In this document: positions 1 through 64,000 of the stretch, in pieces
How positions within the stretch are numbered: position 1 is the first letter of the stretch
Layout of the letters: every line of letters starts with the position of its first letter
From: an uncultured Gammaproteobacteria bacterium
GTDB taxonomy: Bacteria; Pseudomonadota; Gammaproteobacteria; HK1
Length of the DNA: 64,000 nucleotides
Assembly: GCA_947258715.1 (NCBI GenBank)
Contig: CAMYJH010000010.1
Location: 1-64,000 of the forward strand
Direction of reading: 5' to 3'
Translations under genes and position numbers: made by a program
The notes under the pieces: model-generated
What the model saw: only the letters and a program-made list of their open reading frames with translations
Databases searched by the model: none
What the model was told of the DNA's origin: nothing

Positions 1-440
1 GGTCCACTGGATGGCGGGCGAGCGGCACGCGGATATTAACCACAACAGGTTGAACGACGAGTGGCTCTATAACCATATCGACCTCGACAACGGCCACCGG
101 ATGCAATCTGTTGTCCCCCCGCGCCTTTGCTTGACGGTGACCGTGTGGTCCGTGTCATCGAGACACTCGAAGAAAAAAGATCGAGAATTTTTTCTCGCCA
201 GGCGACAAAAAAGCCCGACCGTGATGGCACATCTTCCTCCGCTCTTTTGATGCAACTCCGCCACCAGCAGGCCTAACGGCTCGGAAAACAATATCGGGCC
301 GCGGCCGAGACATTTCTTTCTTCCTCAACCCGGGGAGCACACGGTCGTTTGCGCCCGACCCGCATTTAAAGGAAGATCCCCGTCGCCACATTGCTTCGAG
401 CTTCGCGCTCGGGTGTTTTTTTTCCGACGAGCAGAAACCG
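1..440. other. Left-end stretch without a recognised gene
   Basis: No open frame here looks like a real protein. The frames present are short, overlap one another on both strands and have poor composition. A small A/T-rich hairpin (CGAGAA, four T, TTCTCG) lies at 182-197 and might end a transcript entering from the left, but it is weak. The 440 bases probably hold the promoter of the gene at 441 and the trailer of a gene outside the window. Confidence 0.4.
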
Positions 441-953
441 ATGGAAGCCAACACCTTATCCTCCGCGATCCAGCAGATCACCTCTGTCATAGTGAGACTA
501 ATCGGAATGCTGATCCTCTTCGTCGGGCTTTATGTCGGTCTGAAAGTCATTCTCGAGGCGTGGGGGCTTTATCAGTCTCCAGACCGCATCGAGCCCTTCG
601 CGGCCGCTATCGAACGCGGCTCCAATATCGATCAGATTTTTTTCGCCACTGTGCGAAGCATTTCCACCGAGATCAGCGAAGACGTCGTAATTCCATCGGG
701 TGAAGCGCAACTCGATGACGCGACCGCGCAGAGGGGGAACCCGGCGAAGACGGCATCGACAGCGCCTGGTAAGAACCTTCGCCTCTCTTATTTCGCCGCC
801 TGGCTTATTGCCATGATGTTGTTTCTGATCATCGGTAGCCTGGCTATGTCAGCCATTAGCACGGGGGGACGGCTCGCACTTTACGACACTGACATGAGAA
901 AGTTTTCTCGTCAGCTCGCGCGCGATTTCTCGCGCATGAAGAAGGCGGCATAA
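441..953 (+). CDS. Hypothetical two-TM membrane protein
   Basis: The 170-residue protein is not one I recognise. There is a hydrophobic segment at about residues 13-36, a soluble loop of about 75 residues rich in Ala, Asp and Glu, and a second hydrophobic segment at about 112-140. A short basic tail ends in Arg-Met-Lys-Lys-Ala-Ala. The topology suggests an inner-membrane protein with both ends on the same side. The start is the ATG at 441; no strong ribosome binding site precedes it. The composition is convincing for a real membrane protein and no frame on the other strand competes. It stands alone, followed by 130 bases and the convergent cysB gene. Function unknown. Confidence 0.65.
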   Translation: MEANTLSSAIQQITSVIVRLIGMLILFVGLYVGLKVILEAWGLYQSPDRIEPFAAAIERGSNIDQIFFATVRSISTEISEDVVIPSGEAQLDDATAQRGNPAKTASTAPGKNLRLSYFAAWLIAMMLFLIIGSLAMSAISTGGRLALYDTDMRKFSRQLARDFSRMKKAA

Positions 954-1084
954 AGCCGGGCATTTTTGTTTAGCTGGAGCACGTTAGAAGGAGGTGGGTA
1001 GCTGAAATCCGTTGCGCCTTACCTGCTGCCTAAGATCGATAGACCATCCATCTTCCACCAACGCTATCTGCGTTCCACGATCGT

Positions 1085-2059
1085 TTAGTAAACCGGCAGA
1101 TCCACGTCCACGAACAGCGGATCCACCGCTGCTTTCGTCCTCAGCTGAACCGCTGTGTCCACCAGCTCCCGTTTCAGATGTGGTGCGAATAGCTCGATAA
1201 AATCGTAGCTGTAGCCACGTAGAAAGGCCGCCCGGCGGAACCCGATTTTGCTGGTGCTCGGCTCAAACAGGCCGCTCGCGTCCAGAGCGCAGAGGTCCGT
1301 GTCTTTTTCGTCGTCGACGGCCATTCGTGCGATGATTCCCACTCCGATGCCTGAACGGACGTAGGTTTTGATGATGTCCGCGTCAGTGGCCGTGAACGCA
1401 AGCTTGGGTTCCAGCCCGTGCTTCCTGAACGCGGAATCCAGCTGAGAGCGTCCCGTAAACCCAAAGACGTAAGTGGCTAGAGGGTGCTCGGAAACGGCCT
1501 TCAGGGTGAGCGGATTGATTGCGCACAGAGGGTGACCGTTGGGCACGATCACCGTGCGGTGCCACCGGTAGCAGGGCAGCATCACCAGATCTTCGAAGTG
1601 CTCGAGCGCCTCGGTAGCGATAGCGAGATCCACCTTTCCCTCCATGGCAAGTTCAGCGATCTGCAGAGGAGTACCCTGGTGGAGCTGAATGGCCACACGT
1701 GGATACTTGATGACGAATCGCTTGATCACTGAAGGTAGGGCATAGCGTGCCTGGGTATGACTTGCGGCGATAGAGAGCTTCCCAAGGGTGGGATCGCTGA
1801 ATTCCAGCGCCGCCTCCCTAATGGTATCCACCTCAATAAGGGCCCGGTTGGCGAGTTCGATAATGGCCTTTCCCGCCGGGGTGACCCGGGTCAGCTTTCT
1901 ACCGTTGCGTTCGAAAATCTGTGTCCCCAGCTCGTCCTCTAACTGTCGAATCTGCTTGCTCACTCCCGGCTGGGAGGTGTAGAGGCTCTCGGCGGCGGCC
2001 GAAACGTTGAGCCCGTGACGGGCCACGGCGGAGATATAGCGGAGCTGGCGGATGTTCAT
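1085..2059 (-). CDS. cysB: LysR-family transcriptional regulator CysB
   Basis: CysB activates sulfate-assimilation genes with N-acetylserine or O-acetylserine as inducer. From the ATG at 2059 the protein is 324 residues, the usual CysB length. Upstream in-frame codons would add 56 unlike residues, so I reject them. The N-terminal winged helix-turn-helix (residues about 1-60) contains the LysR pattern around SAAAESLYTSQPGVSKQI. The effector domain carries His-Thr-Gln at 101-103, which matches the sulfate/inducer-binding stretch of CysB; the residue at 100 is Ser where the enterobacterial protein has Thr. It is divergent from the PilZ gene at 2248. No cys biosynthetic genes are in the window, so it probably acts in trans. 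Confidence 0.9.
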   Translation of the reverse strand: MNIRQLRYISAVARHGLNVSAAAESLYTSQPGVSKQIRQLEDELGTQIFERNGRKLTRVTPAGKAIIELANRALIEVDTIREAALEFSDPTLGKLSIAASHTQARYALPSVIKRFVIKYPRVAIQLHQGTPLQIAELAMEGKVDLAIATEALEHFEDLVMLPCYRWHRTVIVPNGHPLCAINPLTLKAVSEHPLATYVFGFTGRSQLDSAFRKHGLEPKLAFTATDADIIKTYVRSGIGVGIIARMAVDDEKDTDLCALDASGLFEPSTSKIGFRRAAFLRGYSYDFIELFAPHLKRELVDTAVQLRTKAAVDPLFVDVDLPVY

Positions 2060-2247
2060 GGCGAGGGTGCTATATAACCAGAAAATATCAAGATAACCCT
2101 TTAAATCATAAAACGGTATAGCCTGGCTCTGGACTGTGCTGCCGGGATGGCGCCTAAAGAGTGGCTGCAACGCGGCCGATAAAGGATGCAAGCGGCCCGA
2201 CTGGGCCGTGTTTGCTTCATCCGCCATGGTCCAGGACGCCCCCAGTC
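2060..2247. promoter_or_regulatory. Divergent promoter region, cysB / PilZ gene
   Basis: This 188-base gap between two divergent genes has an AT-rich island at about 2070-2120, unlike the GC-rich surroundings. It must hold the cysB promoter and probably the promoter of the gene at 2248. LysR regulators usually bind in such a region to control themselves. I cannot assign exact -35/-10 boxes or a CysB site. Confidence 0.4.
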
Positions 2248-3417
2248 ATGACTGAGCATGAAGACAGCTCCTCGGAAGAGACGCAGGACTCCACGGTCGG
2301 CGACACCTTCTTTAGGCACTACGAGAACCAGTTCGAGGGCGACTTCCGCCGCGCCTTTCGCGACGTCACCAGGCGGGACAACGACGAGCAGCGGATCTCA
2401 CTGGACCCCAGGTCGCTCTACCGGGCGCTGTTCCTCCCCCAACCCGACGACGACTCGCGCAACACCGTGCGGGAATCCTTCCGAGCGCTTGCGGAGTCCA
2501 CCGAGGAAGCGGAGGCCGTTCTCAAACGCACCTGGATGATTATGGCGACCAACTTCATCGACTACCGGATGAAGAATGGCAGGGACCCGGAGGATGTCAG
2601 CGCGCTGCAGGAGATGCTGGAAGAGTATTCGGCGCTTCTGAATGACGTTTACCTGGATATGTCTTGCAATGTTGAGCTAGAGATCCCCGAAGTCGATTGC
2701 GCCGCGGAGAATCATCAGCAGGTAGTCGAAGGATTTCGCGAGTACATGCTGGAAGAATGCCCGCAAGAGCACAAGGAGCTTCTGCGAATATTTACTTGTT
2801 TTCGAGGAATTCCCGTCGATTCATCAGCAAAAGTAACCAAAGTCAGTGATCTAGATGTCACCTTTCGCGTTTCTCCAACCCAGGCCGCTATCCTGCGGCG
2901 CATGGGATTGGCGCTGATTGAGAGTCCGCTTCACGCGATGGCCTACAGGGCGTACTCGACCCATGTGAACGCAGGCACCTGCGAAGTGACTTTTTCGCAT
3001 TTCATCGAGCATGACGGGCCGATGGAAAGAAGACAGCATCGTCGGGTCGCACCCGAACGACCGGTGGAAGCGTCAATAATAAAAGGCGCAGATGAATTTA
3101 CTGGAATGCTGGTCGACGTTTCCGCCGTCGCCGCCGCAGTGTTTTTGCGCAACGTGAATCTTGCTCCGCTCGACGAAGGTGACGAAGTCGAGCTCAACGT
3201 CTGGCTTCCGCGGCTTTCAACTTCCGGCGAACTCCACCTGAGCATCCCTGCGCATGTCAACACGGTTCATTCGAGCGTTGAAGCGGACCCCAACGCGCAT
3301 CGAGTGGTACTGAATATTCCCGGAGACAAAAAAGTCTTCGATAAAATCTCCCGCTACATTATTAATGCCCAGGAAAGGAGCCTGCGCGAATCCACCAACG
3401 CCGAGCTTAGCGACTGA
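2248..3417 (+). CDS. PilZ-domain protein
   Basis: The 389-residue cytoplasmic protein starts at the ATG at 2248; an in-frame ATG 87 bases upstream overlaps the cysB promoter region. The N-terminal 30 residues are acidic. A helical central region (about 40-170) is followed by a beta-rich segment (about 180-260) that could be a degenerate YcgR-N/PilZ-like domain. The C-terminal PilZ domain (about 265-370) opens with the basic motif RRQHRR, which matches the RxxxR c-di-GMP motif. The second motif, usually (D/N)xSxxG, reads DVSAVA, with Ala in place of the Gly. It therefore has the PilZ fold, but nucleotide binding is uncertain. No flagellar, pilus or cellulose genes are nearby to identify its target. 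Confidence 0.75.
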   Translation: MTEHEDSSSEETQDSTVGDTFFRHYENQFEGDFRRAFRDVTRRDNDEQRISLDPRSLYRALFLPQPDDDSRNTVRESFRALAESTEEAEAVLKRTWMIMATNFIDYRMKNGRDPEDVSALQEMLEEYSALLNDVYLDMSCNVELEIPEVDCAAENHQQVVEGFREYMLEECPQEHKELLRIFTCFRGIPVDSSAKVTKVSDLDVTFRVSPTQAAILRRMGLALIESPLHAMAYRAYSTHVNAGTCEVTFSHFIEHDGPMERRQHRRVAPERPVEASIIKGADEFTGMLVDVSAVAAAVFLRNVNLAPLDEGDEVELNVWLPRLSTSGELHLSIPAHVNTVHSSVEADPNAHRVVLNIPGDKKVFDKISRYIINAQERSLRESTNAELSD

Positions 3418-3451
3418 AGCGAGCACGATAGTCCGGGGTACGTAGCGGCAT

Positions 3452-4804
3452 TCAATCGCCGGCAATTGTCATCTGTTCGATCAGCACCGAACCCGTTCGA
3501 ATGTTTCCCCGTACGTCGACGTCATTGGCGATACGTCGTATTCCGGCGTACATGTCACGAAGATTTCCGGCCACCGTGATTTCTTCGACCGGGAAACGGG
3601 TCTCGCCAGCTTCAACCCAGAAGCCGCAGGCACCGCGGGAGTAATCTCCGGTCACCGTATTGATGCCCATTCCCATGAGCTCCGTGATCACGAGGCCCGT
3701 GTCCATTTCCTTGAGCAAGGCGTCAAAGCTCACATCGTCGGGTTCCACGACCAGGTTGTGTACGCCTCCAGCATTGGCGGTGGTTTGCATGCCGAGTTTT
3801 CGCGCTGAGTAACTGTCTAGAACGTATCTCTGAATCACGCCGTTGCTTACCAGATCCCGCGCTTGCGTTGCGACGCCCTCGTTGTCGAATGGTGCGCTCC
3901 CGAGCGCGCGTTTGAGGTGCGGTTCCTCGCGAATGTTGAATCCTTCCGGAAAGATCTTTTTGCCCAGAGAATCGAGAAGAAAACTCGACTCCCGATAAAG
4001 ATTGCTGCCGCGAATGGCGTTGACGAAGTGAAACAAGAGACCACGTGCGGTCTCCGCGGTGTAGATGACGGGGGCTGTTCGGGTGGAAAGCTTTCGGCTG
4101 CCGAGTCGCTCCACCGCCCGCTCGGCGGCCTTCTCGCCGACCCGAGGCGGTGCCTCCAGCGCTCCCGCGTCGCGGGCGACGCTGTACCAGTAATCCCGCT
4201 GCATTCCGGAATCGTCTTTGGCGATCACCGCACAGCTGATACCGTGACGGCTGCTGGCGTATCCGCCAAGAAATTCGTTGGAGTTGGCATAGACGTAGGA
4301 ACCTTCATGGTGACTCACATCCGCGCCCTCGGAATTGGTAATCCTCGGGTCGTGTCCGCGGGCCGAATTTTCCGTTTCGAGCGCAATTTCGATTGCTTCC
4401 TCCGGCGCAAGAGGCCATGGATGCAACAGGTCGAGATCGGGATATGTCTTTGCCATCAGTTCCGCATCGGCCAGCCCAGCGCATTCGTCCTCGGAGGTGT
4501 GTCTGGCAATGGCACAGGCGGCGCGTACGGTATCGCTTACGGCCTCTGCGCTGAAGTCTGTTGTGCTGGCAGAGCCTTTCTTTTTGCCAAAATAAACGGT
4601 CAGACCAAGTCCCTTGTCGCGGGTGTGCTCTATGGTTTCAACATCACCCATGCGCACCGTGACCGATAGACCTGAGCTGGTGCTGATGCCCGCCTCTGCA
4701 GCCGATGCACCCTGACGCTTCGCTTCTGACAGAATTTCCGTTGCGATGGATTTCAGCCTTTCGAGAGTTTCCTCGCTGTGTACGGTTTCCGGCAGTCGAG
4801 TCAT
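3452..4804 (-). CDS. pmbA: Metalloprotease-related protein PmbA (TldE)
   Basis: PmbA/TldE partners with the zinc protease TldD. In enterobacteria the pair matures the peptide antibiotic microcin B17 and degrades CcdA, and more generally it trims linear peptides in the cytoplasm. The 450-residue length and the layout fit TldE: an N-terminal helix-rich domain (about 1-190), then the TldD/PmbA C-terminal beta domain with the conserved region ending GAGFWVE-like at about 390-400 (here GACGFWVEAGE). TldE proteins lack the HExxxH zinc site, and I see none here. The ATG at 4804 is the first in-frame start. No tldD is in the window; the two are often unlinked. The neighbour upstream is the divergent DUF748 gene. 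Confidence 0.92.
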   Translation of the reverse strand: MTRLPETVHSEETLERLKSIATEILSEAKRQGASAAEAGISTSSGLSVTVRMGDVETIEHTRDKGLGLTVYFGKKKGSASTTDFSAEAVSDTVRAACAIARHTSEDECAGLADAELMAKTYPDLDLLHPWPLAPEEAIEIALETENSARGHDPRITNSEGADVSHHEGSYVYANSNEFLGGYASSRHGISCAVIAKDDSGMQRDYWYSVARDAGALEAPPRVGEKAAERAVERLGSRKLSTRTAPVIYTAETARGLLFHFVNAIRGSNLYRESSFLLDSLGKKIFPEGFNIREEPHLKRALGSAPFDNEGVATQARDLVSNGVIQRYVLDSYSARKLGMQTTANAGGVHNLVVEPDDVSFDALLKEMDTGLVITELMGMGINTVTGDYSRGACGFWVEAGETRFPVEEITVAGNLRDMYAGIRRIANDVDVRGNIRTGSVLIEQMTIAGD

Positions 4805-4917
4805 TTTTCCTCCACAATTTGCAAGTTTAAATGGTCAGCCGCGCCAAAGTGGCTTCGGCGTTGCTAAGGGCCACGCGTGTTAAGATCTAGGCCCCGCATT
4901 ACCGAATAAAGCCGCCT

Positions 4918-7900
4918 TTGAACCCGCCGCGAAAATCCGCTCGGGGCCGCAGCTTTGGCCTCAGGTTCCTCGTTCGCCTGGTTGGCTGGAGCTTCTCTGC
5001 CGCCGTCGCGCTCATAGTCTTGTCATACGTGGCACTGCCCGCGCTGCTTCGCTACGGATTACCCCACGCGCTTTCCCGTTACGGGGTGGTTTCCTCCATG
5101 GAGGGGGCTCGCGTCAGCCTGACAAATGAGCAGGTGACCCTTGTGGGATTCCAGGTTGGCCAGGCGGGCGGGCCCGCGATTCGCTGGGGCGAGGTTACGG
5201 CCCGCGTGGAGATGGCGGAACTGCTCAGGGGGAACATACGCATCATCGAATTCCAGGTAAAGGATGCGCGAGTCGATTTGGCGCAGCTGCGGGCCTCTCG
5301 CTGGAGGCCCCCCGACCGCGCGGTCGCTATTCCAGAGCTTGGAGGGCTGAACATCGACATCGGCAACGTGGTGCTACGCGACCTGGAATTCATCGACTTG
5401 TCAGAACGCGTCGGGCAGAAGGTCAAGCTGCACAGTCTGAGCGTCGGCAGCCTTTCTCACCTCGAGGCCGGCGCTCGGGTCGCTTTTCAACTGCAAGGCG
5501 CCGTAGGCGACGGGTCGCTCAGGCTTGCCGGCCAGGCGCGAATGGTCGAGAACCTGCCGCTGTTTGAAGGCCGGTACGAGCTCGGCGCGCTCGAGCTGAA
5601 AGGATTCGGGCAGCTGTTCGGTCTGGCGACGCCGAGATCCGTGGGTGGAAAAGTCGACGGCAACGGTACCTTCTCCCTCGAGGTGCGCCAGACCGATGGC
5701 ACCGTTGCCGTGGATTTGACCGGTAGCGCGAGGGTCGATGGGCTCGAGCTCGACTCTGGCGAAACGAGCATCACCGGGACCACGGCGAATTGGAGCGGCG
5801 AGGCCGAGGTGTTTTTTCCGCTATCGGGAGGCCCGCCGCGATTTATCGCTCGCGGAAGCGTGGCCTCGCCGACTCTGGAAGCGGCTCGGAGGAAATCCGC
5901 CGCGCCCTACGGAATTTTCGGGCGCGGGCTGCGATGGAGCGGAGAGATGCGTCGTGGAAGCGAGTTTGAAACAGACGGCAGGCTCAGCGGTGATCTGCTA
6001 CGCATCGTCACGCGCCGCGAAGGAGAGCGGCGACTCGAAATAGAGCTCTCCCGCTTCAGATCCAGTTCCGGATACCGCTCGGGTCGGGGCCGGTACGCGT
6101 TCGAAACGGGAAAGCTCGCCGCGAAGAAAGCGATACTCACTCAGGTGCTAGACGCTGGTCGTCAGTCGGTTGTCGCCTTCCGGCTTGTGTTGGAAAAGGC
6201 GCGTCTGGGTACCGACGGGCATTATATCGAGGGGCTCGAAGCTGAAAGCGCGGAGGCCACGATAATCGAAGGCGCGGCGATCGAACCCTCGCGCAGTGCC
6301 CGGTTGATCTCACTTGGCGCGAGCAAGATTGAGATCAGCACAGGCGGGCGCGCTCTGATCGGTCAACTTGAGATCGAACGGGCGGGAATCGATATACACG
6401 AGCAATCCATTGATCTGAGCCAGGTGCGCGCTCGAAGCGTCGAGGCCGGAGTAGAAGCACCGTTCGAAGCGGAAGCAATCTCCGCTTCCTACCTGCGGCA
6501 AAAGTCCGGCGTCTTCGAAACCTGGGGCTCGAATCTTCGCTTTTCCAGCGCTGGAATTTCCGCCTCTGGAGGAGTTTTTTCCGATCAGGCTGCCGCCCAG
6601 AGCTTGAGTCAGACGATGGCGGGGGATCCCCTTTGGCAAGCAAATGGCGTTCGTGCCGCCCGCCTGGCCATCGGTTCCCGGCAAATCGAGGCCGGCAAGC
6701 TGAGCGCGGGTCGTTTCGCCTATGGAAAGTTGAATCAAGAATCGATCGAAATTGAGCGCGGCGAGGGGGCCGATTTTTCGATTCGCTACGGGTCGGGGAT
6801 CGACGCGAAGACCGTGAAGCTCGAGTCGATGCGTTATCGCAGCGGCCAAATCGCGGTGCTCGAATTCGCGGCGGCGGAGTTGAAAGCACCGGGGATTGAC
6901 TTTCAGGGCGAGCTTTCGGCAAGGGGCTTCGACGCCGACAGCGTTCGCTACCTGGATGCAGACGCCAACGTATATCTGCTCGAAAGGCCGAGCCTTGGCG
7001 GGCTTTCGGGCCGCTTCTCCACCGGGATTCGCATCGATGCCGTCCGCGCGGGGCGATTCCTTCACGACCGCGCTGCCGGCGCCGACTATGAAGCCACGGA
7101 ATTGGAGCTCAGCCGAACAGAGTTGTCCGCTGCAGGCGGAGCGTCTGCAGTCATGGCAAGACTGAACAGACTCGAAATCACTCTCGCGGACGACAACCGG
7201 CTGTCCTTGAAGGATGTGGCGGCGGCGCATCCGGCTCGCAACGCTGGCGGCAGATTTACGGCCGATGGCGGACGCGTTCGAACGCTCAGCTACAACATGC
7301 CCGGGGGGCGTATTTTTGAGCTCCTGGACATTGACGTCGGTGCTATCGATGGCGACGAGAACGATGGTCATCGTATCAGCTCGGTCAGTGCCGCCAGCGC
7401 GACAGCTTCGGACCCGGCGGCGGAGGCTGAGCTTAAGACCGGTGCGGTTCAGATTGCTGCCATCAGAATTTCTGCAGACCAAGGCGTGAGCGCCGAGGTC
7501 GCCAGTGCTAATGCAGTTTCCCTTGCGGGATTCGATGCAGATACTTCAGCGGCGTTTTCCAGCGACCGGATTAGTGTGGGCGCGCTGACCCTCCGTCCGG
7601 GCGAACGATTGCGTCTCGGCAAAATTCTTCTCGATGATGCCGTGCTGACTATGGGCTTTGACAAGGAGGGCGAGCTGGTGCTGCCCGAGCTGCCTTTTTT
7701 CTCCGCCGAGCGTAACGCTTCCGAGAGCCTCACCATCGAGCGCCTCGAAACACGACAGCCCGCCAGGCTCGGCTTTTTCGATCGATCCATCGCTCCGCCT
7801 TTCGACGCCGTTATCTTTCCGCTTCAAGCGCGGCTGGAGAACTTTCACAACAGGGACCCCGGGCGCCGGGCGGAATTCATGCTCGATGGCAGTATGGACG

Positions 7901-8820
7901 AGTCTTTGAATCTCGAAGCCTCCGGCCAATTTTCAGTCGAGAGGGACGGATTGAACTTGAAGGTGAGCGGAAAAGTCGTCGCCACTGAGCTCGAGCGGCT
8001 TGGCACGTACGTGGCAAAGCATGCCAAACACGCCATTCAGTCAGGTCGTGGCGACGCCGCGTTCGATATCGCGGTCAGAGGACGCAGGCTTTCGGGCACT
8101 ATTCGATTCGTTTTCACTAAGGTCAGACTCGAGCCGGACAAGGCCTTTGCTTCGGCTGAAGGGCGAAATGGGGAACAGCTGCCCCTTAAGCACGCCTTTG
8201 CCATGCTCGAAGACAAAGACGGCATGGTGAGACTGACGGTGCCTTTGTCCGGCTCATTCGACGATCCCGGATTCAATCTCAGTCAAGGTCTGATACAGGC
8301 AGTTTCAAAATCGGTGCGCCGCACGGCGATGCTGACTTTCAAACCACTGGGGCTGCTGGTTGGGGCTGTGGGCGTCTCCGAAGGGCTGGAATTCAGGCCG
8401 GTCGCTTTCGACCCAGGCGAGCAGAGGCTCGACGGAGACGGGCTCGCCCATCTGGACACTCTGGCGCGGGCGCTGAAAACCCATCCCGGGTTCCAAGTCG
8501 GAATATGCGGGCGCGCGGTGTCTGCGGATCGGATCCGCATCGAGCAGCGCCAGAGCGAGGTCCCGCCCGGGGCGCAGCCGCTCGCGGATGAGGAGACATC
8601 CGGACCGGCGAGCGTGGATTTTCTTCTGCAGAAGCTGGCGCAGCAGCGAGCGTCCGCCGTCCGACGGCACCTGGAGGAAAATAATCAAATTCGGAAAGTG
8701 CGCTTGCTTAGCTGCGAAGCAAAGGTGGAGTCGGCTCCAGGGCGTTTGCCGCGGGTGGATTTACCCGTGCGCCTCGAGAATGAATCCGCTGCGGTTCCGG
8801 ATTCGCGATCGCCGGGCTGA
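4918..8820 (+). CDS. Large AsmA-like / DUF748 envelope protein
   Basis: The 1300-residue protein starts at a TTG at 4918. A basic N-terminus and one hydrophobic segment (about residues 18-45) anchor it in the inner membrane. The remainder is a long series of beta-strand repeats typical of AsmA/DUF748 proteins, the family thought to form periplasmic bridges moving lipid between membranes. Near the C-terminus (about 1155-1200) a stretch with the pattern RPVAFDPGEQRLDGDGLAHL resembles the OmpA-like region at the end of DUF748 proteins. Positions about 1060-1110 carry the conserved block in which GDAAFDIAVRGRRLSGTI lies. No ATG exists near the start, and the membrane segment would be lost from later starts. 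Function in lipid transport is inferred from the family only. Confidence 0.85.
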   Translation: MNPPRKSARGRSFGLRFLVRLVGWSFSAAVALIVLSYVALPALLRYGLPHALSRYGVVSSMEGARVSLTNEQVTLVGFQVGQAGGPAIRWGEVTARVEMAELLRGNIRIIEFQVKDARVDLAQLRASRWRPPDRAVAIPELGGLNIDIGNVVLRDLEFIDLSERVGQKVKLHSLSVGSLSHLEAGARVAFQLQGAVGDGSLRLAGQARMVENLPLFEGRYELGALELKGFGQLFGLATPRSVGGKVDGNGTFSLEVRQTDGTVAVDLTGSARVDGLELDSGETSITGTTANWSGEAEVFFPLSGGPPRFIARGSVASPTLEAARRKSAAPYGIFGRGLRWSGEMRRGSEFETDGRLSGDLLRIVTRREGERRLEIELSRFRSSSGYRSGRGRYAFETGKLAAKKAILTQVLDAGRQSVVAFRLVLEKARLGTDGHYIEGLEAESAEATIIEGAAIEPSRSARLISLGASKIEISTGGRALIGQLEIERAGIDIHEQSIDLSQVRARSVEAGVEAPFEAEAISASYLRQKSGVFETWGSNLRFSSAGISASGGVFSDQAAAQSLSQTMAGDPLWQANGVRAARLAIGSRQIEAGKLSAGRFAYGKLNQESIEIERGEGADFSIRYGSGIDAKTVKLESMRYRSGQIAVLEFAAAELKAPGIDFQGELSARGFDADSVRYLDADANVYLLERPSLGGLSGRFSTGIRIDAVRAGRFLHDRAAGADYEATELELSRTELSAAGGASAVMARLNRLEITLADDNRLSLKDVAAAHPARNAGGRFTADGGRVRTLSYNMPGGRIFELLDIDVGAIDGDENDGHRISSVSAASATASDPAAEAELKTGAVQIAAIRISADQGVSAEVASANAVSLAGFDADTSAAFSSDRISVGALTLRPGERLRLGKILLDDAVLTMGFDKEGELVLPELPFFSAERNASESLTIERLETRQPARLGFFDRSIAPPFDAVIFPLQARLENFHNRDPGRRAEFMLDGSMDESLNLEASGQFSVERDGLNLKVSGKVVATELERLGTYVAKHAKHAIQSGRGDAAFDIAVRGRRLSGTIRFVFTKVRLEPDKAFASAEGRNGEQLPLKHAFAMLEDKDGMVRLTVPLSGSFDDPGFNLSQGLIQAVSKSVRRTAMLTFKPLGLLVGAVGVSEGLEFRPVAFDPGEQRLDGDGLAHLDTLARALKTHPGFQVGICGRAVSADRIRIEQRQSEVPPGAQPLADEETSGPASVDFLLQKLAQQRASAVRRHLEENNQIRKVRLLSCEAKVESAPGRLPRVDLPVRLENESAAVPDSRSPG

Positions 8821-8979
8821 GACTTCGGAAACGAGCCCGGGCGCGGAGCCGATGGATGATGGGCGCGAAAGGCTCAAATTGCCACTTCCCCGCCGAGCAT
8901 TGACGCTCCGCCTTCCGCCCATCGCCGCCCATTCGAACCCGGCGCCCATCCCGCCGCCCGCATTCGATAGAATCCCGCC

Positions 8980-11154
8980 ATGGATGTCACCCACATTCTT
9001 GATCCCCTGAACGAAGAGCAGCGTCAGGCCGTCACCGCGCCTCCAAGCCACACGCTAGTCCTGGCCGGCGCCGGCAGCGGCAAGACGCGGGTCCTCGTAC
9101 ATCGCATCGCGTGGATGTTGGCGACGGAGCAGGCGACGCCATTCAGCGTGCTTGCCGTCACCTTTACCAACAAAGCGGCGGCGGAAATGCGTGGGCGCAT
9201 CGAGCGCATGCTCGATCGGCCCATCGGTGGTATGTGGGTGGGCACCTTCCATGGTATCGCCCATCGTTTGCTGCGGACGCACTACGGGGACGCGGCTCTT
9301 CCGGAGGGATTCCAGATCCTTGACAGCGAGGATCAGCTTCGATGCATCCGCCGGGTGCTCAAAGACATGGACCTGGATGAAGCGCGCTGGATCCCCCGCC
9401 AGATCCAGGGCTACATCAACGCGCGCAAAGACGAGGGTCTCCGCGCCGCGCACCTGGTGGACAACGGGGATCCCTGGCTCGGCCAGATGCTGCGCATTTA
9501 CCGCAATTACGAACAGTCCTGCGAACGCAGCGGCATCGTCGATTTTGCCGAGCTTCTGCTGCGCGCCCACGAGCTGTTACGTGAGCGCGAGGACATTCTT
9601 GATCACTACCGGCGGCGGTTCAGTCACGTACTTGTGGACGAGTTTCAGGACACTAACGCGATTCAGTACGCCTGGCTGCGGCTGATTGCCGGCGACACCG
9701 GCTGGATGTTCGCAGTCGGCGACGACGATCAGTCGATCTACGGTTGGCGCGGCGCGCGGATCGAAAACATCCACCAGTTCTCCAAGGATTTCCCCCACGT
9801 TGCCACTGTTCGCCTGGAGCAAAATTACCGTTCCAGCGCCAACATTCTCACCGCCTCCAACGCGCTGATCGCGAACAACCAGGGACGGATGGGCAAAAAC
9901 CTCTGGACCAGCGGCTCTAAAGGCGACCCCATTCACTTGTACACAGCCTTCAACGACCTGGACGAGGCGCGGTTTGTCGTCTCTCGCATTCAACAGTGGG
10001 TGGAGTCCGGCGACCGGCGCGACGACGTCGCCGTGCTCTACCGCATCAGCGCCCAGTCGCGCGTTTTCGAAGAAGCGTTGCTGGCTTCGAGCATCCCTTA
10101 TCGGGTGCACGGGGGTCTGCGCTTCTACGAACGCGCCGAAATCAAGAACGCGCTCGCGTACTTACGACTCGTAGCCAACTGTCACGACGATGCCTCGTTC
10201 GAGCGCGTGGTCAACATGCCGGCGAGGGGAATCGGCGCACGCACGGTGGAGGCGCTGCGCGGCGCGGCGCGACATACCCAGGACTCGCTTTGGGGCGCCG
10301 CGCGCAAACTCATCGACGGCGGCCGGCTGCCGGCGCGCGCCGCGGGTGCAGTCTCCGAATTCATGGCGCTCATCGAACGGCTAGCCGAAGAGGTAGAAGG
10401 GCAGCCCCTCGAGGTGCAGATGGATGTGGTTATAGAGAAAAGCGGCCTGCTGGAGCATTACCGCCGCGACAAGACCGACCGCGCCCAGACGCGGCTCGAA
10501 AACCTGGAAGAACTGGTGACGGCGGCCAAGCAGTTCGAGCCGGACGAATTGGATGAAGGCGACCGCCTTGTAGCGTTTCTTTCCCATGCCGCTTTGGAAG
10601 CCGGGGAGGAGCAGGCGGCAGAGTGGGAAGACTGCGTTCACCTGATGACCTTACACGCGGCCAAAGGCCTCGAGTTCCCTCTCGTCTTCCTTGCCGGCAT
10701 GGAAGAGGGGCTATTCCCGCACCAGCGCAGCTCAGACGACGCCGCAAAGATCGAAGAGGAGCGAAGACTTTGCTACGTGGGCATGACCCGGGCAAAGCGC
10801 GTGCTGGTGCTTACCCACGCCGAAAGCCGCAGACTGCACGGCCAGGAGTACTTCCCCGCGCCGTCGAGGTTCTTGAGAGAAATCCCTTCTGAACTCCTGC
10901 AGGAAGTGCGTCTGCGATCCAGCGTGACGCGCCCGGTGAGCTTCGGCCGGCGCGCAAGAGGCCGAAACAACGCCCAGCCCTCGGATGACGTCGGCCCTTT
11001 CCGACTCGGCCAGAGGGTCGAGCACCCCAAGTTCGGCGAAGGCATCGTCTTAACCCTGGAAGGTCAGGGAAGTCACGCGCGGGTGCAGGTGAACTTCGAA
11101 AACACTGGCAGCAAGTGGCTGGTCGTGGCCTACGCGAACTTGCAGGCAGTGTGA
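8980..11154 (+). CDS. uvrD: DNA helicase II, UvrD
   Basis: This is a superfamily 1A 3'-to-5' DNA helicase for nucleotide excision and mismatch repair. The 724-residue protein has Walker A AGAGSGKT at 29-36, motif Ia TFTNKAA, motif II DEFQDT, motif III GDDDQSIYGWRGA, motif V LMTLHAAKGLEF and motif VI VGMTRAKR. The C-terminal tail (about 665-720), with RVEHPKFGEG, is the Tudor-like module that in UvrD/PcrA binds RNA polymerase, which separates it from Rep. The start is the ATG at 8980. Its stop codon lies inside the first unit of the heptamer repeat at 11151. It is followed by a convergent cytochrome gene and a shared terminator. Confidence 0.96.
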   Translation: MDVTHILDPLNEEQRQAVTAPPSHTLVLAGAGSGKTRVLVHRIAWMLATEQATPFSVLAVTFTNKAAAEMRGRIERMLDRPIGGMWVGTFHGIAHRLLRTHYGDAALPEGFQILDSEDQLRCIRRVLKDMDLDEARWIPRQIQGYINARKDEGLRAAHLVDNGDPWLGQMLRIYRNYEQSCERSGIVDFAELLLRAHELLREREDILDHYRRRFSHVLVDEFQDTNAIQYAWLRLIAGDTGWMFAVGDDDQSIYGWRGARIENIHQFSKDFPHVATVRLEQNYRSSANILTASNALIANNQGRMGKNLWTSGSKGDPIHLYTAFNDLDEARFVVSRIQQWVESGDRRDDVAVLYRISAQSRVFEEALLASSIPYRVHGGLRFYERAEIKNALAYLRLVANCHDDASFERVVNMPARGIGARTVEALRGAARHTQDSLWGAARKLIDGGRLPARAAGAVSEFMALIERLAEEVEGQPLEVQMDVVIEKSGLLEHYRRDKTDRAQTRLENLEELVTAAKQFEPDELDEGDRLVAFLSHAALEAGEEQAAEWEDCVHLMTLHAAKGLEFPLVFLAGMEEGLFPHQRSSDDAAKIEEERRLCYVGMTRAKRVLVLTHAESRRLHGQEYFPAPSRFLREIPSELLQEVRLRSSVTRPVSFGRRARGRNNAQPSDDVGPFRLGQRVEHPKFGEGIVLTLEGQGSHARVQVNFENTGSKWLVVAYANLQAV

Positions 11155-11258
11155 CGCGTGATGCGTGATGCGTAATGGATGAGAGATCGCGCGTGTTGAC
11201 GAGTTCCCAGGGAGAGTTACGCTCATCGCATCACGCATCACGCATCACGCATCACGCA
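11151..11258. repeat. Heptamer inverted repeat after uvrD
   Basis: The left arm at 11151-11178 reads as four 7-base units: GTGACGC, GTGATGC, GTGATGC, GTAATGG. The right arm at 11221-11258 holds GCTCATC, then four perfect GCATCAC copies and a partial fifth. GCATCAC is the reverse complement of GTGATGC, so the arms can pair over about 28 bases around a loop of about 42. The uvrD stop codon (11152-11154) is inside the first unit. Related elements lie at 19972, 35112, 57944 and 58734. Confidence 0.85.
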
Positions 11259-11260
11259 CA

Positions 11261-11299
11261 AAAAAACCGCCGCCTCCTATTCGAAGACGACGGTTTTTC
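11261..11299. terminator. Bidirectional terminator, uvrD / cytochrome c
   Basis: A run of A followed by CCGCCG, a short spacer, CGACGG and a run of T forms a hairpin with one mismatch (about 11262-11298). It has an A tract on one side and a T tract on the other, so it can stop transcription from both convergent genes. Confidence 0.7.
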
Positions 11300-11323
11300 G
11301 AAATCCCGTATTGAGACGGCCGT

Positions 11324-11890
11324 TTAGCCGGAAATACCCGCCTGCTTGAGCATGTATTCGACGGCGTTGCGGATGTCCTGCTCGCTCAGACTCGGATTTC
11401 CGCCCTTGGGGGGCATCGCGTTCTTTCCGTTGAGCACGCTGTTGACGAGCCCGTCGATACCCTGCGCTACGCGTGTCTCCCAGGCGGCCTTTTCGTCCAG
11501 CTTGGGCGCGCCGGCAACACCGGCCGCGTGGCAGGCAACGCAGGCGCCGTTGTAGACCGCATCGCCGGATTTCGCGGCGACAGATGCCGCGGGCTGAGCG
11601 GCTGCTACCGGCTGCGCCTCCGGAGCCGCAGCCGCGGCAATCTTGTTCGGATCACCGATCCGTACCTCACCCAAAGGTTTAATACGTTCTAGGATGGCGC
11701 TGTTGCTGTTCTGCATGTCTTCAAACGCGGCGGAGCCTATAACGCGGGCGAGAAAAATCATGCACACCGTGAACAGAAACAGGAGCAGAATGATTACGGC
11801 GAACTGGCGATAAAAGATATCGTCGGCTTTGCTCAAGGCCTTTTTCCCCGCTACCAAGTGAGGCGACGTATGATGGCAAACCGCCCGCAT
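11324..11890 (-). CDS. Membrane-anchored c-type cytochrome (c5-like)
   Basis: This is a periplasmic electron carrier tethered by an N-terminal helix. From the ATG at 11890 the protein is 188 residues; a TTG about 20 codons further in, just before SKADDIFYRQF, is an alternative start. One transmembrane segment lies at about residues 29-52. An Ala/Pro-rich linker (about 85-110) leads to a single class I cytochrome domain with CVACH as the haem attachment site and a Met in NAMPPKGG as the likely sixth ligand. The domain resembles the cytochrome c5 family found in beta- and gammaproteobacteria. It could feed a terminal oxidase, but no respiratory genes are adjacent. It converges on uvrD. Confidence 0.88.
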   Translation of the reverse strand: MRAVCHHTSPHLVAGKKALSKADDIFYRQFAVIILLLFLFTVCMIFLARVIGSAAFEDMQNSNSAILERIKPLGEVRIGDPNKIAAAAAPEAQPVAAAQPAASVAAKSGDAVYNGACVACHAAGVAGAPKLDEKAAWETRVAQGIDGLVNSVLNGKNAMPPKGGNPSLSEQDIRNAVEYMLKQAGISG

Positions 11891-12229
11891 AGATACAAGT
11901 TGACGGCCGCCTGTGCGCCGCTCTGAAACCACGGTCAGCGGTATTTCAATCGCGGTGCAGGGGCGTTGGGTCATCCGGTCGTCACCTTTGGCGCGACTAA
12001 CACCTCCGCAGATTGTCTGGGGCCGGCCGGGCTCGGCGTTGCGCCCCGGGGTATCCGCCCGGTATGCTCAACCACTTTCCAGCCTATCCGCGTAGTCAGC
12101 TCAGTTGGGCGAGGTGGAAAAGGCAAAGGGTCCGCCGGACCTTTTTCCCGCCGAGCGTAGAGTAACGGCGGGCGAGTCCGGATCGTCGCTCCAGGGCTGG
12201 ATGCAAATCGGCACGGCTTTCATTGCCAT
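11891..12229. other. Intergenic region upstream of tRNA-Arg
   Basis: This stretch lies between the cytochrome start (reading left) and the tRNA (reading right). A short hairpin GGTCC-GCC-GGACC followed by five T at about 12130-12146 looks terminator-like on the plus strand, but no plus-strand gene precedes it. It may be an attenuator in the tRNA leader. I see no protein gene. Confidence 0.35.
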
Positions 12230-12306
12230 GCGCCCGTAGCTCAGTTGGATAGAGTGTTGGCCTCCGAAGCCAAAGGTCGCGCGTTCGAGTCGCGCCGGGC
12301 GCGCCA
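12230..12306 (+). tRNA. tRNA-Arg (anticodon CCG)
   Basis: The 77-base cloverleaf is complete. Acceptor arms are GCGCCCG and CGGGCGC. The D arm is GCTC-AGTTGGATA-GAGT, the anticodon stem TTGGC/GCCAA with loop CTCCGAA (anticodon CCG, reading CGG), and the T arm GCGCG-TTCGAGT-CGCGC. The CCA end is encoded (12304-12306). A terminator follows at once. No integrase or attachment-site repeat is seen at its 3' end. Confidence 0.97.
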
Positions 12307-12314
12307 ATTTCACC

Positions 12315-12338
12315 GGGGGGCGGGACGTCCCCCTTTTT
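12315..12338 (+). terminator. Intrinsic terminator of tRNA-Arg
   Basis: GGGGG, an eight-base loop containing GGGACG, CCCCC and then five T form a compact Rho-independent terminator nine bases after the tRNA. Confidence 0.75.
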
Positions 12339-12426
12339 GGCTCCCAGCGTTTAATTTCCTTATGGGGTGGCGGGAAGCCACGACTGCGGCGCAATACGCT
12401 TCGCTATTGCGCCCTACATCTCTTGC

Positions 12427-12879
12427 TCATTCAGTCCGCGCCTTGGTCAGCAAGCTGTCGAGCTGATTGGCGAAGGCCTGCCGGTCGCCCCTGCTGATCG
12501 CTGAAGGGCCGCCGGTATTCACGCCGAAGCTGCGCAGCTCGTCCATGACGTCGCGCATGGTCAGGCGCTCGCGAATGTTCTCTTCGGTATAAAGCTGCCC
12601 GCGGGGATTGAGTGCCAGCGCGCCTTTTTTCACCACCTCCGCCGCCAGCGGGATGTCTGCGGTGATTACAAGATCGTCTGCTTGCACCACCTTTACTATC
12701 CAGTTATCGGCAACGTCGAATCCGGCGGGAACTTGTTGCGACTTGATGAACTTCGATCTCGGTGTAGTTAGCGGCTGATTAGCGACCAAAGTCAGCTCTA
12801 CGCCGACCCGCTGCGCGGCTCTGTAAAGAATTTCTTTGATAACTTTGGGACACGCGTCCGCGTCCACCCAGATACGCAT
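12427..12879 (-). CDS. YaiI/YqxD family protein (DUF188)
   Basis: The 150-residue protein has the family's normal length. The N-terminal motif [13 protein letters not shown] and the later [11 protein letters not shown] and NPRGQLYT blocks are characteristic. The fold is PIN-like, with acidic residues (Asp at about 6 and 8, and Asp in TADIP) that could bind metal, so a nuclease role has been suggested for the family; the biological function is unknown. It lies just upstream of the convergent tRNA gene and 26 bases downstream of the HAD phosphatase, so the two may share a transcript. Confidence 0.9.
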
Positions 12880-12905
12880 TTACAGCGTCCCAAAGCCGTG
12901 GACAG

Positions 12906-13580
12906 TCAACAAGTTTCCGGGCCCTTTGAGCGCAATAACTGCGGCAGCTGTTTCATGCTGTCGAAGACGATCGCTCCGGCGTTAATCAAGATCAAAGGAT
13001 CGCTCAGCCGAGCGTAGCCGAATACGGTCATTCCCGCCGCTACGCCAGCCCTGACCCCAACCTCCGAATCTTCGACGACTGCAGTTCGGGCCGGGTCTGC
13101 GCCCATTCGCTCGGCTGCAAAAAGAAAAACGTCGGGGTGGGGCTTTCCTCTTTCCACCTCGGTCGCCGAAAACAATCGACCGTCGAACCGATCCAAGAGG
13201 CCGGTAAGTCCCAAAGTCAGCGTCATCTTTTCGTGGTCGCCACTGGATGCCACACAGTAGGGTATGGAGATTCGATCCAGAGTGCATTCAATGCCGTCGA
13301 TGGGTCGCAAGTTCTCTGAGAGAGCAGCTCCCGTGCGCCGCTTTAGCTCTTCAACGAAGCCCGTTGGTGGCGGCGTTCCCAGGCGAGCTCGGATCGTTTG
13401 CAGGCAGGCGGTCATGGAACGGCCCATGAAATCTCTGAACATGTCCTCCAGCGTCACCTCGAGGCCCAGGTTGTTCAGCATTTCGGCAAAGATGACGTTA
13501 GCGATAGGCTCGCTGTCAACCAGTACGCCGTCGCAATCGAATATGACGAGCTCAAAAGAAGTCGGCTTTATGATCGTCAC
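12906..13580 (-). CDS. HAD-superfamily phosphatase (YieH/PGM-like)
   Basis: This 224-residue HAD subfamily IA hydrolase has motif I DCDGVLVDSE at about residues 14-23, with the nucleophile and acid aspartates. Motif II is the Ser in VASSGDHEK, motif III the Lys in RGKPHPD and motif IV EDSEVGVRAG. The helical cap (about 20-85) is of the beta-phosphoglucomutase/YieH type. Such proteins dephosphorylate small sugar phosphates, for example 6-phosphogluconate; the substrate here cannot be told from sequence. Overlapping orientation with YaiI downstream and ArgE upstream (51-base gap) suggests a three-gene minus-strand run without functional logic that I can see. Confidence 0.88.
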   Translation of the reverse strand: MTIIKPTSFELVIFDCDGVLVDSEPIANVIFAEMLNNLGLEVTLEDMFRDFMGRSMTACLQTIRARLGTPPPTGFVEELKRRTGAALSENLRPIDGIECTLDRISIPYCVASSGDHEKMTLTLGLTGLLDRFDGRLFSATEVERGKPHPDVFLFAAERMGADPARTAVVEDSEVGVRAGVAAGMTVFGYARLSDPLILINAGAIVFDSMKQLPQLLRSKGPETC

Positions 13581-13631
13581 GACGCCGCCCCTTTACGCAG
13601 CGTCATAGAACAAGACCGGGTCGAATTATTG

Positions 13632-14792
13632 CTAAGCCCAACAATGCCGAAACAGCCGAAGCAGGAACTTTTCGCACTGGGCCACCTGATCCAGGGCAAT
13701 GAATTCGTCCGGCTTGTGGGCCTGCTCGATACTTCCCGGTCCGCAGACCACCGCGGGCATTCCGCCCTGCTCGAAAAGCCCAGCTTCGGTGCCAAAGCCC
13801 ACCTTGGCAGCTGTGTTGGCACCAGTGAGCGACTTGGCGAGCTGAACGACCTCCGAGTCTTCGCTGGTGTTGAGCTCCGGAATGTGGGATCGGCGCTCCC
13901 AGTGAAAGCCGGTATTCACGGACACCGCGTGCATTTCCGGCAGCAATGTTGCGGCGAAGTCCTGGACCTCCTTGAGCAGCGCCACCGGATCGTCTTCGGG
14001 CAAATGGCGAAACTCGAACTCGAACTCGCACGATTTCGGCACAATGTTGAGCTGGGTTCCGCCGCGGACCACGCCCGTATGAACTGTGGTGTAAGGCGGA
14101 GACATCTCCGGGTCGAAGGGGCCGTCGTCGCGAAAACGCCTCGCCATGACCTTGAGGTAAGCGATCACTTCGGCTGCCGCCTCCACCGCGTTGACGCCCA
14201 AGTGCGCCATCCCCGAATGCGATTCCAGACCGCTCACCTTGCAGCAGTAGCTGAGCTTGCCCTTGTGGGCGCGCACCACCCTCATCATGGTGGGCTCGCC
14301 GATGATGCATGCTTTGGGCTTAACTTCCCGGGACGAGAGGCGCTTGATCAAACTGCGCACCCCCAGGCAGCCGATCTCCTCGTCGTAAGAGAAGGCAAAA
14401 TGCAGCGGGATCTTAATCGAGCCTTTCAAGAACTCCGGCGCCAGCGCAAGGCAAACGGCGATGAACGACTTCATGTCGGAGGTACCGCGTCCGAAGAGCT
14501 GCCCGTCACGCTTCACCATTTTGAACGGGTCGGAGCCCCACTTCTGGCCGTCCACCGGAACCACGTCGGTGTGTCCCGAGAGCGCGATGCCGCCGGTGTC
14601 GTCGGGGCCGAGGGTCGCGTATAAATTCGCTTTTGACCGCTGTTGGTTATACACAAGCTCGGATTCCACCCCAAGATCGTTTAAGTAACTTTGAACGAAC
14701 TCAATGAGTTCCAGGTTGGAGTTGCGGCTGGTGGTGTCGAAAGCGATCAGCCGCTCGATCATGGCGATGGACTCGGGGCGGGGGGACATCAA
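13632..14792 (-). CDS. argE: Acetylornithine deacetylase ArgE
   Basis: ArgE hydrolyses N-acetylornithine to ornithine in the linear arginine pathway. The 386-residue protein belongs to the M20 metallopeptidase family. GHTDVVPVDGQ carries the first zinc His and the general-base Asp. The bridging Asp is in GRGTSDMKSF. DEEIGCLG holds the catalytic Glu pair, EPT the further ligand, and the last His is missing from the usual C-terminal position, where GTEAGLFEQGG is seen, as is typical for ArgE-type proteins. ATG at 14792 or 14789 are equally possible. The ornithine decarboxylase-like gene at 60 kb would use its product but is far away. Confidence 0.9.
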   Translation of the reverse strand: MMSPRPESIAMIERLIAFDTTSRNSNLELIEFVQSYLNDLGVESELVYNQQRSKANLYATLGPDDTGGIALSGHTDVVPVDGQKWGSDPFKMVKRDGQLFGRGTSDMKSFIAVCLALAPEFLKGSIKIPLHFAFSYDEEIGCLGVRSLIKRLSSREVKPKACIIGEPTMMRVVRAHKGKLSYCCKVSGLESHSGMAHLGVNAVEAAAEVIAYLKVMARRFRDDGPFDPEMSPPYTTVHTGVVRGGTQLNIVPKSCEFEFEFRHLPEDDPVALLKEVQDFAATLLPEMHAVSVNTGFHWERRSHIPELNTSEDSEVVQLAKSLTGANTAAKVGFGTEAGLFEQGGMPAVVCGPGSIEQAHKPDEFIALDQVAQCEKFLLRLFRHCWA

Positions 14793-15148
14793 GGCTCCTG
14801 GACAGGTGATTGACCGGTTCTTGTCGCCTAACTATGCGTCAACGCGCGGCCCTATTTCCACACCGGGCCAGATGTCGCAGTGAGTGGGTGCCAGAGACAG
14901 TTTTTTCGACAATGCTGCCCGGCACAATTTCACCCCAGCACTCACCGCCGGGGTCCCCAATCGGCCATCAACGGTGGGGGCTTCCGCGGCCCGCCCGTCC
15001 GCCGTACGCTGCGTCCCAGCGTCCTCGCGAGGGGGCTCCGTTTGACTCCAGGGGTCTGATCCCGCATAAGTACGCGACACCCACGGGCGCCGCCCCGCCG
15101 GGCCCGCCCCGCATGAGCAAGAACAAACGCAAGAAGGAGGATATCGCG
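14793..15148. promoter_or_regulatory. Divergent region, argE / peptide ABC operon
   Basis: The 356 bases separate argE (minus) from the binding-protein gene (plus) and must contain both promoters. The right part, 15070-15115, is very G/C-rich. A strong ribosome binding site, AAGGAGG at 15134-15140, lies eight bases before the ATG at 15149 and fixes that start. An open frame runs through from 14810 in the same frame but has no protein-like composition. No operator is recognisable. Confidence 0.5.
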
Positions 15149-16735
15149 ATGAAAATTCTCAAACACGTCACCACTGTGGTTGCCGCCCTCCTGCTGGCGG
15201 TCGCCGGGGCGGCGAGTGCCAAGAATCTGACTATCGGGCTCGCCTCGGAGCCGACTGCAATCGACCCGCACTTTCACAATTTGACACCCAACAACTCACT
15301 TTTGGGTCACCTGTTCAACGCGCTGGTGCTCCAGGATGAGAACCAGAACCTGATCCCGGGTTTGGCGGTTTCCTGGCGCGCAATCGACGACACCACCTGG
15401 GAGTTCAAGCTTCGACAGGGGGTGAAGTTCCATGACGGCTCGCCGTTCACGGCCGATGACGTGATTTTCACCTTCGGGCGTGCGCCCGACGTAGAGGGCA
15501 GCCCGTCGAGCTTCGGAATCTATACCAAAGGCAAAGAGGTGGTGAAAATTGACGACCACACCATCCACATCAAGACCGAGCGGCCCTACCCTCTGATGCC
15601 CAATGATGTGTCGACCATCATGATCATTTCGGAGGAAAAGGGCCGCGGCGCGAAGACACCGGACTACAACTCCGGCAAGGCGGCGGTCGGCACGGGGCCG
15701 TTCAAGTTCGTTGAATACGTCCCTGGCGATCGCATCGTCTTCGAACGCAACGAAAGTTATTGGGGCAGCAAGCCTGAATGGACCAGGGTCACGTTCAAGT
15801 CGATCAAGTCGGGACCTTCCCGGGTAGCGGCGTTGCTGGCGGGAGACGTGGATATCATCGAACAAACACCCACGGTTGACATCGAGCGGCTGAAAAAAGA
15901 TCCGAAGCTGTCTTTGAGCCAGGGTATTTCCAACCGCGTCATCTACCTGCACATGGACCAGTTCCGCGAGGAGTCACCATTCGTCAAAGCGAAAGACGGC
16001 GGTAAGATGAAGAACCCGCTTTTGGATGCGCGGGTTCGCAGGGCCATTTCAAAGGCCGTTCATCGTGACGCCATCGTTGACCGGGTGATGGAAGGTATCG
16101 CCGTTAAAGCCGGCCAGCTCCTGCCCGAAGGCTTTTTCGGCCGCAGCCCCAAGCTCTCGCCGGAGCCCTACGATCCAGCCGGGGCGAAGGCCCTGCTGGC
16201 GGAGGCCGGCGTCGGTGACGGCTTCAAGCTGACCATTCATGGGCCCAACGACCGCTACATCAACGACGCCAAGATCGCCGAGGCGGTCGGCCAGATGCTG
16301 ACCCGCATCGGTATCGACACCGAGGTCGTGACCATGCCCCGAAGCGTGTACTTCAAGCGTGCGTCCCGCGGCGCTGAGGGTGGTCAGCCGGAATTCAGCT
16401 TCATCCTGGTCGGCTGGGGTTCGGGCACCGGCGAGGCCTCGTCGCCGCTCAAGTCCCTGCTGCACACCTACGACAAGGAGCGGGGCTTCGGTCCCTCCAA
16501 CCGTGGACGTCACTCCGACCCCGAGGTGGACCGGCTGATCGAAGACGCCCTCGCCACGGTGAACGACGCCAAGCGTCAGGATCTGCTCGCCAAGGCCACT
16601 GAGCTTGCCATCGGCCGCAATCAGGGCATCATCCCGCTGCACTACCAGGTGAACACCTGGGCGGCGAAAAAAGGGATCAAGTACCGCGCGCGCACCGACG
16701 AGCGAACGGTCGCCTACGGCGTCTACACCGAATAA
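15149..16735 (+). CDS. Peptide ABC transporter substrate-binding protein (DppA-like)
   Basis: This is a family 5 extracellular solute-binding protein for dipeptides, oligopeptides or nickel. From the ATG at 15149 (perfect Shine-Dalgarno) it has 528 residues. The signal peptide spans about 1-25, with Lys near the start, a Leu/Ala/Val core and an Ala-Ser-Ala cleavage site before KNLTIG. The mature start EPTAIDPHFHN and later VKFHDGSPFTADDVIFTF are hallmark family segments. It lacks a lipobox Cys, so it is free in the periplasm. It opens a five-gene importer cluster (15149-21115). A hairpin at 16795 may raise its level over the permeases. The exact substrate is not inferable; peptides are most likely given the DppBCDF-like partners. 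Confidence 0.92.
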   Translation: MKILKHVTTVVAALLLAVAGAASAKNLTIGLASEPTAIDPHFHNLTPNNSLLGHLFNALVLQDENQNLIPGLAVSWRAIDDTTWEFKLRQGVKFHDGSPFTADDVIFTFGRAPDVEGSPSSFGIYTKGKEVVKIDDHTIHIKTERPYPLMPNDVSTIMIISEEKGRGAKTPDYNSGKAAVGTGPFKFVEYVPGDRIVFERNESYWGSKPEWTRVTFKSIKSGPSRVAALLAGDVDIIEQTPTVDIERLKKDPKLSLSQGISNRVIYLHMDQFREESPFVKAKDGGKMKNPLLDARVRRAISKAVHRDAIVDRVMEGIAVKAGQLLPEGFFGRSPKLSPEPYDPAGAKALLAEAGVGDGFKLTIHGPNDRYINDAKIAEAVGQMLTRIGIDTEVVTMPRSVYFKRASRGAEGGQPEFSFILVGWGSGTGEASSPLKSLLHTYDKERGFGPSNRGRHSDPEVDRLIEDALATVNDAKRQDLLAKATELAIGRNQGIIPLHYQVNTWAAKKGIKYRARTDERTVAYGVYTE

Positions 16736-16794
16736 TCGTCGGACCTGGGCCGGGGGCGGCGCGTCCCCGGACCGGGTATTGAGCGGAGTGAATG

Positions 16795-16816
16795 GGCGGG
16801 CGCGTTGGCGCCCGCC
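16795..16816. other. Hairpin between binding protein and permease genes
   Basis: A perfect 9-bp stem (GGCGGGCGC / GCGCCCGCC) with a GTTG loop lies 59 bases after the binding-protein stop. It has no T tract, so it is more likely an mRNA-stabilising or processing hairpin than a terminator. This kind of element commonly lets binding proteins outnumber permeases. Confidence 0.55.
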
Positions 16817-16882
16817 GATTCTGCCTCGCTTGACCGGCATCGAAGAGACGCTGACACGAACTCACTTTAGCTTTTACGCCAC

Positions 16883-17860
16883 ATGTCCGTCTTCATTATT
16901 CGCCGCCTGCTTCAGGCCCTGGTCGTCATTTTTTTGATGTCGCTGATTGTTTTCGCCGGCATCAATATCGTCGGCGATCCGGTGGATCTGCTTATCAGCC
17001 CGGAGGCGGACCAGGCGGAGATCGAGGCCACCATTCGCCGTTTGGGTCTCGATCGTCCCTGGCACGAGCAGTACGGCTACTTTCTCCTCAACGCCTTCAA
17101 AGGAGACCTTGGCAACTCCTTCATATTCGCCGAGCCGGCGCTGAAGCTGATCCTCCAGCGGATGCCGGCAACGCTGGAGCTCGCCTTTGCAGCGATGCTC
17201 ATTGCCGTCGTTTTCGGCATCCCGCTCGGTATGTACGCGGGGCTGAAGCCCGATTCCACGACCAGCAAGACCATCATGGCCGGATCGATCCTCGGATTCA
17301 GCCTGCCCACGTTTTGGGTCGGGCTCATGCTCATCATGGTTTTCGCCGTCATGCTCGGCTGGCTGCCGTCCACGGGGCGAGGTGACACCACGGAGCTACT
17401 GGGGATCCAGGTCAGCTTTCTCACCTGGGATGGGATACAGCATCTCATCCTGCCGGCGTTCAACCTGGCGCTGTTCAAGATGTCGCTGGTGATCCGCCTT
17501 GCGCGCGCCGGCACCAAGGAGGTGGCGCTTCAGGATTACATCAAGTTCGCCCGCGCCAAGGGCCTGAGCTCACGCCGGGTGGTGCTGGTGCACGTGGCCA
17601 AGAACATCATGATCCCGGTGGTGACGGTGCTGGGACTGGAACTCGGCGGCGTGATCGCGTTCGCCGTAGTGACCGAAACTGTCTTCGCCTGGCCGGGCAT
17701 GGGCAAACTGCTCATAGATTCTATTCAGCTCCTCGACCGGCCGGTGGTGGTGGCGTACCTGCTGATTACCGTATTCATGTTCATCCTCATCAATCTGGTG
17801 GTGGACATCCTTTATTCAATCCTCGACCCGCGGGTCCGACTCAAGGACGTAAAGGCATGA
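16883..17860 (+). CDS. Peptide ABC transporter permease (DppB-like)
   Basis: The 325-residue inner-membrane permease has about six transmembrane helices and the N-terminal signature of the DppB/OppB group, beginning with the first helix at residues 8-30. The EAA loop facing the ATPases is at about 215-235 (KEVALQDYIKFARAKGLS). The start is the ATG at 16883. Its end overlaps the next permease by four bases (ATGA), so the two are translationally coupled and form the heterodimeric channel of the importer. Confidence 0.94.
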   Translation: MSVFIIRRLLQALVVIFLMSLIVFAGINIVGDPVDLLISPEADQAEIEATIRRLGLDRPWHEQYGYFLLNAFKGDLGNSFIFAEPALKLILQRMPATLELAFAAMLIAVVFGIPLGMYAGLKPDSTTSKTIMAGSILGFSLPTFWVGLMLIMVFAVMLGWLPSTGRGDTTELLGIQVSFLTWDGIQHLILPAFNLALFKMSLVIRLARAGTKEVALQDYIKFARAKGLSSRRVVLVHVAKNIMIPVVTVLGLELGGVIAFAVVTETVFAWPGMGKLLIDSIQLLDRPVVVAYLLITVFMFILINLVVDILYSILDPRVRLKDVKA

Positions 17861-18786
17861 GCGCAACCACCGACCATCTCGCCGCTTCCGCTCTGTCTAG
17901 TCAGGCGCGGGTGGAAACGCCCTTCCGGCGCTTTGTATCGGATTTTTTTGAAAGCAAAGTGGCCACCGGCGCGTGCGTCATGCTCTCGGTGATCATCTTC
18001 ATTGCATTATTCGCCCCGCTCATTTCTCCGCAGAATCCTTATGATCTTGCGGTGGTGGACGTGATGAACGCGCGGCTGGAGCCCGGTGAGCAGTCGTGGT
18101 CCGGCGATCTCACATTTGTTCTCGGCAGCGACGGTGCCGGCCGCGACATGCTGAGCGCGATTTTCTACGGACTTCGCATAAGCCTCAGTGTTGGCGTGAT
18201 GAGCGGCATCATTGCCATGATCATCGGCATGGTCGTTGGTCTAATGGCCGCTTATTTTGGCGGGCGCACCGATACGGTGATCATGCGCATCGTGGATCTG
18301 CAGCTCAGCTTCCCGGCAATCCTCATCGCCCTGGTGCTCATCGCCATTTTGGGCAAGGGCGTAGACAAGGTGATTATTGCGCTGGTCACCGTGCAGTGGG
18401 CCTATTACGCCCGTACCGTGCGCGGCAGCGCGCTGGTGGAGCGGCGCAAGGAGTACATCGAGGCGGCCACCTGTCTCGCGCTCTCCCACCGGCGCATTGT
18501 GTTTCGCCACCTGCTTCCCAACTGCCTCCCGCCGATGATTGTCGTAGGTACGCTGCAGACGGCGCACGCCATCTCCCTGGAAGCGACGCTCAGTTTTTTA
18601 GGTCTAGGCCTACCGCAGACGGAGCCCTCTCTAGGTCTGCTGATCGCCAACGGTTTCGAGTACATGCTCTCCGGCAAGTATTGGATCAGCTTTTTCCCCG
18701 GCATTGCGCTGCTGGTGACGATCGTGACGATCAACCTGGTCGGCGATCAGCTGAGAGACGTGCTCAATCCGAGGCTCGAAAGATAA
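17857..18786 (+). CDS. Peptide ABC transporter permease (DppC-like)
   Basis: The 309-residue second permease has an N-terminal cytoplasmic stretch of about 40 residues, then about six helices. A periplasmic segment with the DppC-type motif LGSDGAGRDMLSAIFYGLRI lies at about 88-107. The EAA loop is at about 205-225 (ERRKEYIEAATCLALS). It starts within the stop codon of the preceding permease. After it, 174 bases with a small GC hairpin separate it from the ATPase genes, so those may have separate or reduced expression. Confidence 0.94.
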   Translation: MSATTDHLAASALSSQARVETPFRRFVSDFFESKVATGACVMLSVIIFIALFAPLISPQNPYDLAVVDVMNARLEPGEQSWSGDLTFVLGSDGAGRDMLSAIFYGLRISLSVGVMSGIIAMIIGMVVGLMAAYFGGRTDTVIMRIVDLQLSFPAILIALVLIAILGKGVDKVIIALVTVQWAYYARTVRGSALVERRKEYIEAATCLALSHRRIVFRHLLPNCLPPMIVVGTLQTAHAISLEATLSFLGLGLPQTEPSLGLLIANGFEYMLSGKYWISFFPGIALLVTIVTINLVGDQLRDVLNPRLER

Positions 18787-18960
18787 AGGCTCCGTTATGC
18801 CGGAGGGTGGCTTCGAGGGGACAGACCTCGCCACTTGAGCCTCTGATAAGGACCCCGTGGTATCAGATTGTGAGCTGGACATTCAAACGACTCGGGTGGC
18901 GAGCTCTCTCCCCTTGGGAGCGCAACTCCGGTCTAACGAAGCCAAAGACGTAATCGCCCG

Positions 18961-19971
18961 ATGATAACTCCCACGCTCGAGGTTGCTAACCTTCGCACTC
19001 ACTTCTTTACAAAGAACGGCGTCGTCAAGGCTGTTGACGGAATCAGCTTCAAGGTGGATGAAGGGGAAGTTCTGGGTCTGGTGGGGGAATCCGGATCCGG
19101 TAAGACCGTGACCGGATTTTCCATCATCGGACTGGTGGATCCCCCGGGCGAGGTGGTAGACGGCGGAATCCTTTTTCATGGCCGCAATCTGGTCGAGCTT
19201 CCCGACGAGGAGATGCGGGATCTGCGCGGCTCGAAGATCGCCATGATCTTCCAGGATCCGATGATGACCCTGAACCCGGTGCTGCGTATCGACACCCAGA
19301 TGGTCGAAGCGGTCCGGGCGCATAAAAACGTCAGCCGTGACTCAGCCTATCAGCGGGCACGGGAAACTCTGGTCGCTGTGGGAATCGCATCTCCGGACGA
19401 GAGGCTTAAGGCCTATCCGCATCAGTTCTCCGGTGGCATGCGTCAGCGCGTGGCCATTGCGATCGCGCTGCTCAACGAGCCCGATCTCATCATTGCCGAC
19501 GAGCCTACTACCGCGCTGGACGTGACCATTCAGGCGCAAATTCTTTTCGAGGCGCAGAAACTTTGCCGCCGGACCGGTACCGCGATGATCTGGATCACCC
19601 ACGATCTCACCGTGGTCGCCGGGCTCGCAGACCGCATCTGCGTCATGTACGCGGGACGCGACGTGGAGCACGGCAGCGTGGATGAAGTGTTGGATACGCC
19701 GCTGCACCCATATACTTATGGCCTCATCGGCTCCGTGCCCAGCCGAAACCGCCGCGGCAGGCCGCTGCACCAGATACCGGGTATGACGCCCTCGCTATTG
19801 AATTTGCCCCCGGGCTGCGCTTTTCGTGATCGTTGTCCGCGGGCAACGGAGGTATGCATGGAACAGCCACCGCTGGCGCCCCATGGTCCCGGACGCACCG
19901 CCAGGTGTTTTCATCCGCACGTGAATGGTGACAAGAGCAGGCGTGCCGAGATGGAAGCGGAATCGAAGTGA
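18961..19971 (+). CDS. Peptide ABC transporter ATPase (DppD-like)
   Basis: The 336-residue cytoplasmic ATPase shows Walker A GESGSGKT at about 43-50, the Q-loop in MIFQDPMMTLNP, the signature FSGGMRQRV, Walker B LIIADEPTTALD and the switch His in WITHDL. The C-terminal oligopeptide/dipeptide extension contains the cysteine motif CAFRDRCPRATEVC. In this subfamily that extension binds an iron-sulfur cluster in some members. It pairs with the ATPase at 20120 as a heterodimer. The stop codon is followed directly by a heptamer-type inverted repeat. Confidence 0.95.
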   Translation: MITPTLEVANLRTHFFTKNGVVKAVDGISFKVDEGEVLGLVGESGSGKTVTGFSIIGLVDPPGEVVDGGILFHGRNLVELPDEEMRDLRGSKIAMIFQDPMMTLNPVLRIDTQMVEAVRAHKNVSRDSAYQRARETLVAVGIASPDERLKAYPHQFSGGMRQRVAIAIALLNEPDLIIADEPTTALDVTIQAQILFEAQKLCRRTGTAMIWITHDLTVVAGLADRICVMYAGRDVEHGSVDEVLDTPLHPYTYGLIGSVPSRNRRGRPLHQIPGMTPSLLNLPPGCAFRDRCPRATEVCMEQPPLAPHGPGRTARCFHPHVNGDKSRRAEMEAESK

Positions 19972-20062
19972 CCGATATGTCTCGTCAATTCGTATGTCGT
20001 ATCTCGGAAAATCACCCTGAAACGACCCGGTAGATTACCGATATACGACATACGACATACGG
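19972..20062. repeat. Heptamer inverted repeat between the two ATPase genes
   Basis: TCGTATGTCGTATCTCGG (19990-20007) faces CCGATATACGACATACGA (20038-20055), which extends with a further CATACGG to 20062. The repeating 7-base unit is TCGTATG (reverse CATACGA). The arms pair over 18 bases with a single mismatch around a 30-base loop. The element begins right after the stop codon at 19971. The unit sequence differs from the GTGATGC family in this window, but the design is the same. Confidence 0.8.
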
Positions 20063-20119
20063 AGAGAAAATGCGTCCCATTGCCCGGTAAACCCGACTCA
20101 TTTCCTCAAACCATCAGCC

Positions 20120-21115
20120 ATGCCCCCACCTATCGTCGAAATTCGCAATGTGTATAAACGCTTCGCCAAGCCACTCGACTTAGCCGCAAAGATCGCGCAG
20201 CGCCTAGGCGCCGACGTGCACGAAGAAGTGGTGCACGCGGTGGACGACGTGAGCTTAAGCATTGACGAAGGCGAGGTGGTTGGGCTGGTGGGCGAATCGG
20301 GCTGCGGCAAATCGACCCTGGGGCGCATGGTTGCGGGTATCCTGGCGCCTTCCGCCGGGCAGATTCTTTACCGCGGCGGGGATCTGGTCACGATGCCTCC
20401 AGAAGAGGCACAGCGCGCTGCGCTTAAGGTGCAAATGATTTTCCAAGATCCATTTGCATCATTGAACCCGCGCATGCGAGTTGCAGACATCATTGGCGAA
20501 GCGCCACTCATTCACGGCATAATCGATAAAGCCGAGTTCGACGATTATGTGGACGAGGTGCTAAAGGAATGTGGCCTCGACCCGAGCTTCAAGCGCCGTT
20601 ATCCGCACCAGTTTTCCGGCGGACAGCGCCAGCGTATCGGTATAGCACGGGCGCTTGCAGTCAAGCCCGAGTTTATAGTCTGCGATGAGTCCGTTGCGGC
20701 CCTGGACGTTTCGATCCAGGCGCAGATCCTGAACCTGTTCATGGAACTGCGCGAAAACTTCAATCTCACCTATCTGATTATCAGCCACGACCTGGGCGTG
20801 GTCGAGCACCTGAGCGACCGCGTCGTGATCATGTATCTTGGCAGAGTAGTGGAAAGCGCCGCTACGGAGACACTGTTTGACACCCCGAATCATCCTTACA
20901 CCCAGGCGCTACTACGGGAGGTGCCGCGTCTGGAAAGCCGGCGCTCGGAGTTTCAGCCCATCCGCGGCGAGATCCCTTCTCCGCTCGATCCCCCGCCCGG
21001 ATGTCACTTTCATCCGCGCTGCCCTTACGTCATGGACCGGTGCAGGTCTGAGGTGCCGGCGCTGAAAAGCTTCAAAACACGCTGGCACTCGGCGTGTCAT
21101 CTAAACGATCAGTGA
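20120..21115 (+). CDS. Peptide ABC transporter ATPase (DppF-like)
   Basis: The 331-residue ATPase shows Walker A GESGCGKST at about 60-68, Q-loop MIFQDPFASLNP, signature FSGGQRQRI, Walker B FIVCDESVAALD and switch His in IISHDLGV. In Walker B, ES replaces the usual EP after Asp, a variation tolerated in OppF/DppF proteins. The C-terminal extension has CHFHPRCPYVMDRC. A 25-residue insertion near residues 12-35, before the Walker A region, is typical of OppF-type subunits. It is the last gene of the importer cluster. Confidence 0.95.
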   Translation: MPPPIVEIRNVYKRFAKPLDLAAKIAQRLGADVHEEVVHAVDDVSLSIDEGEVVGLVGESGCGKSTLGRMVAGILAPSAGQILYRGGDLVTMPPEEAQRAALKVQMIFQDPFASLNPRMRVADIIGEAPLIHGIIDKAEFDDYVDEVLKECGLDPSFKRRYPHQFSGGQRQRIGIARALAVKPEFIVCDESVAALDVSIQAQILNLFMELRENFNLTYLIISHDLGVVEHLSDRVVIMYLGRVVESAATETLFDTPNHPYTQALLREVPRLESRRSEFQPIRGEIPSPLDPPPGCHFHPRCPYVMDRCRSEVPALKSFKTRWHSACHLNDQ

Positions 21116-21484
21116 CGCGTGGCGCTAATGGCCGCCCCAATTTTCCATGGCGGGGAAGAATTCTCTGTAACTGCCTTTGCTCATTCCTGACCCGAGCGGG
21201 CGTTCGGATCCGAAATATCCGACCGCGCCGACTGTGCGCAATCTCCCGCAGTCGAATGCATTTACGCAGACGATTTCGGGCACAACGCCGCGTTGGAGAA
21301 ACCGCGTCAATTCGGGCCGGATCGAGACTAAGGCGGATTCGCCGCTGTGGGGATCAAGATCGCGACGGCTATTGCGACCGTCTGCGAGTTAGCGGTGAAA
21401 GCTTTCAAGCGGATCTGACGACAACGGCACAGAGGCGCCTGGAGCGCTCTAAACCGGACGCCGAGCAGCTGGTCCAGGGGGCCT
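21116..21484. other. Intergenic region, importer / unknown gene (convergent)
   Basis: These 369 bases lie between two convergent genes. Several short open frames cross them, but none has protein-like composition, a ribosome binding site or a recognisable motif. I see no clear terminator with a T tract. Confidence 0.4.
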
Positions 21485-21994
21485 TCAGGCCTCCTCCGTG
21501 GTGCGAATGCCGAACGCTTCCCTCAGGGCGAGAATGGCGGCACCTGAAATGAAAAACGCGCCGGCGGTATAGGCCTGAGAAGCCTCGTCCCATTGCCAGT
21601 CGCGGGCGCGCCAGTTGATCAGCCAGGCGTCACTGTTCTGGGTAATACCTCGCACCTGGCGGGTGATTTGAGAAATTTCCTGGCCGAGATCGTCGTAGCG
21701 CTGATAGCCGCCGGCAGCGAGCAGGTTTTGTAGCTCACCGTGGCCGGAGTGGCCGTCGAAGTTTCTGGCGAACACCCTCAAGATTTTGCGTCCCGGCTCG
21801 TCCAGAGATCGGATCAGAGCAACGGCCTCGTCCTCGGTCAATGGATAGGAGACGTTATCTTCCGGGTCCCAGCTGAGGTCGCGGAACGAGGTTTTAAGGT
21901 CTGAAATATCCGCGCTTAAAATATCCAGCAACTCGCGACGCGCTCCGGGCGTCAGCCGCTGAAGATGAGTTTCGTCAATAAAGAAACCGGTCAT
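21485..21994 (-). CDS. Unknown protein downstream of the two-component system
   Basis: The 169-residue protein is not one I recognise. It is acidic, largely helical by composition, with many Asp, Glu, Arg and Trp and a hydrophobic Ala-rich stretch (about 140-160, TAGAFFISGAAILALREAFG) that could be a membrane-associated or buried helix. A strong Shine-Dalgarno (GGAGGG, eight bases before the ATG at 21994) supports both reality and start. It lies 158 bases after the histidine kinase on the same strand and may be the last gene of the protease/regulator/kinase run, or have its own promoter. Confidence 0.7.
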   Translation of the reverse strand: MTGFFIDETHLQRLTPGARRELLDILSADISDLKTSFRDLSWDPEDNVSYPLTEDEAVALIRSLDEPGRKILRVFARNFDGHSGHGELQNLLAAGGYQRYDDLGQEISQITRQVRGITQNSDAWLINWRARDWQWDEASQAYTAGAFFISGAAILALREAFGIRTTEEA

Positions 21995-22152
21995 GACCGT
22001 GACCCTCCAAGGCGTAACGATGACGGGGGGTTTAAACCTAACTCCCGGCGAATTATTCGGCGACTCCTGCGCCCGAGTCTTTTTACTATCACGAATACCG
22101 GCCCATGGAAAGGCGGGCCGCCGAGGCGCGGCACGCGGGGCACAAGGTACGA

Positions 22153-23544
22153 TCAGGACGCCAGGGGAAAGCTCAGAGTGACTTCCAGGCCGGCCTCGCC
22201 GGAAAGCGCGATATCGGCCTTGTGGATGCGAACAACCGCTGCGACGAGGCTCAGTCCAAGGCCGTTGCCGGGAGCATTGCGGCTGGTTTCGAGCCGCACG
22301 AAACGCTCGAACACGCGATTGCGTTCCGATTCAGGGATCCCCGGGCCGCTGTCCCGAACGACGACGCGGGCCCTGCTGTCGCCACGGGTCAAAGTCATCT
22401 CGACCTGACCTTGCTCAGGGGTGTACTTGATAGCGTTGTCGACCACGTTGGCGATGGCCTGGAACAAGAGATCCCTGTCACCGGAGATCTTCAGATCCTC
22501 TTCGATGCTCGCCGTGAAGATTTGTTGCCGCTCGTGGGCGAGCGGTTCGTAGAGCTCGACCACGTCGCGCACGAGCTGTGAGAGGCTCAAGACCTCAAAT
22601 CCTGCTGTGCGGTGTCCGGCTTCGATTCGGGCGATGCGCAGCAGCGCATTGAATGTGGACAGCAGGCTGTCGGCTTCGGAGATGGCGTCTTCGATATCCG
22701 TTCGGTCAGGATTCGTCTGCACGTTGATAGCTTCCAACCGGTTCCTGAGCCGTGTCAGTGGCGTCCGGAGGTCGTGAGCAATATTGTCTGAAACGTGACG
22801 CACGCCATCCATCAGCATCTGGATCTGGTCCAGCATGCTGTTCAGATTGTCGGTGAGCTGATCGAAATCGTCTCCGCTTCCTTCGGAAGGAATGCGCCGG
22901 GAAAGATCCCCCTGGATGATTTCGCGGCTGGTCTGATTGATAGCCTCGATGCGCCGCACCGTGCTGCGCGACATCATTACGCCTCCTGCAACGCCAAGCA
23001 GCACGGTGATTCCAAAACCCCACCCCAGCGTGCGAACGATGAGTTGTCGCGTTTCGGTGAGCTCGTGCATGTCCCTTCCTACGAGCAGATGGAACCCCCC
23101 GCGAAGCACGAAGGTCCGGGCGCGCGCGCGATGCACTGCTTCTCCACCCAGGCTGGCCTGCTCGAGCTGGAACGAAAGCCAGCCGTCCTCGCCCGCGGGA
23201 ATGTGCGGCCAGCGGTCCAGGTTGCCGACGACTGGACGGAAAGAAGTGTCGGTCAGCAGGTAAACGAAGCTTCCCTGGGGGTTACGCTGCAGACGCTCGT
23301 TAATGGATCGCACCAGTCCGTCGAGGCTGGTCAAGCGGTAGCGATCGGCCAGCCCGGTAATTTCCGCCTCGATGGTGGCGTCGGTCTGGCGCGCCATGTA
23401 GCCAGCGGTGGACCAGTAGATGAATCCCAGCAGCAGCACCGCGGAGGCGCTGAACAGCAGCATATAAACGAGCGCCAGTCGAAACGTGGAGCTCTTGATA
23501 AGCCTGTCAGGCTTGAGCCTTACCACTGAGCATGTATCCGGCAC
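22153..23544 (-). CDS. Sensor histidine kinase
   Basis: This membrane-bound kinase has 463 residues. The first transmembrane helix lies at about 22-45 and a periplasmic sensor of about 120 residues follows. A second helix at about 170-190 leads to a HAMP linker. The HisKA helix has the phospho-acceptor His in NIAHDLRTPL. The ATPase domain shows the N box DNAIKYTPE, G1 DSGPGIP, F box VFERF and G2 GNGLGLSLV. It overlaps the regulator gene at 23507 by 38 bases if the ATG at 23544 is used; a GTG at 23526 would shorten the overlap. Kinase and regulator are a cognate pair. The signal is unknown; the upstream protease suggests envelope stress. Confidence 0.93.
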   Translation of the reverse strand: MPDTCSVVRLKPDRLIKSSTFRLALVYMLLFSASAVLLLGFIYWSTAGYMARQTDATIEAEITGLADRYRLTSLDGLVRSINERLQRNPQGSFVYLLTDTSFRPVVGNLDRWPHIPAGEDGWLSFQLEQASLGGEAVHRARARTFVLRGGFHLLVGRDMHELTETRQLIVRTLGWGFGITVLLGVAGGVMMSRSTVRRIEAINQTSREIIQGDLSRRIPSEGSGDDFDQLTDNLNSMLDQIQMLMDGVRHVSDNIAHDLRTPLTRLRNRLEAINVQTNPDRTDIEDAISEADSLLSTFNALLRIARIEAGHRTAGFEVLSLSQLVRDVVELYEPLAHERQQIFTASIEEDLKISGDRDLLFQAIANVVDNAIKYTPEQGQVEMTLTRGDSRARVVVRDSGPGIPESERNRVFERFVRLETSRNAPGNGLGLSLVAAVVRIHKADIALSGEAGLEVTLSFPLAS

Positions 23545-24190
23545 CGCGTACGGTGTGAATCAACGGCTTATCGAAGTCACGATCGATCTTGCTGCGTAGC
23601 CGGCTGATGTGAACGTCGATGACGTTGGTTTGAGGATCGAAGTCGTAGTCCCATACTCCTTCGAGCAACATGGTGCGGGTAACTACCTGATCCGTGTGGC
23701 GCATGAGATATTCGAGCAGGCGGAATTCCCGCGGCTGGAGATTAATGGCCTTGCCGGCGCGTTTAATGCTTCGGGAGAGAAGATCCATTTCCAGGTCATC
23801 GACGTTGAGCGTGGTCGCGGGCGAGTCTGCTTCTCTCCTTCGCGTCAACGCGTCCAGCCGGGCGAGCAATTCGGCGAAGGCGAACGGCTTGACCAGATAG
23901 TCGTCGCCGCCGGCTCGCAGTCCTTTGACCCGATCGTCTACTTCGCCCAGCGCGCTCAGAATCAGCACTGGAGTGTCGTTGTCCGAGGCGCGCATGGCCC
24001 GAACGATGGATAAACCGTCGGTACCGGGAAGCATCCGGTCGATGACGGCAGCGTCGTAACGGCTCTCCAATGCCAGATACATCCCGTCCTTGCCATCAGC
24101 CGCGTGGTCTACAGTATGGCCGGCCTCTTCGAGGCCGCGCTTCAGGTAGGACAGTGTTTGTTTGTCGTCTTCGATGATGAGAACACGCAT
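23507..24190 (-). CDS. OmpR/PhoB-family response regulator
   Basis: From the ATG at 24190 the protein is 227 residues, the norm for the family. The receiver domain (1-115) has the acidic pair EDD at 7-9, phospho-acceptor Asp51 in VIDRMLPGTDG, Thr/Ser in ILSALG and Lys101 in LVKPFAFAEL. The C-terminal winged helix (about 130-225) contains LQPREFRLLEYLMRH and the recognition-helix region VIDVHISRLRSKI. An upstream in-frame ATG (24217) would add nine residues before the receiver strand and is unlikely. It is translated just ahead of its kinase. Targets may include the protease gene 356 bases upstream. Confidence 0.94.
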   Translation of the reverse strand: MRVLIIEDDKQTLSYLKRGLEEAGHTVDHAADGKDGMYLALESRYDAAVIDRMLPGTDGLSIVRAMRASDNDTPVLILSALGEVDDRVKGLRAGGDDYLVKPFAFAELLARLDALTRRREADSPATTLNVDDLEMDLLSRSIKRAGKAINLQPREFRLLEYLMRHTDQVVTRTMLLEGVWDYDFDPQTNVIDVHISRLRSKIDRDFDKPLIHTVRGAGYMLSGKAQA

Positions 24191-24546
24191 TTCGGGCAAA
24201 GCGCCGGGGGCGCCCATGAATAATGGATGAAGTTCACGCGGCTGCTCGTGCTACGGCAGCACACTGACGGGGCGGGCAGAATATTTCAACCTCCAGCCTC
24301 CGATCTATGCTTGCCAGTAGCAATCAAGAACCTGCTCCGTCGACGTCGTCTCATTGCCGCTGAGATGTGGGGAAGGCAAATTTCTGAGAGTGATTTTCCC
24401 CCGCTATCCGCGCTCGGCAAGGTTCCCTCCCCCTTGACGGGGGAGGGATAGGGAGTGGGTGAAAGCAAGGAGCGTGTGGCCAGGGCCAGGCCCCTAATAC
24501 GCCGATAGGCTTGTTGCCGGGTCGCGAAGCGACAAGGCGGTGGGGA
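24191..24546. other. Intergenic region, protease / response regulator
   Basis: These 356 bases lie between the end of the protease gene and the regulator, both on the minus strand. They hold the palindrome at 24425-24447 and probably the regulator's promoter. No convincing gene is present. The gap is long enough that the protease and the two-component genes are probably separate transcripts. Confidence 0.4.
24425..24447. repeat. GC-rich palindrome (REP-like)
   Basis: Nine-base arms CCCTCCCCC and GGGGGAGGG enclose the loop TTGAC and pair perfectly. It is followed by a direct echo, ATAGGGAGTGGGTG. There is no T tract, so it is not an intrinsic terminator. The look is that of a dispersed extragenic palindrome; I see only one copy in this window. 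Confidence 0.65.
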
Positions 24547-26061
24547 TCAGGCGTTGTCCAAGGGAACGGCGATGAAGCGGTCGCTGCCCTGGCGCGAGAT
24601 CAGCAGCAGCACCGCCTTCCGTTTGGTCTGACCCATGAGCGCCTCGATGACCTCATCCGGCGTGCTGACCTTTTTGTTGCCCACCCGCTTGATGACATCT
24701 CCGGCCTGCAGGCCTTCGCGCGCCGCCGCACTGTTGCGCTCCACGTCGACGATTACGACACCTTCAGCATCATCGTGCAGACGGAGTCGCTGCTTGTATT
24801 CCGGGGTCAGGGGCGCCAGGGAAACGCCGAGCCTGGCTTGGCCCGAACCCTTGGATTCGGAAGATTTCATCGCCACCATGTCGTCACCCGGCATGCGCCC
24901 GACCTTGACGTTCACGAATTGCTCGTTGCCGTCACGCAGTATGCGCACCTTGGACTTTTCGCCGGCTTTCGCGGCCGCAACTAATCGCGGCAGATCCTTG
25001 AGACGGTCAACCTTCTGTCCATTGAACTCGAGGATGAGATCGCCAGTCTTCAGCCCGGCTTTCTCCGCGGGTCCATTCGGCTCCACGCTCGCAATCAGTG
25101 CGCCCCTGGCCTCGTCGAGATCGAGGCTTTGAGCGATTTCCTCGGTGACTTCCTGGATCTGCACGCCCAGGAATCCCCGCTCCACCCGGCCGGACACTTT
25201 GAGCTGCTCGACAATGGTCTTGGCCATGGCCGAGGGAATGGCGAAGCCGATACCGACGTTGCCGCCGCTGGGAGAAAAAATGGCGGTATTGATGCCGATC
25301 ACCTTCCCATCCCTGTCGAACAGCGGGCCACCCGAGTTGCCGCGGTTAATCGGAGCATCGATCTGCAGATAGTCATCGAAGGGACCGGACTGGATATCCC
25401 GCCCTCTGGCCGAGATGATTCCTGCCGATACGCTTCCACCGAGGCCGAAAGGGTTGCCGACGGCAATGACCCAGTCCCCGACCTGCGCTGCGTCGGAGTC
25501 ACCGAACTGCACGTAAGGAAGGGGCTTATCGGCTTCGATTTTGAGCACTGCCAGGTCCGTTTTCGGATCCCGGCCGATGATTTTCGCCGGGTATTGATCT
25601 CCGCCGTTCACGTTGACGGTGATCTCCTCGGCCTTGTCTATGACGTGGTTATTGGTAACCACGTAACCGTCTGGATCGATAATGAATCCCGAGCCGAGCG
25701 CTCTGGCCCTCGGGCCTTGATCCTTTTCCGGCTGACCTGGGAGCCCGTGGTCGAAGAATTCGCGGAAATAGCGCTCGAAGGGCGAGCCTTCCGGAAAGCG
25801 AAATTCCGGAATGGGTGGGGTTTCGACCCGAGCCGTGGTGGCGATGTTGACCACGGCGGGTTGCACCGCCTTCACCAGCTTGGCGAAGCTCTCCGGCTTG
25901 TCGACGACGCCCTGCGCTGGGGGTACCGCCGCCAGGGCCGTTGCTGGCGGAGTGCTCAGCTGCATGGCCGCCGCAATGGCGGTCACGATGGCCGCCGAAG
26001 CGATGATCTTCCTGTAATGACGGGCGAACCTGCCCGCGGGCACGCTCTTGGATGCTCGCAT
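24547..26061 (-). CDS. Do/DegP-family periplasmic serine protease
   Basis: This HtrA-type protease and chaperone degrades misfolded envelope proteins. The ATG at 26061 has AGGAGG six bases upstream and gives 504 residues; an in-frame ATG at 26076 overlaps that ribosome site. The basic N-terminus and a hydrophobic segment (about 23-45) form a signal peptide or anchor. The trypsin-like domain has the catalytic His in NNHVIDKAEE, Asp in DPKTDLAVLKI and Ser in GNSGGPLF. Two PDZ domains follow (about 290-385 and 400-500), the second starting near RLGVSLAPLT. It lies upstream of a two-component pair in the same orientation. Its exact place among DegP, DegQ and MucD cannot be settled by eye. Confidence 0.94.
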   Translation of the reverse strand: MRASKSVPAGRFARHYRKIIASAAIVTAIAAAMQLSTPPATALAAVPPAQGVVDKPESFAKLVKAVQPAVVNIATTARVETPPIPEFRFPEGSPFERYFREFFDHGLPGQPEKDQGPRARALGSGFIIDPDGYVVTNNHVIDKAEEITVNVNGGDQYPAKIIGRDPKTDLAVLKIEADKPLPYVQFGDSDAAQVGDWVIAVGNPFGLGGSVSAGIISARGRDIQSGPFDDYLQIDAPINRGNSGGPLFDRDGKVIGINTAIFSPSGGNVGIGFAIPSAMAKTIVEQLKVSGRVERGFLGVQIQEVTEEIAQSLDLDEARGALIASVEPNGPAEKAGLKTGDLILEFNGQKVDRLKDLPRLVAAAKAGEKSKVRILRDGNEQFVNVKVGRMPGDDMVAMKSSESKGSGQARLGVSLAPLTPEYKQRLRLHDDAEGVVIVDVERNSAAAREGLQAGDVIKRVGNKKVSTPDEVIEALMGQTKRKAVLLLISRQGSDRFIAVPLDNA

Positions 26062-26506
26062 AAAATACCTCCTCATAATCCGTTTACTCTCGCCCGGCGC
26101 CCGATGGAGGCGACGGCGTATCTTGTGCGAGCGGAAAGACTAGCGCGGCCGCGTTTACCAGGAGGTGAACGGAAGATTAAATTTCGGTAAGTTTGCTGCT
26201 CCGACGCAACGTACTTAGGTTGGCGGTGATCGGGGGACACAGAATTTTGTCCGGGGGTTCAACCCCTGAGGCGCACGCAGGTGGGGAGTAAACCGTCTTG
26301 ATAGATCTGAGCCGAGCAGCAGCCAGATGGATTCGACCGCGACCGCTGCTTGCCGCTGTTGCGTCTGGGCTGGCGTCGAAAAGTTTCGATGTCGTGGATA
26401 GCAGAAGCTTGGCATACCGCGGCGGCGGGGACCTACGGCCCGGTCCAGGCGGCGTACCGCCGCCACCTCCAATTCTCGATCATCCGTCAGTGTCCGTACG
26501 CGGCTG
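26062..26506. promoter_or_regulatory. Divergent region, protease / aspartoacylase-like gene
   Basis: The 445 bases hold the protease promoter on the left and that of the gene at 26507 on the right. The protease ribosome site AGGAGG sits at 26068-26073 (minus strand). A small hairpin GGGG-TTCAA-CCCC lies near 26254-26266. Short frames on both strands overlap but none is protein-like. I cannot place sigma-factor boxes with confidence. Confidence 0.4.
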
Positions 26507-27460
26507 ATGTCGAACGGCGACTACCCCGTGGAGCTGGAAGCTCCCGACATCTCTCCATACCAGAAGGGCAACATCGGGGTGGAGTACGTTGTCACATTCG
26601 ACAGCAAGACCTCCGGACCGCACGTCATGGTGAGCGCGGTGGTGCACGGAAACGAGCTTTGCGGTGCCATCGTTTTGGATTTCCTTCTACGTAACGACGT
26701 TCGCCCGGTAAACGGCAAGCTCACCCTGGGATTCATGAACGTTGCCGCTTATCAAAGCTTCGACCCGGCAGATCCGGGTGCGTCCCGTTTTGTCGATGAG
26801 GACTTCAATCGCCTCTGGAGCCACCAAGTGCTGGAGAGCGATCGAGACAGTGCAGAGCTCAAACGCGCGAGGGAAGTGCGCACGATTATCGACCAGGTGG
26901 ATTACCTGCTCGACGTGCATTCCATGCAGCATCCTACGGTTCCTCTGCTCCTGTGCGGCCCAAGGGTAAAAGGACAGCGACTGGCGCGCGCTGTCGGCGC
27001 ACCCATGCACATCGTCGCCGACGCCGGTCATTCAGCGGGCACCCGCATGCGGGACTATGGAGCATTCGTTGATGAGAGCAGCCATAAGAATTCTTTGCTG
27101 ATCGAATGCGGTCAGCACTGGAGCGCTGCGAGTGCAGACGTCGCGAAAGACGTGGTGTTGCGTTTTCTAGGCAGTCTCGAAGTCCTGGATCCGAAGTTTA
27201 TCGACCAGCATCTGGAACATGCTCCGCCGCCGATGCAGCACATCATTCAAGTCACCGGACCGGTGACCATAGAAAGCAATCATTTTCAATTCGTCGACGA
27301 TTTTCGCGGCATGGAGATCATTCCAAAAGCGGGCACCATTATCGCCACGGACGGTGAGAAAGCCATTCTTACGCCGTACGACAACTGCGTGCTCATTATG
27401 CCGTCACGCCGGCTGAGGAAAGGAGAGTCGGCGGTTCGCTTCGGTTATGTCGCCGAGTAG
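26507..27460 (+). CDS. Succinylglutamate desuccinylase/aspartoacylase-family hydrolase
   Basis: The 317-residue zinc hydrolase belongs to the M14-like AstE/ASPA group. The first zinc motif is VVHGNELCGA (His and Glu at about 48-51), and the second zinc ligand is the His in LLDVHSM at about 140. The catalytic Glu is probably in LLIECGQHW at about 200. The C-terminal beta domain (about 235-315) is present. Members cleave N-acyl amino acids such as N-succinylglutamate or N-acetylaspartate; no ast or ectoine genes are nearby to choose a substrate. The ATG at 26507 has no strong ribosome site. It may share a transcript with the small monooxygenase 90 bases downstream. Confidence 0.85.
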   Translation: MSNGDYPVELEAPDISPYQKGNIGVEYVVTFDSKTSGPHVMVSAVVHGNELCGAIVLDFLLRNDVRPVNGKLTLGFMNVAAYQSFDPADPGASRFVDEDFNRLWSHQVLESDRDSAELKRAREVRTIIDQVDYLLDVHSMQHPTVPLLLCGPRVKGQRLARAVGAPMHIVADAGHSAGTRMRDYGAFVDESSHKNSLLIECGQHWSAASADVAKDVVLRFLGSLEVLDPKFIDQHLEHAPPPMQHIIQVTGPVTIESNHFQFVDDFRGMEIIPKAGTIIATDGEKAILTPYDNCVLIMPSRRLRKGESAVRFGYVAE

Positions 27461-27550
27461 CTCAGGGTGCGAGTGTCGACAAATTGGAGGCGGCCGCCGA
27501 ATATGCATGCCGCGGCAGTCTGAATCGGGAATCACGGGAGTAATTTCACC

Positions 27551-27841
27551 ATGGCCAAGGTCGTGCTCGTCGTCGAACTGGAGATCAAACCTGGCGATTT
27601 CGACGCATTCGTCGATATCGTCACCAAACACGGGGCGAACACTCAGAAAATCGAGGAAGGATGCCTTCGATTCGAGGTGCTCAAACCGAGGGAATCGCAG
27701 AAAAAATTGATCCTGGTGGAAATGTATGCCGACGATGCGGCGCTGGACGACCACTGGAATTCCGATCACATGTCGGCCTACCGCAAGAAAGTCTCTGACA
27801 TGATTGTCTCGCGAGTCGCCAATCGGTGTGATTTGGTGTGA
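27551..27841 (+). CDS. Small ABM-domain monooxygenase (YgiN-like)
   Basis: The 96-residue single-domain protein has the dimeric ferredoxin-like fold of antibiotic-biosynthesis monooxygenases. It shows the early strand VVLVVELEIKPG, the EEGCLRFEV strand and the helix containing DDHWNSDHMSAY, whose His residues line the pocket in quinol monooxygenases of the YgiN type. These enzymes oxidise quinols without a cofactor; some members only bind or isomerise small metabolites. A GGGAG ribosome site precedes the ATG at 27551. Confidence 0.88.
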   Translation: MAKVVLVVELEIKPGDFDAFVDIVTKHGANTQKIEEGCLRFEVLKPRESQKKLILVEMYADDAALDDHWNSDHMSAYRKKVSDMIVSRVANRCDLV

Positions 27842-27942
27842 GCTTTAGTTTGGTTGCGGTCGATCCCAGGGTCGAGGGTAGTGGTTAGATAGCAGGCCGA
27901 GTCGATATGACGCCATCGGGCTTAAGCGTCTATCGATAGTTT

Positions 27943-27974
27943 TAAGGAAGGTCTGATTTATCAGACCTTCCTTA
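27943..27974. repeat. Perfect 15-bp palindrome
   Basis: TAAGGAAGGTCTGAT, two bases, then its exact reverse complement. The outer GGAAGGT resembles the termini of IS5-group elements, and the flank TTAA/TTAG resembles their short A/T-rich targets. It could be two fused element ends. There is no T tract, so it is not an ordinary terminator. Confidence 0.6.
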
Positions 27975-27994
27975 GCTAAGCAGGGATGCACCGC

Positions 27995-28025
27995 CGAATC
28001 CGATGACTGTAAGTCATTGGATTCG
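27995..28025. repeat. 14-bp inverted repeat
   Basis: CGAATCCGATGACT and AGTCATTGGATTCG enclose GTA and pair with one G-T wobble. The arms differ from those of the palindrome 20 bases to the left, so this is a separate hairpin, perhaps part of the same inserted element. Confidence 0.6.
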
Positions 28026-28236
28026 TGAGGCAAGTGGAAATCCTTAACTCAGGAATTGGAACAGGGGGGTCCGTGCCAGGGTCAGTGAATCCTTAAGAAA
28101 GGCGTCACTTTGATGATCAGTGCGGCCCAAATAGAGGGCGGAACCGGCGTCTTATTGAGTGCGAAGTAGCGCTACTCAACGAGGGGGTTCTAAAGATCAT
28201 ATTAATGTGCGAGCGGTTACTTTAAAGGCAACAACA

Positions 28237-28785
28237 ATGAAACCACTGAAATCAAACCTTCTTGCAACGTTGATACTTCTCATGTCTACGTTCAACCCCG
28301 TTTGGGCAGACCAAGCTCAGCCCTTGTCTCTAGGACCTTTCGAAGTTTTGCCCAGCGGTAAAAGCAGGCTCATGGTCGGGGGGGGAGCGTTCAATGCTTT
28401 TACGGATGGGGGTCAAACAGAAGACAGAACTGCTGCCATGTTGAACCTGGAGTACCGATTTGGAAAAAAGATTGCTTATCTGGGATTCGCGGTCGGTGGT
28501 CTGGTGACCTCCGACAGCGGGAGTTTCGTGTACGTCGGAAACTACGCCGATATCAGGTACAAGAACTACATTGCCACGCCGATGCTTTCGGTGGGCGCAT
28601 ATCGAAAGGGGGCCGGTCCTGACTTGGGTGGAACGCTGGAATTCCGTTCGTCCATCACCCTGGCCTACGAGTTCGAGGACGGCTCCCGAATTGGGCTCCG
28701 CGTTGCCCACGTCTCCAACGCGTCCATACATGATGATAACCCTGGGGAAAATGAAGTCCTGATAACCTGCAGCTTTCGCTTCTGA
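28237..28785 (+). CDS. PagL-like lipid A 3-O-deacylase (acyloxyacyl hydrolase)
   Basis: PagL removes the 3-O-linked acyl chain of lipid A in the outer membrane. From the ATG at 28237 the protein is 182 residues. The signal peptide ends near VWA (residue 24). The mature chain has alternating beta strands and ends in Phe (SFRF), as outer-membrane barrels do. The C-terminal motif AHVSNASIH gives His158 and Ser160, the spacing of the PagL catalytic pair, and Glu171 or Glu173 in PGENE can complete the triad. The longer in-frame extension to 28159 lacks signal-peptide character. Overall similarity to canonical PagL is modest, so the family call rests on the motif and topology. Confidence 0.75.
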   Translation: MKPLKSNLLATLILLMSTFNPVWADQAQPLSLGPFEVLPSGKSRLMVGGGAFNAFTDGGQTEDRTAAMLNLEYRFGKKIAYLGFAVGGLVTSDSGSFVYVGNYADIRYKNYIATPMLSVGAYRKGAGPDLGGTLEFRSSITLAYEFEDGSRIGLRVAHVSNASIHDDNPGENEVLITCSFRF

Positions 28786-28930
28786 GCCCAACCCGATTGC
28801 GAAGGCCGTTTTAACCCCAAGGACCGCTCGCGCTCCTAGCGCTGCCTGGAAATGGGTGCATAAAAACCGCGGTCCGATTAAAGTTATAGCCAGCCCAGAC
28901 AACGACCCATATAGATCAGGAGTATCTCAG

Positions 28931-29410
28931 ATGCCCATTAAACCCGGTGACAAGGTTCCGTCCGTAGCGCTTACCCACATGACCGCCGATGGCCCCAAGC
29001 CGATAACGACTGAGGAGCTGTTCGAAGGCAAAAAGGTCGTTTTGTTCGCGCTTCCGGGAGCCTTCACTCCTACCTGTTCGGCCTCGCACCTCCCCGGCTT
29101 CGTAGTGAACGCAGACAAAATAAAAGCCAAGGGCGTTGACGAAATTATTTGCCTTTCCGTCAACGACGCATTCGTCATGGACGCGTGGGGGAAAGCCCAG
29201 AATGCCGAAGAACTCCACATGGTCGGAGATGGAAACGCAGATTTCGCCAAGGCTGTCGGCCTGGAGCTGGATCTGACCGCACGTGGGATGGGTGTTCGAC
29301 TTCAGCGATTCGCCATGATTGTGGAAAATGGAGTGGCAACCCACATTAACGTGGAGGCGCCGGGCAAGTTCGAAATATCGAGCGCAGAAAAAATGATGGA
29401 GCTTCTTTAA
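28931..29410 (+). CDS. Peroxiredoxin (Prx5/AhpE-like redoxin)
   Basis: The 159-residue thiol peroxidase reduces hydrogen peroxide and organic peroxides, usually with glutathione or glutaredoxin. The peroxidatic Cys is in PGAFTPTCSASHLPGF at about residue 49. Unlike bacterial fusions, no glutaredoxin domain follows. AGGAG eight bases before the ATG at 28931 sets the start. It follows the PagL-like gene by 145 bases; a shared role in envelope or oxidative stress is possible but not shown. Confidence 0.93.
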   Translation: MPIKPGDKVPSVALTHMTADGPKPITTEELFEGKKVVLFALPGAFTPTCSASHLPGFVVNADKIKAKGVDEIICLSVNDAFVMDAWGKAQNAEELHMVGDGNADFAKAVGLELDLTARGMGVRLQRFAMIVENGVATHINVEAPGKFEISSAEKMMELL

Positions 29411-29531
29411 GCGGAGCCGAACCCACACTCCACTGCCAGTACGGTTCTTTCATCCTACTTGGCTCGCGGCTTCACCTCGAGCAATCTGTGCACGCGACAG
29501 CTGGATCGATGCCGACCGACGGAGCGAATCG

Positions 29532-29996
29532 ATGAAATCAATCAGTGAGAATCTCGAAATGGATCCCGATTGGGATACGCCGCTCAGGCTAACATTAACT
29601 CCCGCGTCCATCATAGAGACCGTTTTCTTGACCGCCCACAGTGCCCATACCGGGGACCAGTCTTGCGTAGACCAATCACTCGTGGTCATGGAGACGACCG
29701 CAATCGATGACCAAAGCGAAAATTACTGCCGTTTCGTTGAGCAAGAATACGTGGAAGAAGAAGACACGGAAATGACTTGGCACGACTGGGCGGTGGAGAT
29801 CAAAATTGACAATGTCATGATCGTCGGTCACTGGCGCGCGATGGTAACAGGCAGTCCTTCCGACTGGGAGTGGTGCGCTGTGGAAGCGGAAAAAGCCTTC
29901 GCCACCGCGTGCGTGCTCGTCGGAAAACGCGTGCGCCGCGGCATTGTCGTCGATCCGCCTAGCGCCGCCCCTCGCCCTTCACAAACACACCACTGA
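29532..29996 (+). CDS. Hypothetical acidic protein
   Basis: The 154-residue protein is unrecognised. It has no signal peptide or membrane helix. The middle (about 60-95) is very acidic, with EYVEEED followed by the tryptophan-rich stretch TWHDWAVEIKIDN; the C-terminal third is helical, then ends with a Pro/Ser/His tail. GGAG seven bases before the ATG at 29532 supports a real start. An overlapping frame on the other strand (29450-29689) is less protein-like. Real gene likely, function unknown. Confidence 0.55.
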   Translation: MKSISENLEMDPDWDTPLRLTLTPASIIETVFLTAHSAHTGDQSCVDQSLVVMETTAIDDQSENYCRFVEQEYVEEEDTEMTWHDWAVEIKIDNVMIVGHWRAMVTGSPSDWEWCAVEAEKAFATACVLVGKRVRRGIVVDPPSAAPRPSQTHH

Positions 29997-30079
29997 CTTC
30001 TAATGATTCGATATCTGACCGTCTAATCACGTTCTCGTCAACTGGATTTGTATTTCGTTGGAAAATGTACTTGCGGCGA

Positions 30080-30772
30080 TTATCTTGAAGAAGCAAGGCG
30101 GTCGGCGGCGCGGGTGGTTTCCGGCAGGCGATAGTGGGTCACGCATTTCATTACCAGCTCGACGGCGGTGTCCAGGCTTACCCGATGACCTACCGAAACG
30201 AAAACCGGCTTTACCCCTTTTCGGGTTCGCAGCACGGCGCCTATCGTCTCGTTCCCGTCCACTAAGGGGACCCAGCATCCCTTTTTCCGTGGTACACGGT
30301 CGTGGGTGCCGATGAGGCGGGACTTGGCAACACCGATGGTTGGAATGCCTGTCAAGACGCCCAGGTGACACGCCAGCCCGAATCGGCGCGGATGGGCGTA
30401 ACCCTGGCCGTCGCAGAGTATGAGTTGTGGAAGCTCCTTGAGCTGATTCAACGCCGCAACAATCGCTGGGATCTCGCGGAACGACAGAAGGCCGGGAACG
30501 TACGGAAAGCTCGTATTTGAGGTGGCAACCGCTTCGGCAGTCGCTTTCAGGGAGGGAAATTCGAGCACCGCTACGGCGGCACGAGTGCGTTTCCCGCCGT
30601 CTTCGAATCCTACGTCGACCCCGGCCACACTGCGGAACTTCCTAAGGCGGTCACGAGCGCTGACTAGTCCTCGCAGCCGCTCCTGTATCGCCTTGGCCTC
30701 CGCGGGCGCGACGTTCCAGGGGTGGGCATGGTAAAGCTTCACCACGCAGATTGTCCCTTGAAAGTCAGGCAC
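30080..30772 (-). CDS. nfi: Endonuclease V (deoxyinosine 3'-endonuclease)
   Basis: Nfi cuts the second phosphodiester bond 3' of deoxyinosine to start repair of deaminated adenine. The 230-residue protein has the family motifs: VAGVDVGF with the first metal Asp, the Tyr wedge region [13 protein letters not shown] with the second acidic ligand, [21 protein letters not shown] with Asp and His, and [12 protein letters not shown]. The length matches the family's 220-230. The N-terminal ten residues before [12 protein letters not shown] may be spurious, as a GTG start there is possible. It is divergent from the secreted protein gene to its right. Confidence 0.93.
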
Positions 30773-30892
30773 GGTTCGTAAACAGCGCCTACAATGATCA
30801 GCAAGTGAAAAACAGCGGTGGAAATTTCCGCTACTATCGCCTATTGAACGCGGATAAGCCCTATTTTGTCGTTACCTAGTAAGAAATTGCAC

Positions 30893-31270
30893 GTGCTGAC
30901 GAAAATTGCTCGCCTCGTCCCGCGCCTGATCGCGGGTGTCGTCCCGATTGTGTTTGTTTTAACCCCAGCCCTCGCCACCCACGAGATTGATCATCGTTTA
31001 ATTGTCTGGGGCGAAATTGTCACCAGTGACGGCCAGCCGGTTTCTGGCGAGACAATATCCTTCACGGTGTCGCACGACACGTCTATTGGCTCTGTGGTCA
31101 CCAACGAGCGCGGCCGCTACCGGGTGGTGATGCACGTCCACGACGAGGACCTTGGAAAGGTCTTCAATATGACCGTGAGGGGCGTTAAGACCCAAGTAAA
31201 AATCGAGTTCGACCCTGGGGACAAGGTGACTGAACGGGTCAAACGGGTGGATTTCACCATCGAGAAATGA
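30893..31270 (+). CDS. Small secreted beta-sandwich protein
   Basis: The protein is about 125 residues from a GTG at 30893; a TTG at 30866 would add nine. The signal peptide has a basic start (LTKIARLVPRL), a hydrophobic core and a cleavage site after ALA near residue 28. The mature part resembles a carboxypeptidase-regulatory-like or invasin-type Ig fold: VTSDGQPVSGETISF, then TNERGRYRVVMHVHDED. These folds are common in small periplasmic accessory or binding domains. No ATG start exists. No partner gene is obvious; nfi is divergent and etfA convergent. Confidence 0.65.
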   Translation: MLTKIARLVPRLIAGVVPIVFVLTPALATHEIDHRLIVWGEIVTSDGQPVSGETISFTVSHDTSIGSVVTNERGRYRVVMHVHDEDLGKVFNMTVRGVKTQVKIEFDPGDKVTERVKRVDFTIEK

Positions 31271-31347
31271 CGGACGAGACGCCGCGACCGCGGTATGGGG
31301 TCGAGTGAGGCACGCTCGTGCGGTTCGTTTCGGGGGTGCTCCCAGCC

Positions 31348-32289
31348 CTAGAGCACTTTTTTCAGCTCTTCTTCCAGATCCGGCAGGGCCTTGAACAGAT
31401 CGGCCACGAGGCCGTAGTCGGCCACCTGAAAGATCGGGGCCTCCTCGTCCTTGTTGATGGCGACGATGACCTTACTGTCTTTCATCCCGGCGAGGTGCTG
31501 GATTGCGCCGGAGATCCCGATTGCCATGTACAGATCCGGCGCGACCACCTTGCCGGTCTGACCCACCTGGTAGTCGTTGGGAACGTAGCCGGCATCTACC
31601 GCTGCCCGCGAGGCGCCAATGGCGGCATTGAGCTTGTCAGCGATGCTTTCGATGAGCTTGAAGTTTTCTCCGCTTTGCATTCCTCGCCCGCCGGAAATCA
31701 CGACACGCGCGGAGGTGAGCTCCGGTCGCTCCGACTTGGTCAAATCCTGCCCAATGAAGCTGGATAAACCGGGATCGTCCGCCGCAGAGACGTCTTCGAC
31801 CGACGCGCTGCCGCCTTCCGCTGCCACCGGATCGAAAGCCGTGGCGCGAACCGTGATCACCTTGATCGAATCCTTAGACTTGATCGTGGCAATAGCGTTG
31901 CCGGCATAAATCGGACGCACAAAAGTGTCATCGGATTCCACCTCGATGATCTCCGAAATTGGAGATACGTCAAGCAGCGCAGCGGCGCGCGGCAGTACGT
32001 TCTTGCCGAACTTGGTGGCCGGCGCCAGCAGGTGCGTGTAATCACCGGCGAGACTCACCAGCAAGGCCGCCAGCGGCTCCGCCAGCGGATGCTCGTAGCG
32101 GGAATCATCCGAGACCCGGACCTTTGAAACGCCCTGAGCCTTAGACAGCGCCTCTACCACCGGCTTGCAGCTGCTTCCCGCGACCAGAACGTGGACGTCG
32201 TTCGAAAGCTTGCCGGCAGCGCTGATGGTGTTGAGGGTTGCCGCTGCCAGCGCCGCGTTGTTGTGTTCCGCTAGGACTAGAACGGTCAT
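31348..32289 (-). CDS. etfA: Electron transfer flavoprotein alpha subunit
   Basis: EtfA carries the FAD of the ETF heterodimer, which collects electrons from acyl-CoA dehydrogenases. The 313-residue protein has the N-terminal alpha/beta domain shared with EtfB (1-190) and the C-terminal FAD domain. The latter shows the signature [28 protein letters not shown] and [20 protein letters not shown]. Its ATG overlaps the etfB stop by four bases, so translation is coupled. Across the 442-base divergent region lies its acceptor enzyme ETF-QO, with an acyl-CoA dehydrogenase just beyond. Confidence 0.96.
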
Positions 32290-33038
32290 CCAATCACCTT
32301 TGCTTCGTTTTTGAGCTTTTCCACCAGCTCGGCAACTGTTTGCACCCGAATTCCGGCTTCACGCTTCGGTGGATCAGTGACTTTAATCGTCTCCACGCGG
32401 GGCGTAATGTCGACGTCCAGTTCCTGGGGAGTCACCACGTCGATAGGCTTCTTCTTCGCTTTCATGATGTTCGGTAGCGAGGCGAAGCGCGGTTCGTTGA
32501 GACGAAGGTCAGTGGTAACGATCACCGGCATCTTAAGTGACACCGTTTCCAGTCCGCCGTCGATCTCCCGCGTTAGCTTGAGCGATTCTCCTTCGATTTG
32601 TAGGCGGAAAGCGTAGGTGCCCTGCGCCCAGCCAAGCATGGCGGCGAGCATCTGTCCGGTCTGGGAGTTGTCGCCATCGATAGACTGTTTACCGACGATG
32701 ACGAGACCGGGCTCCTCACGCTCCACGAGGGACCTGAGTAGCTTTGCCACTGCCAACGGCTCCGGATCTTGGTCGGTTTTGACCAGGATGCCGCGATCGG
32801 CGCCCATGGCGAGCGCGGTTCGAATTGTTTCCTGGCACTTTTCAATGCCTATGGAAGCCGCAATAACTTCCGTCGCCGTGCCTGCTTCCCTGAGCCTCAG
32901 GGCCTCTTCGACCGCAATTTCGTCGAAGGGGTTCATGGACATCTTGACGTTAGCGGTCTCGACTCCGCTGCCGTCCGATTTCACGCGCACTTTCACGTTG
33001 TAGTCGATGACGCGCTTGACTGCGACGAGTACCTTCAT
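32286..33038 (-). CDS. etfB: Electron transfer flavoprotein beta subunit
   Basis: The 250-residue EtfB binds AMP and completes the ETF dimer. From the ATG at 33038 the protein starts [14 protein letters not shown], the standard EtfB beginning; an upstream frame to 33146 has no such similarity. The AMP-binding and signature region contains the recognition-loop segment [11 protein letters not shown] and [14 protein letters not shown], and [17 protein letters not shown] is also conserved. It is the first gene of etfBA. Confidence 0.96.
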
Positions 33039-33480
33039 TTTCCGTCCCAAATAGCCGCTGAGCCTGCCGATCCCGGGGAGCGCGAAGGTTAATACGCCGG
33101 CCACGGCTAAGCAATTGCCGCCAGGCAGCTGAATAGCGCAGCGCATTCACTGCCTCGCAGGCGGCACATCGGTGAGCAGGAGTGAGACGCAGCTGCAGCG
33201 GACCTTCGCCACCGCGAACAACTGAGCCAAGAACCGCGGGCTGCGAGCTTTCTCCGCAACGCATAGACTGCCGCTGCTGATTTAGGACGCTAAGTGCTTG
33301 ATCAATAGCGAGTGGCGAGGACCGGGTCTTCGCCAATGGGGGTCAAAAATCGATGCGACATGAATTTTCGACTTAACTCTTGAACCACGGCCCTTGCCCG
33401 CATTGTGCGCCGCGGGGAAAATCCGAAGTCCGGCCAGAGGTCATGGCCGGCTGCAATTCAAGGGTGCACGGAGGAATCGA
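33039..33480. promoter_or_regulatory. Divergent region, etfBA / ETF-QO
   Basis: These 442 bases sit between two divergent genes of one pathway and should carry both promoters, possibly under one fatty-acid regulator. I cannot identify an operator. At 33342-33372 an imperfect inverted pair (GTCAAAAATC / GAATTTTCGAC) next to GGGGGTCAAAA looks like the tip of an insertion-sequence end; it is too short to classify. GGAGG at 33470-33474 is the ribosome site of ETF-QO. Confidence 0.45.
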
Positions 33481-35115
33481 ATGGAACGCGAAGCCATGGA
33501 GTTCGACGTGGTTATCGTCGGCGCCGGCCCCTCGGGACTGGCCACGGCGATCAGGCTTCGCCAGCTGTGCGCAGACAGCGGCCAGGATCTCTCGGTCTGC
33601 GTGCTTGAAAAGGGCTCCGAGGTCGGAGCCCATATTCTTTCGGGGGCGGTGGTCGAGCCCAGGGCCTTGAATGAGCTCGTCCCGGACTGGAAAGAAAAAG
33701 GTGCGCCGCTCAATACCGAGGCGAAGCACGACCGTTTCCTTTTTCTCACCCAGTCGTCTTCCATCCGCCTGCCCACGCCGCCACAGATGAACAATGATGG
33801 CAACTACATCGTCAGCCTGGGCAATCTATGCCGTTGGCTTGGCGGCCAGGCGGAAGAAGCCGGGGTCGAGATCTTTCCCGGCTTTGCCGCCGCCGAAGTG
33901 CTTTATCACGAAGACGGTAGCGTTAAGGGCGTCGCCACCGGGGACATGGGCATCGGCCGCGACGGTACGCCCAAGCCTGGACACGAGCCCGGCGTGGAGC
34001 TGCACGCGCGACAGACCATTTTCGCCGAAGGATGCCGGGGTTCGCTGACCAAGACCCTGTTCGAGCGCTTTGATCTGTGCAAAAACGCCGATCCCCAGAC
34101 ATTCGCCATCGGCATCAAGGAACTTTGGGAGGTCGAGGTGGAAAAGCATCAGCAGGGGCTCATCGTTCACACGGTGGGCTGGCCGCTGGATGCGTCCACC
34201 TACGGCGGCTCATTCATCTACCATCTGGAGAACAACCAGGTGGCGGTGGGCTTCGTCATCGGACTGGATTATCGGAACCCCCATCTTTCACCGTTCGACG
34301 AGTTCCAGCGTTTCAAGACGCATCCGAAGATTCGAACTACCTTCCAAGGGGGGCGGCGGATCGCCTATGGGGCCCGGGCGCTCAACGAAGGGGGTTTTCA
34401 GGCCATTCCCGAGCTGGTCTTCCCCGGCGGCCTGCTGGTGGGCGACGGCGCAGGGTTTCTAAACGTACCCAAGATCAAGGGCACCCACACGGCGATGAAG
34501 TCGGGCATGACGGCCGCCGAGTGCGTGTTCGAAGCGCTCACTGCTGGCGACGAGGTGAAGCGGGTCACGTCATACCCTGAACGTCTCAAGCAAACGTGGC
34601 TTTGGGCCGAGCTTCATCGAGTGCGAAACATTCGGCCATCATTCCGATTCGGGCTCTGGGGCGGAATCGCCTATTCGGGTCTGGACAGCTACATTTTGAG
34701 GGGCAGATCGCCCTGGACCATGCATCATCACGCCGACCATACGCGGCTCAAAAAGGCCAGCGAGTGCCCGAAAATCGAGTACCCGAAGCCGGACGGTATG
34801 CTGAGCTTCGACAAGAACTCGTCAGTCTACCTCTCGGGAACCAATCACGAAGAGGACCAGCCAGTTCACCTGCAGCTGAAGGACCCGTCTGTCGCCATCG
34901 AGGTGAACCTGAAAGAGTACGACGCACCGGAGCAGCGCTATTGCCCCGCCGGGGTGTATGAGATCGTTCGCGATGCTGAAGGCGCCAATCCGCGGCTGCA
35001 AATCAACGCCCAGAACTGCGTGCATTGCAAGACCTGTGACATCAAGGATCCGAACCAGAACATCAACTGGGTCACTCCCGAGGGTGGCGGTGGTCCGAAT
35101 TATCCGAATATGTAA
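33481..35115 (+). CDS. Electron transfer flavoprotein-ubiquinone oxidoreductase (ETF-QO)
   Basis: ETF-QO passes electrons from reduced ETF to ubiquinone at the inner membrane. The ATG at 33481 follows GGAGG by six bases and gives 544 residues, the family's mature length. The FAD-binding motif [12 protein letters not shown] lies at about 10-21. The central substrate and quinone domains include [14 protein letters not shown] and [23 protein letters not shown]. The C-terminal 4Fe-4S domain has ligands in CPAGVYE and [16 protein letters not shown]. Its stop codon is inside the first unit of the heptamer repeat at 35112. It is clustered with ETF and an acyl-CoA dehydrogenase, giving the complete electron route of beta-oxidation. 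Confidence 0.97.
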
Positions 35116-35191
35116 TGGGTGATGCGTAACGGGTGATGCGTAATGCGAAAAAGATTTTCTTTCGCGTCACGCATCACCCGTTACGCGTCAC
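35112..35191. repeat. Heptamer inverted repeat after ETF-QO
   Basis: Five 7-base units run from 35112 (GTAATGG, GTGATGC, GTAACGG, GTGATGC, GTAATGC). After a 17-base A/T-rich loop come four reverse-complement units at 35164-35191 (GCGTCAC, GCATCAC, CCGTTAC, GCGTCAC). The unit variants are mirrored in order, so the arms pair along 28 bases with only wobble or single mismatches. The ETF-QO stop codon TAA (35113-35115) is inside the first unit. Confidence 0.88.
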
Positions 35192-35237
35192 GATTCCAGA
35201 GCGAAAATTAGGGCACTGATAGATTACGAGTTTAAAA

Positions 35238-37022
35238 ATGGCTATATACAAAGCACCCGTCCGCGACATGCAGTTTGTCCTACACGAGTTGCTCGAGGCT
35301 GAGACCGAGTTCAAGGCGCTCGGATTTGACGAGGCCAGCAGCGACTTGATCGATACCATTCTCGAGGAAGGCGCCAAGTTCTGCGAATCGGTGATCTTTC
35401 CGACCAATCGCGTCGGCGATGAGCAAGGGTGTAAATTCGACAACGGTCACGTCACCACACCGGCCGGGTTTCAGGAAGCCTACAAAGCGCTTTGCGAGGC
35501 AGGCTGGATGTCGCTCGCCTGCGATACCGAGTTCGGGGGTCAGGGGCTTCCAAACACGCTGAGCGTTTTCTTTGAGGAGATGCTTCAATCGGCCAATATG
35601 GCTTTCAGCCTTTACCCGGGACTGACCCGCGGCGCCTACGTGGCGATGAAGGCCTACGCATCGGACGAGCTAAAACGGCGTTTCCTGCCGAAGATGGTGG
35701 AAGGCACTTGGAGCGGCGCGATGGCGCTGACCGAGTCCCACTGTGGCACCGACCTGGGAATGCTGCGGACCCGCGCCGAGCCCCAAGAGGACGGAGGGTT
35801 CCACCTGAACGGGACCAAGATTTTCATCACCGGCGGCGAGCACGACCTGGCAGAGAACATCATTCACCTGGTGCTCGCCAGGCTTCCGGACGCGCCCGAA
35901 GGCACCAAAGGAATCAGCATGTTTCTGGTGCCCAAGTTCCTGGTCAACGAGGACGGCAGCCTTGGTGAGCGGAACGGTATGAGCTGTGGATCCATCGAGC
36001 ACAAGATGGGAATCAGGGGCGCATCGACCTGCGTGATGAATTACGAGAACGCCAAGGGCTGGCTGGTGGGCGAGCCCAACCGTGGCCTGCACGCCATGTT
36101 CTCGATGATGAATCACGAGCGCATCATGGTGGGGCAACAGGGTCTTTCCCAGGCGGAGGTGGCGTATCAGAGTGCCGTCGATTACGCGCGAGAGCGCGTC
36201 CAGGGCCGCGCGCCCACGGGACCGAAGTTTCCCGACCAGCCGGCAGACCCCATCATCGTGCACCCTGACGTGCGCCGCATGCTGCTCAACTCCCGGGCGC
36301 AAAGTGAAGGCGCGCGAGCGCTGCTCGGCTGGGTTTCGCTGCTAACGGATCGGGAAGAGCGTCATACGGATCCGACCGAGCGTGAAGCAGCTGAGGACTT
36401 GGTGGCCCTGCTCACCCCTGTGGTGAAAGCTTTTATCACGGATATGGGTACCGAGGCCTGCAACAACTGCCTGCAGGTATTTGGCGGTCACGGTTACATC
36501 ACCGAGTGGGGCATGGAGCAGTTGGTGCGCGACGTGCGCATCTCGCAAATTTATGAAGGCGCCAACGGCATTCACGCCATGGACCTGGTAAGTCGCAAGC
36601 TGCCCATGCACCAGGGACGCCCGGTACGACGGTATCTGGAGTTCCTGAATGCTTTCGTGAAGGAACACGCCGAGGACCAAGAGCTGGAAGAGTTCATGGC
36701 CCCGCTGGGCGAGGGGGTGAAACGGCTAACCAAGGCCACCGAATGGCTTGCTAAAGCCGGGGCAAAGAATCCGGATGAGCCTGGCGCAGCGGCGTACGAC
36801 TATCTGCGGCTAATGGCGCTCATCGCCATCGGTCACATGTGGGCAAAGTCCGCCAGTATTGCGGTGAACAAGGTGGATGGAGATAACACCGGTTTTTACC
36901 GAACCAAGCTCTCAACCGCGCGCTATTTCATGAAGCGAGTGATGCCTCAGACCCTGGGCCTGTTGGCGTCGCTCACCTCCGGTAGCGACACGCTGATGGC
37001 GCCGGACGCCGAAGCATTTTGA
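35238..37022 (+). CDS. Acyl-CoA dehydrogenase with C-terminal extension
   Basis: This FAD enzyme makes the first oxidation of an acyl-CoA and hands electrons to ETF. It has 594 residues, about 200 longer than short-chain enzymes, fitting the group with an extra C-terminal domain (about 470-590). The N-terminal helices carry the substrate-loop segment EFGGQGLPNTLS. The FAD region is ALTESHCGTDLG, with the strand domain NGTKIFITGGEHD. In the C-terminal helical domain the catalytic Glu is in QIYEGANGIHAMDLVSRKL, where most relatives have TNGIQ. VFGGHGYITEWGMEQ precedes it. It lies downstream of ETF-QO beyond a heptamer repeat. Its stop overlaps the start of the next gene. Confidence 0.95.
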   Translation: MAIYKAPVRDMQFVLHELLEAETEFKALGFDEASSDLIDTILEEGAKFCESVIFPTNRVGDEQGCKFDNGHVTTPAGFQEAYKALCEAGWMSLACDTEFGGQGLPNTLSVFFEEMLQSANMAFSLYPGLTRGAYVAMKAYASDELKRRFLPKMVEGTWSGAMALTESHCGTDLGMLRTRAEPQEDGGFHLNGTKIFITGGEHDLAENIIHLVLARLPDAPEGTKGISMFLVPKFLVNEDGSLGERNGMSCGSIEHKMGIRGASTCVMNYENAKGWLVGEPNRGLHAMFSMMNHERIMVGQQGLSQAEVAYQSAVDYARERVQGRAPTGPKFPDQPADPIIVHPDVRRMLLNSRAQSEGARALLGWVSLLTDREERHTDPTEREAAEDLVALLTPVVKAFITDMGTEACNNCLQVFGGHGYITEWGMEQLVRDVRISQIYEGANGIHAMDLVSRKLPMHQGRPVRRYLEFLNAFVKEHAEDQELEEFMAPLGEGVKRLTKATEWLAKAGAKNPDEPGAAAYDYLRLMALIAIGHMWAKSASIAVNKVDGDNTGFYRTKLSTARYFMKRVMPQTLGLLASLTSGSDTLMAPDAEAF

Positions 37023-37882
37023 GCACGCTCGCATCCGCATCGGATCCCGGCGGGGACGGGGGTGGAGATCTTCGCCAGAGCGTCGATGCGGCGCTGCTTC
37101 ATCAGTTACTCCAGGCCGCGCTTCAGTACGCCGATTGCTGCCGGGAGGTCATTTGGCAAATCCGCAGACAAGGCATCGAAACCGATGCCAAACCGGATCT
37201 GTCTGTCGTCACCAACGCGGACCTCGCCGCCGAGCGCGCATTTCGCGAAAGCGTGGAACGGGACTTTCCGCAGATGGGCATCATCGGGGAGGAATTGGTC
37301 GCGTCGCGGCCGCAAGCAGCTTATCAGTGGGTCATCGACCCGGTGGACGGCACCGCCGACTTCGCCTGCGGGCTGCCCACCTGGGGCAGCATCATTGGAC
37401 TTTTCTTCCAAGGAGCGCCCATCGTGGGGGTTATCGATCATCCGGACCTGGGGATCAGGGTGCACGCGGCTCACGGCCTTGGCGCTTATCGAAACAACGA
37501 GCGCATCGGTCTCGAGGAAAACACGTCGAGTCGACGCGCGTTATCCGGGCGCATCGGTCTACCGTCGCGATCGAGCTTCATCCGCTGCAACGAAGACGGT
37601 GATATCTTCGATATTCTTGCGCACGCGCATCCGGATTTTAGGGCTTTACGCACATGTCTCAACCATACCTATGCGGCTACGGGACAACTCGATGCAGCGG
37701 TGGAGTGGGACGCGAATTTGTGGGACTTGGCGGCCACACGCATCATCGTCGAAGAGGCGGGTGGGCGCTACGTCTGCGTACGTGAGCGCCAGCAGCCGGG
37801 AGCGGGTAAGCTCTACTGCGCCGTGTTCGGTCGGCCGGCGCTCGTTGATCGAATCGCCGCGCTGCTAGCAGCTCATGTTTAA
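37019..37882 (+). CDS. Inositol-monophosphatase-family phosphatase
   Basis: This Mg-dependent phosphatase of the IMPase/HisN/CysQ family has 287 residues from a TTG at 37019, which overlaps the stop of the preceding gene; no ATG precedes the metal-binding motifs. The metal motifs are present: GEE at about 97, DPVDGTADF at about 112-120 and WDANLWDLAATRIIVEEAGG at about 234. The substrate could be inositol phosphate, histidinol phosphate or phosphoadenosine phosphate; neighbours do not decide. Overlap with the acyl-CoA dehydrogenase gene suggests translational coupling, an odd pairing for the family. Confidence 0.85.
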   Translation: MSTLASASDPGGDGGGDLRQSVDAALLHQLLQAALQYADCCREVIWQIRRQGIETDAKPDLSVVTNADLAAERAFRESVERDFPQMGIIGEELVASRPQAAYQWVIDPVDGTADFACGLPTWGSIIGLFFQGAPIVGVIDHPDLGIRVHAAHGLGAYRNNERIGLEENTSSRRALSGRIGLPSRSSFIRCNEDGDIFDILAHAHPDFRALRTCLNHTYAATGQLDAAVEWDANLWDLAATRIIVEEAGGRYVCVRERQQPGAGKLYCAVFGRPALVDRIAALLAAHV

Positions 37883-37983
37883 TCCACAGCGGCGCGGAGA
37901 CCGCGTCTACGCCTGAAGCTTTCGTTGTCGCTCGATACGAATTCGAATTTCAACATTCTGTTGATTTCACGCGGGAGAACTGT

Positions 37984-38358
37984 ATGAACATGACCGTGGC
38001 AATCGCGGCCGGTGGTGCGTTTGGCGCATTGTTTCGCTACTGGGTATCCGTGGGCGTGCACCGATTTGCGGGCGGAGGTTTTCCTTACGGCACGCTCACG
38101 GTGAACGTCGTGGGCTCGCTGCTGATGGGCACAATTTACGTGCTTTTCATCGAGCGCATGGATGTAGACCCGGTGTGGCGCGGGGCGCTGCTCATCGGTC
38201 TTCTGGGTGCGTTCACGACTTTCTCCACCTTTTCCATGGAAACGCTCAGTCTGGTCGAGAACGGCGAATCACTCAGAGCGATGCTCAATGTGGCGGCCAG
38301 CGTGGTCTTGTGCATCGTTGCCTGCTGGGTCGGCGTAGTGGCGGGAAGGCAGCTATGA
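37984..38358 (+). CDS. crcB: Fluoride channel CrcB/Fluc
   Basis: The 124-residue four-helix membrane protein dimerises in antiparallel fashion and exports fluoride. The family motifs are clear: GGAFGALFRYWVS at the start, the TVNVVGSLLMG helix 2 with its pore Asn, and GLLGAFTTFSTFSMET in helix 3 with the Phe box and the Na-binding turn. GGAG lies eight bases before the ATG at 37984. No fluoride riboswitch is recognisable in the 101 bases upstream. The stop overlaps the ATG of the DUF190 gene by four bases. Confidence 0.96.
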   Translation: MNMTVAIAAGGAFGALFRYWVSVGVHRFAGGGFPYGTLTVNVVGSLLMGTIYVLFIERMDVDPVWRGALLIGLLGAFTTFSTFSMETLSLVENGESLRAMLNVAASVVLCIVACWVGVVAGRQL

Positions 38359-38699
38359 AAGCGCAAGCGGTTACCGTGGTGAGGGTCTATCTGACTGAAG
38401 CCAGCGGCATGCTGAAGTCGCTTCTGAATTACCTGCATGACGAGAGCAAGGTGCACGGCGTCACGGTTTTCCGCGGCATAACGGGGTTTGGCAAGTCGGG
38501 TCGATATCACTCGTCTACTCTTATGGACATGTCGCTGGACCTTCCGCTGGTCATCGAATTCTTCGAGTCGCCGGAACAGGCTGCGGCCATCATTGAATAT
38601 CTGAATACCCAAGTGGAACCGGGACACATCGTTTACTGGGACGCGCACATGAATGCGGCTGGCGCCGACGGCCGCGGAGAAGACGACAGCGCACGCTAA
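38355..38699 (+). CDS. DUF190 protein (CrcB partner)
   Basis: The 114-residue soluble protein has the PII-like ferredoxin fold of DUF190. The motifs are VRVYLTEASGM, DESKVHGVTVFRGITGFGKSG and LPLVIEFFESPEQAAAII. DUF190 genes often neighbour or fuse with crcB and probably sense a ligand linked to fluoride or another anion; that role is inferred from association. The ATG is inside the crcB stop (ATGA), so the pair is coupled. The next gene, an unknown large membrane protein, follows after 66 bases on the same strand. Confidence 0.9.
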   Translation: MKAQAVTVVRVYLTEASGMLKSLLNYLHDESKVHGVTVFRGITGFGKSGRYHSSTLMDMSLDLPLVIEFFESPEQAAAIIEYLNTQVEPGHIVYWDAHMNAAGADGRGEDDSAR

Positions 38700-38765
38700 C
38701 CCCAGCGTAATCCGGCTACGTTTATAAGCACTGAATTCTTGCGGAAAACGAGGCTTGGACTACAA

Positions 38766-41700
38766 ATGGCTCCCATTCATCTAGCAGCGCGCGCGATGCG
38801 CTCCCTCATTTGCGTTGTCCTCGTTTTCTTGATCTCCGCCGCTGCCGTGCAGCCGCGGGCCGCGCCGCTTTCCGAGGAGGCCGTGCCCGAGCCGTTGAAG
38901 CCTTGGGTGGAGTGGGTGCTCCACGGCCACGAGTCGCGGCGCTGCCCTTTCGTTTATCGCGACTTTGACCGCAAGCGCTGCCTGTGGCCGGACGTGCTGG
39001 ACATTCGGGTAGACGCTTCCGGCGTGAGCTTCAGTCAGAGTTGGCGCCTGTACACCGAGGGATTCATTCCGCTTCCGGGGGATCCGTCCCTGTGGCCTCA
39101 GGACGTGCGCCTCGACGGCATTCCGACAACGGTCTCATCCAGTGACGCAACACCCAGAGTTCCCGCGTCCGCCGGCACCCATACCGTGAGCGGGCGACTG
39201 TCCTTCGACCGCGCGCCTGAGTTCTTACAGATCCCGGCCGGGACCGGGCTCATAGCGCTGCAAATTTCGGGGCGCAAAGTCGAGGCGCCGGAGCTCGATG
39301 AAAAGGGACGTCTGTGGCTCTCCGCCGATGCGGCGCGCCGGGATGGCGCGCCAGAGGTCAAAAACACGCTGGAGCTTCGCGTGTTTCGGCAGGTCGTCGA
39401 TGAGGTTCCGCTTCAGATCACCACTCGTATCGAGCTGGACGTTTCCGGCGAGCATCGTGAGGTCCTGCTTGGACCGGTGCTGGTCGCCGGCGCCATTCCA
39501 CTGTCGCTTAAAAGCGCGCTTCCCGCTCGACTGGAGCCCGACGGTCGCCTGCGGGTGCAGGTTCGCCCCGGTCGCCACGCGCTCACCGTCGCTTCCCGTC
39601 AGCCGGGCCCCGTTACCGAGTTGTCGCGTATTGAAGCGTCTGCGCCCTGGCCGGAGCCGGAGATCTGGGTGTTTGACGCCCAAAATCACTTGAGACTGGT
39701 ACAGATTGAGGGCGTTCCCAGCGTCGATCCCCGGCAAACCTCACTCCCGCCCGAGTGGCAAAACCTGCCCGCCTACCGGGTTGGGTCCGGCGATGCCTTC
39801 CGAATTGTCGTCAAGCGCCGCGGCGACCCGAAGCCCGACGCCGACCGACTTCGATTGACGCGCACCCTGTGGCTGGATTTCGACGGCGGCGGTTATACGG
39901 TCAACGACCAAATCGGCGGCCAGCTGTCGGCCAGCTGGCGTTTGGAGGCGGAGCCGGTGCTGGATCTCGGCCGGGTCGCGGTGGACGGTGAATCGTGGTT
40001 CATCACCCGCCGCACCGGCTCCGAGCGCAAAGGGGTGGAGCTTCGGCGTGGCGACCTGAACCTCTCCGCCGACGCCCGGGTCGAATCGCGCAGCGGGTTG
40101 CCCGCAGTCGGGTGGGACCACGATTTTCAATCGGTGCACGCCAGCCTGAACCTGCCGCCGGGCTGGCGGCTGTTTTCCGCCACCGGCGTCGACCGCGTCA
40201 ACCACACCTGGATCTCCCGCTGGACGTTGTTCGATCTGTTTCTGCTCCTCATCATCGCCGCCATCGCGCGAGGACTGTGGGGCTGGAAGTGGGGACTGGT
40301 GGCGTTGCTAGCCGTCGGCCTGGTGTTCCACGAGCACGGCGCGCCGCGACAGGTATGGTTGCATATCTTTGCCGCTACCGCGCTTTTGAGCGTATTGCCC
40401 CGGGGCAGGTTCTCCCGCTGGGTGGGCGTCTATCGCTACCTCGCCCTGGGCGCTTTGCTGATCATCTTCATTCCGTTCGCCGTGGACCAGTTGAGGGTAG
40501 CCCTGTTCCCACAGCTGGAACGTCCGTGGCAGGCGCAGCCGGTGAGCGCGCCGGCCAGGGGGCGGATTCAGCTTGATCAGGCGGAGCTCAAAAAGCGCGC
40601 GCGGCCGGAAGCGGCGCCGGCGCCAGGTTTAGACATGGAGGTGGACAAACCTGCCGAGACCTTGCGGGAAGCTGTTTCGAGCGCGCGCAGATCTTATTAC
40701 TCGGACGAGCTGGTGCGCATCGACCCTAAAGCAAATATTCAGACCGGACCGGGACTGCCGCGCTGGCAGTGGCAGCGCGCGGAGCTTTTATGGAACGGGC
40801 CGGTTTCCCGCGGACAGTCGTTGCAGCTTGTGTTGCTGTCCCCCGGCGTGACCCTGGTGTTGCGCCTGCTTTCTGTGGTGCTGCTTGCCCTGCTTGCGGT
40901 ACGGGCGCTGGGCGTTACGGCAAACGGACGCTTCACCTTTCGTCGCCCCGCTGGCGGCGCTACCGCGGCGGCGCTGATCGCGGCACTCATCGCCAGCGGC
41001 GTCTCGGACCCCGTCAACGCGGCTCAGGTTCCGGAACCTGCCGCTTCCAATCGACTTCCCGGCCCGGCGCTGCTCGAGGAATTGCGTCAGCGATTGCTCA
41101 AGGCGCCGGACTGCGTGCCGGGCTGCGCTGCGCTGCCGCGCATGAGTCTAGAAGTTCTCGACGAGAGCCTGATCGCTCGAATGGAAGTGCACGCGCAGGC
41201 GGAGGTCGCGGTGCCACTGCCCGGGCGTCACGGCGCCTGGCTTCCTCAGCGCGCGCAGCTAGACGGTTTTTCCGCGGACGGCGTGTTTCGCGACGACGAA
41301 GGCAATCTCTGGGTTGCGATCAAACCTGGTGTGCATCAAATCACGGTGAGCGGAAGGCTGCCGGCTCGGGAGCGGGTGGAAATCCCGCTGCCGCTGAGAC
41401 CCTACCGCGTTGAAGCCAGGGCCGACGGCTGGGAAATAGACGGTATTCACGACAACGGCGTCGTCGGCCAGCAAATTCAGCTGCGCAGAATTCGCGCCGC
41501 GGAATCCCGGCCCGAAGCCCTTGCGCCGGGAGCGCTGCCGCCCTTCGTGCGCGTTGAGCGCACGCTTTCCCTGGGCCTCGAGTGGCGTGTGGCGACGACG
41601 GTGCATCGCGTCTCGCCGCCCGGCTCGGCCATCGTGCTGGAGGTTCCGCTGATCCGCGGCGAGGCGGTGACCACCGAACGGGTGCGAGTAGAAAACGACC

Positions 41701-42935
41701 TCGTCCAGGTGAGCCTCTCCGCCAACGCCACTCAGGCAAGGTGGGACTCGGTGTTGGAGCAGCATCCCAGCTTGGAGCTGCTGGCGCCGGAGGTGACCAC
41801 GTGGACGGAAGCGTGGCAGCTCAACGCCAGTCCAATCTGGCACGTGGAGAGCTCCGGGATTCCGGTCATAAAGCAGCAAACAAATGGGCGCTGGTTTCCC
41901 CAGTGGCGTCCGTGGCCCGGAGAGCGGGTGTCCCTCAAAGTGTCACGTCCCGAAGGCGTCGAGGGGAGGACGCTCACCATAGACATTTCCGAGCTCAAGC
42001 TTAAGCCCGGTCATCGCGCGACCGACGCCGAGCTTTCCCTCGAGGTTCGGAGCAGCCAGGGCGTGCAGCATCCGATTACGCTGCCGCGGGGCGCCGAGCT
42101 ACAGTCGGTGATGATCGACGCTCGCTCCCAGCCGATACGCCAGGAGAATGGCGTCGTCACCCTGCCGCTGGACCCCGGTGCCCACAAGGTCACGCTCATG
42201 TGGCGCAGCGCGGAAGGAATATCCGCGCTGTTCAACACCCCGATGCTGGATCTCGGCGCGTCGAGCGTCAACGCGTCCACTCAGATGGAAATGCCTCGAA
42301 GCCGATGGGTGCTGTTTGCCAGCGGTCCGTCGCTGGGTCCGGCGGTGATGTTCTGGGGACTGCTGATGGTCATTGTCGCAGTTGCGCTCGGTCTCGGGCG
42401 CACCAGGCGCACACCGCTGAAGACACATCACTGGCTGCTACTCGGCGTGGGCTTGAGTCAGATACCCATTTACCTTTCCATCGTCGTGGTCGGCTGGCTG
42501 TTCGCCCTCGATGCCCGCAGCCGTCTAAATGCTGATCTACGCAAGTGGCAGTTCAATCTCATGCAGGCGGGTCTGGTGCTGCTCACCCTGGCCGCGTTGG
42601 GTCTGCTTTTCTACGCCGTCAAGCAGGGACTACTGGGTTTGCCCGAGATGCAAATAGCCGGAAACGGCTCCAGGGGGTACCTCCTGAGGTGGTTCCAGGA
42701 TCGAGCCGGCGCCGTGCCCGCGGAAGCTTGGGTGTTGTCGGTTCCGCTGACCGTTTATCGCCTGCTGATGCTCGCCTGGGCGTTATGGATTGCATTTGCG
42801 CTTCTCAGGTGGCTTCGCTGGAGCTGGGAGGCTTTCTCACGCGGCGGCTACTGGCGCTCCATTGTTATCGGTCGCCCGAAGCGCGTGCAGACGATCACAA
42901 CAGAATCGCCGCAGGATGACTCCAAGTCTACGTGA
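38766..42935 (+). CDS. Unrecognised 1389-residue membrane protein with duplicated halves
   Basis: I do not recognise a family. The ATG at 38766 is chosen because a signal-like segment follows (about 13-32); a TTG at 38739 and an ATG at 38796 are alternatives. A beta-rich N-terminal domain (about 35-480) precedes three or four membrane helices (about 485-590), then a linker and another hydrophobic pair (about 690-755) that resembles an internal signal. A second beta-rich domain (about 765-1185) leads to four or five C-terminal helices (about 1190-1365). The two beta domains share the order Cys pair, WLPQ/LWPQ, LDG and VSGRL, which indicates an internal duplication. The motif PG-x-H (or AGTH) recurs four times (about 138, 267, 854, 1136). 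It is likely an envelope complex component. Confidence 0.75.
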   Translation: MAPIHLAARAMRSLICVVLVFLISAAAVQPRAAPLSEEAVPEPLKPWVEWVLHGHESRRCPFVYRDFDRKRCLWPDVLDIRVDASGVSFSQSWRLYTEGFIPLPGDPSLWPQDVRLDGIPTTVSSSDATPRVPASAGTHTVSGRLSFDRAPEFLQIPAGTGLIALQISGRKVEAPELDEKGRLWLSADAARRDGAPEVKNTLELRVFRQVVDEVPLQITTRIELDVSGEHREVLLGPVLVAGAIPLSLKSALPARLEPDGRLRVQVRPGRHALTVASRQPGPVTELSRIEASAPWPEPEIWVFDAQNHLRLVQIEGVPSVDPRQTSLPPEWQNLPAYRVGSGDAFRIVVKRRGDPKPDADRLRLTRTLWLDFDGGGYTVNDQIGGQLSASWRLEAEPVLDLGRVAVDGESWFITRRTGSERKGVELRRGDLNLSADARVESRSGLPAVGWDHDFQSVHASLNLPPGWRLFSATGVDRVNHTWISRWTLFDLFLLLIIAAIARGLWGWKWGLVALLAVGLVFHEHGAPRQVWLHIFAATALLSVLPRGRFSRWVGVYRYLALGALLIIFIPFAVDQLRVALFPQLERPWQAQPVSAPARGRIQLDQAELKKRARPEAAPAPGLDMEVDKPAETLREAVSSARRSYYSDELVRIDPKANIQTGPGLPRWQWQRAELLWNGPVSRGQSLQLVLLSPGVTLVLRLLSVVLLALLAVRALGVTANGRFTFRRPAGGATAAALIAALIASGVSDPVNAAQVPEPAASNRLPGPALLEELRQRLLKAPDCVPGCAALPRMSLEVLDESLIARMEVHAQAEVAVPLPGRHGAWLPQRAQLDGFSADGVFRDDEGNLWVAIKPGVHQITVSGRLPARERVEIPLPLRPYRVEARADGWEIDGIHDNGVVGQQIQLRRIRAAESRPEALAPGALPPFVRVERTLSLGLEWRVATTVHRVSPPGSAIVLEVPLIRGEAVTTERVRVENDLVQVSLSANATQARWDSVLEQHPSLELLAPEVTTWTEAWQLNASPIWHVESSGIPVIKQQTNGRWFPQWRPWPGERVSLKVSRPEGVEGRTLTIDISELKLKPGHRATDAELSLEVRSSQGVQHPITLPRGAELQSVMIDARSQPIRQENGVVTLPLDPGAHKVTLMWRSAEGISALFNTPMLDLGASSVNASTQMEMPRSRWVLFASGPSLGPAVMFWGLLMVIVAVALGLGRTRRTPLKTHHWLLLGVGLSQIPIYLSIVVVGWLFALDARSRLNADLRKWQFNLMQAGLVLLTLAALGLLFYAVKQGLLGLPEMQIAGNGSRGYLLRWFQDRAGAVPAEAWVLSVPLTVYRLLMLAWALWIAFALLRWLRWSWEAFSRGGYWRSIVIGRPKRVQTITTESPQDDSKST

Positions 42936-43068
42936 CACGGCCTGCGCTGACGGAATCAAACTGGCGGACGCCGCGTTTCGTCGATTTCAGGCGCATGCGT
43001 TGGGCATCATGCCTGGGTGACAGCACTGGTTTTGGTCCCCGCTCGAGCTTCAAAACCCTGCGCGGAGA

Positions 43069-43189
43069 TTCTAATGCCGGCGTGATCGCTGCAGTGGTTG
43101 CGTGGCCGCTTGCGCTTGCTTTTGGTCCCGCCTCGGGCGCCGGCATTTAGGGTGCTGAGTTCTTGGTCGGAATACCGCCGGCATTAGAA
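43069..43189. repeat. 14-bp inverted repeat, 93-base spacer
   Basis: TTCTAATGCCGGCG at 43069-43082 has its exact complement CGCCGGCATTAGAA at 43176-43189. A third partial copy, GCGCCGGCATTTAG, sits between them at about 43137-43150. The size, about 120 bases with inverted ends, would suit a miniature inverted-repeat element. Confidence 0.65.
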
Positions 43190-43192
43190 CAG

Positions 43193-43222
43193 GTGTTGGC
43201 TCAGCTCGTGTTGGCTCAGCTC
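43193..43222. repeat. 15-bp tandem duplication
   Basis: GTGTTGGCTCAGCTC occurs twice head to tail. It lies four bases after the right end of the 14-bp inverted repeat. Confidence 0.8.
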
Positions 43223-43452
43223 GAGGTGCCACCCCGAGTGCCGCTTCCAGACGCGCTTGGAAGCCTTCAGTCAGGCGGCTCAGCGGATCTGCGCCGATGC
43301 CCGACGGGGCGCTTGCTTTAACAGCAATGATCATTGACCCACGGCTTGCTGCTATCCTTGCGCCTGAGCGCTGGCCAAAGCTCGCGTACGGCGCTCCAGC
43401 GACTGATTCAGCGCGGCGCCGAGCCGTTTCTCATCGCTTCCGGGTCAGGATC

Positions 43453-44928
43453 GTGATCGAACAGTACTGGGAAGGCTTCAAGCTTCTGTTGTGGAATTCC
43501 GTCTGGGCGGTGAACGTGGCGGCGTTGCCCCCGGCACGCGCCTATGCCGTTCGCACCGCGCGGGTGTGCCACACGCTGATTCGCGAATTCGTCGACGGTG
43601 AGCTCAATCAGCGCGCCGCCAGCCTCGTCTTTACTACCCTGCTTTCCCTGGTGCCGCTGCTGGCGGTGAGCTTTTCCGTACTCAAAGCCTTCGGAGTGCA
43701 CAACGATCTGGAACAGGTGCTGATCGGTTTTCTTGCCCCGCTGGGTGACAAGGGTATCGAGCTCGGTGACCGCATTATGGCTTTCGTCGACAACGTGAAC
43801 GGGCGGGTGCTCGGAGGCATCGGTCTTACGCTACTCATGCTCACGGTGTTGTCGCTGGTGCACAAGGTCGAGCGATCCTTCAACTACATCTGGCGCGTCG
43901 AGCGGCCGCGGGGATTTATCGAACGTTTCAGCGGATATCTGAGCGCTTTGCTGGTCGGTCCCGTGCTGATCTTCACCGCGCTCGGAGTCACCGCGTCGAT
44001 CATGCATACGTCCCTGATGCAGGAGATTATTGCCATCGAGCCGCTCGGCACCGTCATCAAGTGGCTCATCAGCATGATTCCTTATCTGCTGGTGATCACG
44101 GCTTTTACCCTGGTCTACGTTTTCGTTCCCAATACCAAGGTCCAGATCCGCGCCGCGTTTGTCGGCGCCGTTATCGCTGGGATATTGTGGGAATCAGCCG
44201 GCTGGAGCTTTGCGTCTTTCGTCGCCAATTCACCCAGGCACGCGGCGATATATTCCAGCTTCGCCGTGGCTTTCCTGTTCATGATCTGGCTCTACGTTGC
44301 CTGGCTGATCCTTTTGGTCGGCGCCACCGTGGCGTTCTTCATTCAGCATCCCGAGTACCATGGCATGCCCGACCGGGTGATCACGCTGAGCAATCGCATG
44401 CGGGAGAAATTGGCGACGCTGGCCGTCTTTCGTATCGCCCAGCATCACGTCCACGGGGGTCCGCCGGTCTCGGTCAGCCGGCTTTCACTGCAGCTCGGTG
44501 TCCCGGTGGCGGCGCTGGAAGACGTGCTGGACGAGCTCGTCAGCCGCGGGCTGCTGGTCGAGGTCAGCGGCCAGGAAGTGGCTTACGTACCCGGGCGTGA
44601 CGTCTCCAGTATCAGCATGAACGAGGTGTGGACGGCTATTCGGGTTGCCAGCGAGTCCCACTGGATCTCTCATGATCGCATGCGGATCGATGCCGCGGTG
44701 GAGGAACTGATCGGGAAAATGGACGATGCCGTTGCCGGCGTCATCGGCAGCATGACGCTTAAGGACCTAGTGTCCGATCATCCGCCGGAGCAGCGAGTGA
44801 AACAAGAAGTGGCGACCGACGAAGGGTCATTGGAAACAAACGAGCCAATAGAACGGTCTCGTCCGTCCGCGGCTGAGCCCGTGCCCATCAGTTCGGCAAA
44901 GCGGGATCGCGAAGGGCGAATAGATTGA
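43453..44928 (+). CDS. YihY/BrkB-family inner-membrane protein
   Basis: About six membrane helices make up the YihY domain (residues about 30-310), with the family blocks RAASLVFTTLLSLVPLLAVSFSVL, SFNYIWRVERPRGF and ASFVANSPRHAAIYSSFA. The older name ribonuclease BN is a misannotation; the function is unknown and transport has been suggested. A C-terminal soluble region (about 340-420) has the look of a winged helix (SVSRLSLQLGVPVAALEDVL). A charged tail follows. From the GTG at 43453 it has 491 residues; ATGs at 43297 and 43327 would add an N-terminus of poor composition that overlaps repeats, so the start is uncertain. Confidence 0.82.
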   Translation: MIEQYWEGFKLLLWNSVWAVNVAALPPARAYAVRTARVCHTLIREFVDGELNQRAASLVFTTLLSLVPLLAVSFSVLKAFGVHNDLEQVLIGFLAPLGDKGIELGDRIMAFVDNVNGRVLGGIGLTLLMLTVLSLVHKVERSFNYIWRVERPRGFIERFSGYLSALLVGPVLIFTALGVTASIMHTSLMQEIIAIEPLGTVIKWLISMIPYLLVITAFTLVYVFVPNTKVQIRAAFVGAVIAGILWESAGWSFASFVANSPRHAAIYSSFAVAFLFMIWLYVAWLILLVGATVAFFIQHPEYHGMPDRVITLSNRMREKLATLAVFRIAQHHVHGGPPVSVSRLSLQLGVPVAALEDVLDELVSRGLLVEVSGQEVAYVPGRDVSSISMNEVWTAIRVASESHWISHDRMRIDAAVEELIGKMDDAVAGVIGSMTLKDLVSDHPPEQRVKQEVATDEGSLETNEPIERSRPSAAEPVPISSAKRDREGRID

Positions 44929-44953
44929 GCGCTTTGCCGCTCGGCGCCAGATC

Positions 44954-46705
44954 TTACTGACCGGCAGCGAGCGCGCCGGGACGGCGTGGATCCGCGGCGC
45001 CTAAAAATCCTTCCCCGATTCGCATCACGCTCTGGGTGCTGCCCATGGCATTCTTCTCCGCGATCTCGTGGCCGCGCGCCCTGAGCAGGTCCAGCGTATC
45101 TACGCTCAAGCCGGATTCGACCCGGAGCTCATCAGGCAGCCACTGATGGTGCACGCGCGGCGCGGCGGTCGCGGCGGCAATATTCATACCGTGGTCGATG
45201 ACGTTGAGAATCACTTGCAGCGTTGTGGTGATGATGCGGCTGCCGCCGGGACTTCCCGTTGCCAGAAACGGTTTTTCGTCTTTGAGCACTATGGTTGGCG
45301 TCATCGAACTGAGTGGCCGCTTGCGCGGGTCGATGGCGTTGGCCTCTCCGCCGATAAGACCGTAGGCGTTAGGTACCCCGGGCTTGGCGGAAAAATCGTC
45401 CATTTCGTTATTGAGCAGAATCCCGGTGCCTTCGGCGACGATCCCTGAGCCGTAGCTGAAATTGATGGTGTAGGTGTTGGATACGGCGTTGCCGGCGCGG
45501 TCCATGACTGAGAAGTGAGTGGTCTCGTTGCTCTCATAGGGAAGCGGATTGCCCGCTCCGAAGGTGGATGAAGGGCGCGCGCGGTCGAGACGGATGGCTT
45601 GCCTTAGGTCTGCCGCGTAGCGCTTTGACGTAAGGCCCTTTATCGGCACCTTCCAGAAGTCCGGATCGCCCAAATGCATGCTGCGGTCGGCATAAGCGAG
45701 CTTCATCGCTTCCGCCATGAGGTGAATCGTGTCGGCGCTGTTGTGAGCAAGAAAAGCGATCGGAAATCCTTCCAGGATGTTGAGTATTTGAACCAGGTGC
45801 ACGCCGCCGGAGCTCGGTGGCGGCATTGAGCGGATTTCGTAACCCCGGTAGCTGCCTTCCACCGGGGCGCGCAAAACTGGACTATATCCGGCCAGGTCGG
45901 CGGCGGTGATTGGGCCGTCATTTTTCTGCATGTCTTCGACCAAGCGCTCGGCGATCGCTCCCTGGTAGAACGCTTGCGCCCCCCTGGCCGCAATCTGCTT
46001 CAAGCTCCATGCCAGATCCGATTGCACCAAACGGTCGCCGGCACGATGCGGCGTGCCGTCCGGGCGAAAGAAAATGCGCGCTGCCGCTTCGTTGCCCAGC
46101 AGACGTTGCTTCCTGGCTTCCAGGGATTGTGCAAGGTCGGGAGAAACTTCGATGCCTTCTTCCGCAAGGCGGATCGCAGGAGCGATGACCCGTTGCAGCG
46201 ACATGGTGCCGAAGCGATCCAGCGCCAGCACCAGCCCCGCAACCGTACCCGGTACGCCCGCCGCGTAGCGACTGAAGCGCGATTTCTTCTTGTCCACGTC
46301 TCCGTTCTGGTCCAAGAACATTTCCCGCGTGGACGCCGCCGGCGCCATCTCTCGGTAGTCCAGGGCGTGCGTCTTCCCGCTGCCGGCCTCGTGGATCAGC
46401 ATGAAGCCACCGCCGCCGAGGTTGCCCGCGCGGGGCAGCGTCACCGCGAGGGCGAAGCCTACAGCCACCGCGGCATCCACCGCGTTTCCACCATCCTCGA
46501 GCACTTTGACTCCGATACTTGTCGCCTGCGCTTCCTGAGTCGCCACCATTCCGTTGACGGCGAAAACCGGGTGGAAGATATCCTTGCGCGAAAAAATCGC
46601 TTGTTCCTGCGCCACCGAGGCGAAGGAGGCAAAGCCAAGCAGGCAACAAAAGATCAGCTGAGCGGCAGCGACGGCGATTTTCCGGGTTGAAAGCAAACGA
46701 CGCAT
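44954..46705 (-). CDS. ggt: Gamma-glutamyltransferase
   Basis: This periplasmic enzyme cleaves glutathione and other gamma-glutamyl compounds and transfers the group. From the ATG at 46705 it has 583 residues. The signal peptide ends near SVA (about residue 32). The proenzyme self-cleaves before the catalytic Thr in ESNETTHFSVMD (about 385), giving large and small subunits. Substrate-binding features are present: the Arg in DYREMAP, the Asn/Asp region ILLNNEMDDFSAKPG and the oxyanion GSPGGSR. The in-frame TTG 15 bases upstream overlaps the ribosome site and is unlikely. It is divergent from the S9 peptidase, which might continue breakdown of the released peptides. Confidence 0.96.
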   Translation of the reverse strand: MRRLLSTRKIAVAAAQLIFCCLLGFASFASVAQEQAIFSRKDIFHPVFAVNGMVATQEAQATSIGVKVLEDGGNAVDAAVAVGFALAVTLPRAGNLGGGGFMLIHEAGSGKTHALDYREMAPAASTREMFLDQNGDVDKKKSRFSRYAAGVPGTVAGLVLALDRFGTMSLQRVIAPAIRLAEEGIEVSPDLAQSLEARKQRLLGNEAAARIFFRPDGTPHRAGDRLVQSDLAWSLKQIAARGAQAFYQGAIAERLVEDMQKNDGPITAADLAGYSPVLRAPVEGSYRGYEIRSMPPPSSGGVHLVQILNILEGFPIAFLAHNSADTIHLMAEAMKLAYADRSMHLGDPDFWKVPIKGLTSKRYAADLRQAIRLDRARPSSTFGAGNPLPYESNETTHFSVMDRAGNAVSNTYTINFSYGSGIVAEGTGILLNNEMDDFSAKPGVPNAYGLIGGEANAIDPRKRPLSSMTPTIVLKDEKPFLATGSPGGSRIITTTLQVILNVIDHGMNIAAATAAPRVHHQWLPDELRVESGLSVDTLDLLRARGHEIAEKNAMGSTQSVMRIGEGFLGAADPRRPGALAAGQ

Positions 46706-46818
46706 GTTATCTTCCCGCAAGTTCTGGCGTGACTCTGTCGAAGGGGGCTACCACGATACACCGGACGTTGGTCGTGATGCATCGGGCGGATGGCAGACTA
46801 TGAGGAGACGAGCTTGAG

Positions 46819-48747
46819 ATGAAAAACAAACGCCGCCTGCCTTACGGTGAGTGGCCGTCCCCGGTGACCGCAGAGGCGCTGACCCGCGGCAGCGTGCGAC
46901 TGGGTGGCGTGATGCTGGAGGCCGGCGCGCGCTATTGGCTTGAAGGCCGCCCGGAACAGGGAGGGCGAAACGTGCTGGTGAAGCAGACTGCGGGCGGAGA
47001 GGCCGTAGATCTGAACTCCGCCCCCTTCAATGTGCGCAGCCGGGTTCACGAGTACGGCGGCGGCGCTTTTCTCATAAGCGGCGAACGTCTCTGGTTCAGC
47101 AACGACTCGGATCAGCGCGTCTACCAGATGGAAGGCACCGGCGCGCCGAGACCCTTGACCGGGGAAGGGCCCTACCGCTACTCGGACTTTGCTCTCGATG
47201 AACCGCGCCAGCGGCTGCTCTGTGTGCGCGAGGACCATGGCGGCCGGGGGGAGCCGGTAAATGCTCTGTGTGCAGTTCCGTTGATTGGAGGCGAGGTGGA
47301 GATCATCGCTTGCGGGCACGACTTCTACTCCAATCCGCGCTTGAGCCCGGATGGGCAGCAGCTTTGCTTCCTAGGCTGGGATCACCCGCGCATGCCCTGG
47401 GACGGTACCCTGCTTTACCTTTGTGCGCTGGACGATGCAGGACGCATCCGCCAGCCAAAGCCCGTTGCCGGGGGAGAGAACGATTCCATTTTCCAGCCGC
47501 AATGGTCGCCTGCGGGCGGGCTTTATTTTGTCTCCGACCGCAGCGGGTGGTGGAACCTTTACCGGCTCAACGAAAGCGGGGCCGTGAACGTTTATTTTCT
47601 AGAGGCCGAATTCGGTCGTCCGCAGTGGGTTTTCAATATGCGCACCTACGGCTTCACCGCGAAAGGAGACATGATCGCCGCAGGCTGTCGCGACGGCCAG
47701 TGGTCGTTGCACCGGATCGATGTCGAGAATCGCGAGGGCAGCGTGATTCCCGTGCCTTACTCGGATATCGACGATATCGTCGTTGACGGCGATGATGCGC
47801 TGCTCATCGCCGGCGCGCCGGATCGGGCCCAGGCCGTTGTGCACCTGGATTTAAACAGCGGCGCGACGGAAACCCTGCGCGAGTCGACCACGCTCACGCT
47901 CGACCCGGCATTCGTATCCGTACCGGAGACGCTGCGCTTCAAGAGCGGCCACGCTGAGCATGCTCACGGCTTCTTTTACCCGCCCTCGAACGCCCAATTT
48001 GAAGGTCCGGAAAACGAAGCGCCGCCGCTCATCGTCATTGGTCACGGCGGTCCGACGGGCGCCACCGGAACCAGCTTCAGGCTGCCAATCCAGTTCTGGA
48101 CCAGTAGGGGGTTTGCGGTGCTGGACGTCAACTATCGGGGCAGCACGGGCTACGGGCGCGCATACCGCCATCGACTGTACGGTGAATGGGGCGTCATCGA
48201 CGTGGAAGACTGCGTCAACGGCGCCAGGTCTCTTGCTGAATCCGGACGCGTTGACGGCGAGCGCCTCATCATCCGAGGCAGCAGCGCGGGCGGCTACACT
48301 GCGCTCGCGGCACTCACTTTCCACGATGTCTTCAAAGCCGGCGCGAGCTATTACGGAGTCAGCGAGCTGGAAGCGCTGGCGAAGGACACCCACAAGTTCG
48401 AGTCGCGCTACCTGGACCAGCTCATTGGTCCTTATCCTGATAAGAAGGATCTTTATGCCGCCCGGTCACCCCTGAATCATGCCGAACGTTTGTCCTGCCC
48501 CGTAATCTTCTTTCAGGGACTTGAAGACAAGGTGGTGCCGCCGAACCAGGCGGAGATGATGGCGAGAGCGCTGGAAACCAAGGGCATCCCGGTCGCCCAT
48601 ATTACATTCGAGGGGGAGCAGCACGGATTTCGCAAAGCCGAAACCATCCGCCGCACGCTCGAAGCGGAGCTTTATTTTTACGGCCGCGTTTTTGGTTTCA
48701 CCCCGGCGGATGAAATTCGACCGGTAGACATCCACCAGCTGCGGTAA
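46819..48747 (+). CDS. S9-family serine peptidase (acylaminoacyl/dipeptidyl-peptidase type)
   Basis: The 642-residue protein has an N-terminal beta-propeller (about 30-380), with repeats such as NPRLSPDGQQLCFLGWDHP and FQPQWSPAGGLYFVSDRSG, and a C-terminal alpha/beta-hydrolase domain. The nucleophile Ser is in RGSSAGGYTAL (about 496). The Asp is in GLEDKVVPPNQ and the His in EGEQHGFRKAE (about 610). There is no signal peptide, so it acts in the cytoplasm. Prolyl-oligopeptidase-family enzymes cut short peptides or remove acylated N-terminal residues; the exact specificity is open. It is divergent from ggt. Confidence 0.93.
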   Translation: MKNKRRLPYGEWPSPVTAEALTRGSVRLGGVMLEAGARYWLEGRPEQGGRNVLVKQTAGGEAVDLNSAPFNVRSRVHEYGGGAFLISGERLWFSNDSDQRVYQMEGTGAPRPLTGEGPYRYSDFALDEPRQRLLCVREDHGGRGEPVNALCAVPLIGGEVEIIACGHDFYSNPRLSPDGQQLCFLGWDHPRMPWDGTLLYLCALDDAGRIRQPKPVAGGENDSIFQPQWSPAGGLYFVSDRSGWWNLYRLNESGAVNVYFLEAEFGRPQWVFNMRTYGFTAKGDMIAAGCRDGQWSLHRIDVENREGSVIPVPYSDIDDIVVDGDDALLIAGAPDRAQAVVHLDLNSGATETLRESTTLTLDPAFVSVPETLRFKSGHAEHAHGFFYPPSNAQFEGPENEAPPLIVIGHGGPTGATGTSFRLPIQFWTSRGFAVLDVNYRGSTGYGRAYRHRLYGEWGVIDVEDCVNGARSLAESGRVDGERLIIRGSSAGGYTALAALTFHDVFKAGASYYGVSELEALAKDTHKFESRYLDQLIGPYPDKKDLYAARSPLNHAERLSCPVIFFQGLEDKVVPPNQAEMMARALETKGIPVAHITFEGEQHGFRKAETIRRTLEAELYFYGRVFGFTPADEIRPVDIHQLR

Positions 48748-48786
48748 ATTAATTCTCTGCAGCGGGTTGGGTTGAAGCGGAGAAGA

Positions 48787-50076
48787 TTAAGAATGCTCGC
48801 TGAGGTGCCGTGGGCGTTCAACACTTTCGGAGACGATGACGCGTTCCTCCAGCGCGGCCTCCACGGCTGCGCGGCGGCGCCAGACGAACAGCCATACCGA
48901 CACACAAACGATCGCGCCGGCGACCAGCGGCGGCCTCAAGCCCACCAGCTCCGACGCGCCTCCGAGCATCATCGCTCCCACTGCTGGGCCCGCGCGCACG
49001 ATGATACCGTACAGGCTCAAGACCCGTCCGCGAACCTTCGACTCTACAGACAGCTGGATGATGCTCTGGGCCGAGACCCCGCTTATGGCCATGAATACGC
49101 CGGACACGGCGGCAAAAAATAATCCCGCAGGAAACCAGTCGCTGGCTGCAAAGCCTAGAATCGCGAGCGCCGTGAGCAGGCTGTGAAACATCGCCACCCG
49201 CGCGAGCCCCGGCGGACCGCCCCTCTGGGCCAGCCATATGCCTCCCGCCACCGCTCCGACGCCCACCGCGGAACCGAGCGCCGCTAGACCGCCTGCACCG
49301 CGGGAAAACACATCTGCGGCAAATCCCGGCAGCAGCTCGACATAACATCGAACGCCCACAGAAAGCGCCGTCACCAGCAAAAGCAGCGGTCCGATCCCAG
49401 CGTGTCCAGCGAGATAACGAACACCTTCGACCACGTCCGCAACCATCGATCGGCCATTGCTACCGAGGGCGGGCATGCTCGTTTTGTCCAGGTGAATTCG
49501 CGCCAGCGCGACCAGGAAGACAAGGTAGCTTGCCGCGTTGACCGCGAAAGCCGCGCTCACTCCGACAGTAAGGATCAAAATTCCGGCCAGCGCGGGTCCG
49601 ACGAAGCGGGCGAGGTTAAAGACGATGGAGTTTATGGCTACCGCGGTGGATAGATGACGCCGCGGTACTAGGCTCGACACAAGCGCGAGCCGAGCAGGCT
49701 GATTTACTCCGACCACGATGCCGTTGGCCAGGACCAGGGCAATCAGGATCCCGATGGAGATCCATTCAACAAGCGCGAGCAAGGCCAGCGTCGTCGCCTG
49801 GATCATCGCCAGCGTTTGAACGATGCGCATGATCCTGAGCCGATCCACGCGATCCGCGATAACCCCCGCGAAAGGCCCAATGATCAAGGATGGACACAGA
49901 TCCGCGAGGGCCACCGCGCCTAGCCATGCGCCTGAATGAGTCAGCTCCCAGGTGAGCCAGCCGACTGCAATCCGTTGGGTCCATAGGCCCACCAGGGATA
50001 CCGCGTTGCCGCTGACATAAAGGCGGAAGTTTCGCTGTTTGAGCGCTTCAGTTACATGATTGAAAGATGACGCCAT
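48787..50076 (-). CDS. MFS exporter (EntS/MFS_3-like)
   Basis: The 429-residue permease has about twelve hydrophobic helices. It starts at the ATG at 50076 with the MFS_3 pattern NFRLYVSGNAVSLVGLWTQRIAVGW. The motif A equivalent is GPFAGVIADRVDRLRIM between helices 2 and 3, and ALVSSLVPRRHLSTAVAINS follows helix 4. The relatives include the enterobactin exporter EntS and multidrug efflux proteins. The two BtuF-like receptors next to it on the same strand (163 bases away) could suggest metallophore or corrinoid handling, but that is inference. Confidence 0.88.
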   Translation of the reverse strand: MASSFNHVTEALKQRNFRLYVSGNAVSLVGLWTQRIAVGWLTWELTHSGAWLGAVALADLCPSLIIGPFAGVIADRVDRLRIMRIVQTLAMIQATTLALLALVEWISIGILIALVLANGIVVGVNQPARLALVSSLVPRRHLSTAVAINSIVFNLARFVGPALAGILILTVGVSAAFAVNAASYLVFLVALARIHLDKTSMPALGSNGRSMVADVVEGVRYLAGHAGIGPLLLLVTALSVGVRCYVELLPGFAADVFSRGAGGLAALGSAVGVGAVAGGIWLAQRGGPPGLARVAMFHSLLTALAILGFAASDWFPAGLFFAAVSGVFMAISGVSAQSIIQLSVESKVRGRVLSLYGIIVRAGPAVGAMMLGGASELVGLRPPLVAGAIVCVSVWLFVWRRRAAVEAALEERVIVSESVERPRHLSEHS

Positions 50077-50238
50077 CAAGATGTTGGTCGTAAATCCGGT
50101 CCGACGAACGGCGCAGAGCTTTGAGCCGAACCAAGCCGGCGCCATATGTTGAAACCGCTCTAGGGGTCGAGGCGGGAGAAAATCAGCGCTTCGGCTTTGC
50201 GAACGAGCGGACTCTATTACGCAAAGTCCAACCGCGGA

Positions 50239-51177
50239 TCAGACCTCCAAGCTGGCAATTTGCCGCCATCTCTCGGGGCCGTGGCCGAAGTCGAAGTGAT
50301 CGGGGTGCAGCGCCTGGGTGATGATCTCCAGGGAATCCGCTAGTCTGGGGCCCGGTCGGTTAAAGAAGTGGTGGCCGTCAGCGGCGAAACAGCGGCTGTT
50401 CTTGACCGCGGTCAGGTTATCCCATCCTTCCAGTTGTTCAAGAGCCTTAGCTTCCTTCAGCGTCCGATTCAGATTGAAACCGCAGGGGCTGATAAGAATG
50501 GCGTCTGGATCGGCGGCGCGCAGCTCCTGCCACTGGAGTTGCGGCGAATGCTTGCCGGTTTCTCCAAACAGGTTTTCGGCGCCCGCCATTTCCACCAGCT
50601 CGGGCATCCAGTTGCCGCCCGACATCAGCGGGTCGATCCACTCTATGGTCGCAACCCGCGGGTGATTTCCAAGAACCGCCGTTCGCTCCTTAATCGAGCG
50701 CATGCGGCTGCGAAGCACGTCGACTATCTTGTCGCCATGGTGTCTGACGCCCAGGGCCTCGGCGACGCGGCGGATATCCCTCAGCACGTCTTCGACCACA
50801 TTGGGCGATAGCGACACGATCTCGGGTCTGGCCTCAGTCCATTCGTGCACCGCCCGCCTCAATTGCTTTTCGCTTACCGCGCAGACCTCGCACTGGGTCT
50901 GCGTAATGATGAAGTCCGGCTTGAGCGACTTGAGCGTGTCCTCCTGCACCTCGTACACGGAGAGACCGCGGCGAACGATGTCTCGAATCCCGTCATCGAC
51001 CTCGCGGCTATTGCCGTCCACCTCGACCCTGGGCGAGGAACAAACCGGGAGATCCTCCACCGCCTCGGGGTAGTCACACTCGTGAGAGCGCCCCACCAGG
51101 TTGTTCCTGAAGCCCACGGCGCACACGATTTCCGTGGCGCTGGGAAGCAGGGAGACGATTCGCGGCGATACGGCCAT
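50239..51177 (-). CDS. BtuF-like cobalamin/metal receptor without signal peptide (1)
   Basis: The 312-residue protein has the helical-backbone metal-receptor fold of type III binding proteins. The beginning RIVSLLPSATEIVCAVGF is the BtuF/FecB-type first strand and comes within ten residues of the Met, so there is no signal peptide or lipobox. Other family segments are KPDFIITQTQCEVCAVS, EWIDPLMSGGNWMPELVEMAGAEN and DPDAILISPCGFNLNRT. The Cys-x-x-Cys in QCEVCAV could bind metal. A cytoplasmic place is therefore likely, unlike classical BtuF. No btuCD genes are nearby. A similar gene lies 69 bases upstream. Confidence 0.85.
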   Translation of the reverse strand: MAVSPRIVSLLPSATEIVCAVGFRNNLVGRSHECDYPEAVEDLPVCSSPRVEVDGNSREVDDGIRDIVRRGLSVYEVQEDTLKSLKPDFIITQTQCEVCAVSEKQLRRAVHEWTEARPEIVSLSPNVVEDVLRDIRRVAEALGVRHHGDKIVDVLRSRMRSIKERTAVLGNHPRVATIEWIDPLMSGGNWMPELVEMAGAENLFGETGKHSPQLQWQELRAADPDAILISPCGFNLNRTLKEAKALEQLEGWDNLTAVKNSRCFAADGHHFFNRPGPRLADSLEIITQALHPDHFDFGHGPERWRQIASLEV

Positions 51178-51246
51178 GTGCGGCGTGAGCAGATACTCGA
51201 AAGGACTTCTGGAATTATAGAGCGCGCTGGCGTTTTGTACCGGAAT

Positions 51247-52065
51247 CTAGCGTGTCGGCAGCTCCGCCGCGAAGGACTCGAGATAACGTAAACCCGGGAT
51301 GGCGCGTGGTCCGTACCAGGACACCATCTCTGCATCGATGGCGCTGATTGGAACCGGCCATCGCTGGGTGAGGGCGCGCACTTCTTCCACGTGATTTTGC
51401 TTGAAAGGAAACGGTTCGCTGCTCATCAGCACGGCGTCCACCTGATCCATCAGGGTCTCGTCGAATTCGATTTCCGGGTAGCGCACGTCCGCCCGTCCTC
51501 CCATCGATTTCAGTCCGGCAAGCGCCAGCGTCCTGGAGATATAGGTGTCTTCGGATATGGTCATCCATGGGTCGCGCCAGATGAGGTAAAGCACATTTCG
51601 TTGCGGCAGGTTCTTGGCCCTGTCCAGCAGCGATTCGTGGGCCTGTTCGAAATCCCGGCAAAGCGTTTCCGCCGCTTCCTCTCGACCGAAAATCCCGCCC
51701 AGAAGCCGGTAAAGGCGAAGGTTGTCCGTAGGCTGAAGTGGATGGGTGACGACGATGCTGCATCCCCACTGCGCCATCGCGTCCACGTCCTGCTTGCGAT
51801 TTTCGTCTACGTTGACGACGACGTGGGTCGGAGAAAGTGCCTTCACCCTCTCGAGCCTGACCGTCTTCGTCCCGCCGACTCTGGCGATCGACTCCACCTC
51901 CCTGTTTGGATGCACGCAAAAGTTCGTTCGACCGACGAGCTCATTTTTGAGTCCGAGGGCAATGACGAGCTCGGTGATGCTCGGAACCAGTGAGACGACG
52001 CGGACCTCTCCTTGGGCCGGCCGGTGGGCCACACCGATGTCGTCGATGAGTGCCTTCTGCGTCAC
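51247..52065 (-). CDS. BtuF-like cobalamin/metal receptor without signal peptide (2)
   Basis: The 272-residue paralogue of the preceding protein starts with about 20 residues of non-hydrophobic sequence before VRVVSLVPSITELVIALGL, so it also lacks an export signal. The recognisable blocks are KALSPTHVVVNVDENRK, LYLIWRDPWMTISEDTYISRTLALAGL and FDETLMDQVDAVLMSSEPFPF. It is shorter than its neighbour, with clear divergence outside the core strands. It begins five bases after the DUF2889 gene ends, so the two are cotranscribed. Confidence 0.85.
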   Translation of the reverse strand: MTQKALIDDIGVAHRPAQGEVRVVSLVPSITELVIALGLKNELVGRTNFCVHPNREVESIARVGGTKTVRLERVKALSPTHVVVNVDENRKQDVDAMAQWGCSIVVTHPLQPTDNLRLYRLLGGIFGREEAAETLCRDFEQAHESLLDRAKNLPQRNVLYLIWRDPWMTISEDTYISRTLALAGLKSMGGRADVRYPEIEFDETLMDQVDAVLMSSEPFPFKQNHVEEVRALTQRWPVPISAIDAEMVSWYGPRAIPGLRYLESFAAELPTR

Positions 52066-52070
52066 CCCGA

Positions 52071-52625
52071 TCAGCCGCCAGATCTTGCCGTGAAATGAGC
52101 CGGCCAGTGCACCTTGACGACCTCGCCGTCGCTTTTGAGCGCGTGGCAGCTATCGAGAAAAAACGGACGCGCAATCGGTGCTTTCGAGTCGCGCGCTTTG
52201 CGCTGGCCCGCCAGCGTCTGGTACGCGGTGGTAGCGATGGGCCCGAGCAGCTCCACCAGGTGGGTGCACCCCTCCACACCGCCGACCCGCTTTCGCACCT
52301 CCCGCATCCACCCGGCGCCGATACATAGTCCGACCAGCCGTTTGAAATTGGGCGTAACTTGGGGACATACGGCGTAGGGCGCGTATTCCGTAGACGCCTC
52401 GGCGTCCCTTACTTCAAGCTTCTCGTCGATGGTCAGACGCAGCCACATTCCGTGGACGGGCTCTCCGGCGGGGATTTCACCTCGATCCCGGTTGCGGAAG
52501 GGGTAGCTCTTGATGTCCTCCAGGTGGCCCTCGATGTCGAGCAGGCCGTCGTCCCGGCGGTAGCCACGGCAGGTGATGACGCGCTGGTGAAGCAGCTGTC
52601 TGGGTACGGGTTGTGAGAGCGGCAT
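52071..52625 (-). CDS. DUF2889 protein
   Basis: The 184-residue protein belongs to DUF2889, whose function is unknown. Family features are the start MPLSQPVPRQLLHQRVITCRGYRRDDGL, here best placed by RQLLHQRVITCRGYRRDDG, then DIEGHLEDIKSYPF, GEPVHGMWLRLTID and the Cys-rich/His stretch GVEGCTHLVELLGPIATTAYQT. The last region, with conserved Cys and His, may bind metal. It has no signal peptide or membrane helix. It is the first gene of a minus-strand unit with the BtuF-like genes and is divergent from phaC at 52783. Confidence 0.88.
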   Translation of the reverse strand: MPLSQPVPRQLLHQRVITCRGYRRDDGLLDIEGHLEDIKSYPFRNRDRGEIPAGEPVHGMWLRLTIDEKLEVRDAEASTEYAPYAVCPQVTPNFKRLVGLCIGAGWMREVRKRVGGVEGCTHLVELLGPIATTAYQTLAGQRKARDSKAPIARPFFLDSCHALKSDGEVVKVHWPAHFTARSGG

Positions 52626-52782
52626 GGTCTGGTCAAGTTACCTCGTCGGGGTCGCGGCATGAGCCAGAAAGCCCAAATTTTCAGTGCCTTCCAGCCGTTC
52701 ACGGGTTTGTCATATGTGAGGCATTGCAGTATATTGCGGTGCACAAAAGGCTGCAAAGGGCAAATTGTCCTAGGATATTTGC

Positions 52783-54585
52783 ATGGCCAACGACCGTGGC
52801 GGAAAGGCTTCCGGGCCGCCTTCAGCGTTCGAACTCATGGACGTCACGGGTAAGCTCGCGCGGGAAAATCTGCGTCGGGCGGCCGGCCAAGCCTTTCCCG
52901 TAAAGATTAACGGCCGCCGCGTGCCAATGGCGGATCCCTTGGGACTCGGAAATCTTTGGATCGAGTTCTCCAAGCGGTTGTGGACCGACCCGGTTGCCCT
53001 GGCACGGGTGCAGATGGACTTCTGGCGGGATTTCTCCTCTGTTTGGCAGAACACCTTCAAACGCGGCTTTGGCGCCGAAGTGGAGCCGGTCATTTCACCG
53101 GAGCCCGGCGATAGGCGGTTCTCCGACGACGCCTGGGATGAAAATCTCGTCTTCGACTGCATCAAGCAGACCTACCTGTTGTTGACCCGCGCCGGCCAGG
53201 AGCTGGTTTCAGGCGCCAACGGCATGCACGAGCAGGACGCGCGCAAGCTCGAATTCGCCACCGCTCAAATGCTGAATGCTCTTTCGCCCACTAACTTTGC
53301 GGTCACGAATCCAGCGGTTCTGCGCGAGACCCTGGAGTCACGTGGAAAGAATCTGGTGGACGGGCTCAACAATCTATTTGCCGACTTAAGCCGCAGCCGG
53401 GAAGGTCTCGACATCTCCATGACCGACATGGAGTCGTTCGAGGTGGGCAAAAATCTGGCCGTGACGCCGGGCAAAGTGGTGTATCAGAACGAGCTCATGC
53501 AGCTCATCCAGTACGCGCCCACTACGGAACAGGTTGCCCGACGACCGCTGCTAATCATTCCGCCGTGGATGAACAAGTTCTACGTCATGGACCTTCGGCC
53601 GGGCAACTCGATGATCCAGTGGCTAGTGGATCAGGGCCAGACGGTGTTCATGATCTCGTGGGTGAACCCGGGAGCGGAGCTCGCCCAAAAGGACTTCGAG
53701 AATTACATGCTCGAAGGACCCCTGGCGGCGCTGGACGCCATCGAGAAGGCCATCGGCGAGCGTGAAGTCAACGCAGTAGGTTACTGCCTCGGCGGCATAC
53801 TGTTGTCCGCGATGCTCGCCTGGATGGCGGCGCGAAAGGACACTCGCATCAAAAGCGCCACGCTGCTCACCACCATGGTGGATTTCAGCGACACGGGAGA
53901 CGTGTCCTTGTTTATCGACGAAGAGGGCATCGAAAAGCTGGAACAGCAGATCCAGGAGAAGGGTTATCTGGATGGGCGAAAGGTTTTCGAGACCTTCCGA
54001 GTCCTGCGCGCCAATGATTTGGTGTGGTCGTTCTACATCAACAATTATCTCATGGGTAGGAGCCCGGCGCCGTTCGATTTGCTTTACTGGAACGCGGACT
54101 CCACCAACATGCCGGCAGCCGTGCACACCTGGGTGATGCGCAATCTTTATTTGGAAAACCGGCTCAAAAAACGCGGCGGTGTCAAGCTCGCAGGTGAGAC
54201 CATCGACGTGAAAAGAGTGGAGACACCCACCTATGTGCTTTCCACCAGCGAGGACCATATCGCTCCCTGGAAGACGACTTACCAGACAACGCAGCTTTTT
54301 TCCGGACCGCTTAAGTTCGTTCTCGGGGCATCCGGCCACATCGCCGGGGTCATCAATCCGCCGCACAAGAACAAGTACGGGTACTGGACCAACAAGGAAT
54401 TTCCCGCCAGCGCGGACAAATGGCTGGCCGGGGCAAAAGTTCACGAGGGATCGTGGTGGCCCGACTGGAAGCACTGGGTCGGACGCTTCAGCGGGGGCAA
54501 AGTGGCGGCGCGAGTACCCGGGTTAGGGGGATTGCCCGCCATCGAGAATGCGCCGGGAAGCTACGTTCGCGCGCGTATTGACTGA
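52783..54585 (+). CDS. phaC: Class I polyhydroxyalkanoate synthase PhaC (copy 1)
   Basis: PhaC polymerises (R)-3-hydroxyacyl-CoA into storage polyester. The 600-residue length fits class I. The N-terminal domain (about 1-210) ends with the block VTPGKVVYQNELMQLIQY. The alpha/beta-hydrolase domain has the lipase-like box GYCLGG with nucleophile Cys335. The Asp is in STSEDHIAPW and the His in GASGHIAGVINPP. The C-terminus PGSYVRARID is the conserved end. AGGA seven bases before the ATG at 52783 fits. The second synthase lies 1.5 kb downstream in the same direction. No phaA, phaB, phaR or phasin gene is in the window. Confidence 0.96.
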   Translation: MANDRGGKASGPPSAFELMDVTGKLARENLRRAAGQAFPVKINGRRVPMADPLGLGNLWIEFSKRLWTDPVALARVQMDFWRDFSSVWQNTFKRGFGAEVEPVISPEPGDRRFSDDAWDENLVFDCIKQTYLLLTRAGQELVSGANGMHEQDARKLEFATAQMLNALSPTNFAVTNPAVLRETLESRGKNLVDGLNNLFADLSRSREGLDISMTDMESFEVGKNLAVTPGKVVYQNELMQLIQYAPTTEQVARRPLLIIPPWMNKFYVMDLRPGNSMIQWLVDQGQTVFMISWVNPGAELAQKDFENYMLEGPLAALDAIEKAIGEREVNAVGYCLGGILLSAMLAWMAARKDTRIKSATLLTTMVDFSDTGDVSLFIDEEGIEKLEQQIQEKGYLDGRKVFETFRVLRANDLVWSFYINNYLMGRSPAPFDLLYWNADSTNMPAAVHTWVMRNLYLENRLKKRGGVKLAGETIDVKRVETPTYVLSTSEDHIAPWKTTYQTTQLFSGPLKFVLGASGHIAGVINPPHKNKYGYWTNKEFPASADKWLAGAKVHEGSWWPDWKHWVGRFSGGKVAARVPGLGGLPAIENAPGSYVRARID

Positions 54586-54626
54586 GTTCTAGTGCTTTCG
54601 TCTACGACGGCCGAAAACGCGGCCGC

Positions 54627-55430
54627 TCAAGGACCTTTCCACACCGGGAGTCGCTTCTGAATAAAGGCCTCGACCCCTTCTTCTGCATCCTCCGTCATCA
54701 AATTCGACGCCATGACGCCGTCGGCGAACTCGTACGCCGAGCGAACTTCTTTTTCAACCTGGACGTAGAACATGCGTTTGCCGGTGGCAACGGCGACACG
54801 GGATTTGGAGCAGATGGTCGCGGCGAGCGCATGCACTTCCGCGTCAAGCTCGTCCGGCGACACGACCCGGTTCACGAGGCCGTAATCCTTCGCCGTCTCC
54901 GCGTCTATGAATTCGCCCGTAACCAGCATTTCGAATGCCCGTTTGCGTGATACGTTTCGCGACAGGCCGACGCTTGGCGCGCTGCAGAATAGGCCGTAAT
55001 TAACCCCGGAAACCGCAAAACGCGCTTCGGTCGACGCCACGGCAAGGTCGCAAGACGCGACCAGATTACAGCCATTCGCGGTGGCGGTTGCGTGCACGCG
55101 GGCGATCACGGGCTGCGGCAGGCCCGCGAGCCGCATCATCAGTTCACTGCTGCGCGAGAACAGCTCGCGGTAATAGGTCTCAGAGCGATTGTTCTGAATT
55201 TCCTTAAAATCATGCCCGGCGCAAAAAGCCCCGCCGTTGGCCGCGAGAATCACAACCCGCAACCTCTCGTCGTTTTCGATCTCGTCCAGCGAATCAGACA
55301 GCGCGTCGAGAAGGTCGCCGTTGAGCGCGTTATAGCTCTTCGGCCGATTGAGCGTCAGGGTAACGACGCCGTCCTGCGAATCGCGCAGCAGTACGGGCTC
55401 GTTTTTTAAAGATTGCGCAGCTTTGCTCAC
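54627..55430 (-). CDS. Enoyl-CoA hydratase/isomerase
   Basis: This crotonase-fold enzyme of 267 residues starts at a GTG at 55430. The oxyanion-hole segment GGAFCAGHDFKEI lies at about 68-80 and the second segment, ANGCNLVASCDLAVAS, at about 115-130. The usual catalytic Glu positions of the hydratase are not both obvious: the first region reads ANGCNL, where crotonases often have GGG/A-CEL, so an isomerase or related acyl-CoA hydrolase activity is possible. The C-terminus is VEAFIQKRLPVW. It lies between the two phaC genes on the opposite strand. A supply of hydroxyacyl-CoA to PHA is conceivable, but (R)-specific PhaJ is a different fold. Confidence 0.85.
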   Translation of the reverse strand: MSKAAQSLKNEPVLLRDSQDGVVTLTLNRPKSYNALNGDLLDALSDSLDEIENDERLRVVILAANGGAFCAGHDFKEIQNNRSETYYRELFSRSSELMMRLAGLPQPVIARVHATATANGCNLVASCDLAVASTEARFAVSGVNYGLFCSAPSVGLSRNVSRKRAFEMLVTGEFIDAETAKDYGLVNRVVSPDELDAEVHALAATICSKSRVAVATGKRMFYVQVEKEVRSAYEFADGVMASNLMTEDAEEGVEAFIQKRLPVWKGP

Positions 55431-55537
55431 GTAGAATCAGCCATCCGCTCGGAGCAGGAACGTCACATTGTGGACACGCTTGATGAGTCTAGCAAGGTAC
55501 CGTCGTCGATAAGGCCGGGACTGAGGTACGCTCGTCC

Positions 55538-55975
55538 GTGAACAAGACAAAGATTAGCGCTGCGGAGCTCGAGCGCCTGGCCAAAGAGGAAGTCCCGGTG
55601 GCGGGAGAGATGGGGGTAGTGATAGACCGCGTCGCCCCCGGCGAGGTAGACGCCCGGGTGCCGTACCGTGAGGCCTTTATTCGTCCCGGCGGAACCGTGG
55701 CCGGGCCAGTGCTTATGGCGCTGGCGGATTTCGTCATTTGGGGCGTGGTCATGAGCCTCATCGGCCCGGTGAAGCTCGCGGTTACCACCAGCCTCAACAT
55801 CAATTTCCTGCGCCGACCCGATCCTGGGGATATCATCGCCAACGGCCGAATCCTCAAGCTCGGCCGGCGCCTGGCGGTGGGCGAGGTGTACCTGTACACG
55901 GAGGGCAAGGACGAGCTCGTTGCCCACGTCACCTGCACCTATTCCATCCCTCCGCTGGAGCCGGCAGGATCGTAG
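55538..55975 (+). CDS. PaaI-like hotdog thioesterase
   Basis: The 145-residue hotdog-fold protein starts at a GTG at 55538. The central helix with the active-site region contains FIRPGGTVAGPVLMALADFVIWG, where Asp at about 68 is the likely base. VPYREAFIRPGGTV and LNINFLRRPDPGDIIANGRILKLGRR are conserved strands. Such enzymes hydrolyse acyl-CoA thioesters. It lies between the PHA synthases on the plus strand, 118 bases ahead of the second, and could release or recycle acyl groups around PHA metabolism; that is inferred from position. Confidence 0.87.
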   Translation: MNKTKISAAELERLAKEEVPVAGEMGVVIDRVAPGEVDARVPYREAFIRPGGTVAGPVLMALADFVIWGVVMSLIGPVKLAVTTSLNINFLRRPDPGDIIANGRILKLGRRLAVGEVYLYTEGKDELVAHVTCTYSIPPLEPAGS

Positions 55976-56093
55976 CCGTCCCTTCGAACCGGCGAGAGTT
56001 CGTCGTCGTTTGGCGAACGTGATATGCTGCACCGCAATAATTTTTCGCCAGGCCGCGCGTCTTTGCGGTCCAAAACAATCTGAGGACAGCGTC

Positions 56094-57890
56094 ATGGGCG
56101 AGAGCCAAGAACCGCAGATCGATCCACCGGACCCAGAAAAGCTTAATCAGACCATGGCCAAGATCGCCGAGCAGAGCCAGCGGGTGGTTCAGGACTTCAT
56201 TCAGCGCCAGTCGTCGGGTCAGAGCGAATACAACGTTCTCGATCCCATGGTCATCGGGCGCGCGTTTCAGGAACTCACCACGCGCATGATGAGCGACCCG
56301 GCAAAACTGATGGAATCCCAGATCAAGCTCTGGCAGGGCTATTTGGACCTGTGGCAGAGCACCACCAAGCGGATGATGGGGGAGGAAGCGGAGCCGGCGG
56401 CGACACCCGCGCCCAGCGACAAGCGCTTCAAGGACGACGAGTGGAAGGAGAACCCCGTCTTCGATTACATCAAGCAGTCCTACCTGCTCGCCTCTGAATT
56501 CATGCTCGATAGCGTACGCAGCGTCGACGGATTGGACCCTAAGACCGCGGAGAAGGTCGATTTCTACACCCGCCAATATGTGGATGCTCTGGCGCCGACG
56601 AATTTCGCACTGACCAACCCGCAGGTAATTCGTCGCACGATTGAGACGGGCGGGGAAAACCTTCTCCAGGGTTTGAGCAACATGCTCGACGATCTCGAGC
56701 GTGGCAAAGGAAAGCTGCGCGTCAAGATGACTGATCTGGAAAAGTTCGAGCTCGGCGTCAACGTGGCGGTAACCCCGGGCAAGGTGGTTTTTCAAAACGA
56801 TCTGATGCAGCTGCTTCAGTACGCGCCGACAACGGAAATCGTGCACAAGCGCCCGCTGCTTATCATCCCGCCTTGGATCAATAAGTTCTATATCCTTGAT
56901 CTCAGAGACAAGAACTCCTTTATCAAGTGGGCCGTGGACGAAGGCCACACCGTGTTTATTATCTCCTGGGTCAATCCCGACGCGGCGCTGGCGGAGAAGA
57001 GCTTCGATGACTACATGCACGAGGGTCCGCTGGCGGCGATGGACGCCGTTGAAAAGGCCACTGGGGAGCAGGACGTCAAAGTTATCGGCTACTGTCTCGG
57101 CGGCACACTGCTGGCCTGCACGCTGGCCTACATGGCCGAAAAGAATGATGACCGCATCAAGTGTGCCACCTTCTTTACTTCGATGGTCGATTTTTCCGAG
57201 CCCGGCGAACTCGGTGTGTTCATCGATGAAGAGCAGCTTTCTCTGATGGAAGAAAGCATGGAGAAGACCGGCTACTTTGAAGGTTCGAACATGGCAGAAG
57301 CCTTCAATTTGCTCAGGGCCAACGACCTCATCTGGAGCTTTGTGGTCAACAATTACCTGATGGGGCGCGACCCCTTTCCCTTCGATCTGCTTTATTGGAA
57401 TTCTGATTCGACGCGGATGCCGCGCAACATGCATAGTTTTTACCTGCGCAACATGTACCAGAAAAACTTGCTCTGTAACCCGGGTGGAATCAACCTTGAC
57501 GGAGTCGCGATCGATCTCACCAAAATAAAAACGCCTGTATACATACTCTCCACCAAAGAGGATCACATTGCGCCGTGGAAATCCACCTACGCGGCGACCC
57601 GGATCTATTCCGGTCCCATCCGCTTTGTGCTTGGCGCGTCTGGGCACATCGCTGGCGTAATCAACCCGCCCGCGGCGAAGAAGTACGGCTACTGGGTCAA
57701 CCAGACGCTGCCCAATACGCCGGACGAGTGGCTCGCCGGCGCCGAGCAGAATGAGGGTTCCTGGTGGGTAGACTGGGCAGGGTGGATCAGCGAGTACAAT
57801 GACGGCGTAGTTCCAAAGCGCGATCCCGGCGACGGCAAGCTCGAGGTTTTAGAAGATGCGCCGGGGAGCTACGTAAAGGCGCGCATCTGA
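56094..57890 (+). CDS. phaC: Class I polyhydroxyalkanoate synthase PhaC (copy 2)
   Basis: The second synthase, 598 residues, starts at the ATG at 56094, preceded by GAGGA at 7 bases; a longer frame back to 55920 overlaps the thioesterase and has no synthase similarity. The nucleophile Cys334 is in GYCLGGTLLA. The Asp is in STKEDHIAPW and the His in GASGHIAGVINPP. The N-terminal domain diverges from copy 1: it has the DKRFKDDEWKENPVFDYIKQSYLL start block, while copy 1 has a longer basic N-terminal stretch. The conserved end SYVKARI is present. Two full-length, intact copies so close argue for different substrate or regulation rather than decay. Confidence 0.96.
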   Translation: MGESQEPQIDPPDPEKLNQTMAKIAEQSQRVVQDFIQRQSSGQSEYNVLDPMVIGRAFQELTTRMMSDPAKLMESQIKLWQGYLDLWQSTTKRMMGEEAEPAATPAPSDKRFKDDEWKENPVFDYIKQSYLLASEFMLDSVRSVDGLDPKTAEKVDFYTRQYVDALAPTNFALTNPQVIRRTIETGGENLLQGLSNMLDDLERGKGKLRVKMTDLEKFELGVNVAVTPGKVVFQNDLMQLLQYAPTTEIVHKRPLLIIPPWINKFYILDLRDKNSFIKWAVDEGHTVFIISWVNPDAALAEKSFDDYMHEGPLAAMDAVEKATGEQDVKVIGYCLGGTLLACTLAYMAEKNDDRIKCATFFTSMVDFSEPGELGVFIDEEQLSLMEESMEKTGYFEGSNMAEAFNLLRANDLIWSFVVNNYLMGRDPFPFDLLYWNSDSTRMPRNMHSFYLRNMYQKNLLCNPGGINLDGVAIDLTKIKTPVYILSTKEDHIAPWKSTYAATRIYSGPIRFVLGASGHIAGVINPPAAKKYGYWVNQTLPNTPDEWLAGAEQNEGSWWVDWAGWISEYNDGVVPKRDPGDGKLEVLEDAPGSYVKARI

Positions 57891-57943
57891 AAGAACCAAA
57901 TCGACGACCTTTTCCGCGGTGGTCCAGATTTCGCGACAGCTGA

Positions 57944-58005
57944 GTATGTAGCATGTGGGAAATTCGAGAATCCCCTCTATCCCACGCCACCCACATACTA
58001 CCTAC
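57944..58005. repeat. Heptad-type inverted repeat, phaC2 / isomerase
   Basis: GTATGTAGCATGTGGG at 57944-57959 faces CCCACATACTACCTAC at 57990-58005; they pair at 14 of 16 positions around a 30-base spacer. The arms break into 7-base units (GTATGTA, GCATGTG; GTAGGTA, GTATGTG in the complement). It lies 54 bases after the phaC2 stop and 17 before the next ATG. Weaker and more degenerate than the other heptamer elements. Confidence 0.6.
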
Positions 58006-58022
58006 ACATATTCGCTACAACC

Positions 58023-58655
58023 ATGGCCCCCCTTAGCTGGTACTTCGATTTCGTCTCCCCGTTTTCCTATCTGCAGACGCACAGATTTCGTGACCTGCCG
58101 CAAGGACGGCGGATACGATTCGTGCCGGTGCTGTTCGCGGGGCTGCTCGATCACTGGCAAAGCAAGGGCCCTGCCGAAGTAGCGCCGAAGCGGGTGTTCA
58201 CTTACCGCTACCTACAATGGTACGCGGAGCGACACGGTATCCCCTTCCGTATGCCGCCGGCGCATCCGTTCAATCCTTTAAAACCGCTTCGCCTTTGCAT
58301 CGCTGCGGGCGCCACGGCCGAATCGGTGGAACACATTTTCCGTTTCATCTGGGCCGAAGGCCGCGCCATCGGCGACGATTCGGCGTGGAGTGCGCTCTGT
58401 CGACGTCTCGGGATCAGCGACGCCGACGCCCGTATTCAGTCACTGGAGATCAAAGAAGCGTTGCGCAGGAATACCGAGCAAGCGGCAGGCCGCGGCGTAT
58501 TCGGTGTACCCACCTTCGAAGTCGACGACAATCTTTTCTGGGGCATGGACGCCACTGACATGCTTATCGACTATTTGTCTAAACCCACGGTATTCAACAG
58601 CCCGGAGATGCAGCGCGTTAGCACCTTACCAGAAGGTGTGCGCCGCAAGGTCTGA
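58023..58655 (+). CDS. 2-hydroxychromene-2-carboxylate isomerase-like DsbA-fold protein
   Basis: The 210-residue protein is of the DsbA/kappa-GST family. The N-terminal thioredoxin strand carries WYFDFVSPFSYL, with Ser instead of Cys as glutathione-activating residue, as in HCCA isomerases. The helical insert has FRMPPAHPFNPLKPLRLCIA, and the cis-Pro loop is GVFGVPTFEVDDNLFWGMD. HCCA isomerase belongs to naphthalene degradation, but many homologues sit outside such pathways and no ring-cleavage genes are here. A general glutathione-dependent isomerase or reductase is equally possible. Confidence 0.88.
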   Translation: MAPLSWYFDFVSPFSYLQTHRFRDLPQGRRIRFVPVLFAGLLDHWQSKGPAEVAPKRVFTYRYLQWYAERHGIPFRMPPAHPFNPLKPLRLCIAAGATAESVEHIFRFIWAEGRAIGDDSAWSALCRRLGISDADARIQSLEIKEALRRNTEQAAGRGVFGVPTFEVDDNLFWGMDATDMLIDYLSKPTVFNSPEMQRVSTLPEGVRRKV

Positions 58656-58733
58656 GAAACCAGCGCGGCGCGACAGGTGAGGTGAAGCGGCGTGACGCGG
58701 CTTGACAGGGTAGTCGGGCCGAATACGCTCCTT

Positions 58734-58817
58734 GCATCACGCATCACGCATCACGCATCACGCATCACGCATCACGCATCACGCATCACGCATCACGCAT
58801 CACGCATCACGCATCAC
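58734..58817. repeat. 12-copy perfect heptamer array (GCATCAC)
   Basis: Twelve uninterrupted, identical copies of GCATCAC (84 bases) occupy 58734-58817. The last copies run into the 3' end of the HMG-CoA lyase gene and supply its stop codon (58807-58809 on the minus strand). No spacers are present, so it is not a CRISPR. A single GTGACGC at 58692-58698, the complementary unit type, may be what is left of a left arm. Confidence 0.95.
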
Positions 58818-59724
58818 GCGCCGGCCGCTTCGCGAGCATTGCGCGGGCAACGTGGGATATCGGCGGGCGGCCGAGGGCATCGCTGATGAATCGGGCAATG
58901 TCGACTACCGCGTCTAAGTTCACGCCGGTTCTTATTCCCAGCCCGTTGAGCATATAAAGCACGTCTTCCGTGGCCACGTTGCCGGTGGCTCCGCGGGCAT
59001 AAGGACAACCACCCAGACCTGCTACGGAGCTGTCGAAAACAGCGATGCCGCGCTGCATGGCGGTGAGAATGTTGACAAGAGCCTGACCGTAAGTATCGTG
59101 AAAGTGACCGGCGAGGTTCTGCACCGGGACTTTATCCGTTACCGCGTCGATCATGGTCTGCGTCGTGCCGGCCGTCCCGCTTCCGATCGTGTCGCCGAGG
59201 GAGATTTCGTAACAACCCAGTTCGAACAGGCGCCCGGCCACCCAGGCGACGGCTTCAGGGGGAACATGTCCCTCGTAAGGACAACCGAGCACGCAGGAGA
59301 TGTAACCGCGAACACGAACGTTTTTCTCCTTGGCGGCCTCGATTAGCGCTGCAAAGCGCTCGAGGCTCTGGTCGATGGAGCAATTGATGTTTTTTCTAGA
59401 GAAGCTTTCCGACGCCGCGGCGAAGACGGCGACCTCGTCGCAGCCCGAGCGCAGCGCTCCCTCAAGACCCTTCATATTTGGTACCAGAACCGGATAGCTG
59501 ATCCCGGGTCCACGGCGGATCCCGGCCATGACTTCGGCGTTGTCGGCCATCTGCGGCACCCACTTAGGCGAAACGAAGGCCGTGGCCTCGATGGCCTTGA
59601 GCCCGGTGGCGGAAAGCCGGTCGATGAGCTCGATTTTGACCGCGGTGGAAACGGTTTTGGACTCATTCTGAAGGCCGTCCCTCGGTCCAACCTCGACTAT
59701 CCTTATTTCATCGGGAATATTCAT
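58807..59724 (-). CDS. Hydroxymethylglutaryl-CoA lyase
   Basis: This is the final step of leucine degradation: HMG-CoA to acetyl-CoA and acetoacetate. The 305-residue TIM-barrel protein starts [13 protein letters not shown], the conserved first strand. The metal and substrate segments include [13 protein letters not shown] and [10 protein letters not shown], the divalent-cation His pair is in [15 protein letters not shown], and the catalytic Cys is in the G-loop [20 protein letters not shown]. The C-terminal codons Arg-Asp-Ala-stop are encoded by the heptamer array. It is separated from the carboxylase at 61875 by two plus-strand genes, so the leucine genes form a broken cluster here. Confidence 0.95.
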
Positions 59725-60001
59725 CGACGATCAGCATGCTTTTGGATCACATTTTGCTACCCATAGCGCGGGACGCCGTTTATCGTATAGCGTTGCCTAC
59801 ATTCGGCCCCGGCGGGGGTCGGTTTCAACGCTTGATCATTTTAAAGCACCCGGGTCCAGTCGCGCACAGCAGGAGCACTCCATTGATCTGCCGTTTTCTC
59901 AGCCTGGGCGAGAGCCGGGATCCGGGTCCCAGCGGATGGGCTATTACTTCGGCATCGTTGGCGGATCTCAGCGTTGTCCTTTGGTCTGATTTGAGGTACC
60001 T

Positions 60002-61174
60002 ATGAGCGAGACCCGTTATGCCGACGCCAGGGCGGTGGCCAAGGCAATCGAGCCGAGCTATCCCGTATATTGTTTGTCGCCTTCCAAGATCGAAGCAACG
60101 GCGAGGAATTTTCTCAATGCTTTTCCGGGACGGGTGCTATACGCAGTGAAGTGCAACCCGCACCCGCGGGTACTACAGGCGCTGTATGACGCCGGAATTC
60201 GCCACTTCGATACCGCGTCACTTCCGGAGATTGCTCAGATCTCGGAATCGTACTCCGATGCCCACCTGTACTTCATGCACCCGGTAAAAAGCCGAACGGT
60301 GACGCGTACGGCTTTTGACGTGTATAGCGTGCGCGACTTCGTCATCGACCACGGGGCAGAGCTGGACAAGATTGTCGCCGCCGCGGAAAGTGAGCGCGTT
60401 AATGTTTTCGTACGCTTAAAAACGCCTGAGACCAAGGCGCTTTACAACCTGGCGGCCAAGTTTGGCGCCTCACCCGAAGTTGCGGTTGATCTTCTGAAGC
60501 GCGTGCAAAAGGAAGGATTTCGACCGGGTCTCTCCTTCCATGTCGGCTCCCAGTGCCTGGTCCCCCAGGCCTTCAACGAGGCGCTCAATCTGGCCGGTTA
60601 CGTCCTCTCCAGAGCGGGCGTGCATATACACTATCTGGACGTAGGTGGCGGATTTCCCGCCAATTATCCCGGCCAGGGCGCGGCCCCACTGGAAGCTTAT
60701 TTCCGCTCCATCAAGAAGGGGGTCAAAAAACTCGGGCTTCGTAACGACTGCGTATTGATGTGCGAGCCGGGGCGCGCGCTGGTCGCGGACGGTTGCTCAC
60801 TACTGGTTCAGGTGCTGCTGCGTAAGGAAAACGAGCTATATATAAACGACGGCATATACGGGAGTCTCTCCGAACTGGTGCTGGCAAAAATGCAGCTGCC
60901 GGCCCGCGTCATAAGACTCGAAGGCGAAGTTTCCCAAACACTGAGGGCATTCAAAGTCTACGGTCCGACTTGCGATTCTTTCGACGTGCTCCCTCATCCC
61001 TTTCTGCTGCCCGACGACGTGCGCGAAGACGACTGGATCGAAATCGGTCAGGTGGGCGCATACAGCAACGCTGCTGCAACGAAGTTTAATGGCTTCAGCG
61101 CGGAGACCTTGGTCGAGGTGAATGAGGTGTTACTTCCCGAGCCGATGCTACAAGCCGCGAGCGCCCGCGGCTGA
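60002..61174 (+). CDS. Ornithine/lysine-type PLP decarboxylase (fold III)
   Basis: The 390-residue decarboxylase is of the alanine-racemase fold used by eukaryotic-type ornithine, lysine and carboxynorspermidine decarboxylases. The PLP Lys50 is in YAVKCNPHP. SFHVGSQC gives the phosphate-binding His/Ser, GGGFPANYPG the glycine-rich loop and CEPGRALVAD the Glu/Arg pair. Cys324 in GPTCDSFD is the dimer-donated catalytic Cys. GAYSNAA closes the family pattern. It makes putrescine or cadaverine for polyamines. GAGG stands before the ATG at 60002. Ornithine versus lysine preference cannot be read here. It stands alone between two minus-strand leucine genes. Confidence 0.93.
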   Translation: MSETRYADARAVAKAIEPSYPVYCLSPSKIEATARNFLNAFPGRVLYAVKCNPHPRVLQALYDAGIRHFDTASLPEIAQISESYSDAHLYFMHPVKSRTVTRTAFDVYSVRDFVIDHGAELDKIVAAAESERVNVFVRLKTPETKALYNLAAKFGASPEVAVDLLKRVQKEGFRPGLSFHVGSQCLVPQAFNEALNLAGYVLSRAGVHIHYLDVGGGFPANYPGQGAAPLEAYFRSIKKGVKKLGLRNDCVLMCEPGRALVADGCSLLVQVLLRKENELYINDGIYGSLSELVLAKMQLPARVIRLEGEVSQTLRAFKVYGPTCDSFDVLPHPFLLPDDVREDDWIEIGQVGAYSNAAATKFNGFSAETLVEVNEVLLPEPMLQAASARG

Positions 61175-61352
61175 GGTCCGGCGGCGAACGTGAATTAGCT
61201 TCCCGTCCCTTTATATAGCGGCGTTTCGGGCACGAACGCTGTTCTCGTAGACATTGCTCCCTGGGGTTGAGAAAATGCCCCTGCCTCGTTCGAATTGCCA
61301 TGGCTGGCGTTTACGAACTCTCCCGGACTCAGCTAAGCAAACGGGAAGATTG

Positions 61353-61844
61353 ATGGGAGCTACGCTTTCTAGACGTTCTACAATCACAGCGATATTGCTG
61401 ATGGTTGCGTTGGCGCCCGAGTCGGGTGCAACTGACGAAGACCTCGGCGTTCTCACCTGTAACTACGTTTCCAAATCCCGCGTCAGCCTGGCGGTGCGCT
61501 CAACGGCGGACATTCGATGCTCGATCAAGTACACCGGCGGGCAAGTCGAGCGCTATAAGGGCGAGTCCGGCATCGCGATGGGGCTGGATCTGAGCTTCAA
61601 AGGCAACGACAAGTTTGCATTCACCGTAATTTCTTCGTCCAGCGTTACCACTGCCCAGCACTCTTTGAGCGGCAAATACTTCGGCAGTAAGGTGGCAGCA
61701 ATTGAAAGCACACGCCTCAACTCCGCTGGCCTGGTAGGCGGCTTTGCTGACCGGATCGGCCTTAACCCGGTGGCGATTGAAAAGAACAATGGTGTGGGTA
61801 TCGCGGCAGGTATCGGCTTCCTTTACATCGAGCCGGATCGCTGA
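61353..61844 (+). CDS. DUF992-like secreted protein
   Basis: The 163-residue protein starts at the ATG at 61353 with GGGAAG upstream; a longer frame from 61254 has no signal-peptide character. The signal peptide (about 1-27) has a basic start, a hydrophobic core and a cleavage site near SGA. The mature domain begins LGVLTCNYVSKSRVS and has two Cys (about 38 and 53) that can form a disulfide, followed by regular beta strands and the end GIAAGIGFLYIE. This is the DUF992 pattern, a periplasmic beta-barrel-like domain of unknown function. It converges with the carboxylase gene. Confidence 0.75.
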   Translation: MGATLSRRSTITAILLMVALAPESGATDEDLGVLTCNYVSKSRVSLAVRSTADIRCSIKYTGGQVERYKGESGIAMGLDLSFKGNDKFAFTVISSSSVTTAQHSLSGKYFGSKVAAIESTRLNSAGLVGGFADRIGLNPVAIEKNNGVGIAAGIGFLYIEPDR

Positions 61845-61874
61845 ATCGCGGACGTCGCCACGGCGGCGTAATCC

Positions 61875-63896
61875 TCACAACTGGGCCGTGAGGTGAATCA
61901 GGTCGGCGCCCTCGCGGACCAGATCGCCAACTCCGAAACGGACGTTTTCCACCACGCCGTCAAAAGGCGCTACCACAGTGTGCTCCATCTTCATTGCTTC
62001 CATGGTCACCAACGGCTGACCGCGGGCGACGACGGCGCCAGCTTCCACCAGCACCGCAATGATCTTTCCCGGCATTGGCGCGGTCAGGTGTTCGTGGCCG
62101 GACTGGGCGGCGGCACGCCGCTCGTCGGGATCGACGAGCGTGAATCGATGCACGTTTCCTTCGAGCCATAGATCGACCCGGCCGTGATCGAAGATTGCCG
62201 CGGAGCGCACCCGTCGGCCATCTATACGTGCATCCAAAGCCCCATCCGAATTAAACCGGGCCAAACACGCAAACACTTTTTCGCCACAAGTGATATCCAT
62301 ACCGTTGTCTGACCGCGTCAGTGTGAAGGTCCGCGTTTCTTCGTCCGCGCGAAGCCTTAGGTACTCGACGGCATCGGCGTTGAGCCGAAATCCGCGAAGC
62401 CGGGTCCACGGGGATGGTTCAGCCACTGCGACACGCTCGCCGCAGATCGAGCGATTTAGGGCAAGGTGAAGAATTACCGATATCGCCGCGTGTCCTGGTT
62501 CGAATCCGGATGCCGGTAACGGCGTGAGCGCATCTTTGAACCGTTCAACGAAACCGGTATCGATTTCCGCAGCGGCATAGGAGGGATGAGAAAGGATCCG
62601 AGACAGATAGGCGACGTTGGTTGTGATGCCGAGAATTTCGTAACCTTTAAGGGCGCGGCCGAGCCTGCGCACGGCCTCTGCGCGATCGCGCCCGTGGGCA
62701 ATGAGCTTGGCAATCATGGGGTCGTAGTGAACGCCCACGGCGTCTCCCTCGCGCACGCCGGTGTCTACGCGTACGCCAGGTCCGGCAGGCGAACGCAAGT
62801 GAGTGATACGACCTGAAGCCGGTAGAAATCCGCGCGCGGGATCCTCGGCATAGATGCGCGCCTCAACCGCGTGTCCTGCGGGATTGAGCTCCACGGACGT
62901 CTTCGGCAGCGGTTCTCCGGAGGCGACACGGAGCTGCCATTCCACCAGGTCCACGCCCAGCACCATTTCGGTGACCGGGTGCTCAACCTGAAGCCGGGTG
63001 TTCATTTCCATGAAGTAAAAAGGATCGCTCTTTTTCTTTTTTTCTTTTGCTGCGTCCGGATCAAGCAGAAATTCCACCGTTCCCGCGCCCACGTAACCGA
63101 TGGCCTCGGCAGCGTGCACGGCAACAGCACCCATGCGTTCGCGTAGCGCGTCGCTCAATCCAGGCGCCGGCGCCTCTTCGATGACCTTCTGCTGGCGGCG
63201 CTGTATGGAGCAGTCGCGCTCGTAAAGGTGAAGCGTGTTGCCGTGGGTATCGGCAAATACCTGCACTTCGACGTGGCGCGCGTGTTCGAGGTAACGCTCC
63301 AAAAGCAGCTCACCGTCGCCAAATGCGGTTTGTGCCTCGCGTCGCGACGAATCGATGGCGGCTTTCAGCTCGGTTGGCAAGTTGACAATGCGCATTCCCT
63401 TGCCGCCGCCTCCGGCAACCGGCTTTACCATCAAGGGAAAGCCCACTGATTCTGCCGCCTCGATAAGCGCCTCGTCCGACTGGTCGCCTCCGCGGTAGCC
63501 CGGCAATATGGGGACCTTGGCTTGGCTCATCAGCTCCAGCGCGGCGGACTTCGAGCCCATGGCGCGAATCGCCTCCGCCGGCGGCCCGATAAAGACAACA
63601 CTTGCCCCGGCGCAGGCTTCGGCGAAGCCTGCGTTCTCGGCAAGAAACCCGTAGCCGGGGTGGATCGCCTCGGCGCCGGCGCGCTGCGCAATCTTGAGCA
63701 GCTGATTCCCGTTCAGGTAGCTCTCTGAGGCCGCCGCTGGTCCCAGCCGATACCCCTCGTCGGCCAGCTCCACGTGCATGGCGCCCGCGTCCGCGTCGGA
63801 GTAAACGGCGATGGTACAAACCCCGAGTCGCTTCGCCGTTCGAATTACACGGCAGGCGATTTCCCCGCGGTTGGCGATCAAGATCGACTCGAACAT
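61875..63896 (-). CDS. Methylcrotonyl-CoA-type carboxylase, biotin-containing alpha subunit
   Basis: The 673-residue biotin carboxylase plus carrier subunit fits methylcrotonyl-CoA carboxylase alpha in size; acetyl- or propionyl-CoA carboxylase is possible. The N-terminal biotin carboxylase domain has the start FESILIANRGEIACRVIRTA, ATP loop GGGGKGMRIV, EAAPAPGL-type segment (here EEAPAPGLSDALR), and MNTRLQVEHPVTE with the catalytic Arg/Glu. The biotinyl domain carries Lys636 in EAMKMEH. An unusual Lys-rich insert (AAKEKKKKSD, about 285-294) lies in the carboxylase domain. Its ATG overlaps the stop of the upstream hydratase. With that and HMG-CoA lyase it fits the leucine (liu) pathway. Confidence 0.93.
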   Translation of the reverse strand: MFESILIANRGEIACRVIRTAKRLGVCTIAVYSDADAGAMHVELADEGYRLGPAAASESYLNGNQLLKIAQRAGAEAIHPGYGFLAENAGFAEACAGASVVFIGPPAEAIRAMGSKSAALELMSQAKVPILPGYRGGDQSDEALIEAAESVGFPLMVKPVAGGGGKGMRIVNLPTELKAAIDSSRREAQTAFGDGELLLERYLEHARHVEVQVFADTHGNTLHLYERDCSIQRRQQKVIEEAPAPGLSDALRERMGAVAVHAAEAIGYVGAGTVEFLLDPDAAKEKKKKSDPFYFMEMNTRLQVEHPVTEMVLGVDLVEWQLRVASGEPLPKTSVELNPAGHAVEARIYAEDPARGFLPASGRITHLRSPAGPGVRVDTGVREGDAVGVHYDPMIAKLIAHGRDRAEAVRRLGRALKGYEILGITTNVAYLSRILSHPSYAAAEIDTGFVERFKDALTPLPASGFEPGHAAISVILHLALNRSICGERVAVAEPSPWTRLRGFRLNADAVEYLRLRADEETRTFTLTRSDNGMDITCGEKVFACLARFNSDGALDARIDGRRVRSAAIFDHGRVDLWLEGNVHRFTLVDPDERRAAAQSGHEHLTAPMPGKIIAVLVEAGAVVARGQPLVTMEAMKMEHTVVAPFDGVVENVRFGVGDLVREGADLIHLTAQL

Positions 63897-64000
63897 CAGC
63901 GGCGCCGCAACCAGCGCGGCTTGCGTTTCTCGAGAAAAGCGGTCACGCCTTCCTTCCCCTCTTCGCTCGCGCGTACTTCCGCGATGCGTTTCGCGGTGTC
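63896..64000 (-). CDS. Enoyl-CoA hydratase 3' end (likely methylglutaconyl-CoA hydratase)
   Basis: Only the last 34 codons are in the window, entering from the right edge. They read through TAKRIAEVRASEEGKEGVTAF, paraphrased here by its key blocks RASEEGKEGV and AFLEKRKPRW, which is the typical C-terminus of crotonase-family hydratases. The stop TGA shares two bases with the carboxylase ATG (TGATG arrangement), so they are coupled. In leucine operons this position is held by methylglutaconyl-CoA hydratase. The 5' part is outside the window. Confidence 0.85.
   Translation of the reverse strand, partial: DTAKRIAEVRASEEGKEGVTAFLEKRKPRWLRRR

Follow-up and report, generated by a model that had tools for sequence, protein, structure and literature searches.

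The open reading frame under study runs from an ATG at position 38766 to position 42935 on the + strand of the window (the whole stretch of DNA that was analysed, 64,000 nucleotides) and encodes a precursor of 1389 residues (P0001), an extent that agrees with its full-length homologues; a second open start, a TTG, lies upstream at 38739. The frame is judged to be real, and it is present in a single copy in its own genome. Its product falls into two halves, each composed of a signal peptide, a pair of cysteines, about 400 residues of β domains, four transmembrane helices, a β hairpin and one further transmembrane helix, and all of the features described here are encoded on the + strand.

The first half opens with an N-terminal signal peptide (residues ~1-33; 38766..38864), recognised from hydropathy and from the aligned N-termini of the homologues. 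It is followed by a periplasmic all-β region (residues 66-473; 38961..40184, from the AlphaFold2 model), by four transmembrane helices (residues 488-580; 40227..40505, corresponding to model helices 453-545 and supported by hydropathy) and by a linker (residues 585-655; 40518..40730) that is poorly conserved in the alignment and predicted with low confidence (pLDDT <50). A β hairpin of the form TGPGxPxWxW...WxGPV (residues 670-691; 40773..40838, model strands 635-640 and 650-656), in which P665 and W667 are invariant in the alignment, leads into a fifth helix, TM5 (residues 693-714; 40842..40907, from the model and hydropathy). Beyond an internal segment that resembles a complete signal peptide (residues 719-752; 40920..41021), the second half repeats the arrangement, with an all-β region predicted to be periplasmic (residues 788-1186; 41127..42323), four transmembrane helices (residues 1196-1290; 42351..42635, model and hydropathy), a β hairpin (residues 1306-1327; 42681..42746, model strands 657-665 and 673-678) and a last transmembrane helix in the model (residues 1328-1358; 42747..42839).

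Nothing of this shape is found in the protein-family libraries that were searched: neither Pfam, NCBIfam nor PADLOC returned a credible match for the 1389-residue frame, a sequence search of the PDB was equally negative, and profile and member-by-member searches with both halves gave only scattered matches at chance level. As no PADLOC defence model matched the protein, it is not counted among anti-phage defence systems. A literature search found no publication on the family. None of the 16 further genomes sampled from the same order has the gene, which is found in 54 of the 369 genomes sampled from the same class (about 15%) and in 28 of 398 sampled across the phylum; nearly all carriers encode one open reading frame of some 1350-1450 residues. 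Among the carriers are MAGs of Methylomonas, Thiotrichaceae, Ectothiorhodospiraceae, Acidiferrobacterales and Magnetococcales, and one family member resides on the plasmid pAZKH of Azoarcus sp. KH32C. Conservation is high, with identities between families often reaching 45-50%, and no conserved neighbour was found when the gene neighbourhoods of 37 loci were compared. This is apparently a widespread, unnamed and unstudied family of envelope proteins.

The first-pass annotation had proposed that the two halves are related and derive from an ancestral gene fused to its own duplicate, and both proposals are upheld by the self-alignment of profiles that it suggested as a check. Compared as single sequences, the halves show little similarity (BLASTP E 0.009 over 23 residues). 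Profiles of the same halves, drawn from 37 homologues, align across 478 collinear columns (residues 36-600 against 755-1389) with an E-value of 4.8e-15 and a score of 127.6, to be compared with scores of at most 24 for ten column-shuffled control profiles and of 19-24 for reversed-profile controls. Stricter column selection leaves the result essentially in place (E 2.7e-14), as does restriction to the β regions (E 6.6e-12), and the profile of the C-terminal half weakly matches the N-terminal halves of other genomes (E 3e-4 to 8e-4). The transmembrane parts compared by themselves show no significant profile similarity, and their homology is argued from collinearity and from the same order of elements in both predicted structures. 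Structure prediction, the second of the suggested checks, gave near-identical layouts for the two halves, each with the periplasmic module and membrane block that had been anticipated. On these computed results, the gene arose in the distant past, when an ancestor coding for a single membrane protein with a signal peptide was duplicated head to tail and fused.

AlphaFold2 models of each half, built from alignments of 37 rows, reach a mean pLDDT of 84.7 for half 1 and 81.6 for half 2. In Foldseek searches with these models, chains of the oligosaccharyltransferase complex take the top rank with half 1 (E 9.9e-8) and ranks one to eight with half 2 (lowest E 1.7e-8), with the N-terminal domains of M1 aminopeptidases ranking after them in both cases. 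The Foldseek table names the complex alone, and the top-matching chains are taken here to be Ost1/ribophorin I. VIA-align places both halves on these presumed Ost1 chains with Z scores of 12.9 (half 1) and 15.8 (half 2), and whole-chain superposition is weak (TM-score ≤0.29, rmsd 10-26 Å), the large deviations arising from the simultaneous alignment of several domains. The second domain of each half superposes more closely on the M1 N-terminal β-saddle, at about 3 Å over 141-150 residues across the two halves: for half 1, Z is ~12 at 3.0-3.5 Å over 141-149 residues (model range 323-656), and for half 2, Z is 14.9 at 2.7 Å over 149 residues (model range 418-677).

A single M1-type saddle per half is well supported by the models. 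Its first part comprises residues 358-480 in half 1 (39837..40205) and 1067-1186 in half 2 (41964..42323), as delimited by VIA-align, and in each half the hairpin that follows the transmembrane bundle completes it. Because the saddle match spans from before the four-helix bundle into the hairpin after it, the bundle of each half appears to be inserted into its own β-saddle. M1-like saddles are found in unrelated proteins too, and as modelled the match to Ost1 and to M1 enzymes is one of fold similarity and not of family membership. Membership of the M1 aminopeptidases is ruled out by the lack of any HExxH motif in the protein and of any Pfam match to the M1 catalytic domain; the saddle of the duplicated protein also differs from that of the enzymes in being split by a transmembrane bundle.

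The sequence motifs noted at the outset fared unevenly. The pair of cysteines described for each half holds throughout the family, with Cys 60, 72, 783 and 787 invariant in 37 of 37 homologues; the pair at 60/72 (38943..38981) is a probable disulfide, and that at 783/787 (41112..41126) forms a CxxxCA motif. The four PGxH strands that had been read from the protein are, for the most part, accidental. At 268 the histidine is replaced by Trp in 33 of the 37 homologues, at 819 this position is mostly Ala and at 1137 it is Gln in 28 of 37, so that only H857 is conserved (34 of 37), at a site where the preceding proline is not; this site aligns with G-x-H at residues 137-139 of half 1. The glycines of the PGxH sites are mostly conserved turns. 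A kinship with small β-sandwiches of the PEGA type had also been suggested, and is not borne out: the PEGA models of Pfam match neither the protein (E ≤10) nor the 37 homologues (E ≤1), which speaks against membership of that domain family, and the predicted fold is instead a β-saddle like those of Ost1 and the M1 aminopeptidase N-terminal domain.

The suggestion that the hydrophobic stretch near residue 740 is a second signal peptide gains considerably from the wider family, since residues 719-752 have the character of a complete signal peptide in nearly all homologues, with the hydrophobic stretch ending in VNA/A (residues 750-752) and a predicted cut between A752 and A753. A signal peptidase I motif, [AVSGTLI]xA within ~12 residues after the internal hydrophobic core, is present in 83 of 86 nonredundant homologues. 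As positive control, the N-terminal signal peptides of these homologues carry the motif in 57 of 61 cases; the helix preceding the internal segment, as negative control, carries it in 35 of 85 (Fisher 1.6e-16 against the internal segment), and other hydrophobic segments in 431 of 1070. Because the family is rich in alanine, shuffled c-regions already reach the motif at 69%, against which the observed frequency has a binomial P of 1.5e-10, although these P values treat related homologues as more independent than they are. The net charge of +2.7 before the core and -1.3 after it fits an N-in/C-out orientation. Furthermore, the linker that follows the motif varies in length from ~5 to more than 60 residues, while the motif itself stays adjacent to the core. 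The conservation of the motif is a computed result, and it bears on the earlier description of the product as one polypeptide, which is doubtful, since a conserved signal peptidase I motif within the internal signal peptide points to two mature chains.

A natural separation of the two halves, likewise computed, is seen in one draft genome (G048). Here half 1 is an intact gene of 713 residues with its stop a short way beyond TM5; the gene of half 2, likewise intact, has 685 residues and its own signal peptide (MNFKRKFTYFHLCVWLVGNLFAALTYA). The two lie mid-contig on different contigs, each preceded by a Shine-Dalgarno-like sequence. The half-1 gene adjoins a divergent kfrA-like gene that also flanks the fused gene at four other loci (L151, L153, L154 and L158), and the tree places both halves within a set of fused relatives from the same family. 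The retained neighbour and the nesting within fused relatives therefore indicate, as far as these sequences tell, that the split arose secondarily, by fission and relocation of half 2, and does not represent an ancestral single-unit gene. The search for half-length homologues that had been proposed as a further check was hence rewarded, if by a secondary split, and this draft genome shows, to judge from its sequence, that the halves can persist as separate proteins. Other apparent splits are of a different kind: contig breaks account, or may account, for those in G314, G317, G370 and G792, that in G246 looks like a frameshift, and that in G793 is a transposase insertion.

It is possible, if rather doubtful, that the duplicated protein is never cut, in which case the internal segment would act as a signal anchor, TM6, that returns half 2 to the periplasm and leaves one pseudo-symmetric chain, in the manner of the SecY-like duplication. 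A transmembrane segment is needed at the internal site by topology, whether the protein is cut or not, the fusion is kept in nearly all genomes, and the motif alone is no proof of cutting, as the segment may remain a signal anchor. An anchor does not need small residues at -3 and -1, however, and yet these are kept in the internal segment about as faithfully as in the N-terminal signal peptides and far more so than in the preceding helix; moreover, the draft genome with the natural split retains both halves as intact separate genes.

The fold matches raise the further prospect, which we consider unlikely, that the protein is a bacterial counterpart of the scaffold subunits of the endoplasmic reticulum (ER), Ost1/ribophorin I and PIG-T, with its saddles keeping a substrate or an enzyme in place within a complex for lipid-linked transfer, such as exosortase-type C-terminal processing or glycan transfer. 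Ost1, to which both halves show some of their best structural matches despite the large whole-chain rmsd, has tandem M1-N-like β domains on the far side of the membrane and a transmembrane helix after them, a layout that the halves may share. A GPI-transamidase chain, 8imx_T, presumably PIG-T and thus the β scaffold of a membrane complex, is among the top matches of half 2 (Foldseek E 8.9e-5), but its overall superposition is low (TM-score 0.11-0.13), and no transamidase-like neighbour of the gene was found. The duplicated protein departs from Ost1 in having four transmembrane helices inserted before the last hairpin, in the duplication of the whole unit and in the lack of any sequence match to Ribophorin_I (Pfam E ≤1, 37 members). 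Its carriers nearly all lack STT3, which was found in 1 of 80 genomes and not in the source genome, and a partnership with oligosaccharyltransferase is rejected on this ground. Exosortase is somewhat commoner in carriers (22 of 41, versus 12 of 39; Fisher 0.045, a value that ignores relatedness), but this enrichment is weak and 19 of the 41 carriers, the source genome included, are without the enzyme, which excludes an obligate role as an exosortase or PEP-CTERM accessory; nor is there any gene linkage at the 37 loci. A duplicated CreD-like envelope-integrity protein is more improbable still. CreD (PF06123) is an inner-membrane protein with a periplasmic region and C-terminal transmembrane helices, and by eye its layout of a periplasmic β region followed by helices is similar, with short look-alike stretches around HWLLLGVGLS. 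An alignment of 12 CreD sequences from several phyla, compared with each half, nevertheless gave hhalign scores of only 18-24, which are not significant and lead to rejection of CreD membership, and no CreD was found in the source genome.

A parallel for a protein that is cut is FbcH of Bradyrhizobium japonicum, whose cytochrome b and cytochrome c1 are synthesised as a common precursor that contains an internal signal peptide and whose cutting is documented. The features that would mark an FbcH-like polyprotein, an internal signal peptide with a conserved cleavage motif, are predicted here as well, and in both cases a single bacterial gene would give rise to two membrane subunits; the parts of FbcH are unrelated cytochromes, however, whereas those of the duplicated protein are paralogous and their cutting is predicted. 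We weigh at roughly even strength the reading that signal peptidase I divides the product, a polyprotein, into a pair of paralogous subunits of the inner membrane, which would form a non-enzymatic periplasmic scaffold. The precursor would enter the membrane by way of its N-terminal signal peptide, and half 1 would display its periplasmic β-saddle domains around a 4+1 transmembrane block with a cytoplasmic C-terminal end. Export of half 2 would then be re-initiated by the internal signal peptide, and signal peptidase I would cut after VNA (A752) to yield two mature subunits in a 1:1 ratio, the internal hydrophobic core remaining on subunit 1 as its last transmembrane helix.

The two paralogous subunits would probably assemble as a pseudo-symmetric complex, whose large, disulfide-stapled and non-enzymatic periplasmic face could serve as a docking scaffold or chaperone, much like the Ost1- and PIG-T-like saddles in membrane complexes of the ER. 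We infer the cleavage, the heterodimeric pairing and the scaffold role; with no conserved neighbour at the 37 loci and no STT3 partner, the last of these rests on the fold and on the lack of catalytic motifs. More tentatively, and with a little less than even confidence, we view the family as a widespread bacterial polyprotein that signal peptidase I would divide into two paralogous subunits of an inner-membrane complex, each with an Ost1-like periplasmic saddle interrupted by its own transmembrane bundle, and as a relative, in architecture, of the scaffold subunits of the ER.

The cell, then, probably cuts this gene product into two partner proteins, as the family's conserved internal motif suggests. 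If the internal site is indeed cut, the protein would add a new example to the cellular polyproteins of bacteria, and one built from two copies of a single ancestral gene. The natural split form makes the two-chain model directly testable, and the Ost1-like fold raises the question of whether M1-type saddles serve as scaffolds of membrane complexes in bacteria, as they do in the ER.

Just upstream of the focal gene in the window lie a CrcB family gene and then a DUF190 gene (37984-38699), which have no conserved adjacency to focal-gene homologues in the neighbour comparison across 37 loci. Downstream are a BrkB-type membrane protein whose C-terminal stretch is Rrf2-like (43297-44928) and, on the minus strand, two tandem Peripla_BP_2 binding-protein genes (50239-52065), which resemble one another and are grouped in one cluster. 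At five loci in family f33 (L116, L151, L153, L154 and L158), the focal gene is flanked by a divergent coiled-coil gene, named kfrA-like by eye, which remains with half 1 in the genome that encodes the two halves as separate genes. Upstream of the homologue on the betaproteobacterial plasmid pAZKH of Azoarcus sp. KH32C (L159) lies a divergent FKBP-type prolyl isomerase gene; at its downstream end, this homologue overlaps an isoaspartyl peptidase gene.

In the homologue of genome G793 (L151, G793:C11:796500-805000), the first TM helix of half 1 is broken by a gene similar to IS630-type transposases, ca. 4.2-5.3 kb from the left end of the locus, in what looks like a recent disruption. Additional short matches to terminal stretches of the focal protein, some near the main gene and some away from it, are observed in four genomes. 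In G787 they cover residues 37-65, and in the other three (G795, G774, G093) the final TM region; these are perhaps gene remnants.
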